From Bacteroidota bacterium (GTDB taxonomy: Bacteria > Bacteroidota > Bacteroidia > 2-12-FULL-35-15), in contig JAOQAG010000046.1 of assembly GCA_025963715.1 (NCBI GenBank), positions 1 to 64,000 of the forward strand: a stretch of 64,000 bases of DNA, read 5' to 3'. This document shows positions 1 to 64,000 of the stretch, in pieces; the stretch's first letter is position 1, and each line of letters opens with the position of its first letter. Both the position numbers and the translations under genes were made by a program. The notes below the pieces were generated by a model. It did no database searches. It was not told the DNA's origin and saw only the letters and a list, made by a program, of their open reading frames with translations.

Positions 1-37
1 AGGCGGAGGGTTAAAATGTCGAAGTGGGTTGGTCACT

Positions 38-150
38 CTGAGCTTGTCGAAGAGTATGCGCAGGCCAACGCAGATGCTTCGACAGGCTCAGCATGACAAC
101 GCACAAAATGTCGCTTCGATTGCGTCATTTCGAGCGGAGTCGAGAAAGAC
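38..150. repeat. Dispersed intergenic repeat, CTTCGACAGGCTC type
   Basis: GAGCTTGTCGAAG at 40-52 is imperfectly inverted by CTTCGACAGGCTC at 77-89. It is followed by a TCATTTCGAGCGGAGTCGAG segment near 125-145. Such stretches are common non-coding dispersed repeats in Bacteroidota genomes. No coding frame is supported in 1-224. Confidence 0.5.
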
Positions 151-177
151 ATATAGAAAGAATACAAATAGAAAAAG

Positions 178-207
178 AAAGGCTACCAAATGGTAGCCTT
201 TTTTTAT
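178..207 (-). terminator. Hairpin terminator after citrate synthase
   Basis: A near-perfect stem AGGCTACCA/TGGTAGCCT is flanked by an A-rich side and a T-run, so it could work in both directions. It lies just beyond the stop codon of the minus-strand citrate synthase gene. Confidence 0.75.
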
Positions 208-224
208 AATTTTATTTATTGTTT

Positions 225-1559
225 TTATGCTTTTGTTGCAGCCTCTGCAGCGGCAATTTTCTTTTTGATGCCTTCGGTAGTGATGGAGCCCGGACGCTCG
301 ATCGGGTGCCCCAGTGCTCTGTCCCAGATCAGGGATGCCAATACACCCAATGAGCGGGAAACACCGAACAATACGGTATAAAACTCATGTTCCACCATTC
401 CGTAATGCGTTAATAATACACCGGAGTGTGCATCCACGTTCGGCCACGGGTTTTTGATTTTTCCTGTGCTTTCCAAGATCGGAGGCGCTACTTTGTATAC
501 CATTTGTACGATCTCGCACAGATCATCTTTGCCTTGCGGCTTGATGTAACGGTTATAGAAATCCTGTTGTGCAGCAAAACGCGGGTCGGTTTTACGCAAT
601 ACAGCGTGCCCGTAACCCGGTACTACTTTACCTTCGGAAAGTGTTTTTTTGATGTAATCTTCGATTTGTTTTTCTGTTGGTAAGCCACCGCCTAATTCCT
701 CACGCAATTCAAGGATCCAGCTTAATACTTCCTGGTTTGCCAATCCGTGTAAGGGGCCTGCCAATCCATTCATACCGGCTGCAAATGATAAATACGGATC
801 ACTTAATGCAGATCCAACCAAATGAGTTGTGTGCGCTGATACGTTTCCACCTTCGTGATCTACGTGAATGGTCATGTACATGCGCATTAAGCGTTTCATA
901 TCAAACTCTTCGTAACCCAGCATGTGTGCAAGGTTTGCAGCCCAATCCAGTTTCGGATCCGGTTCGATGTGTACTCCGTTTTTGTATTTTCTGCGGTAAA
1001 TGTATGCTGCAACACGTGGTAAACGTGCGATCAGGTTCATTGAATCTTCGTATACATAATCCCAGTAATCTTTTTTGTTGATGCCTTTTTTGTAAGCTGC
1101 AGCAAATAAGGATTCGGTTTGCATGGCCATGATCGCCATTACAAATTGCGTCATCGGGTGCGTAGCTGCAGGCATTTTATCCAGCACATCAAATACGTGT
1201 TTTGGAACAATGGCTCTGCGCGCCCACATGTTACCAAGGTTCAGCACGTCATCCTGTGTAGGAAGCTCGCCTAACAACATTAAATAGAAAATCCCTTCCG
1301 GCAATGGTTCTGTACCGCCCGGTGCTTTCGGAAGCTTTTCGCGTAATTCGGGAATGGTATATCCGCGAAAGCGAATTCCTTCTTCCGGATCCAGCTTGGA
1401 AGTTTCCGTCACGAGGCCTACAATGCCTTTCATTCCCTGATACACTTGTGCAACTGTGTATTCACCCAACTTTACATCACCTTTTTCTTTGATGAGTGCT
1501 TTTACTTCTGCCGCTACGGGACCTGCCTTTGCAGCAAATTTTTCTTTTAATGAATCCAT
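225..1559 (-). CDS. gltA: Citrate synthase
   Basis: This 444-aa protein catalyses condensation of acetyl-CoA with oxaloacetate to citrate, the entry step of the TCA cycle, in the cytoplasm. The three catalytic signatures of the family are visible: GPLHGLANQEV (first catalytic His, about residue 270), GYGHAVLRKTDPR (second His, about 320) and NVDAHSGVLL (catalytic Asp, about 375). The sequence resembles the mitochondrial (eukaryotic-like) branch more than the hexameric proteobacterial enzyme. That is a reading of its motifs, not an alignment. The gene is monocistronic, with a hairpin terminator behind it and an enolase gene 250 bp upstream on the same strand. The start follows a short leader below a plausible TATCTTTC box. 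Confidence 0.95.
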   Translation of the reverse strand: MDSLKEKFAAKAGPVAAEVKALIKEKGDVKLGEYTVAQVYQGMKGIVGLVTETSKLDPEEGIRFRGYTIPELREKLPKAPGGTEPLPEGIFYLMLLGELPTQDDVLNLGNMWARRAIVPKHVFDVLDKMPAATHPMTQFVMAIMAMQTESLFAAAYKKGINKKDYWDYVYEDSMNLIARLPRVAAYIYRRKYKNGVHIEPDPKLDWAANLAHMLGYEEFDMKRLMRMYMTIHVDHEGGNVSAHTTHLVGSALSDPYLSFAAGMNGLAGPLHGLANQEVLSWILELREELGGGLPTEKQIEDYIKKTLSEGKVVPGYGHAVLRKTDPRFAAQQDFYNRYIKPQGKDDLCEIVQMVYKVAPPILESTGKIKNPWPNVDAHSGVLLTHYGMVEHEFYTVLFGVSRSLGVLASLIWDRALGHPIERPGSITTEGIKKKIAAAEAATKA

Positions 1560-1598
1560 GGTTTAGTACTGAATTATGATCTTTTAATCGTTATTTCC

Positions 1599-1634
1599 GA
1601 AAGATAAATGCTTTTTATGAGATTAAAAACAAAA
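1599..1634 (-). promoter_or_regulatory. Candidate promoter of citrate synthase
   Basis: On the minus strand TTTTG is followed by 23 bases and TATCTTTC, one mismatch from the Bacteroidota -7 box TAnnTTTG. Transcription would begin about 35 bases before the start codon. The spacer is at the long end of the accepted range. Confidence 0.4.
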
Positions 1635-1812
1635 GGTTAAAAATTATTTTTTGTTTGGAACGGATGGGCATTTTGCAACTGTTGTTATTTATGAAGAACA
1701 CACCCCTAACCCCTCTCGAGAGGGGAATTGGACGCTGCTCAGATTAATTTTACCTGCTTAATTTTTAACATCCGGCTGAATCCAAAATCCTTAATCCTTA
1801 ATTATTTTAAAT

Positions 1813-3580
<1,768 letters not shown>

Positions 3581-3587
3581 AGCAACG

Positions 3588-3618
3588 TTTTTGTTGGGGA
3601 AGATATGTGGTACATTCG
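3588..3618 (+). promoter_or_regulatory. Candidate promoter of the amidotransferase operon
   Basis: TTTTTG at 3588-3593, a 17-base spacer and TACATTCG at 3611-3618, one mismatch from TAnnTTTG. The leader to the ATG at 3633 would be about 10 bases. Confidence 0.45.
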
Positions 3619-3632
3619 TTTAAAATCGGGGG

Positions 3633-4193
3633 ATGGTTTACATTGTTAATTTCGGGAGTAAAAAAACGGGGCAGATCGCGGCATGCTTAACGAAGCCTGG
3701 GCTTGCATCTGTAATTGTGGACGGAACAGATCCGGAACACATTGACCTGGAAAAAGCGAGCGGTATTATTCTGAGTGGTGCGCCGATCCTGCTGACAGAA
3801 ACGGATATTTCCATTTATACAAATCCTTATTTGTTTTTGAAAACAGCGAACGTGCCGGTGCTGGGTATTTGTTTCGGGCATCAGCTGCTGGGTTTATTAT
3901 TCGGAGCTACTGTATATAAAGGTATGGAAGTGCGGAAAGAAACGAAGCTTACGATTAGTGAACCGGGTAATTTGTTTGAAGGTTTTGGCGGTACAACAAT
4001 AATGCTGGAGGATCATACGGAAGGAATTACATTACCGGAGGGTTTTATAAAACTGGCCGCATCGCCGGAATATGAGGTGGAAGCAATGAAACACAGGGAG
4101 CGCGATTTATTTGGCGTGCAATTTCATCCGGAAGTTTCCGGAAAAAACGGATTGCTGCTTTTATCGAATTTTTGCAGGTTGCTAAAAAAATAA
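3633..4193 (+). CDS. Class I glutamine amidotransferase (GuaA N-domain-like)
   Basis: This 186-aa protein has the fold and catalytic triad of a class I glutamine amidotransferase. The nucleophile Cys lies in LGICFGHQLLG (about residue 81) and the His-Glu pair in GVQFHPEVSG near the C-terminus. It is the size of the stand-alone GATase subunit of GMP synthetase (the archaeal-type split GuaA small subunit) and lacks the ATP-pyrophosphatase half. It would release ammonia from glutamine for a partner, but none is visible here. The next gene starts four bases after its stop, so the two are probably translated together. A GuaA-like stand-alone hydrolase is the best call; the acceptor substrate is unknown. 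Confidence 0.75.
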   Translation: MVYIVNFGSKKTGQIAACLTKPGLASVIVDGTDPEHIDLEKASGIILSGAPILLTETDISIYTNPYLFLKTANVPVLGICFGHQLLGLLFGATVYKGMEVRKETKLTISEPGNLFEGFGGTTIMLEDHTEGITLPEGFIKLAASPEYEVEAMKHRERDLFGVQFHPEVSGKNGLLLLSNFCRLLKK

Positions 4194-4197
4194 ACAC

Positions 4198-5433
4198 ATG
4201 GCTTTAAATTTTATCTGGATCGGATTTTTCCTGATCGCGTTTATTATTGCGCTTTACAAGCTGATCTTTCATGGGGATACGGACATTTTCAAAACCTTGG
4301 TAGATGCTACGTTTACTTCATCGAAAGTGGCAGTAATGGATATTTCCCTGCCACTGGCTGGTGTTACTATTTTGTGGATGGGCTTGATGAACATCGGCGA
4401 AAAGGCTGGTGCGATCAACTTTTTAGCGCGCATCGTGGGGCCGTTCTTCAGTAAATTATTTCCGGGAATCCCCAAAAATCATCCGGCAAACGGACAGATC
4501 ATCATGAACTTTTCGGCAAATATGCTGGGGTTGGGAAATGCTGCTACTCCTATGGGATTGCGCGCCATGGAGAGCATGCAGGAATTAAATCCGGAAAAGG
4601 ATAAGGCTTCGAATGCGCAGATCATGTTTTTGGTATTGAACACGGCAGGATTTACGCTGATCCCGCTCACGATCATTGCGCAGCGCTCGATACAAAAAGC
4701 GGCGGACCCGACGGATGTATTTATCCCGATTTTGATCGCGACGTATTGTTCCACGCTGGTAGGGATTTTAACGGTGGCGATCTGGCAGCGCATCCATATT
4801 TTCAATACGGTTTTTCTTTCCTGGATCATCGGCCTGAGCGCTGTGGTAGGTGGAATTATCTGGTATTTCAGCACGCTTACACATGAGCAGGTTTCGATAG
4901 CTTCTAATGTGATTGCCAATGTGATGCTGTATACTATTATTGTAGCTTTTATTTTAGGTGCGGTCCGTAAAAAAATAAATGTGTACGAAACATTTATTGA
5001 GGGTGCTAAATCGGGTTTTGAAACGATCGTAAAAATCATTCCTTACCTGGTGGGAATGCTGGTAGGGATTGCTGTTTTCCGTGCATCTGGTGCACTGGAT
5101 TATATGGAAAAAGCGGCAGGTTATTTTTTCCATTTGCTGGGCGTTAATACGGATTTTGTACCGGCATTACCAACTGCTTTTATGAAGCCGTTGAGCGGAA
5201 GCGGTTCTAAAAGCATGATGATCACAGCGATGGATGTGCATGGTGCCGATTCATTTGTTGGCAGATTGTCGTGCGTATTCCAGGGCGCAGCAGATACTAC
5301 ATTTTATATTGTTGCGCTGTATTTTGGTGCGGTGGGGATCCGGAAAACACGTTACGCTGTTACTGCCGGTTTGATTGCGGATTTAGCAGGTGTTGTGGCT
5401 GCGATCTTTGTTTCGTATTTGTTTTTTCATTAG
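4198..5433 (+). CDS. Nucleoside-recognition (Gate) domain membrane protein, SpmA-SpmB fusion type
   Basis: This 411-aa polytopic membrane protein has two related halves, each with a 'Gate' nucleoside-recognition domain. The N-terminal half contains NFSANMLGLGNAATPMGLRA (about residues 102-121), typical of spore maturation protein A. The C-terminal half contains KPLSGSGSKSMMI and FQGAADTTFYIVALYFGAVG, typical of SpmB. In Firmicutes these are two proteins that affect spore core dehydration. In non-sporulating Bacteroidota they occur fused, and the transported or sensed ligand is not established. It lies four bases after an amidotransferase gene, and the pair may act on related nitrogenous compounds; that link is inference. 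Confidence 0.85.
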   Translation: MALNFIWIGFFLIAFIIALYKLIFHGDTDIFKTLVDATFTSSKVAVMDISLPLAGVTILWMGLMNIGEKAGAINFLARIVGPFFSKLFPGIPKNHPANGQIIMNFSANMLGLGNAATPMGLRAMESMQELNPEKDKASNAQIMFLVLNTAGFTLIPLTIIAQRSIQKAADPTDVFIPILIATYCSTLVGILTVAIWQRIHIFNTVFLSWIIGLSAVVGGIIWYFSTLTHEQVSIASNVIANVMLYTIIVAFILGAVRKKINVYETFIEGAKSGFETIVKIIPYLVGMLVGIAVFRASGALDYMEKAAGYFFHLLGVNTDFVPALPTAFMKPLSGSGSKSMMITAMDVHGADSFVGRLSCVFQGAADTTFYIVALYFGAVGIRKTRYAVTAGLIADLAGVVAAIFVSYLFFH

Positions 5434-5660
5434 GTACGGTACAGATAACGCCCGCCTGAACGATTCGGGCAGGAACAGGAACGAATTTTACGAATCTGCG
5501 TATCTACTAAATACCAATTGTTACTAATATACTAATTTGTGTGTTTGCTGTGTATGATGGGAACGCGGATGACACTGATTAAAAGGATTAAAAAAGATAG
5601 CTATGACAACAAAGTATCTGCGGTTAGCAAACTTTAAACTTTTGAACTTTAAACTTTGAA
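5434..5660. repeat. Dispersed CGAATCTG/ACTAATATACTAAT element and AAACTTTGAAC tract
   Basis: Immediately after the stop codon comes a module with a CGCCCGCCTGAACGATTCGG palindrome-like core, GGAACGAATTTTACGAATCT, CTACTAAATACCAATTGTTA and CTAATATACTAATTTGTGTG. It ends in a run of AACTTTAAACTTTTGAACTT up to the next gene's stop. Closely related modules occur near 20.9, 23.7, 35.0, 39.4, 46.0 and 49.9 kb. Confidence 0.6.
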
Positions 5661-6587
5661 CTATTCGACAGGTTTATTTACCCTTAAATACAATTTATCG
5701 CCGGGTTTGGGTTCCTGCCCGGGTTTCATTTTATTTTTTTTGTAAAGTTTTTTGAGCTTGATGCCGTGCAACTGCGAAATGGATTTCATGGTGTCGCCTT
5801 TTTTTACGATGTGGAACGGTTCCTTTGCTTTGTTACGCTTTGGCTGCAGGTATAATTTTTGTCCGGCAATGAGTTTATCATTTGGTTCCAGATCGTTAAA
5901 CTTATACAATTGCCACAGGTCTTTTTGTGTATCGTGTGCTATCTTGTAAAAGGAATCACCCGGCTGTACAATAATGTATTTGATCAAACGGAAGCGAAGG
6001 ATCTCGCGGGCTTCGATCTTATCAGGTGTTGCAGGCTTGGCCGTTGTAACGGAGATGTTGGGCATGCTTTGGATCTGATCGTAATTGTAAAGCTTGTACG
6101 TTTCGATCAGCTCGATCAGGCGCTTGGTATATTTAGGATCGGTGGCGTAACCGGCTTGTTTTAAGCCTTCGGCCCAACCTTTATAATCGTTGCTTTTTAG
6201 TTCAAATAAAGCAGCGTAACGCGAACGGCTTTTTAAAAATTCGGAGTGATCGGTATAGGAATCCAGCACGGAAGGGTATTTGCGGAAGCATTCATCTTTT
6301 GCATCATCGTCTTTGGTGAAGGTTGCCCCACTCCACTCGTTGTGGCATTTTATTCCGAAATGATTGTTGGCATACACTGCCAGGTCACTGTTGCCGTTGC
6401 CGCTTTCCAGCATTCCCTGCGCCAATGTAATGCTCGCAGGAATGTTGTACATGAGCATTTCCTTGATGGCTTCGTCTTTAAAATTCTCGATGTATTTTTC
6501 GGGCGTCATTTTGGGTTCTGCAGGTTGTGCAAAGCTGATGACGCTTGTGAGGAGGAATAAAGGAATAAAATTAACGAACCTGTTCAT
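5661..6587 (-). CDS. Secreted glucosaminidase with two LysM domains
   Basis: A predicted peptidoglycan hydrolase of 308 aa from the second in-frame Met, which begins a clean signal peptide (NRFVNFIPLFLLTSVISFAQ); an alternative start lies four codons upstream. The catalytic domain is of the mannosyl-glycoprotein endo-beta-N-acetylglucosaminidase (FlgJ/Auto-like) type, with ITLAQGMLESGNGNSDLA carrying the expected catalytic Glu, and NNHFGIKC. Two LysM domains follow: one opening with YIIVQPGDSFYKIA and one with FHIVKKGDTMKSIS. LysM modules bind the glycan backbone and hold the enzyme at the cell wall. A role in wall remodelling or cell separation is inferred. The gene is monocistronic on the minus strand. 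Confidence 0.85.
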   Translation of the reverse strand: MNRFVNFIPLFLLTSVISFAQPAEPKMTPEKYIENFKDEAIKEMLMYNIPASITLAQGMLESGNGNSDLAVYANNHFGIKCHNEWSGATFTKDDDAKDECFRKYPSVLDSYTDHSEFLKSRSRYAALFELKSNDYKGWAEGLKQAGYATDPKYTKRLIELIETYKLYNYDQIQSMPNISVTTAKPATPDKIEAREILRFRLIKYIIVQPGDSFYKIAHDTQKDLWQLYKFNDLEPNDKLIAGQKLYLQPKRNKAKEPFHIVKKGDTMKSISQLHGIKLKKLYKKNKMKPGQEPKPGDKLYLRVNKPVE

Positions 6588-6599
6588 TGATACAAACAT

Positions 6600-7078
6600 A
6601 CCGATATTTTGCAGTGGTGTTTACCGGAGGTTGGTGAATTTCTAACAATGGGGTGTTAATCTTTATCTTGTCACTTTTTGGCGGCCAAAAAGTAACCAAA
6701 AAACCTTTCGATCTTGTAATGCAATTTCTTCTTCCGCTATCGCTCAGAAGAACCGCGGTTAATGATCGCCAATTAATTATCCAAACTGATTGGATATATT
6801 CAAAAACATTTTCCGTTTCATTCCCATTCGTCCGGCGATCATTCCCGCTTTTGCTGCACAAGATCAAAATCGTCAACCCGGATGAATAGTGTTTTTAATT
6901 GTGATTGAATAGTTGTATTTGAATTACTCAGGAGTAGCATCTAAATCAATTATCTGTTTGATTAATTTGTACTAAAATCAAATCATAATTTTAATCATAA
7001 GTCGCCACAGGCGATCTTTGTTAACTTCATAAAAATCATTTTTGATCTGCGTTCCGATACCCAGCACAGCAAGCATTC
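6600..7078. repeat. Gene-free gap with a CACTTTTTGGC palindrome element
   Basis: At 6670-6694 the sequence TCACTTTTTGGCGGCCAAAA continues into AGTAA, giving a strong inverted repeat. It is followed by CTTCCGCTATCGCTCAGAAG near 6732-6751. This composite looks like a dispersed non-coding repeat, and open frames through it on both strands show no protein-like composition. The rest (6890-7078) is AT-rich with no gene seen. Confidence 0.45.
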
Positions 7079-8989
7079 TTACATTTTTACCAGCCTTGTG
7101 TTCCATTTTTTTCCGCTGGCGGAAGTCAGACTCACGAGGTAAATTCCTTTGTTAAAATCAGCGCTTGGGATTTCTATACGCAATGGATTTGATCCTGTGT
7201 ATTGTTTTGAATAAACCAATTCTCCGAGCGTAGTATAAATTTGGATTTTCAGATCCTGTACTTTTTCATTTCCAAGATCAATGCATGCATTTTGTGTGGC
7301 TACCGGGTTGGGATACAATTTTATATTCATGCTTTGCTCCGCTGTATCAACAATGTCGGTGGTTGTTCCAACGCCTTTTAAAATCACGGCAGTGGTAGAC
7401 AAAGCTGGCAGCGTGATGGTAACGGTATTAGCCGTAACGGATGCTGTTCCGGCAAGCAATGCGTTGGAAGTGGCGGATACAAATGTTTCGGTAGCGGGTA
7501 ATGATTTTAATTGTTTGGTGGTATATGTTCCGTTCGGAATTGTAAAATTACTTACGTTGAGCGTTACTGTTTTAGAAGCGGACAACGAACGGTTGATAAG
7601 GATCACGGTAAGTGAATCGTTGGCGGTATTAAGGGATGAATATCCCGAAACGGTTGTTTCATCTGTGGAAACGGACGCAACACGCGTATGTTTACTGTAA
7701 CAGCTAAACAGATGCAATGTTTCCCACATGCCGGGGTACCAATACCAGGGCGAGAAGTATTCGACGCCATTATCAGCAAACGTACCGAGCACGGAGCCGT
7801 AACTCACGGAAGTGACATTGGCATTGTTGTTTGTAAAGCCGTATTCGGAAACACCCAGTTTTACACCATGATTGGGACCCATGTAATGATTGAGCCAGCG
7901 GTTGCAGCGTTCGAATACAAATTCCTGTGTGATGGAATTGTCCCAGCCGGAAGCGGCGGTTGTTTTTACGCCGTTGGCGCCGGGATAGGAATACGCGGTA
8001 TCAAAATAAATACGGTGCAATTGTACAATATCGGCGCTGTTGGTTTCATTCGGGTAGCTGTGAATGTCGATGACATCGAGCAAACGAATGCCGCTTGAAG
8101 CTTCCTCTTCCGAAACGCGCTTGATAAAAAATTCGAGCCAGGTATATTGCAATCCATCCGCAGCAGTAATTTTTGCATTGTTCCAGGCATACCACTGCCA
8201 CTCGGATGCAGGCACAGGACCGGTTAATTTAACGCCTGAAAATTTTGCACGCGCTTTTTTTGCAACGGCAAAATACAACTGCATAAATGCCTCGGCAGTA
8301 GGTTCGGTAGGCATTACATCGTCGTGCGTACCGTACCAGATATCCGGTTCATTGTCCATGCTCCAGTATTTGAGCACGTTGGGATTGTAGCTGAGCCCCG
8401 CGCTTCCAAACCAATGATCGAGGATCCCGACGGTTGAATCGGCGGGCCAGTTCTCTAAATATAAATTGGGATTGCCGTTCACACTTGCGGCGCTTCCGCC
8501 TGCACCATTCGGAACACCGCCACCGGCAAGGTTTTGCTGCGTACCACTCCACCACGTGGAACCGTTGTAAGCGTAATCATTAAAATTATTGGATGTATTG
8601 GATGCGGCTTTTCCGATGAGCTGAAAGCCAAACTGTGCTTGCACAGCGGGCAAACTATCCTGCAGTGTTTTTGCAACGTAATCCCAGTTGCTGGGATAAA
8701 TATTGTTGTACCAATCGGGGTGGCAGGTGAGCTTTAAACGCCAGTTGTATTTACTAGCGTTGTTTCCGCCATTTTCGCGCGTGAAATGCAACCCTGCATC
8801 GCGCATTAATTTCCATTGAGCAGCAGAAGTTGGCGAACCGGGATCATCAGAAAGATTGTTGTTTTTCCCGTAGATGTAGGGCGAAACAGGTTTTCTGCCG
8901 GAAGATGCATCTACGTTAACCGTGATGGTTTGCGCCAGCGCCTGAAATCCAATAAGTGTAGCGATGAGTGATAAATAGTTCTTTTTCAT
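7079..8989 (-). CDS. Glycoside hydrolase family 44 endoglucanase, T9SS-secreted
   Basis: A 636-aa secreted beta-glucanase. Signal peptide residues 1-20 end at ALAQ. Residues about 21-540 match GH44: the opening VSPYIYGKNNNLSDDPGSP, then SMDNEPDIWYGTHDDV with the acid/base Glu at residue 214, DIHSYPNE near 309-315, and GVSEYGFTNNN with the nucleophile Glu at 382. Family members hydrolyse internal beta-1,4 bonds of cellulose derivatives, xyloglucan or mixed glucans with retention. Residues about 555-636 form a type A T9SS sorting domain (LYPNPV..., KGIYLVSL..., ending TRLVKM), so the enzyme is probably anchored or released at the cell surface. No PUL (SusC/D) genes flank it. The exact substrate cannot be read from sequence. 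Confidence 0.88.
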   Translation of the reverse strand: MKKNYLSLIATLIGFQALAQTITVNVDASSGRKPVSPYIYGKNNNLSDDPGSPTSAAQWKLMRDAGLHFTRENGGNNASKYNWRLKLTCHPDWYNNIYPSNWDYVAKTLQDSLPAVQAQFGFQLIGKAASNTSNNFNDYAYNGSTWWSGTQQNLAGGGVPNGAGGSAASVNGNPNLYLENWPADSTVGILDHWFGSAGLSYNPNVLKYWSMDNEPDIWYGTHDDVMPTEPTAEAFMQLYFAVAKKARAKFSGVKLTGPVPASEWQWYAWNNAKITAADGLQYTWLEFFIKRVSEEEASSGIRLLDVIDIHSYPNETNSADIVQLHRIYFDTAYSYPGANGVKTTAASGWDNSITQEFVFERCNRWLNHYMGPNHGVKLGVSEYGFTNNNANVTSVSYGSVLGTFADNGVEYFSPWYWYPGMWETLHLFSCYSKHTRVASVSTDETTVSGYSSLNTANDSLTVILINRSLSASKTVTLNVSNFTIPNGTYTTKQLKSLPATETFVSATSNALLAGTASVTANTVTITLPALSTTAVILKGVGTTTDIVDTAEQSMNIKLYPNPVATQNACIDLGNEKVQDLKIQIYTTLGELVYSKQYTGSNPLRIEIPSADFNKGIYLVSLTSASGKKWNTRLVKM

Positions 8990-9458
8990 TTTGTTTGTAT
9001 TAGGTGCAAAATAAAATGGAGGAGAAATTGTGTTTGCAGTACTAATTTACAAATTTAATTGAAGGGTTGCCACAGATTCAGGGATTTTAAATTAAAAAAC
9101 GATTTAACTATTTATTCGAATAAACTTAAATTGATTTTAAATTCAATAAAGTGCTGTACTTATCAATTTTATTGAGTTAATTGACATGTCTTGTACCATC
9201 ATATTTGTCCAAAAATATTTTCGCAGGAAGCAACTGGTAAAATAAAAAACGCTGATATTTTTTTAAATACACTGAAAATAAAGGTTTTCAAAAGATCAAC
9301 AGAATTGGTGCCTGACTTCTATTTTATCTGTAAAATCAAAGTGATTTTATATTCTCTTACAAAAAATCACAAAAAAGTCAATAATAACAATACATACAGA
9401 CAATAATTACTCTCAAAAGTAAAAATTGTCCCAGAGGTAGAAAAGTGTCCATTGAAAT
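8990..9458. other. AT-rich gap without a supported gene
   Basis: This is a strongly AT-rich stretch between the GH44 gene (minus) and the accessory cluster (plus). A 71-codon open frame at 9191-9406 is rich in Lys, Ile and Asn, as expected of random AT-rich DNA, and shows no motif. No hairpin or repeat family seen elsewhere in the window was recognised here. Confidence 0.4.
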
Positions 9459-9506
9459 ATGATTTTAATGACGGAAGTTTGCGCGTTTCGTATTCAAATC
9501 CAAACT

Positions 9507-9713
9507 ATGGCCACTACTTCTCTCAGCATTACCATGTTCCAGGACCTAAAACGACTGGAATTAGCAAACATTTCAAACATACTCTTCAATTTTATGAAAG
9601 AGGAATTGCAGGAAGGAAATGTGATTGAAATTGAAATGGAGGATGCAACAACACCGAAAGAAACGATAAAGACAATGAAAGAATTACAGGCATTTAAAAA
9701 GAGGTTTCATTAA
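9507..9713 (+). CDS. Small hypothetical protein
   Basis: A 68-codon frame from the internal Met (MATTSLS...); upstream Mets at 9459 and 9468 could extend it to 84 aa. The product is acidic and helical in character, with EELQEGNVIEIEMEDATTP in the middle and a basic tail. No family is recognised. It lies at the head of a run of plus-strand accessory genes after a gene-poor AT-rich gap. The composition is more protein-like than neighbouring random frames, but no further support is available. Confidence 0.35.
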   Translation: MATTSLSITMFQDLKRLELANISNILFNFMKEELQEGNVIEIEMEDATTPKETIKTMKELQAFKKRFH

Positions 9714-9870
9714 TTATTGCATGGGTAAATTTACGGGTACAACACCGTGTTTTTACGGGTGCCGAAAATACCGTGTATTTACGGATGATTTTAGTTATTG
9801 AATGACATAGATTTGACAATACAAACTATTGTCAAACGAACTCAGAACTAAAACTTAAAACACCAGCAAA

Positions 9871-10299
9871 ATGGAAACATCTACAGACAATTTAAAACAC
9901 GAAGTGCGCGGTTATTTTTTATACCAGGGCCAACGTATCAATCAATTGCATGAGATACTGAATTCCAATCTTTTTGCTTATCATTTGTGGAAGTGGTTTT
10001 CGATGCTGATTGAAACAATTTTATATGTTGTATTTGCGGTGATCATCATCAAAATTGCAGTAATGCCAACGGATGCCAACCATTACATCAGCAATACGGG
10101 GAATGCCAACAGCGAGGATTTTACATTGATGATGCAGTGGATCAAAGTTTTTTTATTACTGCTTTCTTTACCGCTGCTTGCATTTACGATCCTTTTGGGG
10201 CATAATCGCAAAAAGAACACCCTGATCCGGGAAGCATTTACGGAAGTGAATGAGATGAAGGAAGGGTTTGATAAAGCGGTGGAGGAATTGGAGTTGTAG
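9871..10299 (+). CDS. Hypothetical membrane protein, two TM segments
   Basis: This 142-aa protein has a soluble N-terminal part (about residues 1-42), a hydrophobic segment ETILYVVFAVIIIKIAV (about 50-66), a polar loop rich in Asn, and a second segment WIKVFLLLLSLPLLAFTILL (about 91-110). A charged C-terminal helix ends in DKAVEELEL. Both ends probably face the cytoplasm. No family is recognised. It is followed 50 bp later by another small membrane protein on the same strand, and the group reads as an accessory cluster of unknown role. Confidence 0.65.
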   Translation: METSTDNLKHEVRGYFLYQGQRINQLHEILNSNLFAYHLWKWFSMLIETILYVVFAVIIIKIAVMPTDANHYISNTGNANSEDFTLMMQWIKVFLLLLSLPLLAFTILLGHNRKKNTLIREAFTEVNEMKEGFDKAVEELEL

Positions 10300-10349
10300 G
10301 GGATTATATAAATTATAATTATTATAAAAATTAAAACAACTCAAAACTT

Positions 10350-10832
10350 ATGACAACAAAATTAAACTCAATATTTATAGGCTACATGGGATTAGGCGGC
10401 AGCGAAATGCTTATCATTCTTTTTTTAGTTTTAATAATTGCCGTCGTACCTCTAATTCTATTCCTTGTTACTCTTCAAAATACATTCAGACTTATAAGCA
10501 TGGAAAATCGCCGAATGCCAGGTGAACAGGTATGGCTTACATTGATACCCGTTTTTGGAATGATCTGGCAATTTATCATAGTAAACAGGATAGCAGATTC
10601 GTTAAAGTATGAATTTATGAAAAGAAACATACGTTCGGATGAAGACCGTCCAGGTGTGATGATCGGCATTACTTACTGCATACTAAACTGCTGCAGCATT
10701 ATACCTGCAATAGGCCTATTTACAGGCATCGCAGGCCTAGTCTGCTGGATCATTTATTGGTCAAAGATCAATGGCTATAAACTTCAATTACAATACAACC
10801 AGCAAGCCTATTCACATCAGGAAATTAATTAA
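10350..10832 (+). CDS. Small polytopic membrane protein
   Basis: This 160-aa protein has three to four hydrophobic stretches: MLIILFLVLIIAVVPLILFL (about 20-39), VWLTLIPVFGMIWQFIIV (about 61-79), and ITYCILNCCSIIPAIGLFTG running into IAGLVCWIIYW (about 105-137). The MENRRMPGEQVWLTLIP and RIADSLKYEF wording is shared by many uncharacterised Bacteroidota membrane proteins. The fold and function are unknown. It lies between a two-TM protein and a SHOCT/TPR protein, with intergenic spacing of 50 and 24 bases, so co-transcription is likely. Confidence 0.65.
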   Translation: MTTKLNSIFIGYMGLGGSEMLIILFLVLIIAVVPLILFLVTLQNTFRLISMENRRMPGEQVWLTLIPVFGMIWQFIIVNRIADSLKYEFMKRNIRSDEDRPGVMIGITYCILNCCSIIPAIGLFTGIAGLVCWIIYWSKINGYKLQLQYNQQAYSHQEIN

Positions 10833-10856
10833 CCATATAACTAACATATACATTTT

Positions 10857-11621
10857 ATGAAAAAAGCGTTCGGGATTATTTTTTTATTAGCTGGTCTTGT
10901 CATGATTATACTTGGCATTGCAGCACTTACAAACTTAGCAACAAAGCACAATACAATAGAAGACAGGTTTGGCAATGCCATTAATGAAAATTACTATGAA
11001 CGTAATCAGGAACAACAAGCTGTCGGTGTGGCTTTTACAGGCTGCGGATTAATTTTTTTCATTATAGGTATTGTTATGGTTGCTACCAAATCAGGAGCAC
11101 AACGACGAAAAGAAGAAGAATTGGCCTATCTTAAACGCACACAACAATCACAACCCAGTTCTTCTGACAATGGAAGAAAAGCAGAAGTATTGATCCAGCA
11201 GGCAATCGCATTGTACAATCAGCAGGAATACCATCCTGCCATCATTCTTACACAGCAAGCCAAAGCACTTAACCCTGCCAGCAGTCCCATTCATTATAAT
11301 CTCGCATGCCTTTACTCCCTTACACAAAACACGGAGGCATTCGATTCACTTTCAAAAGCTATTGAACTTGGCTATACTAATTTTGAAAAGATCAAGACAC
11401 AACGTGATCTCGACTGGCTCCGTCATCACCAGGAGTATAATGATTTTGTAAAAAATGGTTACAGGTTGAAAATAAAAACCAATGATCATAAAACTTACCA
11501 GCAGCCGGAACAGAGTACGGACGATATCTATGAAAAACTAGAGAAACTGGGCAAATTAAAAGAAAAAGGTGTGATCAACGAAGAAGAATTTGCGAAAGAG
11601 AAAAAAAAGATCCTGGGATAA
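10857..11621 (+). CDS. Membrane-anchored TPR protein with C-terminal SHOCT motif
   Basis: This 254-aa protein has two transmembrane segments near the N-terminus (AFGIIFLLAGLVMIILGIAA and TGCGLIFFIIGIVMVAT). A polar linker follows, then TPR-like helices at about 115-200 (LIQQAIALYNQQEYHPAIIL, PIHYNLACLYSLTQNTEAF, ending in a 'DLDWLRHHQEYNDFVKNG' pattern also seen in other Bacteroidota TPR proteins). The last 30 residues (DIYEKLEKLGKLKEKGVINE then EEFAKEKKKILG) are a SHOCT motif, a short oligomerisation module found at protein ends. A scaffold or assembly role is inferred from the domains only. It belongs to the plus-strand accessory run. Confidence 0.75.
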   Translation: MKKAFGIIFLLAGLVMIILGIAALTNLATKHNTIEDRFGNAINENYYERNQEQQAVGVAFTGCGLIFFIIGIVMVATKSGAQRRKEEELAYLKRTQQSQPSSSDNGRKAEVLIQQAIALYNQQEYHPAIILTQQAKALNPASSPIHYNLACLYSLTQNTEAFDSLSKAIELGYTNFEKIKTQRDLDWLRHHQEYNDFVKNGYRLKIKTNDHKTYQQPEQSTDDIYEKLEKLGKLKEKGVINEEEFAKEKKKILG

Positions 11622-11669
11622 GCATATTAAAATTAATTAAACCATTTAATAAAGAATATCAAGTTATTT

Positions 11670-12107
11670 ATGAAAACAAAACAACTAATCGTAATTTTTA
11701 TTCTATCTTTTACTCTTAATACATTAAAAGCACAAGTATTTTTTAACAACAAATATAATGAACCCGTTTGGGTTGTATTAGGATATCCAGTCGACACAAA
11801 AGCATACAAAGGTTGGGTAACTGTCGGTTGGTATGAAGTAGCACCGGGAGAAAACAAAGAAATATTAAATTACAATCCAACAGGGCAATACATTTATTAT
11901 TATGCACAAACGAAAGGCGGGGTTAAAAAATTTGAAGGCGCTAACTATTTATTGGCCGATCCCAAAAAAGCTTTTAATATAAAAAATGCAGATAAAGAAT
12001 ATGTTCAAAATGAGAATCCAAGCTATAAATGGTATAAATTCAGGCAAATTGATAAGGGTGCGAAGGACATGTTTAAATTAAAATATACAATTGCTTTTGA
12101 ATATTAA
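11670..12107 (+). CDS. Secreted small protein, DUF1036-like
   Basis: This 145-aa protein carries a signal peptide (KQLIVIFILSFTLNTLKAQ). The mature part opens with VFFNNKYNEPVWVVLGYP and GWVTVGWYEVAPGENKEIL. This resembles the DUF1036 family, whose members are small secreted beta-rich proteins described by the pattern 'N.t...v.vAigy...g.w...GWw.v.pg.c'. The resemblance is by eye and the function is unknown. It is the last small secreted or membrane gene before the nuclease-fold protein at 12171. Confidence 0.6.
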   Translation: MKTKQLIVIFILSFTLNTLKAQVFFNNKYNEPVWVVLGYPVDTKAYKGWVTVGWYEVAPGENKEILNYNPTGQYIYYYAQTKGGVKKFEGANYLLADPKKAFNIKNADKEYVQNENPSYKWYKFRQIDKGAKDMFKLKYTIAFEY

Positions 12108-12170
12108 AAGTTGAAAAACACAATACACCAAAGAAAGCTTAAGAAGGATTATTAATCAAATTATAAAATC

Positions 12171-13259
12171 ATGGATTTTAAAGACGAAATTAAACAGTTA
12201 GGAGAAAGAGTTAACAAGCTTAAGGATCAGATATTAACCGAAGAAGCGACAAAAACTGCTTTTGTAATGCCATTTATAAATGCTTTGGGCTATGACGTCT
12301 TTAATCCTTTTGAAGTTCATCCTGAATTTATATCAGATGTTGGTATAAAAAAAGGAGAAAAAATTGACTATGCTATTATGAAGGATGGTCAACCATCAAT
12401 CCTTATTGAATGCAAGCATTGGAAACAAAATCTTTCTTTGCATGACGGTCAGTTATTAAGATATTTTCATGTTTCAAAATGTAAATTCGGTCTTTTAACA
12501 AATGGAATTATCTATAGATTTTATACTGATCTCGTGGCAGAGAACATCATGGATGAAAAACCATTTCTTGAGATTAATATTACCGATATTAAAGACAACC
12601 AGATTGAAGAGTTAAAAAAATTCCACAAGTCTTATTTTGATGTAGCAAATATTATTAATTCAGCATCTGAATTAAAATACACATATGAGTTAAAAAATCT
12701 TATTAGCACGGAGTTAAATAATCCAACTCCTGATTTTGTAAAGCATTTCGCAAAGCAAGTCTATCCGGGTATGTTAACGGCAAAAGTCTTAGAACAATTT
12801 ACCAATCTTACGAAAAAATCCAATTTACAGTATATATCGGACCTGATAAATGAACGCCTGAAATCGGCATTATCAAAAGAAGAAGAAGTTGTTAAACAAG
12901 AAACTATTGAAGCAAATACAAGCCAACCAAAAGAAGATCTTTCCAAAATAGTTACAACCGAAGAAGAAATTGAAGGGTTTCTCATTGTAAAATCCATATT
13001 GAGAAAAAAGGTAAAGACAGACAGGATAACATATAGGGATGCTCAATCATATTTTTCTATTTTATTGGATGATAACAACAGAAAATTAATTTGTCGCTTG
13101 TATTTTAATAGTACAAAAAAATATTTTTCATTTTTTGATGAAAATAAAAAAGAGATTAAAAACCAATTAAATTCTCTGGACGATTTATTCAATTATGCGG
13201 ACGATTTATTCACTGTTATTGAAAACCTTGAAAAAGTAAAAGAAGTAACAGCAAGTTAG
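12171..13259 (+). CDS. Stand-alone HsdR N-terminal-like nuclease-fold protein
   Basis: This 362-aa protein has a PD-(D/E)XK core like the N-terminal domain of type I restriction subunit R. EEATKTAFVMPFINALGYDVF (split here as EEATKTAFVMPF and INALGYDVF) is followed by EVHPEFISDVG, KIDYAIM with the first acidic residue, and LIECKHW with the E-x-K. This is followed by a helical linker and a C-terminal region of mixed alpha/beta character (VKSILRKKVKTDRITYRDA...). It lacks the helicase motor and no HsdM/HsdS genes are nearby, so it is not a classical type I system. Similar stand-alone proteins are common in Bacteroidota and remain uncharacterised. AT-rich composition and the accessory neighbourhood suggest acquisition. 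A hairpin terminator follows. Confidence 0.75.
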   Translation: MDFKDEIKQLGERVNKLKDQILTEEATKTAFVMPFINALGYDVFNPFEVHPEFISDVGIKKGEKIDYAIMKDGQPSILIECKHWKQNLSLHDGQLLRYFHVSKCKFGLLTNGIIYRFYTDLVAENIMDEKPFLEINITDIKDNQIEELKKFHKSYFDVANIINSASELKYTYELKNLISTELNNPTPDFVKHFAKQVYPGMLTAKVLEQFTNLTKKSNLQYISDLINERLKSALSKEEEVVKQETIEANTSQPKEDLSKIVTTEEEIEGFLIVKSILRKKVKTDRITYRDAQSYFSILLDDNNRKLICRLYFNSTKKYFSFFDENKKEIKNQLNSLDDLFNYADDLFTVIENLEKVKEVTAS

Positions 13260-13304
13260 ATTGTATTTGTAAAAAATAAATACACTTTATTACTTCTTAT
13301 TTAG

Positions 13305-13338
13305 AATAATCCCTTCCCGTACAGAAGGGATTATTTTT
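13305..13338 (+). terminator. Bidirectional hairpin terminator
   Basis: AATAATCCCTT...AAGGGATTATT followed by a T-run. It sits between two converging genes and includes the stop codon of the minus-strand gene, so it probably ends transcripts from both sides. Confidence 0.8.
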
Positions 13339-14242
13339 TTTCATAAAAACCGGCATTTCCCTGCAAGCCTCCCGTATGCAGCGCTATAATCGTTTCTCCA
13401 ATTTTAAACTCTCCTTTTTGCATCAGATCGTAGATCCCGTACATCATTTTACCGGTGTAAATAAAATCGAGCGGAATGTGATGCGTGTTTTCAAAATCCT
13501 GCATAAACCGGAGTAATTCCGGTTTTGTTTTGGCATATCCGCCAAAATGATACCCTTCGGTAATTTCCCATTTTTGGAGAGTTGCGTTCAGTCTCGACAG
13601 CCAGCGCTGCACTTCATTTTTTATGTAACCCTCCCCTTTCAATACCTGGAAACCCATTGCCTGCTGGTTTCCGTTCAGCGAAAGAATAATTCCCGCTAAC
13701 GTGGTTCCTGTTCCGCAGGCACAGCAGATCCGGTCAAACGGAATGTGAATGTGTTGCGTTATTTCCGAACATCCCTTTATTCCAAATGCATTGGCGCCTC
13801 CTTCCGGGATGATGTAGGTATCTGATAAAGTTGATCCCGGCAATTGTCCCAGTAAATTCAGAAAAGCGGGATCGTCCTTTTGCCGATACATTTCCCGCGA
13901 AACAAAATGCAGCTGCATTCCCTGTTCCTGCGCAAATGTCAGTGTAGGATTAAGCTCCCCGGTTTGATCACCGCGGATAATCCCAATGGTTTTAAATCCG
14001 TATTCTTTTCCGGCTGCAGCCGTTGCCGCAATGTGATTGGAAAATGCACCGCCAAAAGTGAGAATGTACTGTTTGTCCTGTCTTTTAGCTTCCTGCAAAT
14101 TGTACCGGAGCTTGAACAGCTTGTTTCCACCAATCGCAGGATGATATTGATCCAGCCGCAATACATACAGGTTTACGCCATATTTACGGGTAATTTCATC
14201 GGTAATCCGCTGAAGTGGAATCTCAAAAGTTTGATCCTGCAT
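13331..14242 (-). CDS. ACC deaminase / D-cysteine desulfhydrase family PLP enzyme
   Basis: This 303-aa protein is a fold type II PLP enzyme. GGNKLFKLRYNLQEAKRQ (about residues 33-50) contains the Schiff-base Lys region of the family (G-G-N-K-x-R/F-K). TFGGAFSNHIAATAAAGKEYG holds the SNH motif that contacts the cofactor. CCACGTGTTLAGIIL is the phosphate-binding loop. Members either deaminate 1-aminocyclopropane-1-carboxylate or desulfhydrate D-cysteine; the two cannot be separated from these motifs. It is somewhat shorter than characterised ACC deaminases (about 340 aa), which favours the broader desulfhydrase-like label. It is divergent from the Cys-rich mini-protein at 14272, with start codons 30 bp apart. 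Confidence 0.8.
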   Translation of the reverse strand: MQDQTFEIPLQRITDEITRKYGVNLYVLRLDQYHPAIGGNKLFKLRYNLQEAKRQDKQYILTFGGAFSNHIAATAAAGKEYGFKTIGIIRGDQTGELNPTLTFAQEQGMQLHFVSREMYRQKDDPAFLNLLGQLPGSTLSDTYIIPEGGANAFGIKGCSEITQHIHIPFDRICCACGTGTTLAGIILSLNGNQQAMGFQVLKGEGYIKNEVQRWLSRLNATLQKWEITEGYHFGGYAKTKPELLRFMQDFENTHHIPLDFIYTGKMMYGIYDLMQKGEFKIGETIIALHTGGLQGNAGFYEKK

Positions 14243-14263
14243 TGCGTAAAAATATTAAATTTG
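14230..14263 (+). promoter_or_regulatory. Candidate promoter of the Cys-rich mini-protein
   Basis: TTTG at 14230-14233, a 22-base spacer, and TAAATTTG at 14256-14263, a perfect -7 box. It overlaps the first codons of the divergent PLP-enzyme gene. The predicted transcript would begin only about five bases before the ATG at 14272. Confidence 0.55.
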
Positions 14264-14271
14264 CAGGTACA

Positions 14272-14448
14272 ATGGACGGATTTTCAAAACACAGTAAACT
14301 GGAGCCGGATGAGTTTTATTACAATGAGGACGGTTACATCGTTTTCACGGAGAAATACCATCTGAAACGCGGTTATTGCTGCCAGAACGGATGCAAACAT
14401 TGTCCGTATGGATTTGATAAGACAAAAGGACGGATTGTTAAAAAATAA
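14272..14448 (+). CDS. Cys-rich mini-protein, DUF5522-like
   Basis: A 58-aa protein starting at the Met of MDGFSKHSKLEPDEFYYNED. This Met was preferred to an upstream in-frame Met at 14215 because the upstream part lies inside the divergent gene and before the predicted promoter. The second half, LKRGYCCQNGCKHCPYGF, carries four cysteines in a C-C-x3-C-x2-C-P-Y arrangement typical of the short DUF5522 family, probably a metal-binding knuckle. The function is unknown. In Bacteroidota such proteins are often chromosomal singletons, as here. Confidence 0.75.
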   Translation: MDGFSKHSKLEPDEFYYNEDGYIVFTEKYHLKRGYCCQNGCKHCPYGFDKTKGRIVKK

Positions 14449-14449
14449 T

Positions 14450-14690
14450 TTGAAAATGAGTCGATTTGAAAATTTGAAAATGCTGCAGATTGTTAGAAAA
14501 TGATGTGCACATTTCTGATGTGCAAATGTGCAGATGAATGTGCTGTGTTAAAAGGATTTGAAAATGAGCTAATTTGAAAATTTGAAAATGGCGCAGATTG
14601 TTAAAAAATGATGTGCAGATTTCTGATGTGCAGATGTGCAGATGACGTACTGTGTTAAAAGAATTTGAAAATGACTAAGATTATGAAATT
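14450..14690. repeat. Tandem AT-rich repeat, two units of about 110 bp
   Basis: Two consecutive copies share the order TTTGAAAATGAG, ATTTGAAAATTTGAAAATG, GCAGATTGTTA, AAAATGATGTGCA, ATTTCTGATGTGCA, GTGTTAAAA, with the second copy starting near 14559. The unit resembles, in reverse complement, the ATTTTCAAATTTTCAAATC tracts at 42.1-42.3 kb. No gene is seen between 14449 and 14785. Confidence 0.7.
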
Positions 14691-14785
14691 AATGCAAAAT
14701 GCTAATTATAACAATTTGTCTACTGCCTATTGCCAACTGCCCGTTGCCTACTCTATTAAAAAGAACTGAATCAAGATTATAAACT

Positions 14786-16810
14786 ATGAGCTTTAAAGAA
14801 ACTATTCTACAAGGTATTCCGGATGAATTACCAACTGTAAAACCATACGAAACCAGCATCAACCATGCTCCGAAGCGGAAAGATATTTTAACCAAAGAAG
14901 AAAAAAAACTGGCGATCCGCAATGCGCTGCGTTATTTTGATAAAAAACACCATGCGGTTTTATCGAAAGAATTTGCAAACGAATTAAAAGAATACGGCCG
15001 CATTTATATGTACCGTTTTCGTCCGGATTATAAGATCCATGCACGTCCCATCAGCGAATACCCGCATCAATCCAAGCAAGCTGCAGCTATCATGCTGATG
15101 CTGCAAAACAACCTGGATTATGCCGTGGCGCAGCATCCGCATGAGTTGATCACTTACGGCGGTAATGGCGCAGTGTTTCAAAACTGGGCGCAATATTTAT
15201 TAACCATGAAATACCTTGCGGAGATGACGGATGAGCAAACACTCGCTATGTACTCCGGTCACCCGATGGGCTTGTTCCCTTCCAATAAAGATGCACCGCG
15301 CGTGGTGATCACCAACGGAATGATGATCCCGAATTACAGCAAACCGGATGACTGGGAAAAATTCAATGCACTGGGCGTAACGCAATACGGACAAATGACC
15401 GCTGGATCATACATGTACATTGGTCCGCAGGGAATTGTACACGGCACCACCATTACAGTGATGAACGCTGCGCGTAAAATTTCGAAAGATGAAGCAGATC
15501 GTAAAGCCCGCCCGGATGACCTGGTCGGACGGGGCAAATTATTTGTTACCTGCGGATTAGGCGGTATGAGCGGCGCACAACCCAAGGCCGGAAAAATATC
15601 AGGATTGATTTCGGTCGTTGCCGAGATCAATCCAAAGGCTACAAAAACACGCCACTCACAAGGCTGGGTGGATGAAGTATTTGATGATCTTACACAATTA
15701 ATGGAGCGGATAAAAAAAGCACAAACTGCCAAAGAAGCTGTTTCCATTGCTTACCAGGGGAATGTAGTTGATCTGTGGGAACGGCTGGTGACCGAAAAAA
15801 TGAATGTCGATATCGGCACCGACCAATCATCACTGCACAATCCATGGGCGGGCGGCTATTATCCTGCAGGATTATCCTACGAACAATCCAACGAAATGAT
15901 GGCGAAGGACCCGGCACAATTCAAAAAAGAAGTTCAGAAAACATTGGTACGTCATGCCAATGCAGTAAATACGCTCACAGCAAAAGGAATGTATTTCTTT
16001 GATTATGGAAATGCTTTTTTACTGGAAGCTTCGCGTGCCGGTGCTGATATTGTAAAAGCAGACGGTACCTTCAAATACAATTCATACGTGCAGGATATTT
16101 TAGGACCGATGTGTTTTGATTACGGATTTGGTCCTTTCCGTTGGGTTTGCACTTCCTGTGACCCGAAAGACCTTGCTATTACTGATCAATTGGCATTTGA
16201 TGTATTGCAGGAAATGTACAAAACGGCTCCTGCCGAGATCAAACAGCAATTGAGCGATAACATGGTCTGGATCAAGGATGCGATGCAGAATAATTTAGTA
16301 GTAGGCTCGCAAGCCCGCATTTTATATGCCGATTCGGAAGCACGTGTGAAGATCGCGGAAGCATTTAATGCTGCGATCAAATCCGGAAAAATTTCCGCAC
16401 CGGTTGTATTGGGCCGCGATCATCACGATGTATCGGGCACGGATTCGCCTTACCGCGAAACGTCCAATATTTATGATGGTTCCAGCTTTACAGCAGATAT
16501 GGCGGTGCAAAATTTTGTAGGCGATGGTTTCCGCGGCGCTACCTGGATCTCGCTGCACAATGGCGGTGGTGTTGGCTGGGGAGAAGTGATCAACGGCGGT
16601 TTTGGGATGGTGCTGGATGGAAGTGCCGATAGCGACAGAAGATTAAGATCAATGCTGTTTTGGGATGTGAACAACGGAATTGCCCGCAGAAGCTGGGCCA
16701 GAAATGAGGAAGCATTGTTTGCGATCAAACGCGAAATGGACCGGACGCCAAGCTTGAGAGTAACGCTGCCGAATTTGGTGGAGGATAGTTTGTTGGATGA
16801 TTTATTTTAA
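14786..16810 (+). CDS. hutU: Urocanate hydratase (urocanase)
   Basis: This 674-aa cytoplasmic enzyme converts urocanate to imidazolone propionate, the second step of histidine degradation, using tightly bound NAD+. Recognisable urocanase segments include ELITYGGNGAVFQNWAQYLL (about residues 117-136), MYSGHPMGLFPS, AGSYMYIGPQGIVHGTT, VTCGLGGMSGAQPKA (nucleotide-binding), GTDQSSLHNPWAGGYYPAG and LGRDHHDVSGTDSPYRET. The protein is about 110 residues longer than the classical 550-aa enzyme, a length usual for the Bacteroidota branch. No other hut genes are in the window, so the pathway is not clustered here. Confidence 0.93.
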   Translation: MSFKETILQGIPDELPTVKPYETSINHAPKRKDILTKEEKKLAIRNALRYFDKKHHAVLSKEFANELKEYGRIYMYRFRPDYKIHARPISEYPHQSKQAAAIMLMLQNNLDYAVAQHPHELITYGGNGAVFQNWAQYLLTMKYLAEMTDEQTLAMYSGHPMGLFPSNKDAPRVVITNGMMIPNYSKPDDWEKFNALGVTQYGQMTAGSYMYIGPQGIVHGTTITVMNAARKISKDEADRKARPDDLVGRGKLFVTCGLGGMSGAQPKAGKISGLISVVAEINPKATKTRHSQGWVDEVFDDLTQLMERIKKAQTAKEAVSIAYQGNVVDLWERLVTEKMNVDIGTDQSSLHNPWAGGYYPAGLSYEQSNEMMAKDPAQFKKEVQKTLVRHANAVNTLTAKGMYFFDYGNAFLLEASRAGADIVKADGTFKYNSYVQDILGPMCFDYGFGPFRWVCTSCDPKDLAITDQLAFDVLQEMYKTAPAEIKQQLSDNMVWIKDAMQNNLVVGSQARILYADSEARVKIAEAFNAAIKSGKISAPVVLGRDHHDVSGTDSPYRETSNIYDGSSFTADMAVQNFVGDGFRGATWISLHNGGGVGWGEVINGGFGMVLDGSADSDRRLRSMLFWDVNNGIARRSWARNEEALFAIKREMDRTPSLRVTLPNLVEDSLLDDLF

Positions 16811-16881
16811 AATGGAACGCGGATAACGTAGATGGGACGGATAAAAACGGATTTTAAATTTTATTAAAACCTTTTTAAGAA

Positions 16882-17004
16882 CTGTCATCCCGGGCGCCGA
16901 CCCGGGATCTCACAAATGTTTGTAGCGCCTAAGTGCTGCTCTCCGAAAGGATTGAAAAAAAAAATTCTAATGAACAGATCCTGTGTCGCGGCACGGGATG
17001 ACAG
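16882..17004. repeat. Intergenic element with CTGTCATCCCG inverted ends
   Basis: An 11-bp inverted pair CTGTCATCCCG (16882-16892) / CGGGATGACAG (16994-17004) bounds a 123-bp segment. Its left end continues into CCCGGGCGCCGACCCGGG. It lies between urocanase and the glycosyltransferase gene and matches the larger element at 45668-45909 in its ends. Confidence 0.6.
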
Positions 17005-17038
17005 TATAAATTTGATATTGAAGTATAATTTATAATAA

Positions 17039-17908
17039 ATGAAAGTAAGCGGTTTCACCATTGTTCGCAATGCCATCAAATATGATTATCCCATCGTGGA
17101 AGCGATCAGCTCCATTTTACCGCTGTGCGATGAAGTGGTAGTTGCTGTTGGAAAATCAGAGGATGATACATTGCAACTGATCCGCTCGATCAATTCTCCG
17201 AAAATAAAAATTATTGAAACCGTTTGGGACGATCGTTTGCGCGAAGGAGGAAAAGTATTGGCGGATGAGACCAACAAGGCGTTTGCCGGAATTGCTCCGG
17301 AGAGCGACTGGTGTTTTTACATCCAGGGCGATGAAGTGATCCATGAAAAATATTTACCGGTGATCAAAGCAGCGATGGAAGAATACAAAGATGACAAACG
17401 TGTGGATGGTTTGTTGTTCAATTACACGCACTTTTACGGATCGTATGATTTTACAGGCGATTCGCGCCAGTGGTACCGAAAAGAAATTCGCGTGGTGCGG
17501 AACAACAAAGCAATTACTTCTTACAAAGATGCGCAGGGATTCCGGAAGAACGGTGAAAAATTAAATGTGAAACAAATTGATGCAGTGGTGTATCATTACG
17601 GCTGGGTAAAACCACCGGAAGCGCAGCAGGCCAAACAACAAAGCTTTAACAAGTTGTGGCATGATGATTCCTGGATGAAAAAAAACATTCCGGATGTAAA
17701 TGAATTTGATTATTCGCAAATTGATTCGCTTGTAAAATTTAATGGAACGCATCCGCAAATCATGCAGGAGCGGATTAACCGGATGAATTGGAAATTTTCT
17801 TTTGATCCGACACAAAAAAAATTAACATTGAAATTAAAAGTCCTTCTTTTCATCGAGAAAAAATTTGGATGGAAGATCGGGGAGTATAAAAATTATAAGA
17901 TTATTTAA
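17039..17908 (+). CDS. Glycosyltransferase family 2-like protein
   Basis: This 289-aa protein starts with the GT-A pattern of short Bacteroidota GT2-like transferases: VSGFTIVRNAIKYDYPIVEA, then CDEVVVAVGKSEDDTLQLI and, where the DxD metal motif is expected, WCFYIQGDEVIHE (about residues 91-103). No transmembrane segment is visible, so it is probably cytoplasmic and acts on a nucleotide-sugar donor. Acceptor and donor are unknown. The esterase-like lipoprotein gene starts one base after its stop, so the two are likely co-transcribed. Confidence 0.75.
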   Translation: MKVSGFTIVRNAIKYDYPIVEAISSILPLCDEVVVAVGKSEDDTLQLIRSINSPKIKIIETVWDDRLREGGKVLADETNKAFAGIAPESDWCFYIQGDEVIHEKYLPVIKAAMEEYKDDKRVDGLLFNYTHFYGSYDFTGDSRQWYRKEIRVVRNNKAITSYKDAQGFRKNGEKLNVKQIDAVVYHYGWVKPPEAQQAKQQSFNKLWHDDSWMKKNIPDVNEFDYSQIDSLVKFNGTHPQIMQERINRMNWKFSFDPTQKKLTLKLKVLLFIEKKFGWKIGEYKNYKII

Positions 17909-17909
17909 C

Positions 17910-19337
17910 ATGAAAATATTCAACACTTTTTTTATTTTATTTGCAGGACTTACTTTTCAGGCTTGTTCTTCACATCCGGGGAATACATCCAAAAATCCGC
18001 AACATACTAAAGATACAGCTGCAGTTGCAATGGAATCCTTTTCAGCCGGGCAGGTGATCGATAAAGTAATATGCAAAAGCGATACGTCGCAAAGCTTTGC
18101 TATGTATCTCCCGAAAGGATATGACATAAAAAAAATATATCCTGTTATTTATGCATTTGATGCACACGGTACTGGAAAATTACCGGTTGCTGATTATAAA
18201 GACCTGGCAGAAAAATACGGATACATCATTGTGGGTTCCAACAATTCGCAGAACGGAACTTCCTGGGAACAATCCCAGGCAATTGCCGCTACACTTTTCA
18301 GCGATACCAAAAGCCGGCTTGCCATTGACGAGCATCGTGTTTATTTAATGGGATTTTCGGGCGGTGCGCGCGTTGCCAATGCGCTTGCAATCACAAACGG
18401 ATATGTTGCAGGTGTGATCTGCTGCGGTGCTGCAAACCCGGCGGTGAATTCAATAAACCCACGTAATAATTATACATTCTTTGGAATTGCCGGTGATGCG
18501 GATTTTAATTATACCGAAATGCGTAAGTACGACCTGGTTGATCTTGCGGGCCATGATGTAAAACATGCCGTGATCAGCTTTGAAGGAAAACACGAATGGC
18601 CGCCGGTGCCAACCATGGAAGAAGCATTTGTGTGGGAAGAGCTGGACAACATGCGCAAAAATCCTGCGACAAAAAATACGGCGATGATCCAATCGGGGAT
18701 TAAAACGGAAACGGATAAACTGAATGCTTTGTTAAAACAAAACAAAGAATACGAAGCGTATGAATTGTGCCGTAAGGATCTTAATTTTTACGAAAAGCTG
18801 GACAACCTCACGTTGTTTTATGACACGTATAAAAAATTAAAAACAAGCGAGGCTGTGGATCACCAGTTAAAACTAAATGAAGCAGCATGGAACAGGGAAG
18901 AAAAAATGAAAGGCGGTTACATGGATGCGCTTCAGACACAAAATTATGAATGGTGGGTAAAAGATATTGCGTCGGTGAATCAAAAAATAAAAACAGGAAA
19001 GGACAAAGAGGAAGTTGCAATTGAAGAACGTATTTTAAGTTATTTAAGCCTGGTTTGTTACATGCAAACGAGCGGCACGCTGAAACAAAACAATGTGATC
19101 GCGGCGGAATATTACTGCAAGCTGTACAAGCTGGTAGATCCTAAAAATACGGAAGCGGATTATTTAATGGCAGAGATCAAAGCGAAACAAGCGGATAATG
19201 AGGCGGCAATAAAAGCATTAAATGAATCTGTTAAAAATGGCTTTACGGATGTAAAACGACTGGAAAGTGATAGTGCATTCAACACATTAAAATCGGATCC
19301 GCAGTTTATAAAAGTGAAGGAATCGATCAGGAAATAA
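17910..19337 (+). CDS. Lipoprotein with alpha/beta-hydrolase (PHB-depolymerase-like) domain
   Basis: A 475-aa protein from the ATG at 17910, which gives a clean lipoprotein signal (MKIFNTFFILFAGLTFQAC). An earlier frame opening overlaps the glycosyltransferase and was rejected. Residues about 50-255 look like an esterase/PHB-depolymerase-type alpha/beta hydrolase, with YLPKGYDIKKIYPVIYAFD early, YGYIIVGSNNSQNGTSWE, and the nucleophile elbow MGFSGGARVANAL. HEWPP near residue 230 could supply the His. The C-terminal half is helical and ends in a TPR-like segment (ADYLMAEIKAKQADNEAAIK, then a DPQFIKVKE tail). The substrate is unknown. Confidence 0.72.
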   Translation: MKIFNTFFILFAGLTFQACSSHPGNTSKNPQHTKDTAAVAMESFSAGQVIDKVICKSDTSQSFAMYLPKGYDIKKIYPVIYAFDAHGTGKLPVADYKDLAEKYGYIIVGSNNSQNGTSWEQSQAIAATLFSDTKSRLAIDEHRVYLMGFSGGARVANALAITNGYVAGVICCGAANPAVNSINPRNNYTFFGIAGDADFNYTEMRKYDLVDLAGHDVKHAVISFEGKHEWPPVPTMEEAFVWEELDNMRKNPATKNTAMIQSGIKTETDKLNALLKQNKEYEAYELCRKDLNFYEKLDNLTLFYDTYKKLKTSEAVDHQLKLNEAAWNREEKMKGGYMDALQTQNYEWWVKDIASVNQKIKTGKDKEEVAIEERILSYLSLVCYMQTSGTLKQNNVIAAEYYCKLYKLVDPKNTEADYLMAEIKAKQADNEAAIKALNESVKNGFTDVKRLESDSAFNTLKSDPQFIKVKESIRK

Positions 19338-19338
19338 T

Positions 19339-20022
19339 TTATTCTTTTCTTCTGCCTTTTACTGTAAACAAAAATTTGTAGCCTAATTCAATAACAGGAA
19401 AAAAGAATAAAGTGTTATCATACATCAGGCGTGGCTTTTGGCGATAATAAAACTGATTGGAAGATGCAGGAATACTCTCTACATAATAGCGATGATAATC
19501 GGTATTGTTGGAGATCATACTTACACCAAGCGCACAATAAATTTCAAATTTTAATTTATTTTTTTCAGGCTTTGCAAATCCGAAAGTCGCTAACAAACTT
19601 GTCACATATTTTTCCTGCGAAATGAGCGCTTCTGTGTCTGTTCCTTTATCCAATTGTATTTTGTCATTGTGGATGTTCTTGTATTTAAAAACAAGCGAAG
19701 GCCCTAAAAACAAAAATCCTTTTTTTGCCGGAACATAAAATCTGCGGGCACAGCGAGCCGAAAATCCCCGGGCATAATACAACGTCGGGTAAAGCTGCAA
19801 AACATTATCCTGCATGTGTTTTACAGGATAAATATAACTTAACCCAAACTCCCAGCCTTTGCTTTTACCATTAAAATATTCGTAAAAGCCGATCACTTCA
19901 CCAAAAGGTGCGTTAAAAATATTGATTTTGATAAAGTGATATGGAATTGGTTTTTCTTCCTGGGAAAAAGAAAAATGGAAAGTAGAAACGATGAGTATAA
20001 AAACAAGGGTACGTTTCTGCAT
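19339..20022 (-). CDS. Secreted protein, probable outer-membrane beta-barrel
   Basis: A 227-aa protein starting at the Met that begins a signal peptide (QKRTLVFILIVSTFHFSFSQ). The frame opens 29 codons further upstream, but that extension reads through a common repeat whose translation contains VIARNEAISHQ and is not a protein N-terminus. The mature part has alternating aromatic/polar strands (GEVIGFYEYFNGKSKGWEFG, YPTLYYARGFSARC, FLFLGPSLVFKYKN) and ends in FFPVIELGYKFLFTVKGR, compatible with a small outer-membrane barrel. No family is recognised. It converges with the esterase gene, leaving one base between the two stop codons. Confidence 0.6.
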   Translation of the reverse strand: MQKRTLVFILIVSTFHFSFSQEEKPIPYHFIKINIFNAPFGEVIGFYEYFNGKSKGWEFGLSYIYPVKHMQDNVLQLYPTLYYARGFSARCARRFYVPAKKGFLFLGPSLVFKYKNIHNDKIQLDKGTDTEALISQEKYVTSLLATFGFAKPEKNKLKFEIYCALGVSMISNNTDYHRYYVESIPASSNQFYYRQKPRLMYDNTLFFFPVIELGYKFLFTVKGRRKE

Positions 20023-20163
20023 TGAAAAAAATTTAGCTTTAAAATGATCTGTGTAAAACTGGTGTGAGATTGCTTCGTTCCTCGCAATGACGAGCTTAAG
20101 TTCACACACTGTCTAAGATCCAATATCTAACAATCCAACATCCGGCAACATTCCAACATCCGC

Positions 20164-20886
20164 CTAGTCCCAGCCAGATGCAAGCACATCCACCAAATGC
20201 ATCATCTTTACTTTTTTGCCTTGTTTTTTTGCAAAACCGTCCATGTGCATCAGGCAGGATGCATCCGTAGAAATAATATAATCAGCTCCGGTTGCGGTTG
20301 CATTTTCTATTTTTTTATCTGCCAGTCCAACCGAAATGGGTTCAAATTTTACAGCAAAACTGCCACCAAATCCGCAGCAGGTTTCCGAATCTGCCATTTC
20401 GCGCAATTCCAGTCCGCGTACTTTTTCCAATAACAAACGCGGCTCGCGCTTTATTCCGTATTCGCGCAAAGCGGAACAGGAATCGTGATACGTGGCAACA
20501 CCTTCGAGCTTTGCACCCAGGTCGGTGATCTTTAACACGTTCACTAAAAAATCAGAAAACTCATACATGTTTTTCTGAATTTGTTTGTATTCATTGTGCA
20601 GCACGGAGTTGTGAAAAATTTCGGGATAACCGTTTTTTACAAAACCCGAGCAGGATGCAGAAGGTGTGATGATGTAACGGTCGTTCTGAAATTCACGAAT
20701 GAACTTCTCTCCTACTTCCTTGCATTCATCGCGGTAACCGGCGTTAAATGCTGGCTGCCCGCAACAGGTTTGCTCGGGATTATAATTAACGCCACACCCT
20801 AAACGCTCCAGGATCTTTACCATATTGGAAGCAGTATCAGGGTAGATCTGATCAATGAAACAGGGAATAAAAATATCTACAATCAT
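20164..20886 (-). CDS. (Fe-S)-binding CCG-domain protein, LutA/LldE-like
   Basis: This 240-aa protein has two cysteine-rich CCG domains: one around NPEQTCCGQPAFNAGYRDE (about residues 38-56) and one around ADSETCCGFGGSFAVKF (about 168-184). The starting motif DIFIPCFIDQIYP is also typical. In Bacillus LutA and E. coli YkgE such subunits join LutB and LutC in an L-lactate oxidising complex using iron-sulfur clusters. The LutB/LutC partners are not in the window; the gene stands alone between repeat-filled gaps. Glycolate or heterodisulfide reductase subunits carry the same domain, so lactate is only the likeliest substrate. Confidence 0.85.
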   Translation of the reverse strand: MIVDIFIPCFIDQIYPDTASNMVKILERLGCGVNYNPEQTCCGQPAFNAGYRDECKEVGEKFIREFQNDRYIITPSASCSGFVKNGYPEIFHNSVLHNEYKQIQKNMYEFSDFLVNVLKITDLGAKLEGVATYHDSCSALREYGIKREPRLLLEKVRGLELREMADSETCCGFGGSFAVKFEPISVGLADKKIENATATGADYIISTDASCLMHMDGFAKKQGKKVKMMHLVDVLASGWD

Positions 20887-21198
20887 AGGTTACGAATAAC
20901 GAATAAATACGAATTTACGAATCTGTGTTTTATCTACTAAATACCAATTTTTACTAATATACTAATCTGTGTGTACAACCTCAGCCCTTCATCCCCTCTC
21001 CACAAAAGAAGGGGCTGTATGTGAGCTGTGTATTTTTCTGTGCGTGAACTATGCTTACGATTAGTTACCAAACATTATTACTTCTCAAATAAATTCTTTT
21101 TACTCTTTGCGACTTTGTGCTTTCGTGGTAAAAAAACAATCGCGCAAGCGATTCACACAGCAAACTTTAAACTTCCAAACTTTGAACTTTGAACTTAT
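20887..21198. repeat. Gap filled with dispersed repeats
   Basis: Contains ACGAATTTACGAATCTGTGT, CTACTAAATACCAATTTTTA and CTAATATACTAATCTGTGTG (20.88-20.98 kb), a CCCCTCTCC...GAAGGGG segment, a TTTGTGCTTTCGTGGTAAAA segment (about 21113-21132), and a final AACTTTAAACTTCCAAACTT tract against the stop of the MFS gene. No gene is seen. Confidence 0.6.
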
Positions 21199-22494
21199 TT
21201 ACTTCACATTCTCCGTTTTCGGGATCGTCAGTAAAATAATAAAGCCGCTGATAAAAAAGAAGATCAATGCTAAAATAGAATTACGCATGCCGCCTGTAAT
21301 ACCTTCTATGGCACCAAAAGAGAACATCCCGATCACAATTCCAATCTTTTCACATACATCGTAAAAACTGAAGAACGATGCATTGTCTTCTGTTTCAGGC
21401 AATAATTTTGAATACGTTGAACGTGATAAGGATTGAATCCCGCCCATCACCAGGCCGACCATACATGCCACGATGTAAAATGAATTGGGCGTATACACAA
21501 ATCCGTAAGTAAAAATACAGATCCCGATCCAGATAAATAAAGAAACACCCAATGATTTGATATTACCGATCATCCTTGAAAGCCTTGAAAACAAAAACGA
21601 TCCAAGGATCCCGACAAACTGGATCAATAAAACGCTTACAATAAGATTACTGTCTTCCAGGCCTGCAATTTCTTTTTTAGCAAACAATACAGCAACGATC
21701 ATCACCGTTTGCACGCCCATGCTGTACATAAAAAATGCAAATAAATAACGTTTCAATTGCTTGATGTGCTTGAGCTGATTCCATACTTTCCATAATTCTT
21801 TGAATCCTTTAAAAATAATATTTCCACCATCTTCGGTTGCATGTGATTTTTTACCGTTTGGTAATCTCGAAAAAGTGATCTGCGCAAAGCCAACCCACCA
21901 CAATGCCACAGAAACAAAGGACCAGCGGGCATCAATGTGAAACACTTTGATCATGACCAGGTTAATGATCAATAATAAAGAACTGCCGAAATAACCCATT
22001 CCAAAACCTTTTGCACTTACTTTGTCATGATCGGCTGGCTCCGCAATCTCCGGAAGGTAAGCATTGTAAAACACCAAACTACCCCAAAACCCTACGCTTG
22101 CAAACACGATCGATAACAAGCCCCAGCCAAGATGTACTTTTGTAAAAAAGAATAAAGAAGCGCAGCAAAGCGATCCCAAAAAGCAGAAGAACTGCATGAA
22201 GCGCTTTTTGCTCCCGCTGTAATCGGCAATACCGGAAAGGATCGGCGATGAAAAACAAACAATGATAAAGGAAAATGCAACCGCATAATCGTATAGCTCT
22301 GTGTTTTTAAAATTATGTCCCATGAAGGTAACTACATCGCTCACTGTTCCATCGGCAAGTTTGGTAGTAGTGTTTGCTACATAAAAGATGGGGAAGATCG
22401 CGGATGTGATCACCAGCGGATACGATGAATTTGCCCAATCGTAAAACGTCCAGGCATTGATAATTTTTTTATCTCCTTTTTTAAATTGTGCCAT
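21199..22494 (-). CDS. MFS transporter, UMF1 (Atg22-like) family
   Basis: This 431-aa integral membrane protein has about 12 hydrophobic segments. The N-terminus INAWTFYDWANSSYPLVITS is the UMF1-family opening ('W..YDWANSay.t.i'). Later landmarks are SGIADYSGSKKRFMQFFCFL (loop 2-3) and YNAYLPEIAEPADHDKVSAK. Yeast Atg22 exports amino acids from the vacuole; bacterial members have no firmly known substrate. The C-terminal half has GLVMGGIQSLSRSTYSKLLP, the repeat of the MFS loop motif. It is transcribed in the same direction as the OmpA gene 45 bp upstream, possibly as one unit. Confidence 0.85.
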   Translation of the reverse strand: MAQFKKGDKKIINAWTFYDWANSSYPLVITSAIFPIFYVANTTTKLADGTVSDVVTFMGHNFKNTELYDYAVAFSFIIVCFSSPILSGIADYSGSKKRFMQFFCFLGSLCCASLFFFTKVHLGWGLLSIVFASVGFWGSLVFYNAYLPEIAEPADHDKVSAKGFGMGYFGSSLLLIINLVMIKVFHIDARWSFVSVALWWVGFAQITFSRLPNGKKSHATEDGGNIIFKGFKELWKVWNQLKHIKQLKRYLFAFFMYSMGVQTVMIVAVLFAKKEIAGLEDSNLIVSVLLIQFVGILGSFLFSRLSRMIGNIKSLGVSLFIWIGICIFTYGFVYTPNSFYIVACMVGLVMGGIQSLSRSTYSKLLPETEDNASFFSFYDVCEKIGIVIGMFSFGAIEGITGGMRNSILALIFFFISGFIILLTIPKTENVK

Positions 22495-22539
22495 ATCTTT
22501 TGGGTTAGTGTTAGTTTTTCGTTTATTAATAATACAACA

Positions 22540-23643
22540 TTATTGGCTAATGATCACAAATTCAACGCGCCTGTTTTTTGCGCGGTTTTCCTCCGTATCA
22601 TTCGGCGCCACCGGATTGGCCGGTCCCACCCCTTTATAGGTCAATGGATTGATCACGCCCTGCTCCAATAAATAATCATACACTGCTTTTGCCCTGTCCT
22701 TGGATAATTTCCGGTTTACCGCTTCATTCCCCACATTATCGGTATAACCGATGATCTGGATCTCCATAAAAGGATGATTATTGAGCGCGTTTACCAATGC
22801 ATCCAGCGATTTGTAAGATATTTTTAAAAATTGCGCACTGTTATTTTCAAACTGGATCTTATCGATCAGCACCGTTTCGCCCACCGTATACGTTTCCGGA
22901 TACGTGATCGGCGGTTCTTTTACCGCCGGTGTTTTTATTTTGGCAGTATCCGCTGCTGTTAATTTTTTACGCAGCGAAACATCATCAATGTAATAATACG
23001 CTTCTTTAAATTCGAACAGGCTCCATTTGTTTTTCTTCACAAAATCGTCTTTCATCTTCGTCCTGAAATTCCCGATGATCGCATATTTTTCGCCGCCATG
23101 CGCCGTGTAATCCCCCTGAATTAAGATCCAGTTGAGCGAGCCCGAAATTCCTTTATTATAGGTAGTATCCACCAATCCCGACTCGTCAAATTCCATCCCG
23201 ATCTTAAATTCCACATCCGAAAAATACGCGCCCAATTGTTTGATCGTTACCGTTACATTGCTGGCTTCCAGCAAACGCACATACATTTTAAAATGATACA
23301 CCCGATCTTTTTCCAGCGGTTCCAGCAGCTTCACGTACATGTACTCTTTGTAATCCGACTGAAACCTCAAACCTGCATACGCACTCCCGGTTCTTGCACC
23401 TTTAAACCGCGAGGTATCACGCTTTTCCGGTTTTAAAAAATAATCCACTGTTCCTGCACCTTTCCAGGGAGTTGCCGTTTTAATATCGGCTCCTTTTCCT
23501 TTGTGATCTTCAAAACCGGGATTCGGGATCAGGTTCTTTCCTTTTTTGGGCGCCTGCGCAAACGAGCCAACAGCGCATAGCAGCAACATTGAAAAGAAAA
23601 TGCTTTTCAATGATTTTACTGTGATATATGTTAGCGGTTGCAC
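22540..23643 (-). CDS. OmpA-family outer-membrane protein
   Basis: This 367-aa protein has a signal peptide ending AVGSFAQ (residues about 1-30). A beta-rich region (about 35-220) resembles a carbohydrate-binding jelly roll, with NLIPNPGFEDHKG at its start, as is frequent in Bacteroidota surface proteins. The C-terminal OmpA domain (about 255-367) contains MEIQIIGYTDNVGNEAVNRK, LSKDRAKAVYDYLLEQG and NRRVEFVI, the peptidoglycan-binding signature. It probably links the outer membrane or a surface structure to the wall. An MFS carrier gene follows 45 bp downstream on the same strand. Confidence 0.85.
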   Translation of the reverse strand: MQPLTYITVKSLKSIFFSMLLLCAVGSFAQAPKKGKNLIPNPGFEDHKGKGADIKTATPWKGAGTVDYFLKPEKRDTSRFKGARTGSAYAGLRFQSDYKEYMYVKLLEPLEKDRVYHFKMYVRLLEASNVTVTIKQLGAYFSDVEFKIGMEFDESGLVDTTYNKGISGSLNWILIQGDYTAHGGEKYAIIGNFRTKMKDDFVKKNKWSLFEFKEAYYYIDDVSLRKKLTAADTAKIKTPAVKEPPITYPETYTVGETVLIDKIQFENNSAQFLKISYKSLDALVNALNNHPFMEIQIIGYTDNVGNEAVNRKLSKDRAKAVYDYLLEQGVINPLTYKGVGPANPVAPNDTEENRAKNRRVEFVIISQ

Positions 23644-23832
23644 TTTTTTAGTTCAAAGTTTAAAGTTCAAAGTTGGCTGTGTTTGTTAAGATATCTACTA
23701 AACACTAATTTGTACTAATATACTAATCTGTGTTTGCTAAAAATCAGTTCAAAGCTTTTACTCATAAGCTCTTTCAACGCTTTTACCTTTTTATTTTTTT
23801 CACACACAGTACTAATTACTAATGACTATCTA
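23644..23832. repeat. Dispersed repeat module between OmpA and hemE genes
   Basis: A TTCAAAGTTTAAAGTTCAAA tract (about 23651-23670), then CTACTAAACACTAATTTGTA and CTAATATACTAATCTGTGTT. It has the same order of parts as at 5.4 and 20.9 kb. The 121-codon open frame crossing this gap overlaps hemE antisense and is not called. Confidence 0.55.
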
Positions 23833-24858
23833 CTAAAATCTAAATTCCTTGATCGCATCTACAAAACACCTCACTTTATCTTTTTCCAGATCCGGATACA
23901 AACCATGGCCCAGGTTAGCAATGTGGCGGTCGGGGCCGAATGCTTTCAACATTTTTACTGCTTCTTTTTTGATCACATCATAATCCGCATACAACAAACA
24001 CGGATCAATATTTCCCTGCAATGTTTTTGTATTTCCGATCATTGCGCGCGATTCTGCAATGTCCATGGTCCAATCCAGCCCGATAGTATCACAGCTTAAT
24101 TTCCCCATTTGCACACGTGCAAAATGTGCATCTTTCGCAAATACCGTAAACGGTACTTCCGTGATGGCATCACAGATCTGTGAAATGTATTTCAATGAAA
24201 ATTCGTTGTATTGCTCCGGTGATAAAATCCCCGCCCAGCTATCGAACAGCTGCAGCATATCAGCACCGGCAACAATTTGTCCTTTTAAATAATTGATGGT
24301 ACTGTCAGTAATTTTCTGCAGCAGCAAATGCGATAATTGCGGTTGTGTGTACAGGAATTTCTTCGCTTTCGAAAACGTTTTACTTCCACTTCCTTCGATC
24401 ATGTATGCAAAGATCGTCCAGGGTGCGCCTGCAAAACCGATCAGCGGCACACGGCCATCCAGTGTTTTTTTAGTGAGTTTTAATGCATCCATCACATAGT
24501 GCAGATCTTCGGGTTGTGCAACGCGTAATTGCGCTATGTCATCCGCCGTTTTGATCGTTTTTTCAAACCACGGTCCTTTCGCTTCCACCATCTGGTAAGG
24601 CAATCCCATTGCTTCCGGGATCACCAGGATATCCGAAAAAATAATAGCAGCATCCACGCCTAAAATATCAACCGGCTGAATGGTCACTTCACATGCAAAT
24701 TCAGGCGTTTCCACCAACTCTTTAAAGCCCCCCATTTTTTCGCGCACAGCACGGTATTCCGGCAACACTCTTCCTGCCTGGCGCATCAGCCATACGGGTG
24801 TACGTTCTACTTTTTCTCCTCTTGCAGCTCTTAAGACCAAATCATTTTTTAATGTCAT
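23833..24858 (-). CDS. hemE: Uroporphyrinogen decarboxylase
   Basis: This 341-aa cytoplasmic enzyme decarboxylates the four acetate side chains of uroporphyrinogen III to give coproporphyrinogen III in heme synthesis. The signature [20 protein letters not shown] is at residues about 20-39, and a second conserved element [20 protein letters not shown] is near 140-160. [15 protein letters not shown] carries the catalytic Asp, and NLGHGLYPD sits close to the C-terminus. Length is normal. No other heme genes are adjacent. Confidence 0.95.
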
Positions 24859-24992
24859 CCTTTCAATTTTTGTTTTTATTGTTTTAGAAAAATATTGTTA
24901 TGGAAACAAAAACACGTTCCTTAGCTGTCATCCATGAATATTATAACATTTTACTCATTTTAACCTTCCGCTTTACTTTCTATAACGCAGCA

Positions 24993-27065
24993 TCATTGCG
25001 GATGATACACCCGCGTTGCCGTTTGCAATATTTTTTGCTTGTCCAGTGTAATCGTTTTTGTTTGATGTTTACTATACATCTCCATTTGATCCGTGTAATG
25101 CGGATTTCCTTTCCTGCGCGATTCGCCAAACGGAACAACGCTCTCGTATGTGTTGCCGTTCTTTTTCGAAAATTTTGCAAACATTATAAACGAATCACCA
25201 TCCTGCGCACGCAAAAAACCTTTGTCGTTTTCCACACTCGCCATGGCCTGGATGCATTCGGGCAAACCGGAAACAGGAAAACTTTTATCATCACGAAAAG
25301 TACGCTGCACATCGCCGAAAGGCACATCAATTGTTTTATGATATTTTATCAGATAATTTTTTGCATACCGGATCGCTTCCAATAAATCTTCCGTGGAATA
25401 ATCGAACCCGGTTTCCAGCTCGTTGTAACCTGCATTTTTTTTCTTGAATAAATAATTGCAGGTAAGTACCGCCAACGCTGTTGTATGATTATCAGCCGCA
25501 CCGTTAAAATCCCAGCTTTTCAAACGCGTGATCGCATCTGCAAGATCCGGGTACTGACTTTCCTGTAAACCGTAAATGGGTTTGAACAAACGGTATACGC
25601 CGCCTTGTTTGGTAGGATAACTGCAATCGTATTTAATGCTTTTAAAATCCTCGAAGGAGATCTTCTTTTTATTCTGCATCAGCTCGTAAAAGCGCAATTC
25701 GCGGTTGTTGATCCGGTTCCAGTCGAATGCCGATTGTTTATTAAAATTAGCCGGGTTCAAATTTTCCTCCGGTGCCGTGCAATGGAAAGGCGTGTTATTG
25801 GTATTAAAAACATAGCCGCATTTCGGATTGTATTTCAAGGGCTGCTGATCCATGCGGTAAAATTTATTCCAGAAGGTTTTGGAAGTATTTCCCGGAACCG
25901 CTTTTTGCCAGTTGTAAGTTACATCCCGCTGCGGCAATAGCGCATTGAACAGATAAAAAATATTGTTGTTATCATCCGCCATGATAAAATTAAATAACGG
26001 AATGCCCTGCATTTCCATGCTTTGATAAAACTCGGAATAACCACCCGCATGCGCCATTTTATACCATTGTTCCGGCGCTTTTACATTGAACAGAGTATTG
26101 TAACGCAATGCGTACACGCCTTTTTTGGTGCGGTAAGCCGGACCATAAATGCACCACAATGCTTCACGTTTTACAGTAATCTTTCCCAATTTTGTTTTTA
26201 CTTTCAAAGGAATTTTCCGCACTTCAAAATCATACCAGTCGCCTTCAAATTTGTATTGATTTTTATTTTGAGAATTGATCTCCATCTCGTACACATCCAC
26301 ATAATCGGGCCAGTTGAAAGTGATGGCCCAACCCATGTGTTCGTTGCAACCCATTGCAGGCATTACCATACCGGGAACAAATGCACCGTAAATATTCAAT
26401 CCCTGTCCGCTGTTCAAATGCGCTTCGTACCACGATGCTACGCCTTCAATGGGTACATGCGGATTAATAAGCAGGTACGCAGCACTGTCGGCAGTGATCC
26501 TCTGATTCATGGCTATTGCATTGGAACCTGCACCGGCATTAAAAATATAACCGCTTGGATCGTCCTTCACCACATACCCCAGCGCTTTGGAAACGCCCAC
26601 CATGCTGGTAAGCATTACCACATAAGCCGTTACAATGGTTTTAGGCGTGATGGGGAAAATATGTTTGAGCTTTATTTCTTTGGGATGTGTTTTTGCGTAA
26701 GCGTTCAACCCATCGGCATATCCCTGCAATACGGCTTTGTAGTTGGCCGACAGGTCCTGATCGTAATGCTGCTCTACCAGTTCTTTTGCTTTGATAAAAC
26801 GAACGAAATAATCGGTAGGCGCCCCGCTTTTGCCCTGTAATTCGCCCAAACGCGCATTGGCAGTGATCATCATCTGCTGAATGTGCTCAAAATCGTCTTC
26901 GGCATGCGCCCATGCCAATCCATAAGCCACTCCCACATCCGTAGGCGCAAAAATATGCGGGATGCCAAAGGTATCGCGCGCAATGGTAATATCATTTACA
27001 TTGACTTGTGAAAAGCCTGTAAATGCAGAGAGGGCGAATGTTATAAAAAGTAGTAGACGGTTCAT
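24993..27065 (-). CDS. Penicillin acylase family protein (AHL-acylase-like Ntn hydrolase)
   Basis: A 690-aa protein from the Met that begins a signal peptide (NRLLLFITFALSAFTGFSQ); the frame opens 18 codons earlier without a signal. It belongs to the penicillin/acyl-homoserine-lactone acylase family of N-terminal nucleophile hydrolases. DTFGIPHIFAPTDVGVAYGL and AWAHAEDDFEHIQ form the alpha-chain start. The autoproteolytic site Gly-Ser lies in AGAGSNAIAMNQ, with Ser181 as nucleophile, and INPHVPIEGVASWYEAHLN follows in the beta chain. Such enzymes hydrolyse an amide bond of acylated small molecules in the periplasm. A quorum-quenching role is possible, but the family acts on many substrates. 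It is monocistronic. Confidence 0.88.
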   Translation of the reverse strand: MNRLLLFITFALSAFTGFSQVNVNDITIARDTFGIPHIFAPTDVGVAYGLAWAHAEDDFEHIQQMMITANARLGELQGKSGAPTDYFVRFIKAKELVEQHYDQDLSANYKAVLQGYADGLNAYAKTHPKEIKLKHIFPITPKTIVTAYVVMLTSMVGVSKALGYVVKDDPSGYIFNAGAGSNAIAMNQRITADSAAYLLINPHVPIEGVASWYEAHLNSGQGLNIYGAFVPGMVMPAMGCNEHMGWAITFNWPDYVDVYEMEINSQNKNQYKFEGDWYDFEVRKIPLKVKTKLGKITVKREALWCIYGPAYRTKKGVYALRYNTLFNVKAPEQWYKMAHAGGYSEFYQSMEMQGIPLFNFIMADDNNNIFYLFNALLPQRDVTYNWQKAVPGNTSKTFWNKFYRMDQQPLKYNPKCGYVFNTNNTPFHCTAPEENLNPANFNKQSAFDWNRINNRELRFYELMQNKKKISFEDFKSIKYDCSYPTKQGGVYRLFKPIYGLQESQYPDLADAITRLKSWDFNGAADNHTTALAVLTCNYLFKKKNAGYNELETGFDYSTEDLLEAIRYAKNYLIKYHKTIDVPFGDVQRTFRDDKSFPVSGLPECIQAMASVENDKGFLRAQDGDSFIMFAKFSKKNGNTYESVVPFGESRRKGNPHYTDQMEMYSKHQTKTITLDKQKILQTATRVYHPQ

Positions 27066-27141
27066 TTTGTTGTACGTAAAAATAACAAATAGCGCCTCTA
27101 CTTTCCCGATTATTAACATTATTTATATAGAGTTTTTCAAC

Positions 27142-27149
27142 TAAATTTG
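27142..27149 (+). promoter_or_regulatory. Candidate -7 box of the SnoaL-like gene
   Basis: TAAATTTG matches TAnnTTTG exactly, 16 bases before the ATG at 27166. A -33 TTG is not evident. Confidence 0.4.
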
Positions 27150-27165
27150 GGAAATTTTTCAGGAT

Positions 27166-27528
27166 ATGAAACCCACCGAAAATGAAGCCATTGCCATTCA
27201 ATGGTTTAATGCATTTAATACGCACAACCTGGAGGCTTTGCTTACGCTGTATCACCCGGCAGCAAAGCATTTTAGTCCTAAATTGAAGATCCGTAAACCG
27301 GAAACGAACGGACTGGTACAGGGCACAGCCGCTTTGCGCGAATGGTGGCGCGATGCTTTTGATCGCCTGCCGACATTGAATTACAGGTATACCACATTAA
27401 CGGCAAATGAAAACCGCGTATTCATGGAATACGTCCGCACGGTAGAAAATGAAGAAGAAATGCTGGTGGCGGAAGTGCTGGAGATCAGCAATGGACTGAT
27501 CGTTGCATCCCGCGTATATCACGGCTAG
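27166..27528 (+). CDS. SnoaL/NTF2-like domain protein
   Basis: This 120-aa protein has the cone-shaped NTF2-like fold signature. AIQWFNAFNTHNLEALLTLY is the standard opening helix pair of SnoaL-like proteins, followed by HPAAKHFSP, LVQGTAALREWWRDAFDRLP and a beta-rich second half. Members are polyketide cyclases, isomerases or simply binding proteins, so the function is open. It is a single gene; the next gene converges with it, leaving one base between stop codons. Confidence 0.75.
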   Translation: MKPTENEAIAIQWFNAFNTHNLEALLTLYHPAAKHFSPKLKIRKPETNGLVQGTAALREWWRDAFDRLPTLNYRYTTLTANENRVFMEYVRTVENEEEMLVAEVLEISNGLIVASRVYHG

Positions 27529-27529
27529 A

Positions 27530-27961
27530 TCAGCATTTTAGCGCTGTTCCCAAACGTGTTTTAAAAGTAGTATTGCGCAGGCTCGATGGATATTCGAATT
27601 TAAAGAACATGCGCATCATGCGAATTTCCTGCGCTTTGTTGAATCCGCGACCGCAATTGTTACTCCCGGTAAGCTTGTAATATTCCATCTTTCCGTTTCC
27701 ATTTACTTTGATGATCACATCCATATAAAACGAATTGCAGGTTTTGCAGGCCAGGGTTATTTTATTCTCCGCTTTTATTTTATCATACTCATTTGCATAC
27801 CAGATCTTTTCCACGCTTTTCCAATCCGAGAACTGATTATCCGGCAGCTCGTAATCGTTTTTTACGCTGGATGTGCCAACAGTATCTTTTACAATTTCCT
27901 GTGCGGATGCGGCTTTAAAGGCAAATAATAATACTACAGCTGTGAAGAGAGTTCTGATCAT
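27530..27961 (-). CDS. Secreted hypothetical protein
   Basis: A 143-aa protein with a signal peptide (IRTLFTAVVLLFAFKAASAQ). The mature part is polar, with two Cys pairs (LACKTCNSFYMDVIIKVNGN; GSNNCGRGFN) and ends in LGTALKC. No family is recognised. It begins two bases after the stop of the S4 gene on the same strand, so the two are very likely one transcript. A shared function is not implied by the sequence. Confidence 0.65.
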   Translation of the reverse strand: MIRTLFTAVVLLFAFKAASAQEIVKDTVGTSSVKNDYELPDNQFSDWKSVEKIWYANEYDKIKAENKITLACKTCNSFYMDVIIKVNGNGKMEYYKLTGSNNCGRGFNKAQEIRMMRMFFKFEYPSSLRNTTFKTRLGTALKC

Positions 27962-27963
27962 AT

Positions 27964-28170
27964 TTATTCAATTTTTACTTTTTGATTGTTAACTTCTACG
28001 ATAAATCCTTTTACAATTTTATTCCGTTTCCGGTGTTCCACCACGTCGTTCACTTTCACCAACCCGGCATCGATCATGTTATTTGCTTCCGCCCCATTCT
28101 CGCACCAGCCCATTGCTTTGATCAACTGGTTGAGCTGAATGTATTCGTCTTTTATTTTAAATAATTCCAT
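27964..28170 (-). CDS. S4-domain RNA-binding protein
   Basis: A 68-aa protein made of one S4 domain: YIQLNQLIKAMGWCENGAEA, then NMIDAGLVKVNDVVEHRKRN and KIVKGFIVEV. It matches the YaaA/YbcJ-type small S4 proteins that bind structured RNA, perhaps in ribosome maintenance. It is the first gene of a two-gene minus-strand unit. An exact TAAATTTG box on the minus strand sits seven bases before its ATG, so the message should have almost no leader. Confidence 0.82.
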   Translation of the reverse strand: MELFKIKDEYIQLNQLIKAMGWCENGAEANNMIDAGLVKVNDVVEHRKRNKIVKGFIVEVNNQKVKIE

Positions 28171-28177
28171 ATTACAG

Positions 28178-28215
28178 CAAATTTAACAAAGTAAATGTAA
28201 TAGACATTATCTTTG
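28178..28215. promoter_or_regulatory. Divergent pair of -7 boxes
   Basis: On the minus strand TAAATTTG (28178-28185) faces the S4 gene. On the plus strand TATCTTTG (28208-28215) faces the DUF493 gene. Both match TAnnTTTG exactly and lie seven and four bases from the start codons, so both transcripts are predicted to be nearly leaderless. No clear -33 element is seen for either. Confidence 0.5.
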
Positions 28216-28219
28216 CATC

Positions 28220-28495
28220 ATGAATAAAGATGAACAATTTAAAAGCCTGCATGAAAAACTGTCGAAAGACAAAAACTGGCCGCAAGTTTACATGTTTAAA
28301 TTTATTATTACGGCCGACAATAAAAAAATGGCGCTGGTAGAAGCGAAGTTTTCGGACGAAGCAGTGATCGAGCAAAAAGAATCCAGCACCGGAAAATACA
28401 TGAGCATCACTGTAAAGGAAGTAATGCTGAGCGCCGATGATGTGATCGAAAAATACATCGACGTAAGTACCATTGAAGGTGTAATGGCGCTGTAA
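28220..28495 (+). CDS. DUF493 (YbeD-like) family protein
   Basis: A 91-aa ferredoxin-like fold protein of the DUF493 family: FKSLHEKLSKDKNWPQVYMF, KFIITADNKKMALVEAKF, then SSTGKYMSITVKEVMLSADD. E. coli YbeD has the same fold as the ACT-like regulatory domains, and no biochemical function is settled. The gene is alone, divergent from the S4 gene, with an exact -7 box only four bases before its ATG. Confidence 0.82.
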   Translation: MNKDEQFKSLHEKLSKDKNWPQVYMFKFIITADNKKMALVEAKFSDEAVIEQKESSTGKYMSITVKEVMLSADDVIEKYIDVSTIEGVMAL

Positions 28496-28540
28496 ATTAA
28501 AATCAGTAACGCAATACTATACACCAAACTCTTTTAAGAA

Positions 28541-28576
28541 CGTCATTGCTTCGGGCGAAAAGTCCTCGCAATGACG
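28541..28576. repeat. Inverted repeat CGTCATTGC/GCAATGACG
   Basis: A perfect 9-bp inverted pair (28541-28549 and 28568-28576) with an 18-base loop between the converging DUF493 and bestrophin genes. Half of the same repeat (CTCGCAATGACG) is seen near 20082-20093. It could act as a terminator stem but lacks a T-run. Confidence 0.5.
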
Positions 28577-28590
28577 CGCATAGATTATAT

Positions 28591-29460
28591 TTACTTCAGT
28601 ATTTCCAACAAATTTTTCTTAATCGTTGCCGCGATCTCGTCTGTTGGAAGATCATTATTATCGTATCCGAACGGATCTTCAATTTCTTCTGCGATCAGCT
28701 CCAGGCTAGCAAATGCGTAAAAGATAAACAGCACAACCGGGATCGATCCCCAGCCCAGATCGGGGATCAAACCGTAGGGCAATGTTACCACATATAAAAA
28801 GATCATTCGCTTGATAAACGTGCTGTACGAATACGGGATCGGCGTTTTTTTGATGCGCTCGCAGGCACCTGTAATGTTTGTGAACGAGCGCAATTCATCT
28901 GTCAGCGTGATCATTCTTTCTTCCGAAATTAATTGTTGTTTGCACAATTCATTTGCTTCATTGTAGAGCTGTTGTGCAATGCGGTTGGGAATATGATTGT
29001 ATTCTTTCAGTTCGCTGATCCGCAGATTGGGATGATCTTCCAGCTCGCCTTCCTTAAATCCGCCACGCAAATGTTCCTTTAAAGCAAAGGCATAATTGGA
29101 AATTAAAATCCGGAAATTATTCTTTAATTCTTTTTTATCATCAGGAATGTACGCGTTTATTTTCAGCATTAAATTGCGGCTGTTATTCACCAGTTCGCCC
29201 AGCAAACGGCGACCTTCCCACCAGCGCTCATAAGCTGTATTGGTACGGAATACAAGCAACAGCGAGATCACCAAACCCAACAAGGAATGCATTACAATGG
29301 TGCTGGTAAAATTGATGCCTTCCACTTTTAAATGCAGGTAACACAAACCGCCTGTTAAAATGGTTAACCCGATGAATGCCGGAACCAATTGCCGGAACGA
29401 ATCGCTTTTATGGAACGAAAAGATGAGCGAAAACCAGTGTTTGGGATTGTATGCTTTCAT
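28591..29460 (-). CDS. Bestrophin-family (UPF0187) membrane protein
   Basis: A 289-aa protein of the bacterial bestrophin family of pentameric anion or cation channels. Landmarks: an N-terminal WFSLIFSFHKSDSFRQLVPA, hydrophobic helices around 30-70 (HSLLGLVISLLLVFRTNTAY), the following ERWWEGRRLLGELVNNSRNL, and the C-terminal EEIEDPFGYDNNDLPTDEIA, which is the family's conserved acidic 'EdPFG..ndLp' segment. It is close to full length for the family. It is monocistronic. Confidence 0.87.
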   Translation of the reverse strand: MKAYNPKHWFSLIFSFHKSDSFRQLVPAFIGLTILTGGLCYLHLKVEGINFTSTIVMHSLLGLVISLLLVFRTNTAYERWWEGRRLLGELVNNSRNLMLKINAYIPDDKKELKNNFRILISNYAFALKEHLRGGFKEGELEDHPNLRISELKEYNHIPNRIAQQLYNEANELCKQQLISEERMITLTDELRSFTNITGACERIKKTPIPYSYSTFIKRMIFLYVVTLPYGLIPDLGWGSIPVVLFIFYAFASLELIAEEIEDPFGYDNNDLPTDEIAATIKKNLLEILK

Positions 29461-29479
29461 GCTCTAAATTTAGTGCTTT

Positions 29480-29680
29480 TTAACACAGGGTTGACAGAGA
29501 TAAAAGAGTTTCACAGAGAGGAAGGACTTAACCGCAAAGTTCGCAAAGAAAAAAGAGGAAGAGCCGCAGAGGAAAAAAATGATTCATTATTCGTTCTGTC
29601 TTACAATAAGGATGACAGCATAAAACAAACATTACACAGATTAGTACATTAGTACCCATTAGTATTTAGTAGATTAAAAT
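29480..29680. repeat. Dispersed repeats in reverse orientation
   Basis: Contains CACAGGGTTGACAGAGATAA, AACCGCAAAGTTCGCAAAGA and, at about 29636-29675, CACAGATTAGTACATTAGTA followed by CCATTAGTATTTAGTAGAT, the reverse of the ACTAATATACTAATCTGTG module. The 87-codon open frame here is a repeat translation. Confidence 0.5.
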
Positions 29681-29681
29681 A

Positions 29682-29719
29682 AAAAATGCGTTGCGGATTT
29701 TTATTCGCAACGCATTTTT
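29682..29719 (-). terminator. Hairpin terminator after aconitase
   Basis: Perfect stem AAAAATGCGTTGCG/CGCAACGCATTTTT with a 10-base loop, A/T-rich on both sides, 20 bases beyond the aconitase stop. Confidence 0.82.
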
Positions 29720-29738
29720 TATTTTAATTATATGGAGC

Positions 29739-32006
29739 TTATGCTTTTACGCTTGCCCTGATAATGTTCAGCGCACCACCCGCTTTGAACCACTCAATCT
29801 GTTGTTCGTTATAAGTATGGTTTGCTTTGATCTCTTCTTTACTTCCGTCTGCGTGGTTCAACACCAATACTAATGGCGTATTCGGAGCAAACGTAGTTAA
29901 TCCGGTAATATCAATTGTATCATCTTCCTGGATTTTTTCATAATCCGCTTTGTCCATAAATGTTAATCCTAACATTCCTTGTTTCTTCAGGTTGGTTTCG
30001 TGGATCCGTGCAAATGATTTTACCAGCACCGCACGTACACCAAGGAAACGAGGCTCCATTGCGGCGTGTTCACGTGAAGAACCTTCACCGTAATTTTCAT
30101 CACCGATCACGATCGAACCAATTCCTTTTGCTTTGTAGGCGCGTTGTACTTTTGGTACAGCATCGTAAGAACCTGTCAATTGATTTTTAACACTGTCAGT
30201 TTTTTCATTGAAAAAATTCACAGCACCGATCAGCATGTTGTTGGAAATATTATCCAAATGTCCGCGGTATTTCAACCATGGGCCCGCCATTGAAATATGA
30301 TCGGTTGTACATTTTCCTTTTGCTTTAATCAGCAATTTCAATCCTTTCAGATCAGTACCTTCCCATGCCGGGAACGGAGCCAATAATTGCAAACGATCCG
30401 AATCAGGAGATACTTTTACTTCCACTTTACTTCCATCGGCAGCTGGTGCCTGGAAACCTGCATCATCCACATCAAAACCTTTTGGAGGCAATTCGTACCC
30501 GGTTGGTGCATCCAGTTTTACCTGTTCCCCGTTTTCGTTTGTTAATGAATCCGTCAGCGGGTTAAATGTTAAGTCACCTGCAATCGCCATTGCCGTCACA
30601 ATTTCCGGTGATGCAACAAATGCGTACGTGTTTGGATTTCCATCCGCACGTTTTGCAAAGTTCCTGTTGAAGGAATGAATGATGGTATTTTTTTCCTGTT
30701 TTTCAGCACCCATACGATCCCACATACCGATACAAGGTCCGCAGGCATTGGTAAATACGGTTGCCCCCATCTGATCGAACACATCCAGGAATCCGTCACG
30801 CTTAATCGTAAAACGAATTTGCTCTGAACCCGGGTTGATCAAATATTCTGATTTTGCTTTTAAGTTTTTTGCAGAAACCTGTTTTGCAAGGCTCACAGCG
30901 CGGGAAATATCTTCGTAAGAAGAGTTGGTACAAGAACCCAATAAACCTACAGAGATTTTTGTAGGCCAGCCGTTTTTGATCGCTTCTTCTTTTAATTTAG
31001 AAATAGGAGTTGCCAGATCCGGTGTGAACGGGCCGTTTACATGCGGCTCTAATTCCGACAGGTTGATCTCGATCACCTGGTCAAAATATTTTTCAGGATT
31101 TGCGTACACTTCAGGATCTGCAGTTAAATGTTCTTTGATCGCGTTTGCCAGTTCTGCAACATCCGCACGGTGAGTTGCTTTTAAATAACGCTCCATGGAT
31201 TCATCGTAACCGAATGTAGAAGTGGTAGCACCGATCTCCGCACCCATGTTACAAATAGTACCTTTACCGGTACAGCTCATGGAAGTAGCGCCTTCGCCAA
31301 AATATTCAACCACAGCACCTGTTCCGCCTTTTACCGTTAAAATCCCGGCAACGGTCAGGATCACATCTTTCGGAGCTGCCCAGCCGCTTAATTTTCCTGT
31401 TAATTTAACACCGATCAGTTTCGGCATTTTTAATTCCCATGCCAAGCCTGCCATTACATCGCAGGCATCAGCTCCACCAACACCAATCGCGATCATACCT
31501 AAACCGCCTGCATTAACTGTATGTGAATCGGTACCGATCATCATCCCGCCAGGGAATGCATAATTTTCCAATACTACCTGGTGAATGATCCCGGCACCCG
31601 GTTTCCAGAAACCGATGCCGTATTTATTAGAAACAGAACCAAGGAAATCAAATACTTCCTTGCTTTCTTTTGTAGCGAATGCCAGATCTTCTGCTGCACC
31701 ATTTTTTGCAGTGATCAGGTGATCACAATGTACGGTGGAAGGAACAGCCACTTTTGGACGGCCAGCCTGCATGAATTGTAACAAAGCCATTTGAGCGGTT
31801 GCATCCTGCATGGCAACACGGTCCGGTGCAAAATCCACATACGATTTACCTCTTCCAAAGCTTTCTGCCTTTTGATCGGCATGTAAATGCGCATATAATA
31901 TTTTTTCAGTAAGTGTAAGCGGATGCCCAACGAGTTTACGCGCGGTAGCCACTTTTGCAGGAAGTTTTTCATAAACCGTCCTAATCATTTCAATGTCAAA
32001 AGCCAT
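29739..32006 (-). CDS. acn: Aconitate hydratase
   Basis: This 755-aa enzyme isomerises citrate to isocitrate in the TCA cycle. [4Fe-4S] ligands are visible in [16 protein letters not shown] (one Cys) and [10 protein letters not shown] (two Cys). Substrate-binding stretches include [40 protein letters not shown] and the swivel-domain [14 protein letters not shown]. Length and wording match the mitochondrial-type aconitases rather than AcnB. It would act directly after the citrate synthase encoded at the start of the window. It has its own promoter and terminator. Confidence 0.95.
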
Positions 32007-32103
32007 AATAATTTTATTAGTTTAAAGTTAAAAGTTATAAAGTTTAAAGTTCTGTTAAAGAAACTTTAAGTATAAAACAGTGTAATGCTTTTATTTCAGG
32101 CTG

Positions 32104-32134
32104 CAAATTTACAAATTATCTCCCTGTTCATCAA
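32104..32134 (-). promoter_or_regulatory. Promoter of aconitase
   Basis: On the minus strand TTG, a 20-base spacer and TAAATTTG: an exact match in both motifs and spacing to the Bacteroidota primary-sigma promoter. The leader would be about 90 bases. The -33 end abuts the terminator of the upstream ankyrin gene. Confidence 0.65.
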
Positions 32135-32135
32135 T

Positions 32136-32163
32136 AAAAAAGGGGCTATTTTTCCAATGCCCC
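32136..32163 (-). terminator. Hairpin terminator of the ankyrin gene
   Basis: AAAGGGGC and GCCCCTTT arms surround a 12-base loop that contains the stop codon of the ankyrin gene. On the minus strand a T-run follows the stem. Confidence 0.75.
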
Positions 32164-33042
32164 TTTTGATTTCAAATAGTTGATGATCGTGATCTCTCCT
32201 TTATCCTGTGCTATTTTTAAAGGGGTATCGTCAAAATCGTTTTTCGCATTTATGTCGGAGCCTTTCTCCACCAGGTAGATTACCAGCTCTAACTTGTTGG
32301 CACGTACAGCACACAATAAGGGTGTATTTCCGCCATCGTCCTTATCGGTGATCTTACAACCTTTTGCAAGGAAAAAATCAACCAGCTCGCGGTCAGGCGC
32401 AGGCTTATCTTTTTCTTTCGGTTTGGTGGATGACACATACAATACGGTTTTGTGCAAAGGAAAAATATTCTCCGGTTTCATATAACTGGCACCTTTGCTC
32501 ATTAAATATTTTACCAGCTCGGGCTGTGAGTTCTCAATCGCAATTTCCAACGGCGATGAAGTAAGCGTACCGTTATCGTTATTTAATAAGGAAGGATCTT
32601 TTTTAAGAGCGGCTTCCACCATGTTGACATTCCCGGTTTTTACATAATCCAGGAATTTCCCGTCTTCAAAAAAGGAAATTTCCACGACAGCGGTTTCTCC
32701 TGCTTTTACAGTAATGGTTCTTTTGTAAGTCGATTTTTTATCGGATGCCAGCGCTTCAATTGTATTGTCGCCCGCTTTCAGGGTTACATCTGTTGGCGTG
32801 TATGCTTTTATGCTTACCGGTTTTGCACCACCGTTGATCTTTACGGTGCAATCCATATCAGCAGCAATGGTCCCTTTGGCCGCGCCTTTTCCGGCAACAA
32901 CAGCACCTTTTGTTGCAGTGGCTCCTTTAGCAGTTGTTGTAGCAGCAGTTGCAGGCTTTTTAACCTGGGAAAACAAGGAATGGGAAGCGGAGCAGATTAG
33001 TAAAACGAGAGCAAATTTTTGTAGCGTATTTTTTACAATCAT
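32146..33042 (-). CDS. Secreted ankyrin-repeat protein
   Basis: A 298-aa protein with a signal peptide (about residues 1-26, ending SLFSQ). An Ala/Thr/Lys/Gly-rich linker follows (about 27-60), then a PEGA-like beta domain (about 62-125; TVKINGGAKPVSIKAYTPTD, ITVKAGETAVVEISF). At least four ankyrin repeats occupy about 128-298: NVNMVEAALKKDPSLLN, SSPLEIAIENSQPELVKYLM, GNTPLLCAVRANKLELVIYL and DDTPLKIAQDKGEITIINYL. Ankyrin repeats mediate protein binding; the partner is unknown. It is a single gene, with its stop codon inside the loop of its terminator hairpin. Confidence 0.85.
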   Translation of the reverse strand: MIVKNTLQKFALVLLICSASHSLFSQVKKPATAATTTAKGATATKGAVVAGKGAAKGTIAADMDCTVKINGGAKPVSIKAYTPTDVTLKAGDNTIEALASDKKSTYKRTITVKAGETAVVEISFFEDGKFLDYVKTGNVNMVEAALKKDPSLLNNDNGTLTSSPLEIAIENSQPELVKYLMSKGASYMKPENIFPLHKTVLYVSSTKPKEKDKPAPDRELVDFFLAKGCKITDKDDGGNTPLLCAVRANKLELVIYLVEKGSDINAKNDFDDTPLKIAQDKGEITIINYLKSKGALEK

Positions 33043-33168
33043 GGGATGTTTGTTTTGAAAAATCGATATAAATATAGTTTTTTATGATCATCCGCCACTC
33101 GTTTTCCCCGATTTTTTTATGATTTTTTTTTAACTTTCAAACCACGGATGCTGCTAGCAATACTTTAT

Positions 33169-33176
33169 TAACTTTG
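33169..33176 (+). promoter_or_regulatory. Candidate -7 box of the ABC permease gene
   Basis: TAACTTTG matches TAnnTTTG exactly, 10 bases before the ATG at 33187, so the leader would be about seven bases. No -33 motif is evident. Confidence 0.4.
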
Positions 33177-33186
33177 CAACAGAACC

Positions 33187-34431
33187 ATGGCATTACTCGT
33201 CCGCGAAAATATAACGATCTCCCTGCAGGCTATCCGCAGCCAGAAACTGCGCACCGCCCTCACGATGCTGATCATTGCCATCGGCATCCTTTCGCTGGTA
33301 GGTACGCTTACCGCGATCGATGCGATCAAGGCTTCCATCAACAGTAATTTTACCCGCATGGGTGCCAATACCTTCACGATCCGCAACCGCGAAATGACCG
33401 TACGGATCGGCGTTGGCGGTAAAGGTCCGAAAAGCTACCGCCAGATCACTTACGATGAAGCCATCCGTTTCAGCAGGGAATATGCCTTTCCGGCTTCACC
33501 TTCCGTTTCCACGACGGCATCCGGCTCGGCAACTATCAAATTCGAATCAAAAAAAACAAATCCCAACATCCGCGTTTTTGGCGGCGATGTAAATTATATG
33601 GAAACATCCGGTTATGAAATGGAACGCGGACGAAATTTTTCGGTGCAGGAAGTGGAATACGGCAATCATGTGGTGATCCTTGGAAAAGATGTGATCGATG
33701 CACTTTTTGATAAAAAGGATGATCCGATAGATAAGATCATTACCATCGGCAGCGGCAAATACAAAGTGATCGGAATTTTAAAATCAAAAGGAAACAGCAT
33801 TGGTTTTGGCGGCGATAAAGTGGCGATCATTCCGCTGAACAATGTGCGTCAGTATTTTTCGCGTCCAAATATGTCGTTTACCATTAATGTAATGGCCAAC
33901 AATCCGCAGCAAATGGAAGCGGCGATCAGCGAAGCAACCGGTACTTTCCGTATTATCAGGGGCGTTCACGTAGGTGAAGAAGATAATTTCGAGATCACTA
34001 AAAGTGATAATCTTGCAAATTTATTAATTGAGAATACGCAAAAAGTAACGGCAGGTGCTACTTTCATTGGCATTATTACCTTGCTGGGTGCGGCTATCGG
34101 GCTGATGAACATCATGCTTGTATCGGTAAGCGAACGTACCCGCGAGATCGGGATCCGGAAAGCTGTTGGTGCCAATCATAAAACCATCCGCAATCAATTT
34201 TTAGTGGAAGCCATTGTTATTTGTCAGTTTGGCGGACTGCTCGGTATTTTGTTAGCCATTCTTTTAGGAAATATTTTCTCGCTGATCTTCTTAGGCGGTG
34301 GTTTTATTATGCCCTGGCTGTGGACCTTCATGGGATTTTCCATTTGCATGATCGTTGGGTTGTTCTCGGGATTATACCCTGCAGTAAAAGCATCAAGATT
34401 GGACCCGATTGAATCGCTGAGATTTGAGTAG
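33187..34431 (+). CDS. ABC transporter permease, MacB/FtsX type
   Basis: A 414-aa membrane protein with MacB topology. There is a first transmembrane helix at about residues 22-42 after RENITISLQAIRSQKLRTAL, then a periplasmic MacB-PCD-like domain (about 60-270). The C-terminal FtsX domain has three helices (ATFIGIITLLGAAIGLMNIM; FGGLLGILLAILLGNIFSLI; a last one near 383-400). The mechanotransmission loop contains SVSERTREIGIRKAVGANH and the C-terminal YPAVKASRLDPIESLR. It should pair with an ATPase like LolD/MacB, not present next to it. Export or lipoprotein-release roles are typical; the substrate is unknown. Confidence 0.88.
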   Translation: MALLVRENITISLQAIRSQKLRTALTMLIIAIGILSLVGTLTAIDAIKASINSNFTRMGANTFTIRNREMTVRIGVGGKGPKSYRQITYDEAIRFSREYAFPASPSVSTTASGSATIKFESKKTNPNIRVFGGDVNYMETSGYEMERGRNFSVQEVEYGNHVVILGKDVIDALFDKKDDPIDKIITIGSGKYKVIGILKSKGNSIGFGGDKVAIIPLNNVRQYFSRPNMSFTINVMANNPQQMEAAISEATGTFRIIRGVHVGEEDNFEITKSDNLANLLIENTQKVTAGATFIGIITLLGAAIGLMNIMLVSVSERTREIGIRKAVGANHKTIRNQFLVEAIVICQFGGLLGILLAILLGNIFSLIFLGGGFIMPWLWTFMGFSICMIVGLFSGLYPAVKASRLDPIESLRFE

Positions 34432-34541
34432 AAAGATGTTGGATGTTGGATGTTAGACTGTGTATTGATTGGTTTCAGTTATAATTAACGCTTCAATAAT
34501 TCAGCTAAATCCTAATTCCTTAATCCCACAATCCTAAATTT

Positions 34542-34994
34542 TCATTCACGATTCTTCGAATCGATCACAATCGTTACCGGGCCATCGTTCAGCAATTCCA
34601 CTTTCATATCAGCACCGAATTCACCGGTTTGAATATTTTTTCCCAGATCTTTTTGCAATTGCGTAATCATTTTTTCATACAGCGGGATCGCTACATCCGG
34701 CGTTGCTGCTTTGATATACGAAGGACGGTTTCCTTTTTTGGTAGATGCATGCAATGTAAATTGTGACACTAAAACAATATCGCCACTGGCATCTTTTACA
34801 CTAACATTCATTACACCTTCTGTATCATTAAAAATACGGAGATTCACTATTTTTGAGCTGAGCCATTCCACATCCTCCTCCGTATCGGCATCCTCTACAC
34901 CCAATAAAATCAGCAATCCCAAACCAATAGAACTTTTTACATTTCCATGGATGGTAACGGAAGCTTTGGTGACACGCTGTAGAACGACTTTCAT
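34542..34994 (-). CDS. dtd: D-aminoacyl-tRNA deacylase
   Basis: A 150-aa dimeric enzyme that removes D-amino acids (and glycine) mischarged on tRNA. It begins MKVVLQRVTKASVTIHG, as usual for Dtd. The two active-site motifs are present: SQFTLHASTKKGNRPSY (about residues 77-93) and NDGPVTIVIDS near the C-terminus. Full length for the family. It is monocistronic, flanked by repeat-rich gaps. Confidence 0.95.
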   Translation of the reverse strand: MKVVLQRVTKASVTIHGNVKSSIGLGLLILLGVEDADTEEDVEWLSSKIVNLRIFNDTEGVMNVSVKDASGDIVLVSQFTLHASTKKGNRPSYIKAATPDVAIPLYEKMITQLQKDLGKNIQTGEFGADMKVELLNDGPVTIVIDSKNRE

Positions 34995-35268
34995 AAATAT
35001 TATGATACTTTTTTGTACGGATAACGAACAGGAACGAATATTACGAATCTGTGTTTACGCTATCTTTATAATGCTTTACGCAGAACACACCCCTAACCCC
35101 TCTCAAGAGGGGAATTGATCCTGCAAGAATGAAAAATTGTTTACCAATTTGTGTGACCAATGTTTAATAAAATACGCCCGCTCTTTTTTTCTTTGTGCCT
35201 TCGTGGTAAAAAGCGCTCCGAAGGAGCCACACAGCAAACTTTAAACTTTTGAACTTTAAACTTTGAAC
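34995..35268. repeat. Gap filled with dispersed repeats
   Basis: In order: GGATAACGAACAGGAACGAA with ATTACGAATCTGTGTTTACG, CCCCTAACCCCTCTCAAGAG, TTTGTGCCTTCGTGGTAAAA, GCGCTCCGAAGGAGC (a small palindrome), and AAACTTTAAACTTTTGAACT at the end. The order of parts parallels 20.9-21.2 kb. Confidence 0.6.
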
Positions 35269-36210
35269 TTATTTATCATTCTCATAAACAATATCTAATT
35301 CCTCCCCGCTCATAATTCCTAAATAACTATTGTACCGCGACTGTGCGATCTCGCCATTTTCAACCGCTGCAATTACAGCACATTTAGGCTCATTGATGTG
35401 CAAACAATTATTGAATTTGCATTGATCTTTGATCGCGTGCATTTCCGGAAAATAATCGGTGATCTCTTCTTTTTCCATGTCCACCAGCCCCAGTTCTTTA
35501 ATGCCGGGCGTATCTATAATAAAACCACCGTAGTTTAATGCATGCATTTCGGCAAACGTGGTGGTGTGTTTTCCTTTGAAATGTGAATCGGAAATTTCTC
35601 CTGTTTTTAAATGCAGCTTTGCATCCATTGCATTTACCAACGTAGATTTACCAACGCCCGAATGCCCGGAAACAAGCGTGATCTTATCTTTTGTGAGTCC
35701 TTTTAAAATATCAATATCCGATTGTTTGATCGCCGATACTTTGTAACACGGATAGCCGATCTTTTGATAGATCGCCATAAAATCGTGCAGCTCCTGCATC
35801 AGATCAGGTTCGTCTTCAAAGAGATCTGTTTTATTAAAAATAATAGTAGCAGGTATGTGATACGCTTCTGCTGTGAGCAAAAAACGATCAATAAAACCGG
35901 CCGAAGTACGCGGCAATGCCAGCGTTACGATCAGGAATGCCTGATCCATATTGGCCGCAATAATATGTGATTGTTTGGATAAATTAATAGATCTGCGGAT
36001 GATGTAATTTTTGCGGTCTTCGATCGCGTGGATCACACCGCGTCCATCTGCCTCCATCTCAAACGCAACCCTGTCGCCCACGGCAACCGGATTGGTGGTT
36101 TTTATTCCCTTGATCCGGAATACTCCTTTGATACGGCATTCGATTGCAGTTCCGTCATCCGCCAAAATACTGTACCAACTTCCCGTTGATTTTATAACTA
36201 CGCCGTTCAT
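35269..36210 (-). CDS. rsgA: Ribosome small-subunit-dependent GTPase A
   Basis: A 313-aa protein from the Met of MNGVVIKSTGSWYSIL; a frame opening four codons earlier lacks support. It is a circularly permuted GTPase that matures the 30S subunit. The G motifs come in the permuted order: FNKTDLFED (G4) first, then GHSGVGKSTLVNAM (G1), TTTF (G2) and DTPGIKELGL (G3). An N-terminal OB fold (about 1-65) and a C-terminal zinc region CKFNNCLHINEPKC complete the layout. Confidence 0.94.
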   Translation of the reverse strand: MNGVVIKSTGSWYSILADDGTAIECRIKGVFRIKGIKTTNPVAVGDRVAFEMEADGRGVIHAIEDRKNYIIRRSINLSKQSHIIAANMDQAFLIVTLALPRTSAGFIDRFLLTAEAYHIPATIIFNKTDLFEDEPDLMQELHDFMAIYQKIGYPCYKVSAIKQSDIDILKGLTKDKITLVSGHSGVGKSTLVNAMDAKLHLKTGEISDSHFKGKHTTTFAEMHALNYGGFIIDTPGIKELGLVDMEKEEITDYFPEMHAIKDQCKFNNCLHINEPKCAVIAAVENGEIAQSRYNSYLGIMSGEELDIVYENDK

Positions 36211-36370
36211 AACAATTAACACTTTTTAGAACAACAAATTTATTAAAAAGAATTAGCTTTGTGTGTACGAATCACGAATAGATACAAATTTACGAATCTG
36301 CGTGTATTCTGTGTGGATCCGGTGTGTTAAAAAGAACGAATAACATCCGCGTAAATTAAATGAAAAGAGC

Positions 36371-37285
36371 ATGTCGATTAAAGTAAATAATATTACAAAA
36401 GTATACGGTGAGCAACGCGCGTTGGACAATGTTTCGTTTGAAGTAGGCAGCACCGAAATAGTTGGTTTTCTGGGCCCGAACGGTGCCGGAAAATCTACAA
36501 TGATGAAGATCCTCACCTGCTTTATCCCGCAAACCAGCGGTACAGCATCCGTTTGCGGATTCGATATTGCAGAGCAAAGCCTGGAAGTGCGCAAAATGGT
36601 AGGTTATTTACCGGAACATAATCCTTTGTACCTGGATATGTATGTGAAGGAATACCTTGAATTTATTGCCGGATTGCACCAGGTAAAAAATGTAAAACAA
36701 CGCATTTCTGAAATGATTGAAACCACCGGCTTACAGGTGGAACAAAAGAAAAAGATCGGCGCTTTATCAAAAGGATACCGGCAGCGTGTCGGATTGGCGC
36801 AGGCGCTGATCCACGATCCGAAAGTACTGATCCTGGATGAACCGACAACCGGGCTTGATCCCAATCAATTGGCCGAGATCCGCAACCTGATCATTGAAGT
36901 AGGAAAACAAAAAACGGTTTTATTTTCCACGCACATCATGCAGGAAGTGGAAGCGGTATGCGATCGCGTGATCATTGTGAACAAAGGACAGATTGTGGCA
37001 AACGACAGTACCGAAGCACTGCAGAAAACACAAATTGAAGAGAATAAATATTTTATTACGGTGGAGTTTGATAAAAAAACGTCGGTTAACATATTAAAAA
37101 ATATTCAGCATGTATACGATGCTAAAAATGTAAAAGACAATGTATGGCTGCTGGAAGTGCATTCTGAAAAGGATATCCGCCCGGATGTATTTCAGTTTGC
37201 CGTTAAAAATTCATTGGCCGTTCTCACATTAAATAAAGAAGAACAAAAATTAGAAGATATTTTCAAACAACTGACAAAAAAATAA
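36371..37285 (+). CDS. gldA: GldA-type ABC transporter ATP-binding protein
   Basis: A 304-aa ATPase with Walker A GPNGAGKSTMMKIL (about residues 35-48), the signature LSKGYRQRVGLAQAL (about 134-148) and Walker B VLILDEPTTGLDP (about 156-168), followed by the H-loop STHIMQEVEAVCD. Overall wording (YLPEHNPLYLDMYVKEYLEF) is that of GldA, the ATPase of the GldA-GldF-GldG transporter linked to gliding in Flavobacterium. The permeases GldF/GldG are not in the window, so the gene is separated from its partners. A related general ABC-2 ATPase cannot be excluded. The M13 peptidase gene lies 39 bp downstream. Confidence 0.85.
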   Translation: MSIKVNNITKVYGEQRALDNVSFEVGSTEIVGFLGPNGAGKSTMMKILTCFIPQTSGTASVCGFDIAEQSLEVRKMVGYLPEHNPLYLDMYVKEYLEFIAGLHQVKNVKQRISEMIETTGLQVEQKKKIGALSKGYRQRVGLAQALIHDPKVLILDEPTTGLDPNQLAEIRNLIIEVGKQKTVLFSTHIMQEVEAVCDRVIIVNKGQIVANDSTEALQKTQIEENKYFITVEFDKKTSVNILKNIQHVYDAKNVKDNVWLLEVHSEKDIRPDVFQFAVKNSLAVLTLNKEEQKLEDIFKQLTKK

Positions 37286-37324
37286 AATCCCACTACTTCC
37301 TTACCAAACGTGTAAACACAACAA

Positions 37325-39394
37325 ATGAAAAAAAACATTTCTACGCTGGCGCTTTCGGCAATTGCTGCCGCCGCCATTTTTACCGCCTGTAACAACCCGG
37401 GCAATAAAACCGAAAATACCGCTGCTGCAGCTTTTATTGATCCGGTAACTTCACACATTGATTCTGCTTTTTCGGCTCAGCAAAACTTTTTTATGTTTGC
37501 AAATAACGGCTGGTTCAAAAAAAATCCGGTGCCTTCTTCCGAAAGCAGCAACGGGATCTTCCGCACCATCCAGGACACGATCAACGAATCGATCAAACGC
37601 ATTTGTGAAACTTCGGCCACAGATACAAAAGCTGTAAAAGGAAGCAACAAACAAAAGATCGGTGATTTTTACAAGAGCGGAATGGATACGGCAACCATCG
37701 AAAAGGTTGGTTTTGCTCCATTAAAGGAAGAGCTTGCAAAAATAGATGCGATAAAAAATACACAGGACTTATTAAATGCTGTTGCGCATTTAAATACGAT
37801 TGAAGTGGGTAGCATGTTTGGCATTGGCGTGATCAAGGATGAAAAAAACAGCTCGAAATATGTGGTGGGATTGGGGCAAGCCCGCTTAGGTTTACCGGAA
37901 CGCGATTATTATTTTAATCTGGATGCACGCACCACCGAGATCCGTAAGGAATATGTAAAACACATCAGCAAAATGCTGGAGCTGAGCGGAACGGATAAAG
38001 CTGCTGCAGACAAAAAAAGCAAGGCTATTATGGCGCTGGAAACAGCATTGGCAAAAGCTTCCCGCAAAATGGAAGACCTGCGCGATCCGTACAAGAATTA
38101 CAATAAAATGACGGTGGCTGCGCTTGCAAAATCAACACCTTCCATCAACTGGAACGACCTGATGAGCGGATTGGGATTACCGCATGTGGATACTGTTGTG
38201 GTTGGCCAGCCTGAATATTTCACGGCACTGGAAACAAATCTGAAAAAAATAAACATCGGGGATTGGAAAAATTACCTGCGATGGAATGTATTGAACCGCT
38301 ATGCTTCTTACATGAACAAAGCGATTGCGGATGAGAATTTTTATTTCTATGCTACCGTTCTGGAAGGTGTGAAAGAACAAAAGCCACGCTGGAAAAAGAT
38401 CGTAGAAAATACGGATGGTTTCCTGGGCGATCTGATCGGACAAGTGTACGTGGATGAATATCTGCCGAAAGGCACCAAAGAAAAATTAACGGAGATCGGG
38501 AACAACATCCGCGATGTGTATGCTGAGCACATCAAACAGCTGGACTGGATGAGCGAGCCGACCAAACAAAAAGCACTGAGCAAGCTGAACAGGATCAATA
38601 TGAAGGTGGGCTATCCTGATAAATGGAAAGATATGAGCAGCATTGAGATCAGCAGCACAACGTATTTGCAGAACATTTTGAACATCAGCAAATGGGCGTA
38701 CAATTACGACCTGAATAAATACGGTAAGCCGGTGGATCATACGGAATGGGACATGGAGCCGCAAACGTACAATGCGTATTACGACCCTACGAACAACGAA
38801 ATTGTAGTGCCTGCATGTAATATTATTGTTCCGGGATTTGAAGGACGGATGCCCGATGATGCTGTGTTATATGGCATTATAGGCGGTTCTACATTCGGGC
38901 ATGAAATTACGCACGGTTTTGACGACCAGGGAAGCTTGTATGATGAGAATGGTAATTTGCGCGACTGGTGGACAAAAGATGACCGTACTAAATTTGTAGC
39001 AAAAACAAAATTGATCGTACAGCAGTTCAGCGATTATAAAGTGCTGGACAGCTTACACCTCAACGGCGCTAATACGCAGGGCGAGAACATTGCCGACCTG
39101 GGCGGTGTGATCATGGGATTGGAAGCATTCCGCAAAACTGCGCAGGGGCAATCAAAAGAGCTGATCAATGGCTATACGCCGGAGCAGCGCTATTTCCTGG
39201 CGTATGCATACGCATGGATGGTAAATAAAACGGATGCTTCTCTTGCTAAGCAGGTAATGAGCAACGAGCATTCTCCTTCGGAATTCCGCGTAATCGGGCC
39301 CTTATCGGATATTGATGCATTTTACAAAGCATTCAACATTAAAAAAGGCGATGCGATGTACAGGGAGGATAGTGTAAGGGTGAAGATCTGGTAA
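37325..39394 (+). CDS. M13 family zinc metallopeptidase lipoprotein
   Basis: A 689-aa neprilysin-like peptidase (PepO type). It has a lipoprotein signal (ISTLALSAIAAAAIFTAC), so it is probably anchored in a membrane facing the periplasm. The zinc site is GHEITHGFDDQG (His-Glu-x-x-His, about residue 528), and the third ligand Glu lies in GENIADLGGVIMGLEAF (about 588). The C-terminus ends with the family's short charged tail, KIW. M13 enzymes cleave peptides shorter than about 40 residues. It follows gldA closely and may be co-transcribed, though no functional link is evident. Confidence 0.93.
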   Translation: MKKNISTLALSAIAAAAIFTACNNPGNKTENTAAAAFIDPVTSHIDSAFSAQQNFFMFANNGWFKKNPVPSSESSNGIFRTIQDTINESIKRICETSATDTKAVKGSNKQKIGDFYKSGMDTATIEKVGFAPLKEELAKIDAIKNTQDLLNAVAHLNTIEVGSMFGIGVIKDEKNSSKYVVGLGQARLGLPERDYYFNLDARTTEIRKEYVKHISKMLELSGTDKAAADKKSKAIMALETALAKASRKMEDLRDPYKNYNKMTVAALAKSTPSINWNDLMSGLGLPHVDTVVVGQPEYFTALETNLKKINIGDWKNYLRWNVLNRYASYMNKAIADENFYFYATVLEGVKEQKPRWKKIVENTDGFLGDLIGQVYVDEYLPKGTKEKLTEIGNNIRDVYAEHIKQLDWMSEPTKQKALSKLNRINMKVGYPDKWKDMSSIEISSTTYLQNILNISKWAYNYDLNKYGKPVDHTEWDMEPQTYNAYYDPTNNEIVVPACNIIVPGFEGRMPDDAVLYGIIGGSTFGHEITHGFDDQGSLYDENGNLRDWWTKDDRTKFVAKTKLIVQQFSDYKVLDSLHLNGANTQGENIADLGGVIMGLEAFRKTAQGQSKELINGYTPEQRYFLAYAYAWMVNKTDASLAKQVMSNEHSPSEFRVIGPLSDIDAFYKAFNIKKGDAMYREDSVRVKIW

Positions 39395-39855
39395 GGGAAG
39401 TTCAAAGTCGGAAGTTCAAAGTTTTGCTGTACAGATAACGAACAGGAACGAAATTACGAATCTGTGTGTAAGCCAGATTGGAAACTAGTTCTCACTCCGT
39501 ATTGTCATCCCGGGCCTGACCCGGGATCTGCCAGATAGTTGCAGTATCAACATAGCTTGTGATCAAACACCAGTTCAATAAAAGAGCCGCAGATCAACTC
39601 TGCGGCTCTTTTGTTTACACGTACTGTTAGCACATTTAAACATAACATCCCGGGGGCAGGCCCGGGACGACGGTCTTTATATAATGAAATTTCCTTTGCG
39701 CCCTCTGCGCCTTCTTTGCGTGCTTTGCGGTAAAATCAACCCGCTTATAACTGCTTATAAACTGGGGGTAAAATTCTTTCTCCATTTACCTAATTAATTG
39801 TATTTTAGCGCTCGTTAAAAAAATTTCTAACCAATCTAAACAAAAACATAATTAA
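39395..39855. repeat. Repeat-rich gap before metK
   Basis: Holds AAGTTCAAAG tracts, an AACAGGAACGAAATTACGAA module (about 39440-39459), a GTCATCCCGGGCCTGACCCG palindrome (from 39504), a hairpin at 39580-39613, a second palindrome CATCCCGGGGGCAGGCCCGG (from 39648), and a TTTGCGTGCTTTGCGGTAAA segment. No gene is seen. Confidence 0.6.
39580..39613 (+). terminator. Long perfect hairpin, probable terminator
   Basis: AAAAGAGCCGCAGA and TCTGCGGCTCTTTT form a 14-bp stem with a 5-base loop, A-rich before and T-rich after. It is 185 bp past the M13 peptidase stop, so it probably ends that transcript; it could work in both directions. Confidence 0.6.
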
Positions 39856-41118
39856 ATGGGATATTTATTTACATCCGAATCGGTTTCGGAAGGGCACCCG
39901 GATAAAGTTGCAGATCAGATCTCTGATGCATTAATTGATAACTTCTTAGCAGTGGATGCACAATCGAAAGTTGCCTGCGAAACATTAGTAACAACCGGCC
40001 AGGTAATTCTTGCGGGTGAAGTAAAATCAAAAGCATATTTGGATGTTCAGGAAATTACACGCGAAGTGATCCGCAAGATCGGATACACCAAAGCGGAATA
40101 TATGTTTGAAGCAAACTCCTGCGGAATTTTATCTGCGATCCACGAACAATCTTCCGATATTAACCAGGGAGTTGATAAAAAGAAAAAAGAAGAACAAGGT
40201 GCAGGCGACCAGGGAATGATGTTTGGCTACGCTACCAATGAAACCGACAATTACATGCCATTGTCTTTGGACCTGGCTCACCAGTTATTATTGGAATTGG
40301 CTGCTATCCGCAAGGAAGGCAAACAAATGATATATTTACGTCCGGATGCAAAATCACAGGTTACTATCGAATACAATGATAACAACCAACCGGTACGCAT
40401 TGATACAATTGTAATTTCTACACAACACGATGATTTCACTAAGGGAAATCAAACAAAAATGCAGGAACAAATTACAAAGGATGTAAAAGCAATTTTGATC
40501 CCGCGTGTAAAAAAACACTTAAAAGTTTCCCTGCATAAATTATTCAACGACAAGATCACTTACCATATCAACCCTACCGGAAACTTTGTAATTGGCGGGC
40601 CTCACGGCGATACGGGATTAACCGGACGTAAGATCATTGTGGATACTTACGGTGGAAAAGGCGCACACGGCGGCGGTGCATTCTCCGGAAAAGATCCTAG
40701 TAAAGTAGACCGTTCGGCAGCATACGCTACACGTCACATTGCTAAAAATTTAGTAGCAGCAGGTGTTGCAACGGAAGTATTGGTACAGGTTTCTTACGCG
40801 ATCGGGGTTGCAAAACCTTGCGGTGTATATGTAAATACTTACGGTACTTCCAAAGTAAAAATGAGCGACGGCGATATCGCAAAAATTGTTGAATCGGTTT
40901 TTGATTTACGTCCTTACTTTATTGAGCAACGTTTAAAATTACGTAATCCAATATACAGCGAAACTGCAGCTTACGGACACATGGGACGTAAAAACGAAAT
41001 CGTTACTAAAACATTTAAAGTACCGGGAGGAAAAACAATCGTTAAAAAAGTGGAATTGTTTACCTGGGAAAAATTAGATTATGTTGGAAAAGTAAAAGCA
41101 GCTTTTAAATTAAAATAA
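39856..41118 (+). CDS. metK: S-adenosylmethionine synthase
   Basis: A 420-aa enzyme making S-adenosylmethionine from methionine and ATP. Signatures: [20 protein letters not shown] at the N-terminus, [16 protein letters not shown] (about residues 116-131) and [20 protein letters not shown] (about 272-291). The protein is about 35 residues longer than the E. coli enzyme, due to an insertion around residue 110 (DKKKKEEQG) and a longer C-terminal part, as usual in this phylum. A strong hairpin terminator follows at once. Confidence 0.96.
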
Positions 41119-41123
41119 TTTTA

Positions 41124-41155
41124 AAACGCCCTTCGGAATCCGGAGGGCGTTTTTA
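41124..41155 (+). terminator. metK terminator
   Basis: AAACGCCCT/AGGGCG stem with an inner TCCGGA-like part and a run of T directly after the metK stop codon. Confidence 0.85.
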
Positions 41156-41180
41156 TTTCATCATTATAAATTTTGTGTAC

Positions 41181-41471
41181 ATGAACTCATCATTAAAAGC
41201 GTTTCGCATTGTTGCCCTGTTGGAAGGGGTTTCTTTTTTAGCTTTATTATTTATTGCCATGCCGTTGAAATACATTGCGGGCCAACCATTACCGGTCAGA
41301 ATCATGGGAATGATCCACGGCGTGTTGTTTCTGGCATTCGTGTATTTTCTGATGCAGGTAAAATCCGAAAAGAACTGGCCCATGAAAAAAGCCGCTCTTG
41401 CATTCCTTGCTTCTTTATTACCATTCGGGACTTTTGTGCTGGACGCTAAAGTTTTGAAAAAAGAATTATAA
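41181..41471 (+). CDS. DUF3817 membrane protein
   Basis: A 96-aa integral membrane protein; the ATG at 41181 was chosen over a GTG two codons earlier. It has three hydrophobic segments: FRIVALLEGVSFLALLFIAM, IMGMIHGVLFLAFVYFLM and AALAFLASLLPFGTFVLD. The spacing, the LEG motif in the first helix and the HGVLF in the second match DUF3817 (YdzA-like) proteins. The function is unknown. Confidence 0.8.
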   Translation: MNSSLKAFRIVALLEGVSFLALLFIAMPLKYIAGQPLPVRIMGMIHGVLFLAFVYFLMQVKSEKNWPMKKAALAFLASLLPFGTFVLDAKVLKKEL

Positions 41472-41530
41472 ATTATAAATGCTGAATTATAAATTGCTAA
41501 TCCTAAGTTCTAAATTAGAATTTAGGATTT

Positions 41531-41650
41531 TTTGTTTGTTAGAAAACGTACTCTCCACTCGCATCGTCATCCCGGGCCTGACCCGGGATCTGCCAATTAA
41601 GAACATGTACGATTATCTTCAAAAAAAGCAAGCGGCGTTATCAGCCACAG
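41531..41650. repeat. 120-bp direct repeat, copy A
   Basis: Nearly identical to 41876-41995. It runs from TTTGTTTGTT through ACTCGCATCGTCATCCCGGG, a CCCGGG palindrome, ACATGTACGATTATCTTCAA and AAGCAAGCGGCGTTATC, and ends in GCCACAG, the start of an inverted-repeat element. Short open frames in both copies translate to the same 30-residue peptide, which is a consequence of the duplication. Confidence 0.85.
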
Positions 41651-41762
41651 ATTCACAGATTTTTTATTTAAGATATAATTACACAGATTCATAAAATCGC
41701 AAAGCGATTTTGAAATAATCAGCACAATTCCTTCTTGTCTTTTTAATCTGTGAATCTGTGGC
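41644..41762. mobile_element. MITE-like inverted-repeat element, copy 1
   Basis: A perfect 18-bp terminal inverted repeat (GCCACAGATTCACAGATT at 41644-41661, complement at 41745-41762) encloses a central 19-base palindrome AAAATCGCAAAGCGATTTT (41693-41711). It carries no coding capacity. Copies 2 and 3 lie at 41989-42121 and 45714-45831. A non-autonomous transposon-like origin is inferred; target duplications were not found. Confidence 0.6.
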
Positions 41763-41875
41763 AGAAATAAAGCATTTAAATATCCGGGCTACGTATTTCA
41801 CAATATTTCCATTTTTTAAATTATTTTTTCACACACAGCTTTTCATTTTCAAATTCCCTCATCTTCAAATTAATT

Positions 41876-41995
41876 TTTGTTTGTTAAAAAACGTACCCTC
41901 CACTCGCATCGTCATCCCGGGCCTGACCCGGGATCTGCCAATTAAGAACATGTACGATTATCTTCAAAAAAAGCAAGCGGCGTTATCAGCCACAG
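41876..41995. repeat. 120-bp direct repeat, copy B
   Basis: Second copy of the unit at 41531-41650, differing by a few bases (ACGTACCCTC for ACGTACTCTC). It also ends in GCCACAG and leads into the second MITE-like element. Confidence 0.85.
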
Positions 41996-42121
41996 TCCCG
42001 ATAGCTATCGGGACACAGATTAAAAATTAAAAAAAGAAATCACACCGATCATTTAAAATCGCTTTGCGATTTTCTTATTTGTGTAATTATCTGCTGTTAA
42101 AAGAATCCGTAAATCTGTGGC
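41989..42121. mobile_element. MITE-like inverted-repeat element, copy 2
   Basis: Same ends (GCCACAG at the left, AATCCGTAAATCTGTGGC at 42104-42121) and the same central palindrome AAAATCGCTTTGCGATTTT (42055-42073). The left arm is interrupted by a small palindrome, TCCCGATAGCTATCGGGA, at about 41996-42013. Confidence 0.55.
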
Positions 42122-42127
42122 TTTGTT

Positions 42128-42295
42128 TTTCATTTTTCCATTTCCAAATTTTCAAATCTTCAAATCTTCAAATTAGTTTGTTTCACACACAGCATTTTCA
42201 TTTTCAAATTTTCAAATCCTCAAATCTTCAAATTAGTTTTTTCCATTTTCAAATTTTCAAATTGGCTCATTTTCAAATTATTTTTTTACGCATGC
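42128..42295. repeat. Tandem AT-rich repeat tract
   Basis: Three degenerate units built from ATTTTCAAATTTTCAAAT, CTTCAAATCTTCAAATTAG and TTTCACACACAGC. They resemble the reverse complement of the tract at 14450-14690. A 98-codon frame through it is low-complexity and not called. Confidence 0.65.
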
Positions 42296-42356
42296 AACTT
42301 TCTCAAACATTTTCATCTCTCTATTTGTGGATAAACCAAACAAACAATTTAAAAAC

Positions 42357-43883
42357 ATGAAAACCAAATTACTCCTGATTTCGTGTGCTATCAGCGCTTC
42401 TGCCCTAGGCCAGATCAGCATTACACACGCAGCATACAGTACCATGAAACACAATGGTACGCTGGATGTAACAAAAAATTACATCTTTACAGATGCAGTG
42501 GCTCCAACCGGCCCGCTGGTAAAATACCACGGACCCAATCAAACGCAACGTGCAGCCAGCAGTATTTGCAGCTGTATGGTCCCACTCGACAGCACCTTTA
42601 ATTACGTTCCGTTTGTAAGCTATAGCGGCGACCCAACAACCACGGTTTACGGAATGGACAGCAGGAACGATGACGCTTCTTCTACCCCGATCATACTCCC
42701 GTTTACATTTGATTTTTATGGCACGCCGTACACGATGCTGTATATTAATAATAACGGAAACATTTCCTTCGATAATTATTACTCACAATTTACCGCCAAT
42801 CCTTTTCCGGATCCAACTTACCGGATGATTGCCCCGTTTTGGGGAGATGTGGATACGCGCAACCCGGGAATGGGCGGCAGCGATACCAGCGGCGTGGTGT
42901 ATTACAAAATTACGCCTACGGCCATGATCGTGAAATGGGACCGTGTGGGTTATTACAGCGGACATACCGATAAACAAAATACCTTTCAGCTGATCATCAC
43001 CGATGGGACCGATCCGCTTTTACCTCCGGGAAAAAATGTGGGATATTGCTACGGCGATATGCAATGGACAACCGGCGACGTGACCGGCAGCGGCGGATTT
43101 GGATCACCGGCAACCGTTGGTGTGAACCAGGGAAACACCATGGATTATTTCCAGGTGGGAACATTCAGTTATCCTTCACCGATGTTTGACGGCCCGTACA
43201 ATTCGCCGGACGGTGTGTACTGGTTAAACAACCAGGGCATGTATTTCGATGTGGCAACTCCGGGAAATATTCCGCCTGTGATCATCAACAATAACATTTG
43301 CGATACCATCGATGTATTTACCGGCGATACAACAAGGATCTACAACCTGGATTCCGTTCAGTTCTCCATCGGCGTAAGCACTCCTGAGATCAGCCAGACC
43401 GTTACTGCAGCATTTACCTGCACCGAGCCGGGCGCATTCTCCTACGTGGAAACAATGAACACGGCAACTTACAAACAATACCTGTGTACATTTATAGCGC
43501 GTGATCTGCCTGCAGGCTTGCATTACATTTATGTAACCGCAACAGATGACGGAACTCCGGTTGCAACCGCCAATACCACTATTGTGATCCGCAGCAATTA
43601 CGATCCGGGATTAGCTACCGGCATCAGCGAAAGCAGCAAAGCAACAGAAGTGAGCATTTACCCGAACCCGGCCAATGACCAGATTACTGTAAAACACAGT
43701 TATACACTCAGCTCCGAACCGGTATTGAGCATCAGCGATGTGGTAGGAAAAACGGTACTGAAAACGGTTTTAAATGCCAATCAGCAAACGATTGACATCA
43801 GCAGCCTGCCGCAGGGTGTTTATTTTGCAACCATCACCGGCAAGGAAGGCATCAGCAAAACAATGAAAATTGTGAAAAAATAA
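42357..43883 (+). CDS. NIDO-domain T9SS-secreted protein, paralog 1
   Basis: A 508-aa secreted protein, starting at the Met that opens the signal peptide KTKLLLISCAISASALGQ. A nidogen-like (NIDO) region at about residues 95-300 contains ILPFTFDFYGTPYTMLYINN, RMIAPFWGDVDTR and VVYYKITPTAMIVKWDRVGY, typical of NIDO domains in adhesive extracellular proteins. A beta-sandwich region follows (about 310-415; NIPPVIINNNICDTIDVFTG). The end (about 430-508) is a T9SS type A sorting domain: VSIYPNPANDQITVKHSY, LPQGVYFATITGKEG, KTMKIVKK. It is a tandem paralog of the next gene, and both carry a similar downstream hairpin. Function is probably surface adhesion (inferred). Confidence 0.85.
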   Translation: MKTKLLLISCAISASALGQISITHAAYSTMKHNGTLDVTKNYIFTDAVAPTGPLVKYHGPNQTQRAASSICSCMVPLDSTFNYVPFVSYSGDPTTTVYGMDSRNDDASSTPIILPFTFDFYGTPYTMLYINNNGNISFDNYYSQFTANPFPDPTYRMIAPFWGDVDTRNPGMGGSDTSGVVYYKITPTAMIVKWDRVGYYSGHTDKQNTFQLIITDGTDPLLPPGKNVGYCYGDMQWTTGDVTGSGGFGSPATVGVNQGNTMDYFQVGTFSYPSPMFDGPYNSPDGVYWLNNQGMYFDVATPGNIPPVIINNNICDTIDVFTGDTTRIYNLDSVQFSIGVSTPEISQTVTAAFTCTEPGAFSYVETMNTATYKQYLCTFIARDLPAGLHYIYVTATDDGTPVATANTTIVIRSNYDPGLATGISESSKATEVSIYPNPANDQITVKHSYTLSSEPVLSISDVVGKTVLKTVLNANQQTIDISSLPQGVYFATITGKEGISKTMKIVKK

Positions 43884-43945
43884 CATTGAAGATATTAAAG
43901 ATATAGCATCAAAGTTTTGTAACATGGACTTAGTGCTACTCGGGG

Positions 43946-43976
43946 GCGCCACAATTAAGTTTGTGGCGCTTTTTTT
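43946..43976 (+). terminator. Terminator of NIDO paralog 1
   Basis: GCGCCACA/TGTGGCGC stem with T-run. The preceding ACTTAGTGCTACTCG is repeated in front of the terminator of paralog 2, so it was duplicated together with the gene. Confidence 0.85.
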
Positions 43977-43985
43977 ATTTATTGC

Positions 43986-44010
43986 AACCTTTTTAACCGT
44001 TTTTACGTCT
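43986..44010 (+). promoter_or_regulatory. Candidate ECF-sigma-type promoter of NIDO paralog 2
   Basis: AACCTTTTT followed at about 16 bases by CGTCTTA, which fits the extracytoplasmic-function sigma pattern (AAC...N16...CGTC). The sequence GCAACTTTCTCAAACATTTT upstream of paralog 1 (about 42294-42313) is a degraded equivalent. Basis: pattern by eye. Confidence 0.5.
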
Positions 44011-44049
44011 TAGGTATATAACTGAACTAAAACATAAAAACCCTGTAAC

Positions 44050-45504
44050 ATGAAAAAACTTGTACTCATTCTTTCATGCGCTTTTACGGTTTCGGCTTTT
44101 GCGCAAAGCACTGTAAACATTACAACATCGCAATATGCCACGCAAAAGCAGGCAGGGACGCTGGATCATACCAAGAATTATTTCTTTACGGATGCGCCTG
44201 TTACAGGTACAACAGTGCATTACACGGGTGGCGAACGCTCGCCAAGCACCATTTGCAGCTGTATGGTAACGCTGGACAGTACGTTTACAGTGGCAATGGC
44301 TCCAAATGACGACGGATCCACACCGCTGATCTCCATTCCATTTGCATTTAATATGTACGGCGTAAATTACAGCTCGCTTTACATCAATAATAACGGTAAC
44401 ATTTCTTTTGGTACCACTTATTCCACATTTACTGCCAACGCCTTCCCTGATTCTGCTTTTCAAATGGTTGCTCCATTCTGGGCAGATGTGGATACACGCG
44501 GCACAGGTGCAGTTTATTACAAAATTACCCCAACGAGTATGATCGTGAAATGGGAAGCGGTAGGTTACTACTCTACTATGACGGACAAAGTAAATACCTT
44601 TCAATTGGTGATCACTGATGGAACAGATCCTATTTTACCAACAGGAACAAACGTTTCTTTTTGCTACGGCGATATGCAGTGGACCACAGGCGCTGCATCC
44701 AGTGGAATTAACGGATTTAACGGCGTGCCTGCAACGGTTGGGATCAACCAGGGGAACGGAACGGATTATTTCCAGGTGGGACGTTTTGATACGGCTGGCG
44801 TAGCGTTTGACGGTCCATACAATACCAACGACCAGGTTGACTGGCTGGATAACCAGGGAATGTATTTTAATACAGCGATCACCGGAAATGTTCCTCCGGT
44901 AATTATCAATAACAACATTTGCGATACAATTGATGTATACACCGGTGATACTACACGTTCTACAAGCTATGACGTAGCACATTTTGTACTTGGTGCAAGT
45001 ACTCCTGAGATCGGCCAGACTGTAACAGCATTACTGAGCAGCGATGAACCGGGCGCATTTACATTTACAAAAACAATGAATGATCCTACTTATCAGCAGT
45101 TTGATTGCGAATTTTCGGCAGTTGGCTTGCCTGAAGGAATCTATCATGTAACCATTACAGCTACCGATAATGGAATTCCTGCACGCTCTACTACCCGCAC
45201 GATCGTGATCCGTACACATTATGATGCAAGCGTTGCAACAGGCATTGCAGAAATAAACCCGGCAAACAGCCTGAGCGTTTATCCGAACCCGTCGACAGGA
45301 AATATCACGATCAAACATTCGTACAGCTTAACTTCCAACCCGGTTGTTACCATGGTGGATGTATTAGGAAAAACAGTATTGACTACCGCTTTGATCTCTA
45401 ACCAGCAAACGATAGACATTAACGCATTGCCACAGGGAATTTACTTTGCAACGATCACCAGCAAAGATGGCATCAGCAAAACAATGAAAATTGTAAGGAA
45501 ATAG
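44050..45504 (+). CDS. NIDO-domain T9SS-secreted protein, paralog 2
   Basis: A 484-aa paralog of the protein encoded just upstream, with the same order of parts. There is a signal peptide (KKLVLILSCAFTVSAFAQ), then a NIDO region (about residues 88-270; SIPFAFNMYGVNYSSLYINN, QMVAPFWADVDTRGTG, VYYKITPTSMIVKWEAVGYY). A sandwich domain follows (VPPVIINNNICDTIDVYTG) and a T9SS sorting domain closes it (LSVYPNPSTGNITIKHSYSL, LPQGIYFATITSKDG). It lacks a stretch of about 25 residues present near the front of paralog 1. An ECF-like promoter lies upstream and a matching terminator downstream. Confidence 0.85.
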   Translation: MKKLVLILSCAFTVSAFAQSTVNITTSQYATQKQAGTLDHTKNYFFTDAPVTGTTVHYTGGERSPSTICSCMVTLDSTFTVAMAPNDDGSTPLISIPFAFNMYGVNYSSLYINNNGNISFGTTYSTFTANAFPDSAFQMVAPFWADVDTRGTGAVYYKITPTSMIVKWEAVGYYSTMTDKVNTFQLVITDGTDPILPTGTNVSFCYGDMQWTTGAASSGINGFNGVPATVGINQGNGTDYFQVGRFDTAGVAFDGPYNTNDQVDWLDNQGMYFNTAITGNVPPVIINNNICDTIDVYTGDTTRSTSYDVAHFVLGASTPEIGQTVTALLSSDEPGAFTFTKTMNDPTYQQFDCEFSAVGLPEGIYHVTITATDNGIPARSTTRTIVIRTHYDASVATGIAEINPANSLSVYPNPSTGNITIKHSYSLTSNPVVTMVDVLGKTVLTTALISNQQTIDINALPQGIYFATITSKDGISKTMKIVRK

Positions 45505-45541
45505 TATTAAGCTTTAACATGAACTTAGTGCTACTCGAAGG

Positions 45542-45572
45542 CGCCGCGATTAATTTCGCGGCGTTTTTTTTT
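45542..45572 (+). terminator. Terminator of NIDO paralog 2
   Basis: CGCCGCG/CGCGGCG stem and a run of nine T. Different stem bases from paralog 1 but the same flanks, showing compensatory change in a duplicated terminator. Confidence 0.85.
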
Positions 45573-45667
45573 GTTACGAATGGCTGCGAATCTTTTAATC
45601 GAATAAATACGAATCTGGATGAATGCTGCGCGTAAATGTTCATTTGAATAATAATTATCCGACGAAG

Positions 45668-45909
45668 CTGTCATCCCGCACTTGTTGCGGGATCTCATTA
45701 ATGCTTGTAGTTAGCCACAGATTCTCAGATTTAAAAAACAATAAAAAATTGCGCAGATTGGTTCAAAATCGCTTTGCGATTTTAGTATCTGCGTAAATTA
45801 ATAATTCAGGAAAAATCTGTGAATCTGTGGCTTCATCACACAGGAAAATAATAAAGGAAATAATTACTGTTCTTAATTGGCAGATCCCGGGTCAGGCCCG
45901 GGATGACAG
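45668..45909. repeat. Composite element with CTGTCATCCCG inverted ends
   Basis: An 11-bp inverted pair (CTGTCATCCCG at 45668-45678, complement at 45899-45909) bounds 242 bp that contain the third MITE-like copy. It has the same ends as 16882-17004. After it (about 45955-46025) comes a reverse CGTAATATTCGTTTCTGTTC / CGCCCGCC module up to the der stop codon. Confidence 0.65.
45714..45831. mobile_element. MITE-like inverted-repeat element, copy 3
   Basis: Ends GCCACAGATTCTCAGATT (45714-45731) and AATCTGTGAATCTGTGGC (45814-45831), one mismatch between arms, with central palindrome AAAATCGCTTTGCGATTTT (45765-45783). The size and palindrome position nearly equal those of copy 1. Confidence 0.6.
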
Positions 45910-46025
45910 TGTATAGAGAGGTTTATTTTCAAAATTTGAACTCCTGCCACACACAGTATGCACACAGATTCGTAATATTCGTTTCTGTTCCTGCCCGAAT
46001 CGTTCAGGCGGGCGTTATCCGTACC

Positions 46026-47330
46026 CTATTTTTTGCGCATAAAGATCTGGATCGGAACACCTGTAAATTCGAAATTCTCCCGCATCCTGTTCTCGAGAAA
46101 ACGAATGTAAGCTTCGGTTACATATTGCGGCAGGTTGCAATAGAATGCAAATGTTGGCGCATGTGTAGGAAGCTGGTTGATGAATTTTATTTTCACGTGC
46201 TTGCCTTTGATCGCAGCAGGAGCATGCGATTCAACGATAGGCAGCATCACATCATTTAAATGGCGTGTTTTAATTTCGCGTGTACGGTTCACATTCACCA
46301 TTTCGGCCACTTCAATAGCTTTCAATACGCGTTGTTTGGTAATGGCTGATGTAAATACGATCGGCACATCGCGGAAAGGCGCTAAACGCTCGCGGATCTT
46401 TTCTTCGTATTCCTTGGTGGAATTGGTATCTTTTTCAATCAAATCCCATTTATTCACCACGATCACAATTCCTTTCCTGTTTTTTTCTGCAAGGTGAAAA
46501 ATATTCAGATCCTGCGCTTCCATTCCCAGGGTTGCATCAATCAGTAATAAACACACATCGCAATCTTCAATGGCGCGGATAGAGCGCATCACGGAATAAA
46601 ACTCGATGTCCTCCTCCACTTTCGATTTTTTGCGGATCCCGGCTGTATCGATCAGTAAAAAATCGTGGCCAAAAGATGTATAACGTGTATTGATACTGTC
46701 GCGGGTGGTGCCTGCAATGGGTGTTACAATATTTTGATCTTTACCCAGCAACGCATTGATAATGGAGGATTTCCCCACATTCGGGCGGCCAACGATCGCA
46801 AATTTCGGAATGTTTAATTCTTCCAGTTCCACATCCTTGTCCAGTGATTTTACCACATCGTCGAGCAAATCGCCGGTACCGCTTCCACTGATGGCAGAAA
46901 TATTATACACATCACCCAAACCGAAGCTGTAAAACTCGGCAGACAATTGCTGGCGGTCGCCATTATCAACCTTATTAGAAACAAGGAATACATTTTTTTT
47001 ACATTTACGCAGCATGTTCGCTACGGTTTTATCATCGTCGGTAATTCCGTCCGTTACATCCACCACAAATAAAATAGCGTTGGCTTCGTCAATGGCCAGC
47101 TGCACCTGTTTACGGATCTCGCCTTCAAAAATATCTTCTGATCCTTTTACATATCCGCCTGTATCGATCACCGAAAACTCCAAACCGTTCCATTCCGATT
47201 TTCCGTAATGACGATCGCGCGTTACACCCGAAACTGCATCCACGATTGCCTTGCGGCTATCGGTTAAACGGTTGAAAAGTGTTGATTTTCCTACATTCGG
47301 ACGCCCTACTATTGCTACTATATTTGCCAT
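46026..47330 (-). CDS. der: Ribosome biogenesis GTPase Der (EngA)
   Basis: A 434-aa protein from the Met of [16 protein letters not shown]; 24 upstream codons in frame do not look coding. It has two GTPase domains in tandem, each with GRPNVGKS: G-domain 1 (about residues 1-165; [16 protein letters not shown]) and G-domain 2 (about 176-345; [23 protein letters not shown]). A C-terminal KH-like domain (about 350-434) has [18 protein letters not shown]. Der is essential for 50S assembly. Monocistronic on the minus strand. Confidence 0.95.
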
Positions 47331-47478
47331 TATTGATGGATTGAATTTTGTTTCAGCCTGCAAAAGTACGCAAAATAAAAAGAAGAGCTGCTGTATTCCC
47401 AAAACTCTTGCTATTGTTGCTTAAAAACAATTTTTTAAAACAAAAAAGAATGTCGTAAATTTGATAAAAGCCCTTTGC

Positions 47479-47727
47479 ATGAACAGAAAATTACTCCTCC
47501 TGATCGCTGCCCTCTGCCTGTTCATGCGGTTACCACTATCGGCGCAGGCCCCCAATTACCTGTGGGCGAAAAAAGCTGGCGGCACTTTGGGCGATCGCGC
47601 CCAAAGCGTGTGTACGGACGCAGCCGGAAATGTGATTATTGTCGGGTGGGGCAAAAGGCATCACCGGCAAAAAAATAAGTATAATAAAGTAAGCCAGTTG
47701 TATCCTTTTTTAGTACCCGCGTTATAG
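47479..47727 (+). pseudogene. Truncated SBBP-repeat (beta-propeller) protein, 5' remnant
   Basis: An 82-codon frame whose first 60 residues look like the start of a secreted SBBP/beta-propeller protein: signal peptide LLLLIAALCLFMRLPLSAQ, then NYLWAKKAGGTLGDRAQSVC and TDAAGNVIIVGW. Intact members continue for hundreds of residues with repeats of this 'DxxGNvyvtG' unit. Here the similarity ends after the first unit and an unrelated basic tail follows (KRHHRQKNKYNK). It is best read as a gene remnant left by deletion. A short real protein is less likely. Confidence 0.6.
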
Positions 47728-47731
47728 TTTC

Positions 47732-48007
47732 ATGAACATTCGCAACTTCTTCTCATTTAATTTCAGGCAATTGCCCTACTTGTTGCTGTTGTTTCCCGGA
47801 TCCAACTGCACAACAAAAAAAACGCTTACACTTACTCAATTTAAGGAAGGATCCAAATACGGTTTTAAAACCATCACCGGGGAAGTGGTTGTAAAAGCAA
47901 AATACGACGGTGTAGGATGGGATTTTCACAATGGATTTATCGCTGTTCAAAAACGACAATCAGGGCAAACAAAATTTCAGGTACAGCAAATTGAAAAACA
48001 ATTGTAA
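47732..48007 (+). pseudogene. 5' fragment of a WG-repeat lipoprotein gene
   Basis: A 91-codon frame whose first 75 residues parallel the start of the intact WG-repeat lipoprotein encoded directly downstream. MNIRNFFSFNFRQ compares with MNIRSSTFFNFSRQ, KEGSKYGFKTITGEVV with QEGEKFGFKTIYGEVI, and FHNGFIAVQK with FYNGFNCVKK. The similarity stops at the first WG unit and the tail (QSGQTKFQVQQIEKQL) is unrelated. A second frame starting at 47931 continues WG-like wording, so a frameshift near 47957 is possible. It is read as a partial tandem duplicate that decayed. Confidence 0.6.
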
Positions 48008-48041
48008 ATTAGCTGTAACCGGCCACCAACATTATTTTATT

Positions 48042-49844
48042 ATGAATATTCGCAGCAGCACATTTTTTAATTTCAGCAGGCAGATCAACCCATTCCTTCT
48101 ATTAGTTTTTCTATTGGCTGGCTGCGCACCAAAAAAAACGCTGGTTGAATTCCAGGAAGGAGAAAAATTCGGCTTTAAAACAATTTACGGCGAAGTGATC
48201 ATTCCTCCCATATACGAATCTACATCAGGTTTCTACAATGGTTTTAATTGCGTGAAAAAAGAGGGGAAATGGGGAGCATTAAATGAAGATGGCAAAATGG
48301 TGATTGCACCCACATACGATGATCTTAGCGAATTTTCAGAAGGAATTTCTTCGGCAAAACAAAACGGAAAATACGGATTTGTTGATACAAAAGGAAAAGA
48401 AATAGCGCCTTTCATATACGAGCAGGTTTGGTATTTTGAAAACGGAATGGCCTGTGTAAAAAAGGACGGCAGATGGGGATTCATCAATACAAGCGGGAAA
48501 GTAGTGATTCCGTTAGAGTATGACGATTTTAAGATCCCGTACTTTTATGAAGGTTTGGTTACTGCATTAAAAAATGGCAAATGGGGATTCATTGATAAAA
48601 ACAATAAAATAGTGATCCCCTTTGATTATGAAGAAGTCAGGATATTTTCCGAAGGTGTTGCAGCAGTGTCTACATCTTATAACAAATGGGGATATATTGA
48701 TCACAATAATAAAGTGGTGCTGCCATTTACCTATGAAAATCCAATGCATTGGGATGGTGGCAGCTTTGAAAACGGGATCGCAGAAGTGGCCTTGGCCGGG
48801 AAAGTTGGTTGTATAAACAAAAAAGGAGAAACCGTTATTCCTTTTAAGTATTATTCCATCAACCCGTTTTATAACGGATATGCCGCTGTAACAATTGACA
48901 ATGGCGCAGGTATCTTTTCTAATAGTCATGCGATTGTGCAAGTGGGATATGTGGACAGCACCGGGAAAGAATACCTGGAAGACAATACCGATTTTACATG
49001 GCACAACTGGCAGGTAATAAAAGCACCTGCTGAGCTTCCGGATTTTTCGAATTTATTAAAAGAATATCCGCAAAAACCGGAAGCAAGTAATAAACCTTCT
49101 AAATATCCTGATGAAGTGTATATAATGAGCCCTGATTACCAGGTAGTAGAATCGGTGGATTCGCTTGGGGTAATTTCCTACAGCAGTGTTCGGCCCCATT
49201 CATTGTCTGTTACCGATTCTTTGAATAAATACATTGCTGACAAAAAGCAACAGGAAGAAGAAGAGAAAGCAGCAACAGAAAAAGAAAAAACAAGGCAGGA
49301 AAATGCAAAATGGACACTCGAAAAAGTCCTGAACCTCGGCCTTAATGCATTTACACAAGAGCCGAAAAATTATCCCGATCTGAACCGGCTTACCGAAATT
49401 TCCATTGCATACGGGCTGATGCTGGATGGAGGAAATTTCGGAGAACATTTGATTGGCGCAGGTGTTGGACGCTGGGACGTTTTAAAAAAAGAAACGATCT
49501 ACAAAATAATTTCCGACGAAAACCTGCGCCAATCTACCTGGAAATGGGTAGCGCCGTATTACAAACAATCGTTTATGACGCTGCATCCCTTTCACAAAAA
49601 AATTTATAAAGACATTGCCAGCCACCTGAAAAATTACATCAATACCTATGATGTAAAAAAAGCGAATGCCTATTTAAAACACGACGAACGGAAGTTTGCA
49701 CAATACGACAGCGATGGCAAATACAATCCGTACAGGAAACTGTGTGCTTTTGTTGACAGGCTGATCCTTGTTCACAAAGTAATTTCGGTAGCCGATGCAA
49801 AAACCTGGATCAATAAAGTAGCGGATGAAGTGCTAAGCTGGTGA
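48042..49844 (+). CDS. WG-repeat lipoprotein
   Basis: A 600-aa protein starting at MNIRSSTFFNF, with a perfect lipobox LAGC (about residue 28). Residues about 38-330 hold some seven WG repeats, units of the type 'GkwGfindknGkvviPf.Yd': GKWGALNEDGKMVIAPTYDD, GRWGFINTSGKVVIPLEYDD, GKWGFIDKNNKIVIPFDYEE and others. They form a beta-structured binding surface. A Glu/Lys-rich helical segment (KQQEEEEKAATEKEKTRQE, about residues 404-422) leads to an all-alpha C-terminal domain of about 160 residues of unknown fold. Probably outer-surface or periplasmic; the ligand is unknown. A decayed copy of its 5' part lies directly upstream. Confidence 0.82.
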   Translation: MNIRSSTFFNFSRQINPFLLLVFLLAGCAPKKTLVEFQEGEKFGFKTIYGEVIIPPIYESTSGFYNGFNCVKKEGKWGALNEDGKMVIAPTYDDLSEFSEGISSAKQNGKYGFVDTKGKEIAPFIYEQVWYFENGMACVKKDGRWGFINTSGKVVIPLEYDDFKIPYFYEGLVTALKNGKWGFIDKNNKIVIPFDYEEVRIFSEGVAAVSTSYNKWGYIDHNNKVVLPFTYENPMHWDGGSFENGIAEVALAGKVGCINKKGETVIPFKYYSINPFYNGYAAVTIDNGAGIFSNSHAIVQVGYVDSTGKEYLEDNTDFTWHNWQVIKAPAELPDFSNLLKEYPQKPEASNKPSKYPDEVYIMSPDYQVVESVDSLGVISYSSVRPHSLSVTDSLNKYIADKKQQEEEEKAATEKEKTRQENAKWTLEKVLNLGLNAFTQEPKNYPDLNRLTEISIAYGLMLDGGNFGEHLIGAGVGRWDVLKKETIYKIISDENLRQSTWKWVAPYYKQSFMTLHPFHKKIYKDIASHLKNYINTYDVKKANAYLKHDERKFAQYDSDGKYNPYRKLCAFVDRLILVHKVISVADAKTWINKVADEVLSW

Positions 49845-50216
49845 TACGAATAACGCCCGCCTGAACGATTCGGGCAGGAACAGGAACGAATGTTGCGAAT
49901 CTGTGGTCTACCAAATACAAAGGTCTACTAAATACTAATGTATACTAATGTACCAATCTGTATGGATGCTGCGTGTAAATGTTCATGGCATGCTCCTTCA
50001 GGACCGTCATCCCGGGCCTGACCTGGGATCTCATGAATGTTTGCAGCCTGTGTGATTGGAACGCAGATTATTATGATTGTTAAGATCAAAAAAAGATAGC
50101 CCTGTGCAGTTTCTGGTTAAGATTAAAAAGATAACTGTGTGTCTGCTAAACCAATTAATCGAATATACTAATCTGTATGTTTTCTTGTGTGGCAAGATTC
50201 GGAACGGATTAAAAAC
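49845..50216. repeat. Repeat-rich gap before initiator tRNA
   Basis: CGCCCGCCTGAACGATTCGG, GGAACGAATGTTGCGAATCT, CTACTAAATACTAATGTATA, then a GTCATCCCGGGCCTGACCTG palindrome (about 50006-50025) and AATCGAATATACTAATCTGT near 50158-50177. No gene is seen. Confidence 0.6.
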
Positions 50217-50246
50217 AAAAAAGCCGGTACATTTCTGTTCCGGCTT
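50217..50246 (-). terminator. Terminator of the tRNA transcript
   Basis: On the minus strand AAGCCGG/CCGGCTT with a 12-base loop is followed by a T-run; it starts five bases after the tRNA 3' end. Confidence 0.8.
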
Positions 50247-50250
50247 ATAG

Positions 50251-50323
<73 letters not shown>

Positions 50324-50493
50324 ATATATTTTTAAAACTTTTATTTCCCTGAAATTTGGTGAAATATCGTTGTATATATCTTGTTAATATGATGTCTTAA
50401 AGAACGAAAAGCGATATCCGGCTTTTTAAATGCGGTGCAAAGATAATATTTTGTTTCTTTGTATTTAAATATATTATTAACAATTTTAAAAAA

Positions 50494-51378
50494 ATGACGC
50501 ACAAGGCTGGTTTTGTGAATATTATAGGTAGTCCGAATGTAGGGAAGTCCACGCTTATGAACGTTTTGGTAGGTGAACGCCTCTCCATAATTACCTCCAA
50601 AGCCCAAACAACCCGGCACCGGATCATGGGAATTGTGAACGGCGAAGATTTTCAGATCGTGTATTCTGATACTCCCGGTGTATTAAAACCTAATTATAAA
50701 TTGCAGGAATCCATGATGGATTTTGTAAATACTGCCATTACCGATGCGGATGTGATCCTGTTTGTAACCGATATTTACGAAGACATCAAGATCGAAGAAA
50801 GGATCCTGCACAAGATCAAGCACACGCATGCAAAAGTATTGCTGCTGGTAAATAAGATCGATCTGGCAAAAGAACAGGATCAGCTGGAAGCAAAAGTGCA
50901 GTACTGGAAAACGGAAGTGCCTAATGCAGAAGTGATCCCGGTATCGGCGCTGGAAAAATTCAATTGCAATTACATTTTCGACCGTATTATTGCTTTGTTG
51001 CCGGAAGGCCCGGGTTATTACGATAAAGATCAGCTGACAGACAAGCCGGAAAAATTCTTTGTTTCGGAGATCATCCGCGAAAAAATATTACTCAACTATA
51101 AAAAAGAAATTCCATATTCGGTGGAAGTGGTGATCGAATCTTTTAAAGACGAAGAAAAGATCATCAAGATCCGCGCAGAAATATTAGTGGTACGCGATTC
51201 ACAAAAAGGGATCATCATCGGCCACCAGGGAAAAGCCTTGAAAAAAGTTGGAACGGATGCACGAAAAGACATTGAAGGATTTTTCGGAAAACAAGTATTC
51301 CTCGAATTATTTGTGAAAGTAAACAAGGACTGGCGTGATAACGACCAGCAGCTAAAGCGCTTTGGTTACAGCAGTTAA
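50494..51378 (+). CDS. era: GTPase Era
   Basis: A 294-aa GTPase that binds the 3' end of 16S rRNA during 30S maturation. The G domain covers residues about 1-170: [14 protein letters not shown] (G1), SDTPGVLKPNYKLQ (G3) and NKIDLAK (G4). The C-terminal KH domain (about 200-294) contains GIIIGHQGKALKKVGTDARK. KSAQTTRHRIMG-type wording is present as KAQTTRHRIMGIV. Divergent from initiator tRNA-Met. A terminator follows. Confidence 0.95.
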   Translation: MTHKAGFVNIIGSPNVGKSTLMNVLVGERLSIITSKAQTTRHRIMGIVNGEDFQIVYSDTPGVLKPNYKLQESMMDFVNTAITDADVILFVTDIYEDIKIEERILHKIKHTHAKVLLLVNKIDLAKEQDQLEAKVQYWKTEVPNAEVIPVSALEKFNCNYIFDRIIALLPEGPGYYDKDQLTDKPEKFFVSEIIREKILLNYKKEIPYSVEVVIESFKDEEKIIKIRAEILVVRDSQKGIIIGHQGKALKKVGTDARKDIEGFFGKQVFLELFVKVNKDWRDNDQQLKRFGYSS

Positions 51379-51387
51379 AACATAAGG

Positions 51388-51412
51388 CCGGTGCAGATTG
51401 TACCGGTTTTTT
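51388..51412 (+). terminator. era terminator
   Basis: CCGGT/ACCGG stem with a 9-base loop and a run of six T just after the era stop codon. Confidence 0.7.
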
Positions 51413-51426
51413 ATTAGGATTTTGCC

Positions 51427-52008
51427 ATGAACAATTTCAAATTATACATGCTCCTGCTGGGCTGCAAACCTGCTGGCAGATCCACGGAACAGCACGATGT
51501 GTTTTTCGCGATCGGCACTTCCTTAAAAGAGTTGGGGCCGCAGATCAATGCTTCGTGGCCGGAAGCAAAAAACAATATTCACATTGATGCCTGGCGCCAG
51601 GTAAGTTCCGTAAACGGATACGATGTGAGCGTTTCTGAAAAAAGCTTGCAAATAAATAGCACACCGGATGCTCCCGCTTTATTTTTCCTGAACCTCGGCG
51701 GATACAAACCGGAGGAATTTGAAGAGTACCATTATAAAATGATCGTGGCTGCAAAAAACGAAAGTGAAGCGATCCAGCTGGCAAAACAAACCGCTTTTTA
51801 CAAACATACCGGCTTTAAAGGCGCCGCCTCCCACATCGACGATAAGTATCCTGTGGATGTGGACGATGTGTATCCGGTTGCTTCTATTTTATCTCCCGCC
51901 TATAAAGGCAATTATACCATCACGCTCACAAAGCAGGAAATTCCAAAAGCCGGAGATGAATTCCATTTGGGTTATTTGCAGCTCTGGAAAATAAAGGATG
52001 ACTATTAA
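51427..52008 (+). CDS. DUF1543 family protein
   Basis: A 193-aa protein that opens with the DUF1543 pattern KLYMLLLGCKPAGRSTEQHD followed by VFFAIGTSLKELGP; IHIDAWRQVSSVNGYDV and LFFLNLGGYKPEEFEEYHY are further conserved parts. It contains two related halves of about 80-90 residues, each with an alpha/beta unit; the second half carries YPVDVDDVYPV. No function is known for the family. It has no obvious operon partner. Confidence 0.85.
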   Translation: MNNFKLYMLLLGCKPAGRSTEQHDVFFAIGTSLKELGPQINASWPEAKNNIHIDAWRQVSSVNGYDVSVSEKSLQINSTPDAPALFFLNLGGYKPEEFEEYHYKMIVAAKNESEAIQLAKQTAFYKHTGFKGAASHIDDKYPVDVDDVYPVASILSPAYKGNYTITLTKQEIPKAGDEFHLGYLQLWKIKDDY

Positions 52009-52083
52009 AATCGGGGAACACCGGAAATTTATAGCCGGAAGCCTTTTTAAAAAGCATAAACAGGCAATTTCAATCGTTTATAC

Positions 52084-52114
52084 TTGCGATTTAACCTGCG
52101 TTTGACTACCTTCG
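52084..52114 (+). promoter_or_regulatory. Candidate promoter of the kelch/Ig protein
   Basis: TTG, a 20-base spacer and TACCTTCG (one mismatch from TAnnTTTG). The start codon at 52147 lies about 30 bases after the predicted transcription start. Confidence 0.5.
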
Positions 52115-52146
52115 TGTTTCGATAAATAAACCAAAAACAAACATTG

Positions 52147-55100
52147 ATGAAACATACATTTACATTTATTTTGAGCTGTTTACTGGCAACAACACTTTTT
52201 GCCCAGACCAAACAAGGCGCTAACGCCACACAAATGGTGAACGAACACTTTGCAGGTCCACGCCTGAGAGCTGCGTCAACACCGGTAAGCACACTGGCTT
52301 TATCAGGATATTTTACCGAAGGTTTTGAAGGCGCTACTTTTCCGCCAACAGGCTGGATGATCACCAACGTTGCGGGGCCAACCTATACCTGGGCCAGTAG
52401 CACCGCACAGGTACACAGCGGCACCAAAAGCGCTTTTATGCGTTACGATGCTACAGCGGGTGGCGGACAGGATTGGCTGATCACACCAAAATACACGGTA
52501 GCTTCTACCGATTCGGTTGTATTTTTCCTGCGGTTAGCATATGCCGGTTACCAACCGGATTCACTGTCTATAAAAGTATCCACAACGGATTCGGCAACCG
52601 CTTCCTTTACAGGAACGTTGCTAGCGCTGAAAGAAGGAACCAACTATCCTCCAAACGCTACTGCATGGTACCGTTACGCAGTAAGCCTTGCAGCATACAA
52701 CGGACAAAATATTTTTATAGCATTCAAACATTACGATAACGATGGCGATGGATTGTACATTGATGATGTGGCGATCGGGACAAAACCGGCAGCAGAAGTA
52801 GCGATCACAGCCCTGATAATGCCTGCAAACTCTGGCACCGGCACAGCCATTACGCCGCAAGCTACGTTCCTGAACAGCGGATCGGCAACACAAACATTTA
52901 ATGCAACTACCACCATTACACCCGGCGGATATACCTCTACGCAAACCATTACAAGCCTGGCACCAGGCGCTACCGGCCTGGCAACGTTTACAACATGGAC
53001 ACCAGCAGTGGCAGGAACATACACGGTAAAATCATTTTCGGAATTAACCGGTGATGCAAACCATTTGAACGATACCATTACCAGGACAGTAACCATTTTA
53101 TCATCGTTTACAAACGCTGGCTGGTCTACTCAAACACCTTTAAGCGGAGGCAGATGGGCAACTGCACCGGCATTTGCAAAACCATGCGTTTCGGGAACGG
53201 ATACAGGATTTGTATACCTGATCTCGGGAGGCGATGCTTCTTTTGCTAATTCAACACTAACATCTGCGTACAATATGACGACCGGAACTTGGTCCAATAA
53301 GGCACCGATCCCGACTTCACGCACACAGATCACACCACTGCAGGTAAACAACAAAATTTATGTGATTGGTGGATACGGTGGCAGCTTTGCCCCGGTTACC
53401 AACAATGATATTTATGATGTGGTGACCAATACCTGGTCGGCAGGAATGGCTCTGCCACAAGCTACCGGCGATTACGCAGCAGGCGTTTACAACGATTCAC
53501 TGATCTACATTATTGGCGGTTATAACGGTGCAGGCGATTTAAATAACGTGCAGATCTACAATATAAGTGCGAATACCTGGACTACCGGTACTGCAAAAAT
53601 CGGAACTGCTGTAGCAGGTTTACGCATGGGTATTACAGGAAATAATATTGTTGCTGTAGGTGGGTATTCTCAAACACTGGCAACTGAAATTGCGGATGCT
53701 TACAGAGGTGTTATCAACCCTGCAAATCCTACCATTATTACATGGACAGCTCTTCCAGCTTACCCGGGCGGAACTGTTGGAAGATTGGGTGCAGGAACAA
53801 CGGCACAACCAAATGGAGAAGTGTATTTCGGAGGCGGTGACCCAAGCGGTGCAGGTACTGCTGTATTAAATACAGTGTATGCTTACAATACAAATACCAG
53901 CCAATGGGAAACAGGACCTGCTATGACAGGCGTGAGCAACATCAGCGGCTTAAGCGGTGTGATCAAAAATGATACATTGTATATGGTATCAGTTGGTGGC
54001 TACGACGGTGTTTCTGTTATAACTACCAGCCAATGGTTAAAAATTGGCCCTGCAACTGTAGCAACAGTGAGCAGCAATACTGCAATTTGTGCAGGCGGCT
54101 CAACGGTGCTTACAGCAGCAAACGGAACAGCATACAGCTGGTTACCGGCAACATCGCTTGATAATGCTGCCATTGCAGCACCAACAGCTACTCCGGCTAC
54201 AACTACGACCTACACGGTTAACGTGAGTGAAAAATACGGCTGCCCTGTTCCAAAAACAGTAACGGTAACTGTTAATGATTTACCTACGGTACTCATAAGC
54301 GGCGCTGCAACAGTTTGTAACGGCACAAGCACGGCGCTTACTGCTTCGGGCGGATCTACTTACGTGTGGACACCGGCTACCGGGCTTGATAACAGCGGCA
54401 TTGCAACTCCGATGGCAACGCCAAATACAAGTACTACTTACACGGTAAATGTAACCGATGGAAACGGATGTTCGAATACAAATACGGTGATGATCACCGT
54501 AAATGCTTTGCCACCTGCAGATGCAGGAACGGATGCAGCAGTTTGTAACGGCGAAAGCATTGTATTGAACGGTAACGGTGGCACCACTTATAGCTGGGCA
54601 CCGGCAGCAAGCCTGGATGACAATACGCTTGCCGGTCCAAATGCAACACCTGCAACTACTACAACTTATACGCTTACAGTGACTGATGGAAACGGCTGTA
54701 CCAATACAGATACTACCATAGTCACGGTAAACGATCTTCCGGTAGGATTGTTCGCGTCTTCCAACATCAGCTGTAATGGCTTGACAGATGGATCTGCCGA
54801 CATTGGCGTATCCGGAACAAGCACTTACAGTTATTTATGGTCGAACGGCGCTACCACTGCTACTATCAGCGGATTGAGCGCGGGTGCATATACAGTAACG
54901 GTAACGGATGATGTAACCGGTTGTACAAACAGTGTGGGAGCAACGATTGTTGAACCGGACGCATTAGTGTTAGCAACTACGAATGATACAACCAACATTT
55001 GCGACGGAACAGTATCGGTAACACCAACAGGCGGAACATTTGGCTACAATTATTCATGGGCACCGGGTGGCGAGATCATCGACACACCTACCGGCTTATG

Positions 55101-55437
55101 TCCGGGTACGTATACTGTACAGGTAACAGATGGCAACGGTTGTATTGCAACGGCTACGGCTCTTGTTCAATCATCGGTTGGGGTTGCAGAAATCAACGGA
55201 GCAACATTCAGCACGTATCCTAATCCTGCCAGCGAAAATCTTATTGTAAAAGGAGAATTTAACAACGTGACCATTACACTGACAGATGTTTTAGGAAAAC
55301 AAATCATGATTGTTGCAGAAAATGTGAATGGAAATATTTCCAAAACCATTAATATTTCTGCACTTCCGGCAGGAGTGTATTATTTGCAATTAAAAAACAA
55401 CAGTGGAATTACAACAAAAAAATTCATCAAGCAGTAA
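52147..55437 (+). CDS. Large secreted protein: anchor-J, kelch, Ig-like, SprB repeat, T9SS tail
   Basis: A 1096-aa secreted protein. After a signal peptide ending TTLFAQ comes a MAM-like 'choice-of-anchor J' domain (about residues 55-215; GYFTEGFEGATFPPTGWM, QDWLITPKY, GDGLYIDDVAIG). A CARDB-like segment follows (about 216-315). Kelch repeats then form a propeller (about 325-640; IYVIGGYGGSF, IYIIGGYNGAGDL, IVAVGGYSQ, YMVSVGGYDG). Three Ig-like repeats of about 83 residues (about 640-885) each have an ICAGGS/VCNGTS-type start and end in TYTVNV. Next is a SprB-like repeat (ISCNGLTDGSADIGVSG), and finally a T9SS type A tail (FSTYPNPASENLIVKG, LPAGVYYLQLK). SprB-like repeats are found in gliding adhesins; the role here is probably adhesion or sugar binding (inferred). 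Confidence 0.87.
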   Translation: MKHTFTFILSCLLATTLFAQTKQGANATQMVNEHFAGPRLRAASTPVSTLALSGYFTEGFEGATFPPTGWMITNVAGPTYTWASSTAQVHSGTKSAFMRYDATAGGGQDWLITPKYTVASTDSVVFFLRLAYAGYQPDSLSIKVSTTDSATASFTGTLLALKEGTNYPPNATAWYRYAVSLAAYNGQNIFIAFKHYDNDGDGLYIDDVAIGTKPAAEVAITALIMPANSGTGTAITPQATFLNSGSATQTFNATTTITPGGYTSTQTITSLAPGATGLATFTTWTPAVAGTYTVKSFSELTGDANHLNDTITRTVTILSSFTNAGWSTQTPLSGGRWATAPAFAKPCVSGTDTGFVYLISGGDASFANSTLTSAYNMTTGTWSNKAPIPTSRTQITPLQVNNKIYVIGGYGGSFAPVTNNDIYDVVTNTWSAGMALPQATGDYAAGVYNDSLIYIIGGYNGAGDLNNVQIYNISANTWTTGTAKIGTAVAGLRMGITGNNIVAVGGYSQTLATEIADAYRGVINPANPTIITWTALPAYPGGTVGRLGAGTTAQPNGEVYFGGGDPSGAGTAVLNTVYAYNTNTSQWETGPAMTGVSNISGLSGVIKNDTLYMVSVGGYDGVSVITTSQWLKIGPATVATVSSNTAICAGGSTVLTAANGTAYSWLPATSLDNAAIAAPTATPATTTTYTVNVSEKYGCPVPKTVTVTVNDLPTVLISGAATVCNGTSTALTASGGSTYVWTPATGLDNSGIATPMATPNTSTTYTVNVTDGNGCSNTNTVMITVNALPPADAGTDAAVCNGESIVLNGNGGTTYSWAPAASLDDNTLAGPNATPATTTTYTLTVTDGNGCTNTDTTIVTVNDLPVGLFASSNISCNGLTDGSADIGVSGTSTYSYLWSNGATTATISGLSAGAYTVTVTDDVTGCTNSVGATIVEPDALVLATTNDTTNICDGTVSVTPTGGTFGYNYSWAPGGEIIDTPTGLCPGTYTVQVTDGNGCIATATALVQSSVGVAEINGATFSTYPNPASENLIVKGEFNNVTITLTDVLGKQIMIVAENVNGNISKTINISALPAGVYYLQLKNNSGITTKKFIKQ

Positions 55438-55460
55438 TTACGTTTTAACAGATCAATAAA

Positions 55461-55491
55461 AAAACCGGAGCAGAAATGTTCCGGTTTTTTT
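55461..55491 (+). terminator. Terminator of the kelch/Ig gene
   Basis: AAAACCGGA/TCCGGTTTT, a 9-bp perfect stem, followed by more T. Loop GCAGAAATGT. Confidence 0.85.
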
Positions 55492-55584
55492 ACGGTATTT
55501 TGTTATTTACATTTTGTATATTTAATAGCGCTTAGATTGGTCCCCACAATTGCAGGCTTAAACACACATCACTACTTTTCAAAC

Positions 55585-56550
55585 ATGAAAATGACAAAGC
55601 TACCGTTCGGCAAACTGCCAATCATTTTGTTGCTTATACTATTTACAGTACAGGGACTTGCGCAGATCAGCGTGTACAAGCCATTTCCGACCTACGGCAG
55701 ATGGAATGTAGAAACAGTTGGGCCGTATGACCCGAGCGGCGGCGGACCTGCACCACTCACTTATAAGTATGAAATATTTGAATCCAATGGCGATACCGTG
55801 ATTGGCAGTTACACGTATAAGATCGTGCGATTATCGCAGAGGACAATTACCGGGCCCGGGCCTTTTCCGCCATACAGCCCATGGACGTTCAGCTTTGCAT
55901 ACCGGAATGATATTCCGGCAAAGCAGGTGTACATTTATACAAATATTCCGGATCATTACCAGGCCGGTACACTTATCCCGGCGCATTACCAGGATACTTT
56001 GTTTTATGATTTTAACCTGAATGTGGGCGATACGTTAAAGGAATCATATGTGTTCAATCCACTTGATACCGGCAGCTATACCTATTCCCGCAGAATTGTA
56101 GCATCTATTGACAGTGTATTGATCTGCGGCGAATTTCATAAACAATTTAATTTCGTTTGTGATGACTTTAGTGATGAGCTTGTAGAAGGAATGGGCTTCG
56201 CAGATCATTTTATGCACACTTTCGAAACCTGCCCTTTTGAACCGGTATATCTTTCCACCACTACGTTTTCCTGTACGCTTACGTCTGCTAATGATCCGCA
56301 AAATATTCCAACCGATAACGTAAGTATATTCCCAAATCCGGCCAGCAGCACAATACAGCTAAGCGATACAAAAAACATAGTATTACCGTTTGATTATTCA
56401 ATTACAGATTGCCTGGGAAGACTTGTAAATAAAGGAACAGCTACCGGTTATAAAACCATTGATATTTCTGCGCTTGAAAATGGGTTGTATTTTTTAATGA
56501 TCCTGGATAAGCAAAAAAAAACATTCCAGGGTAAATTTTTAAAGCAATAG
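55585..56550 (+). CDS. T9SS-secreted protein of unknown function
   Basis: A 321-aa protein from the ATG at 55585; a TTG-opened extension of 16 codons upstream has no signal-like character. Its hydrophobic signal KLPIILLLILFTVQGLAQ is followed by a mature domain (about residues 30-240) of unknown family, with YDPSGGGPAPLTYKYEIF and NVGDTLKESYVFNPLDTGSY. The C-terminus is a T9SS type A sorting domain (VSIFPNPASSTIQLSD, LENGLYFLMI, GKFLKQ). It follows the kelch protein after a terminator, so it is separately transcribed. Confidence 0.75.
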   Translation: MKMTKLPFGKLPIILLLILFTVQGLAQISVYKPFPTYGRWNVETVGPYDPSGGGPAPLTYKYEIFESNGDTVIGSYTYKIVRLSQRTITGPGPFPPYSPWTFSFAYRNDIPAKQVYIYTNIPDHYQAGTLIPAHYQDTLFYDFNLNVGDTLKESYVFNPLDTGSYTYSRRIVASIDSVLICGEFHKQFNFVCDDFSDELVEGMGFADHFMHTFETCPFEPVYLSTTTFSCTLTSANDPQNIPTDNVSIFPNPASSTIQLSDTKNIVLPFDYSITDCLGRLVNKGTATGYKTIDISALENGLYFLMILDKQKKTFQGKFLKQ

Positions 56551-56570
56551 ACAGAGTAAAGTGATCAACA

Positions 56571-56608
56571 AAAAAGCCCCCTTTCTGAATTTGGAAAGGC
56601 GGCTTTTT
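56571..56608 (+). terminator. Terminator of the T9SS protein gene
   Basis: AAAAAGCC...GGCTTTTT with an inner CTTTC/GAAAG pairing. Located between converging genes, so it may serve both strands. Confidence 0.75.
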
Positions 56609-56632
56609 GCTTTTTATAAATCAGGGATAAGA

Positions 56633-57028
56633 TTACCTTTTCCTTTTTTCTTTTCTTAAGCTTTCCAGTTTTTCTTCCATCAGCTTGTTTACTTTTTCCG
56701 ACAGCTCGTATTTTTTTTCGAGGTCGGAAATCTGGCGTTTACATGCTTTAAGCTCGTTGGCAAGATAATCCATCATATCCTCGCGCTTTACATACGGTTC
56801 CTGCTCTTCCTGCACCATAGACGGTAATTCTTTGCTGTAATATTTAAAAAAATCGTGATCGAGCACTCTGCAAATCTTCTGCAAAAGTCCGGTATCCATA
56901 TTTTCTTTTGCAAAAATTTTATACGCTACATCCCTGCTCCTGTTGATCTTTTTTGCAAACTCTGTCACAGAATAGCTGGATTTATTTACTACGTCTTTTA
57001 TCTTTTTGCCAATGTGTACCTGCGCCAT
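56633..57028 (-). CDS. HTH DNA-binding protein with coiled coil
   Basis: A 131-aa protein from the Met of MAQVHIGKKIKDV. The N-terminal half (about residues 1-60) is an XRE-like helix-turn-helix: GKKIKDVVNKSSYSVTEFAK, KINRSRDVAYKIFAKENM, DTGLLQKICRVLDHDFFKYY. The C-terminal half (about 75-131) is a Lys/Glu-rich coiled coil (ACKRQISDLEKKYELSEKVN...). It is divergent from the type III mod gene with about 100 bp between starts, a position suggesting a regulator of the restriction-modification genes. Such a controller is not standard for type III systems, so this role is inference only. Proteins of this layout also occur alone in Bacteroidota. Confidence 0.72.
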   Translation of the reverse strand: MAQVHIGKKIKDVVNKSSYSVTEFAKKINRSRDVAYKIFAKENMDTGLLQKICRVLDHDFFKYYSKELPSMVQEEQEPYVKREDMMDYLANELKACKRQISDLEKKYELSEKVNKLMEEKLESLRKEKRKR

Positions 57029-57106
57029 GCACAAAAGTCAATTTTTAGACTGTACAAAAGTTAAAAGATTGTATTCGTTTAATATACATGTTGTATTATT
57101 TTTTAA

Positions 57107-57114
57107 TACATTTG
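57107..57114 (+). promoter_or_regulatory. Candidate -7 box of the mod gene
   Basis: TACATTTG matches TAnnTTTG exactly. Transcription from it would start around 57118, seven bases before the first ATG (57125) and about 31 before the second (57149), which supports the second start. Confidence 0.45.
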
Positions 57115-57148
57115 AAAAATAATAATGTACCCGTTTTTTCGTGAAGAT

Positions 57149-58774
57149 ATGCCAACACTGCACTGGATAGGAAAAGAAAAGATCATCAACCATCATTTGG
57201 AAGTGCCGTACCGTGTATTAAATCACCACTACAATTTTACAGGCAAGAATACTGTTCGCAAAAGATCCAGCCAGGATAACATGATCATTCATGGCGATAA
57301 CCTGGAAGCATTAAAAAGCCTGTTGCCAAAATACGAAGGAAAAGTAAACTGCATTTACATTGATCCGCCTTACAATACCGGGAACGAAGGCTGGACATAC
57401 AATGACAATGTAAATCATCCGAAGATAAAAAAATGGCTGGAGAAAACATTGAGTGCGCATACCGCCGGGAAGGATGCAGGAATAGGATTGGATGACCTTA
57501 CGCGACATGACAAATGGCTGTGCATGATTTATCCGCGGCTAGCGCTCCTACATAAATTACTGGCGCCGGATGGCGTAATTTTTATTTCCATCGATGACAA
57601 TGAAGTGGCACACTTAAAGATTGTGCTGGACGAAATTTTTGGAGCAAATAATTTTTTAGCAACATTTTACTGGAAACGAACGTCCACACCACCAAGCCTT
57701 TCGAATGTGGTAAGAAAAAAACTGGAACCGCTGATCTGTTATCAGAAAACGGATACGAAAAAACAGTTTAACGGCGGTAATTCCGAAGGCGGCGATATGC
57801 CTTTGCTGAATGCGGGTAATGCACTAACGACGCTAAATTTTGGGAAAGAAAATATATTTTTTAAAGTAAAGGATGGCATCTACCGGAAGGGAATTTATGA
57901 TAAAACAACATTGCTGGAAGACATTGAAATTGCGAACGGACAGGCGGATAAGGACATTTTGCTGCAAGGTAATTTTAAGTGGACGCAGGATACATTAACG
58001 CGGGAAATAAGTGAAGGTACGCGTTTTTTTGTGAAGTCGGAGAAATTTAGCGTGCGCTACCAGCGGGACGGAGAGCGGATAAAAACGCCTTCTAATATTG
58101 TGAGCAAAGAGGAATGCAACATTGAAACGAATGAGGATGCGGCAAAACAGATCGAACATATTTTTGGCGACCGGCGTTTTTCGTTCCCAAAACCGGCTTC
58201 GCTGATCCAGTACCTGATCAATTTCATGTGCGATAAAAATTCGGTGATCCTGGATTCCTTCGCGGGAAGCGGAACTACTGCCGAAGCGGTATTAAATCTG
58301 AATAAACTGGACGATGGAAACCGCAAATTTATTTTGATTGAAATGGAAGACTATGCGGAAAGCATTACTGCTGAGCGTGTAAAACGTACGATTGACGGTT
58401 ATTCCGGAAAGGAAGGAACCAACGGAAGCTTTGATTTTTATTCGCTGGGAGCGACACTTTTTGATGAAGAAAACAATCTGAATGAAGAAGTGGAAACGGA
58501 AAAGATCCGTGAATATATCTGGTTCAACGAAACCCGTAAGCCTTATAAAATTAGTAAAAGCGCCTGTCTTGGCATGTATAACAATACCGGTTATTATTTT
58601 TTGTACAACAAGGAAGAAGCTACATCGCTTGATTATTCGGCACTTGCAAAACATGTAAAAACAAAAGCGGAATACTACATTGTGTATGCGGATAAATGCC
58701 TGCTGCCCGAAAGTTTTATGCAGCTGAATAATATTGAATTTAAAAAGATCCCACGCGATATAACACGTTTTTAA
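57149..58774 (+). CDS. mod: Type III restriction-modification system methyltransferase (Mod)
   Basis: A 541-aa beta-class N6-adenine (or N4-cytosine) DNA methyltransferase from the Met of MPTLHWIGKEKIINHHLEVP, the standard start of such Mod proteins; an ATG eight codons upstream would give 549 aa. The catalytic motif IV DPPYNTGNEGW is at about residues 72-82 and the AdoMet motif I LDSFAGSGTT at about 368-377, the IV-before-I order of the beta class. The variable middle (about 165-320) should carry the target-recognition domain. The recognition sequence cannot be read. No simple-sequence repeat for phase variation is seen. The res gene starts on the base after its stop codon. Confidence 0.92.
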   Translation: MPTLHWIGKEKIINHHLEVPYRVLNHHYNFTGKNTVRKRSSQDNMIIHGDNLEALKSLLPKYEGKVNCIYIDPPYNTGNEGWTYNDNVNHPKIKKWLEKTLSAHTAGKDAGIGLDDLTRHDKWLCMIYPRLALLHKLLAPDGVIFISIDDNEVAHLKIVLDEIFGANNFLATFYWKRTSTPPSLSNVVRKKLEPLICYQKTDTKKQFNGGNSEGGDMPLLNAGNALTTLNFGKENIFFKVKDGIYRKGIYDKTTLLEDIEIANGQADKDILLQGNFKWTQDTLTREISEGTRFFVKSEKFSVRYQRDGERIKTPSNIVSKEECNIETNEDAAKQIEHIFGDRRFSFPKPASLIQYLINFMCDKNSVILDSFAGSGTTAEAVLNLNKLDDGNRKFILIEMEDYAESITAERVKRTIDGYSGKEGTNGSFDFYSLGATLFDEENNLNEEVETEKIREYIWFNETRKPYKISKSACLGMYNNTGYYFLYNKEEATSLDYSALAKHVKTKAEYYIVYADKCLLPESFMQLNNIEFKKIPRDITRF

Positions 58775-61363
58775 ATGGAATTAAAATCATATCAGAAACA
58801 GGTGATCAGGGACCTTGCTGCGTATTTTGAGTATTATAAAAAATACGAAAATGCAGGCAGGGCCTTTAATACATACTGGACGGAGAAAGTGGGATTTTAT
58901 AATCCACTTTCGGGAGAGGGGATGCGGCCTTACCAGGACAATGTGCCGGAAGCGGTGCATTTGTGCATAAAGGTGCCAACGGCAGGCGGCAAAACGTTTA
59001 TTGCCTGCAATGCGGTTAAAACTATTTTTGACGCATTGCCGCCAACGAAAACAAAAGCGGTGGTGTGGCTGGTACCCTGGGGAAATTTGCTGAACCAAAC
59101 GGTAAACAATCTTTCGGATCCGGAACATCCGTATTGCCAGAAATTAAATGCGCTGTTCAATAATCGCGTAAGCGTATATCAAAAAAAGGAATTGCTGCAG
59201 GGCGCCAGCTTTAATCCATCGATTGTGCAGGAACAGCTGAGTATTATGGTGATGAATTATTCTTCTATCCGTTCCAAAAATAAAGACGATAAAAAAATTT
59301 ATGAGCAGAATGGTGCACTTGCTACGTTTACTTCAGGTAATGATGATGCGCATGTACTGGAAGGTTCGGATGAAACGGCGCTGATCAATATTATCCGGAA
59401 ATTAAACCCGGTGCTGATCGTGGATGAAAGCCATAATGCAGAAACCAAATTAAGCGTGGAAATGCTGCAGGATCTGAATCCGAGCTTTATACTGGATCTT
59501 ACTGCTACGCCAAAAGACAATGCAAACATCATCAGCATGGTGCCTGCTATTGAGCTTAAAAAGGAACACATGGTAAAATTACCGGTGATCGTTTACAATC
59601 AGCAGGATAAGGAGAGTGTGATCGAAAGTGCGCTTCATCTGCAGCAGCGGCTGGAAGAAATTGCAATGGAACAGGAAAAGAACGGCGGAAGGTATATCCG
59701 GCCAATGGTGCTATTCCAGGCACAATCAAAAGGGAAGGAAGAAAATACAACGTTTGATAAATTAAAAGAGCAGCTGATAAAAGTTGGGATAAAGGAAGAG
59801 CAGATAAAAATAAAAACGGCGAATAAAGATGAGTTGAAAGGGATTGACCTGATGGATAAAGAATGCCCGGTAAGGTTTGTGATCACGATCAATGCATTGA
59901 AGGAAGGCTGGGATTGTCCGTTTGCGTATATCCTTGCATCGCTTGCCGACAGGTCGTCGCCGGTGGATGTAACGCAGATCCTGGGCCGTGTGCTGCGCCA
60001 GCCTTACGCGATGAAACATGTAGATCCACTGCTGAATTTATCGTATGTGATCACGGCATCTGCAAAATTTAATGAAACGCTGCAAAGCATTATTAAGGGT
60101 TTAAAAGAATCGGGCTTTAGTGAAAAAGATTATCGTGAAAAAGATCTGATGCCGGAAGCAGAAAAATTAATTCCGGCAACGGCTGACCAGGAAATATTGT
60201 TTGATCCGGAACGTTTTTTCGTTAAGATCGGGAAAGGGCAAAAAGCAAATACGATGCTTGGCGAGATAGAAACGATTGCGGAAGCAGAAACGGTGGAGAT
60301 GGAAAAACAGATCGCCGAATATGAGAGCAATCCTTCGATGGAACGATTCCCGGAACTAAAAGCAAAACAATATCCCATGCGGCAGGATGTGGCTGTGCTT
60401 GCAAAATCAATGCTGCTACCACAATTTATGTCGCGCACGGAAGATCTGCATTTATTTGTAGCGGAAACAGACGGATTACAATTTTTGGAACGCAGGCCAT
60501 TACTGGAAGGTTTTAAGCTGTATGAAAAAGCGATCGATCTGAAATTTGAAGGTACGCCCTCCCGCTTGTACAAAGCCGATATTGAAGAAACGCGCCCGGA
60601 CGATTCGCGTGCAACATATTCTAAAATGGAAGATTCGCCGATCCAGAAAAAACTGATCGAATCCATTTTAGCAAAACCAAAAGACGCTCAGGTCAGGGAT
60701 CTCGTTCACCAGGCAATGCAATATATTGGAAATGTAGTAGCGGTTTCGGACGGTGATATAAAAAAATACATCAAGCGGATTTTAGAAAATATGGAACCGG
60801 AACAGCTCAAGGATTTTGCGATCAATTGCAGGTTGTATTCGGATCAGATCAAACATAAGATCATTGAACTGTCGGATGATCATGCTGAAAAACAATTTAT
60901 TGAACACAAGGAATTTGGCGCGATCCGCACAAAACCATTTTGGAAATTTCCGCAAACGCTGATCTTAAAAAAGCTGGGGCCGGATATCGGCAACTCACTG
61001 TATACGCATGAAAGCGAGATGAACAGTTTGGAAGAACAATTTATCATGCAGGTGGCGGGCGGCTCCAACATTGCTTTCTGGCATCGTAATCTTGTAAAGA
61101 ACGGCGGCTTTGCTTTGAACGGATACAAAGCCAATCATTACCCGGATTTTATCATCGTCACCAAAAAAGGAACGGTAATACTGGCAGAAACAAAAGGTGC
61201 CGACAGGGATAACCATGATAGTGCAGAAAAACTGGAGCTGGGAAAGATCTGGTCGGAATTATCAGGATCGGATAATTATAAATACTTAATGATCTTTGAA
61301 AAAAATGCTCCGAAAGGTGCTTATAATTTGGATAAAGCGGTGGAACTGATCCTGAAAATGTAA
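58775..61363 (+). CDS. res: Type III restriction endonuclease subunit (Res)
   Basis: An 862-aa SF2 helicase-nuclease that works only in complex with Mod. Walker A is PTAGGKTF (Lys73), and the Walker B box is DESH (217-220), the variant common in Res. VITINALKEGWDCPFAYILA and QILGRVLRQPYA are helicase motifs V and VI. The C-terminal endonuclease domain has a PD-(D/E)XK core: HYPDFIIV (Asp791), then LAETKG (Glu805, Lys807). All catalytic residues are present, so the enzyme looks intact. The ATG follows the mod stop codon (TAA ATG), so the two are one operon and probably translationally coupled. Length is slightly below the roughly 900-1000 aa of EcoP15I-type Res. Confidence 0.93.
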   Translation: MELKSYQKQVIRDLAAYFEYYKKYENAGRAFNTYWTEKVGFYNPLSGEGMRPYQDNVPEAVHLCIKVPTAGGKTFIACNAVKTIFDALPPTKTKAVVWLVPWGNLLNQTVNNLSDPEHPYCQKLNALFNNRVSVYQKKELLQGASFNPSIVQEQLSIMVMNYSSIRSKNKDDKKIYEQNGALATFTSGNDDAHVLEGSDETALINIIRKLNPVLIVDESHNAETKLSVEMLQDLNPSFILDLTATPKDNANIISMVPAIELKKEHMVKLPVIVYNQQDKESVIESALHLQQRLEEIAMEQEKNGGRYIRPMVLFQAQSKGKEENTTFDKLKEQLIKVGIKEEQIKIKTANKDELKGIDLMDKECPVRFVITINALKEGWDCPFAYILASLADRSSPVDVTQILGRVLRQPYAMKHVDPLLNLSYVITASAKFNETLQSIIKGLKESGFSEKDYREKDLMPEAEKLIPATADQEILFDPERFFVKIGKGQKANTMLGEIETIAEAETVEMEKQIAEYESNPSMERFPELKAKQYPMRQDVAVLAKSMLLPQFMSRTEDLHLFVAETDGLQFLERRPLLEGFKLYEKAIDLKFEGTPSRLYKADIEETRPDDSRATYSKMEDSPIQKKLIESILAKPKDAQVRDLVHQAMQYIGNVVAVSDGDIKKYIKRILENMEPEQLKDFAINCRLYSDQIKHKIIELSDDHAEKQFIEHKEFGAIRTKPFWKFPQTLILKKLGPDIGNSLYTHESEMNSLEEQFIMQVAGGSNIAFWHRNLVKNGGFALNGYKANHYPDFIIVTKKGTVILAETKGADRDNHDSAEKLELGKIWSELSGSDNYKYLMIFEKNAPKGAYNLDKAVELILKM

Positions 61364-61587
61364 TTTGTACTGTTATGAAACTGTTATTGCAACTGGCAGA
61401 AGCTGCCAAAACAAATGAAGGGGCGATGCTAAGTGTATTGAAATTGTTGCCTTATGGATGTTAAGCAATTTGCTTAATATGCCTGATTTTATTACTCCTT
61501 TGAAAGAAATAAGTAATTTTTTATTTATTGTATTTCTAAATGTAAAATTTTGAAAGTTGAGGAATTGGATTATATTTGGTAGGAGGT

Positions 61588-61671
61588 AAAAAAAAGAAAG
61601 CGAGAGATTGCTCTCCCGCTTTAAATGTTTTCACAACGGAATAATCCTTATTGTGATTTGCTTCAAAATGT
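61588..61671 (-). ncRNA. tracrRNA of the type II-C CRISPR-Cas system (predicted)
   Basis: The minus strand holds, in order, an anti-repeat TTTTGAAGCAAATCACAAT, then AAGGATTATTCCGTT with a GGA/TCC nexus hairpin, and GTGAAAACATTTAAAGCGGG. It ends in a stem AAGCG.GAGA/TCTC.CGCTT (61597-61622) followed by eight T (61588-61595). The plus-strand copy TTGTGATTTGCTTCAAAA (61651-61668) reads like the 5' half of the GTTGTGATTTGCTTTC-type repeats I recall from Bacteroides type II-C arrays; no search was done. Length about 84 nt, located between res and cas9 and antisense to the direction of cas9. No CRISPR array lies in the window, so the matching repeat could not be tested directly. Confidence 0.75.
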
Positions 61672-61675
61672 GATG

Positions 61676-61705
61676 CAAATGTAAACTAAATATTGATATG
61701 GCAAG
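61676..61705 (-). promoter_or_regulatory. Predicted tracrRNA promoter overlapping the cas9 start
   Basis: Minus-strand CTTG (61705-61702), 18-base spacer, TACATTTG (61683-61676), an exact -7 box. The predicted start of transcription near 61671 fits the anti-repeat. The -33 end lies within codons 2-3 of cas9. Confidence 0.6.
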
Positions 61706-64000
61706 AAAAATTTTAGGATTGGATTTGGGAACTAACTCAATTGGTTGGGCGGTGGTGGAAATTGATGAAAATGGAAATCCAATACGCATCATTGCAATGG
61801 GATCAAGGATAATTCCTTTAAATTCTGACGATAGAGACCAATTTCAAAAAGGACAATCTATTACCAAAAATCAAGATCGAACAAAAAGCCGAACTCAAAG
61901 AAAGGGATATGATAGGAAGCAATTAAAGAAAAACGATTTAAAAAAAATATTAGAAAAATACAATATTTATCCTTCGGAGGATTTATTAAAATTACCTAGC
62001 CTTGATCTATGGAAGCTACGTAGTGATGCTGCATCTATGGATAACAATATCAGTGCAGAACAATTGGGAAGAATTTTTTATATGCTTAATCAAAAAAGAG
62101 GGTATAAATCGGCCAGAAGTGAAGCCAATCAAGACAAAAAAGATACTGAATATGTTGCAGAAGTAAAAGGTAGATACACTCAACTTAAAGAAAGGGATCA
62201 AACGTTAGGACAATATTTTTATGATGAGTTACTTGCTTCTAAGCAAAAAAACGAATACTTCCATATTAAGAAAAAAGTATATCCAAGAGAGGCATACATT
62301 GAAGAGTTTGATGCAATTATTACATCTCAAAAAGAGAAACATTCCTTTTTAACAGCAGCAGTAATTGAATCATTGAAAAATGAAATTATTTATTATCAGC
62401 GAAAACTTAAATCTCAAAAAGGATTAGTTAGTGTATGCGAATTTGAAGGGTTTGAAACAACTTATACAGACAAAGAAACATTAAAAGAAAAAACTATTTT
62501 TACTGGACCAAGAGTTACTCCTAAAACATCACCATTATTTCAATTATGCAAAATTTGGGAAATAGTTAATAATATTTCATTGAAAATAAAAACACCAGAA
62601 GGCTCTAAATATAAGTGGGAAGATAGAATACCAACACTCGACGAAAAGAAAGAAATTGTCGATTATTTATCAAAGAATTCGATTTTGAGTTTTGCTAAGC
62701 TACTCGACATCTTAGCCTTAAAAAAAGAGCAGGTATATGCAAACAAACAATTATTAAAAGGGCTACAGGGAAACATAACTTATTCTGAAATATATAACAT
62801 TTTAGATAATGATAAATATCTGCAATTCAATGTAAACATTATTCCCTCTAAACACAATGCTTTATTAGTAGATAAAAAAACAGGCGAAATTCTTTCCGAA
62901 AGAGAAAGTTTACAATTAAATCCGACTATTGAAAAAGAACCATTTTATCAATTATGGCATACTATCTATTCCATTAAAGATATGGATGAATGTAAAAATG
63001 CGTTGATAAAGAATTTTGAAATAACAGAGGATATAGCAGAAAAACTATCAAAATTAGACTTTAATAAACAAGCTTTCGGGAACAAGTCCAATAAAGCAAT
63101 TCGTAAAATATTGCCTTACTTAATGGAAGGTTTTGATTATTCTCAAGCTTGCAGCTTAGCTGGCTATAATCATTCTAATAGTTTGACTAAAGAAGAACAA
63201 TCCAGTCAAAAAATCGATGACAAATTAGAGCTATTACCCAAAAATAGCCTTCGTCAACCTGTAGTTGAAAAGATTATTAATCAAATGATCAATGTTGTAA
63301 ATGCGATATTAGAAAAACATGGGAAACCTGATGAAATTCGTGTTGAATTAGCACGTGAATTAAAGCAAAGCAAAGATGAACGAAATGATACAGATACTCA
63401 AAACATCCTCAACAAAAAGCTACATGAAGAAATAGGCAAAAGGTTAACAGAATTGGGACTACCAACAACAAAACGTTATATTCAAAAATATAAATTCATA
63501 TTTCCTTCCCGTGACAAAAAGATAAAAGAAGCTCAGGTAGTAAATCAATGCATTTATTGTGGAGAATCATTTAACATCGCTCAAGCTTTGAGTGGAGATG
63601 ATTTTGATGTAGATCATATTATCCCTAAAGCATTACTTTTTGATGATTCACAAACTAATAAAGTTTTAGTGCATAGAAGTTGTAATTCTAACAAAACAAA
63701 TCAAACAGCCTACGATTATATTTTTAAGAAAACTGGAGAAAAAGGGCTAGAGATTTATTTAAAAAGAGTTGACGATTGGTTTAAACTTGGTATAGTTTCC
63801 TATGGAAAAATGCAAAGATTGAAGGTTTCTTTTGAGGAATATAGTGAACGTAAAAAGCAAAAAAAAGAAACGGAAACCGATAAAAAACTATGGGAACATT
63901 TTATTGATCGTCAATTACGCGAAACTCAATACATTTCTCGGAAATCAAAAGATATTTTAAAAAAAATCTGTAACAATGTTACAGTTACAGAAGGTACTGT
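61698..64000 (+). CDS. cas9: Cas9 endonuclease, type II-C (partial, runs off the window)
   Basis: An RNA-guided DNA nuclease. I translated 767 codons from the ATG at 61698 to the window end without a stop; the 3' part is missing. RuvC-I is KILGLDLGTNSIGWAVVE with Asp9. The arginine-rich bridge helix (about residues 56-80) is KSRTQRKGYDRKQLKK. Then come LNQKRGYKSARSE and YYQRKLKSQKGLVS, both frequent in type II-C proteins. RuvC-II is EIRVELAREL with Glu550. The HNH domain has CIYCGESF (Cys618/Cys621), DVDHIIPKALLFDDS with catalytic His640, and CNSNK with Asn663. RuvC-III (His-x-x-Asp) lies past the edge. The spacing resembles compact II-C enzymes. AT content is clearly higher than in the flanking core genes, which suggests transfer. 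Confidence 0.95.
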   Translation, partial: MARKILGLDLGTNSIGWAVVEIDENGNPIRIIAMGSRIIPLNSDDRDQFQKGQSITKNQDRTKSRTQRKGYDRKQLKKNDLKKILEKYNIYPSEDLLKLPSLDLWKLRSDAASMDNNISAEQLGRIFYMLNQKRGYKSARSEANQDKKDTEYVAEVKGRYTQLKERDQTLGQYFYDELLASKQKNEYFHIKKKVYPREAYIEEFDAIITSQKEKHSFLTAAVIESLKNEIIYYQRKLKSQKGLVSVCEFEGFETTYTDKETLKEKTIFTGPRVTPKTSPLFQLCKIWEIVNNISLKIKTPEGSKYKWEDRIPTLDEKKEIVDYLSKNSILSFAKLLDILALKKEQVYANKQLLKGLQGNITYSEIYNILDNDKYLQFNVNIIPSKHNALLVDKKTGEILSERESLQLNPTIEKEPFYQLWHTIYSIKDMDECKNALIKNFEITEDIAEKLSKLDFNKQAFGNKSNKAIRKILPYLMEGFDYSQACSLAGYNHSNSLTKEEQSSQKIDDKLELLPKNSLRQPVVEKIINQMINVVNAILEKHGKPDEIRVELARELKQSKDERNDTDTQNILNKKLHEEIGKRLTELGLPTTKRYIQKYKFIFPSRDKKIKEAQVVNQCIYCGESFNIAQALSGDDFDVDHIIPKALLFDDSQTNKVLVHRSCNSNKTNQTAYDYIFKKTGEKGLEIYLKRVDDWFKLGIVSYGKMQRLKVSFEEYSERKKQKKETETDKKLWEHFIDRQLRETQYISRKSKDILKKICNNVTVTEGT

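What the first reader, a model, noticed from the sequence alone, without database searches (positions are those of the whole stretch)
61698..64000. Cas9 with compact N-terminal half and intact RuvC-I/II and HNH residues
His640 of HNH and Glu550 of RuvC-II sit about 200 residues earlier than in the Streptococcus enzyme, consistent with a small recognition lobe. The first 767 residues read without interruption. PAM, total length and array content are unknown because the window ends before RuvC-III. Its PAM and activity cannot be predicted from this part.
Basis: partly seen in the sequence, partly recalled or inferred. Interest (0 to 1): 0.6.

Follow-up and report, generated by a model that had tools for sequence, protein, structure and literature searches.

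The report
Swapped-in Cas9 in ordinary CRISPR locus
The window ends inside an intact Cas9 gene of an ordinary type II-C CRISPR immune locus (the rest lies on the same contig), and comparison with sister genomes shows that this Cas9 was exchanged for an unrelated one while the guide-RNA genes, repeats and memory-making genes around it stayed the same.

Summary
The reading frame at 61698 continues past the window to a normal stop: a 1268-residue Cas9 with all catalytic residues (D9, E550, H640, N663, H826/H827, D830). It is followed by cas1, cas2 and a 31-repeat, 30-spacer array with 47-nt repeats, which starts on this contig and continues on a second contig through a 127-nt exact overlap. A tracrRNA gene lies upstream on the opposite strand. 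No csn2 or cas4 is in the locus, so it is type II-C. The recognition half is short relative to SpCas9, but the whole enzyme is not compact.

The less expected result is a mosaic. Same-genus loci share Cas1 (85-87%), Cas2 (89-90%), the repeat (45-46 of 47 nt) and, in one case, the tracrRNA region (93% over 120 nt), but their Cas9s are only 24-39% identical (1432-1539 aa). This Cas9 is instead 70-72% identical to Pedobacter and Chryseobacterium Cas9s, whose Cas1s are only 46-55% identical. Trees and AU tests reject a common history. In-situ Cas9 exchange is already described in Flavobacteriales, so this is a clear new example of a known process. PAM unknown: no credible protospacer was found.

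The parts
61698..64000 (+). cas9, type II-C, first 767 of 1268 codons. The rest of the locus lies outside the window on the same contig (C37 numbering continues the window's): cas9 to 65504, cas1 65501-66442 (+), cas2 66485-66829 (+), MgtC-family gene 66834-67553 (-), CRISPR array from 67656, continued on contig C29:1-2202 (31 repeats, 30 spacers, crRNA sense is the minus strand)
   Evidence: cas9; cas1 and cas2; MgtC; array:
61588..61671 (-). predicted tracrRNA (about 84 nt): anti-repeat 61651-61671, conserved core TAAGGATTATTCCGTTGTGAAAACA, terminator hairpin 61598-61623 followed by a U run
   Evidence: 22-bp duplex with the repeat 5' half, interaction -21.1 kcal/mol against -3.6 for shuffled repeats; fold z-score -6.2; core exact in 55 of 68 loci with a tracrRNA core
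61676..61683 (-). TACATTTG, Bacteroidota -7 promoter box (TAnnTTTG) of the tracrRNA
   Evidence: such a box upstream of the tracrRNA in 55 of 65 loci against 5.7 in shuffles; consensus from PMC10309648
57125..61363 (+). type III restriction-modification pair (mod, res) directly upstream; a neighbour, not part of the CRISPR system
   Evidence: PADLOC MTase_III and REase_III, PF01555 and PF04851

Best explanation
This is a complete type II-C CRISPR-Cas9 immune locus in an uncultured Bacteroidota lineage. SHOWN BY SEQUENCE: intact Cas9, Cas1, Cas2, a 30-spacer array, and a tracrRNA gene with promoter box, anti-repeat and terminator. INFERRED: each repeat is read from its own internal promoter (TTG-N18-TATCTTTG) toward cas2, the crRNA pairs with the tracrRNA over 22 bp, and Cas9 loaded with this dual RNA cuts matching DNA next to an unknown PAM. 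SHOWN BY COMPARISON: the cas9 gene has a different ancestry from the tracrRNA, repeat, cas1 and cas2 around it. INFERRED: a cas9 of the Pedobacter/Chryseobacterium kind replaced another cas9 in situ. The near-universal guide-RNA scaffold of Bacteroidota II-C loci is what plausibly lets such swaps work.
For: Intact catalytic residues and full-length family match. Gene order cas9-cas1-cas2-array with nothing else of CRISPR type. Array joined by a 127-nt exact contig overlap. tracrRNA duplex, core and promoter. Repeat-borne TAnnTTyG in 26 of 37 distinct repeats against 1.65 in shuffles, mostly 18-19 nt after TTG. Mosaic: Cas1 85-87%, Cas2 89-90%, repeat 45-46 of 47 nt in G002 (two loci) and G029, but Cas9 24-39%; 120 nt upstream of cas9 93% identical to G002:C41. 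Cas9 70-72% to Pedobacter/Chryseobacterium whose Cas1 is 46-55%. The Cas1 tree puts this locus with same-genus loci (98*) and AU rejects joining it to the Cas9 sisters (p 2.6e-9); the Cas9 tree does the reverse (p 6e-62 and 4e-44). cas9 GC3 is 21.5% against 47% in cas1, with a sharp step.
Against: No expression or cleavage data. No protospacer was found, so interference is not shown. cas9 genes are AT-rich in all relatives too, so the composition step is only partial evidence of import. The direction of exchange is inferred from parsimony. The genome is a draft in 51 contigs.
Confidence: 0.9

Rival explanations
1. Ordinary vertically inherited II-C locus; the Cas9 differences between sister genomes are only fast divergence of Cas9 relative to Cas1.
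For: Cas9 evolves faster than Cas1 in general, and Cas9 and Cas1 distances still correlate weakly over the set (r 0.19).
Against: The same Cas9 is 70-72% identical to Cas9s of other orders while their Cas1s are only 46-55% identical; rate alone cannot reverse the order of relatedness. AU tests reject both shared topologies. Cas9 lengths in the genus range from 1189 to 1539 aa.
Confidence: 0.03
2. The adaptation module (array, cas1, cas2) and tracrRNA moved onto a resident cas9, rather than cas9 moving in.
For: Trees show incongruence, not direction. The array is separated from cas2 by an MgtC gene here.
Against: Repeat, Cas1, Cas2 and tracrRNA flanks on both sides of cas9 are those of the genus, so two flanking segments would have to be replaced while the middle stayed. 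cas1 GC3 matches the host (47% against about 45% for most long window ORFs) and cas9 does not.
Confidence: 0.1
3. The mosaic is an assembly or binning artefact.
For: Draft assembly of 51 contigs; contig C37 ends inside the array.
Against: tracrRNA, cas9, cas1 and cas2 lie on one 67.9-kb contig, and the cas9 stop overlaps the cas1 start by 4 nt. A chimera would need two misjoins exactly at the gene ends. The same pattern recurs in independent genomes G002, G029, G005 and G030.
Confidence: 0.02

Closest known systems
Type II-C CRISPR-Cas9 of Bacteroidota (Pedobacter chinensis L062, Chryseobacterium sp. c4a L063)
   Same: 70-72% identical Cas9 along its whole length, tracrRNA core identical, same gene order cas9-cas1-cas2-array
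   Different: Cas1 only 46-55% identical, repeat 3' half different (28 of 47 nt matching Pedobacter, ungapped)
II-C loci of the same genus (G002:C41, G002:C58, G029, G005, G030)
   Same: Cas1 69-87%, repeat 43-46 of 47 nt; tracrRNA core shared, with a one-base insertion in G002:C58 and except in G029
   Different: Cas9 24-39% identical and 1189-1539 aa; the G029 tracrRNA has another tail (TAAGGCTATAAGCCG...) behind an anti-repeat that still fits the shared repeat
Flavobacterium columnare and F. psychrophilum II-C systems (PMC8092290, PMC10309648)
   Same: tracrRNA upstream of cas9, repeat-borne promoter read toward the leader; cas9-cas1-cas2
   Different: Those papers name only the TTG (-33) part in repeats; here a matching -7 box TAnnTTTG is seen. 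Their PAMs (NNNNNTAAA, NNAAAG) cannot be assumed here
In-situ Cas9 shuffling in Flavobacteriales (PMC12669027, Extended Data Fig. 9)
   Same: Close Cas1 with distant Cas9 in the same locus architecture
   Different: Here in another Bacteroidota lineage, with Cas9 relatives in other orders, and with tracrRNA and repeat followed separately
Solved Cas9 structures: 21dz (1154 aa), CbCas9 8iyq (1442 aa), ThermoCas9 9ar4, Nme1Cas9
   Same: Cas9 fold and active-site residues
   Different: 20-24% identical in the structural alignments listed (21dz is a sequence match only); no PcrIIC1-like gene beside this Cas9

Membership tests
Cas9 | RuvC-I/II/III and HNH catalytic residues in one protein | tested here: met
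   D9, E550, H640, N663, H826/H827, D830; TIGR01865 474 bits
Type II CRISPR-Cas | cas1, cas2 and CRISPR array next to cas9 | tested here: met
Type II CRISPR-Cas | tracrRNA with anti-repeat complementary to the repeat | tested here: met
   22-bp duplex, terminator, conserved core; expression not tested
Subtype II-C | no csn2 and no cas4 in the locus | tested here: met
   Genes from cas9 to the array and beyond it are cas1, cas2, MgtC, cyanophycin synthetase. The genome-wide Csn2 search is not informative because its controls did not ring
Subtype II-C | Cas9 groups with II-C Cas9s | tested here: inconclusive
   Close relatives are Bacteroidota Cas9s followed by cas1-cas2, and nearest folds are Nme1Cas9 and ThermoCas9, but no tree with II-A and II-B reference Cas9s was built
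Subtype II-D (Cas9d) | NF049971 over its cut-off, cas4 present | tested here: not met
   77 bits against cut-off 375; no cas4 in the locus
PcrIIC1-associated Cas9 (CbCas9) | PIN-domain PcrIIC1 gene in the locus | tested here: not met
   No extra gene between cas9, cas1 and cas2; only MgtC before the array
Active interference system | protospacers with a PAM in phages or plasmids | tested here: inconclusive
   No credible match in phages, plasmids, 36 congeneric genomes or 8 viral scans; one 20-nt hit is 22 of 30 and judged chance

The most novel reading that the evidence does not exclude
Bacteroidota II-C loci are a resident platform (leader, repeats with built-in promoters, tracrRNA, cas1, cas2) onto which widely different Cas9s (about 30% identical, 1189-1539 aa) are exchanged, working with practically the same dual RNA. 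That would run against the rule from laboratory tests that dual RNA and Cas9 are interchangeable only between close relatives (PMC3936727).
Probability: 0.4. Interest if true: 0.6.

Novelty: new member of a known kind. Interest (0 to 1): 0.35.

Why it matters
As a Cas9 it is one of hundreds of Bacteroidota II-C enzymes. What gives it some value is the natural experiment: this locus and G002:C41 carry a 93% identical tracrRNA region and repeats alike in 45 of 47 nt, but Cas9s about 30% identical and differing by 270 residues in length. This makes the question of how tightly Cas9 and its guide RNA must co-evolve directly testable, and suggests why Cas9 can be exchanged in this phylum.

Tried and rejected
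PAM from protospacers: 30 spacers searched in phages (only AT-rich chance hits at E 1-5), in 36 congeneric genomes (only the array itself), the C29 part of the array (28 spacers) in plasmids (only repeat-spaced matches, probably similar arrays, in Phocaeicola and Prevotella records), and eight 19-26-nt spacer parts in viral contigs. The only hit (L180, L181) matches 22 of 30 nt in an Ala-rich tape-measure-like gene and was rejected as chance. Arrays of Cas9 relatives against phages gave nothing for L062 and repeat-like DNA in Riemerella phages for L063. Self-targeting by the tRNA-like spacer: no second copy in the genome within 3 mismatches. tracrRNA tail following Cas9 or Cas1: neither correlation is significant over 23 loci. 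The genome-wide csn2 search was uninformative. Low GC3 as proof of import was downgraded because all cas9 genes in the set are AT-rich. Full-length Cas9 was not folded: it exceeds the 1200-residue limit and part lies outside the window, so only the window's 767 residues were folded.

Full report
WHAT IS THERE. The frame at 61698 is open to the window end. The window is the first 64,000 bases of contig C37 of a 4.91-Mb, 51-contig genome, and the contig runs on to 67,934. Read on, the gene is a 1268-residue Cas9 ending at 65504 with every expected catalytic residue: D9 in RuvC-I, E550 in RuvC-II, H640 and N663 in HNH, H826/H827 and D830 in RuvC-III. TIGR01865 covers residues 5-1262 at 474 bits; Pfam RuvC_III and HNH_4 are over cut-off.

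COMPACT OR NOT. The recognition half is short relative to SpCas9 (E762, H840 from memory). An AlphaFold2 model of the window's 767 residues (mean pLDDT 79, pTM 0.41) finds Nme1Cas9, ThermoCas9 and SaCas9 first and SpCas9 well below. TM-scores are low (about 0.25) because domain packing in the apo model differs from the complexes, so this ranks folds and does not give a superposition. The whole enzyme is 1268 aa with 438 residues after the RuvC-III Asp, so it is not a compact Cas9.

THE REST OF THE LOCUS. cas1 (313 aa, type II) overlaps the cas9 stop by 4 nt, cas2 (114 aa) follows, then an MgtC-family gene on the other strand, then a CRISPR array. The array runs off the contig, but the last 127 bases of C37 are exactly the first 127 of C29, giving one array of 31 repeats of 47 nt and 30 different spacers of 29-30 nt, followed by a cyanophycin-synthetase-like gene. 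No csn2 or cas4 lies in the locus, so by architecture it is II-C; the genome-wide Csn2 search was not informative. A type III restriction-modification pair lies directly upstream.

GUIDE RNAs. On the strand opposite cas9, at 61588-61671, lies a tracrRNA candidate: an anti-repeat forming a 22-bp duplex (one bulge) with the first 23 nt of the repeat (interaction -21.1 kcal/mol, shuffled repeats mean -3.6), small hairpins and a strong terminator. Its core TAAGGATTATTCCGTTGTGAAAACA is exact in 55 of 68 loci with a tracrRNA core, 66 of the 68 opposite to cas9. A Bacteroidota -7 box TAnnTTTG stands upstream of the tracrRNA in 55 of 65 loci (5.7 in shuffles). In crRNA sense the repeat reads GTTGTGATTTGCTTTCAAAATGTATCTTTGACTTATTGATAAACATC: TTG, 18 nt, TATCTTTG. 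Over 37 distinct repeats of relatives, TAnnTTyG occurs in 26 (1.65 in shuffles, none on the reverse strand), mostly 18-19 nt from the TTG. The duplex stops just where this box begins. Repeat-borne promoters are already proposed for Flavobacterium II-C arrays (PMC8092290, PMC10309648); in the passages read they name the TTG only, and the paired -7 box adds to that. Transcription itself is inferred.

THE MOSAIC. Nine of 36 same-genus genomes, this one included, carry a related Cas1. In G002 (two loci) and G029, Cas1 is 85-87% and Cas2 89-90% identical, and the repeat is the same in 45-46 of 47 nt, but the Cas9s are 1432, 1539 and 1511 aa and 24-39% identical depending on the alignment. The 120 nt upstream of cas9, including the tracrRNA, are 93% identical to G002:C41. 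Conversely this Cas9 is 70-72% identical along its whole length to Cas9s of Pedobacter and Chryseobacterium, whose Cas1s are 46-55% identical. The Cas1 tree puts this locus with the same-genus loci (98*); the Cas9 tree puts it in a group with Pedobacter, Chryseobacterium and others (97*). AU tests reject each gene following the other's tree (2.6e-9; 6e-62 and 4e-44; quick trees, groups chosen after seeing identities). Over 23 loci the 3' half of the repeat follows Cas1 (r 0.45, p 0.0005) and not Cas9 (r 0.09). cas9 has GC3 21.5% against 47% for cas1, but cas9 genes are AT-rich everywhere in the set.

HOW IT MOST LIKELY WORKS. Shown by sequence: all parts of a II-C system are intact. Inferred: crRNAs are made from repeat promoters toward cas2, pair with the tracrRNA, and guide Cas9 to cut DNA beside a PAM that could not be found. 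Inferred from comparison: this cas9 replaced another one between a resident tracrRNA and cas1. The exception that helps is G029, whose Cas9 is the most distant: it has another tracrRNA tail behind an anti-repeat that still fits the shared repeat, as if a distant Cas9 needed its own scaffold while others use the common one.

WHAT IS KNOWN. In-situ exchange of Cas9 is reported for Flavobacteriales (PMC12669027). Laboratory work found dual RNA and Cas9 interchangeable only between close relatives (PMC3936727). The natural pair described here is a good test of how strict that rule is. The system itself is an ordinary II-C locus. Interest 0.35, new member of a known kind.

Noticed in passing
L033:127-156 (contig C29): One spacer (crRNA sense CAGGCGGTGTGTACCCGGTTCGATTCCCGG) looks like the T-arm end of a tRNA gene, perhaps a phage tRNA or an attachment site; not found elsewhere in the genome within 3 mismatches, and its 3' 26 nt not in viral contigs.
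   Followed up: partly
Riemerella phage records HQ396194 (31626-31745), MZ995504, OR089151, PP067982 and others: Riemerella phages carry DNA 73-91% identical to parts of the Chryseobacterium II-C array L063, mainly its repeats, possibly phage-borne repeat units or mini-arrays; the record named Shigella phage Henu10 (OQ791282) carries the same stretch, so its host label may be wrong.
   Followed up: no
L155:13400-17932 and 8632-9762 (G029:C8): A 1511-aa, very divergent Cas9 with its own tracrRNA tail lies in the same locus as the genus-type cas1-cas2 and repeat; a 377-aa AAA/KAP-type ATPase gene lies between cas9 and cas1.
   Followed up: partly
G002:C41 and G002:C58 (L156, L143): One genome carries two II-C loci with nearly the same Cas1, Cas2 and repeat but two very different Cas9s (1539 and 1432 aa).
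   Followed up: partly
L002:6834-7553 (contig C37:66834-67553, beyond the window): An MgtC-family gene stands between cas2 and the array; in sister loci such as G029 and G002:C58 the array follows cas2 closely.
   Followed up: no
window 56633-61363: Type III restriction-modification pair (mod/res) directly upstream of the CRISPR locus, with an HTH regulator-like gene at 56633-57034 on the other strand.
   Followed up: partly
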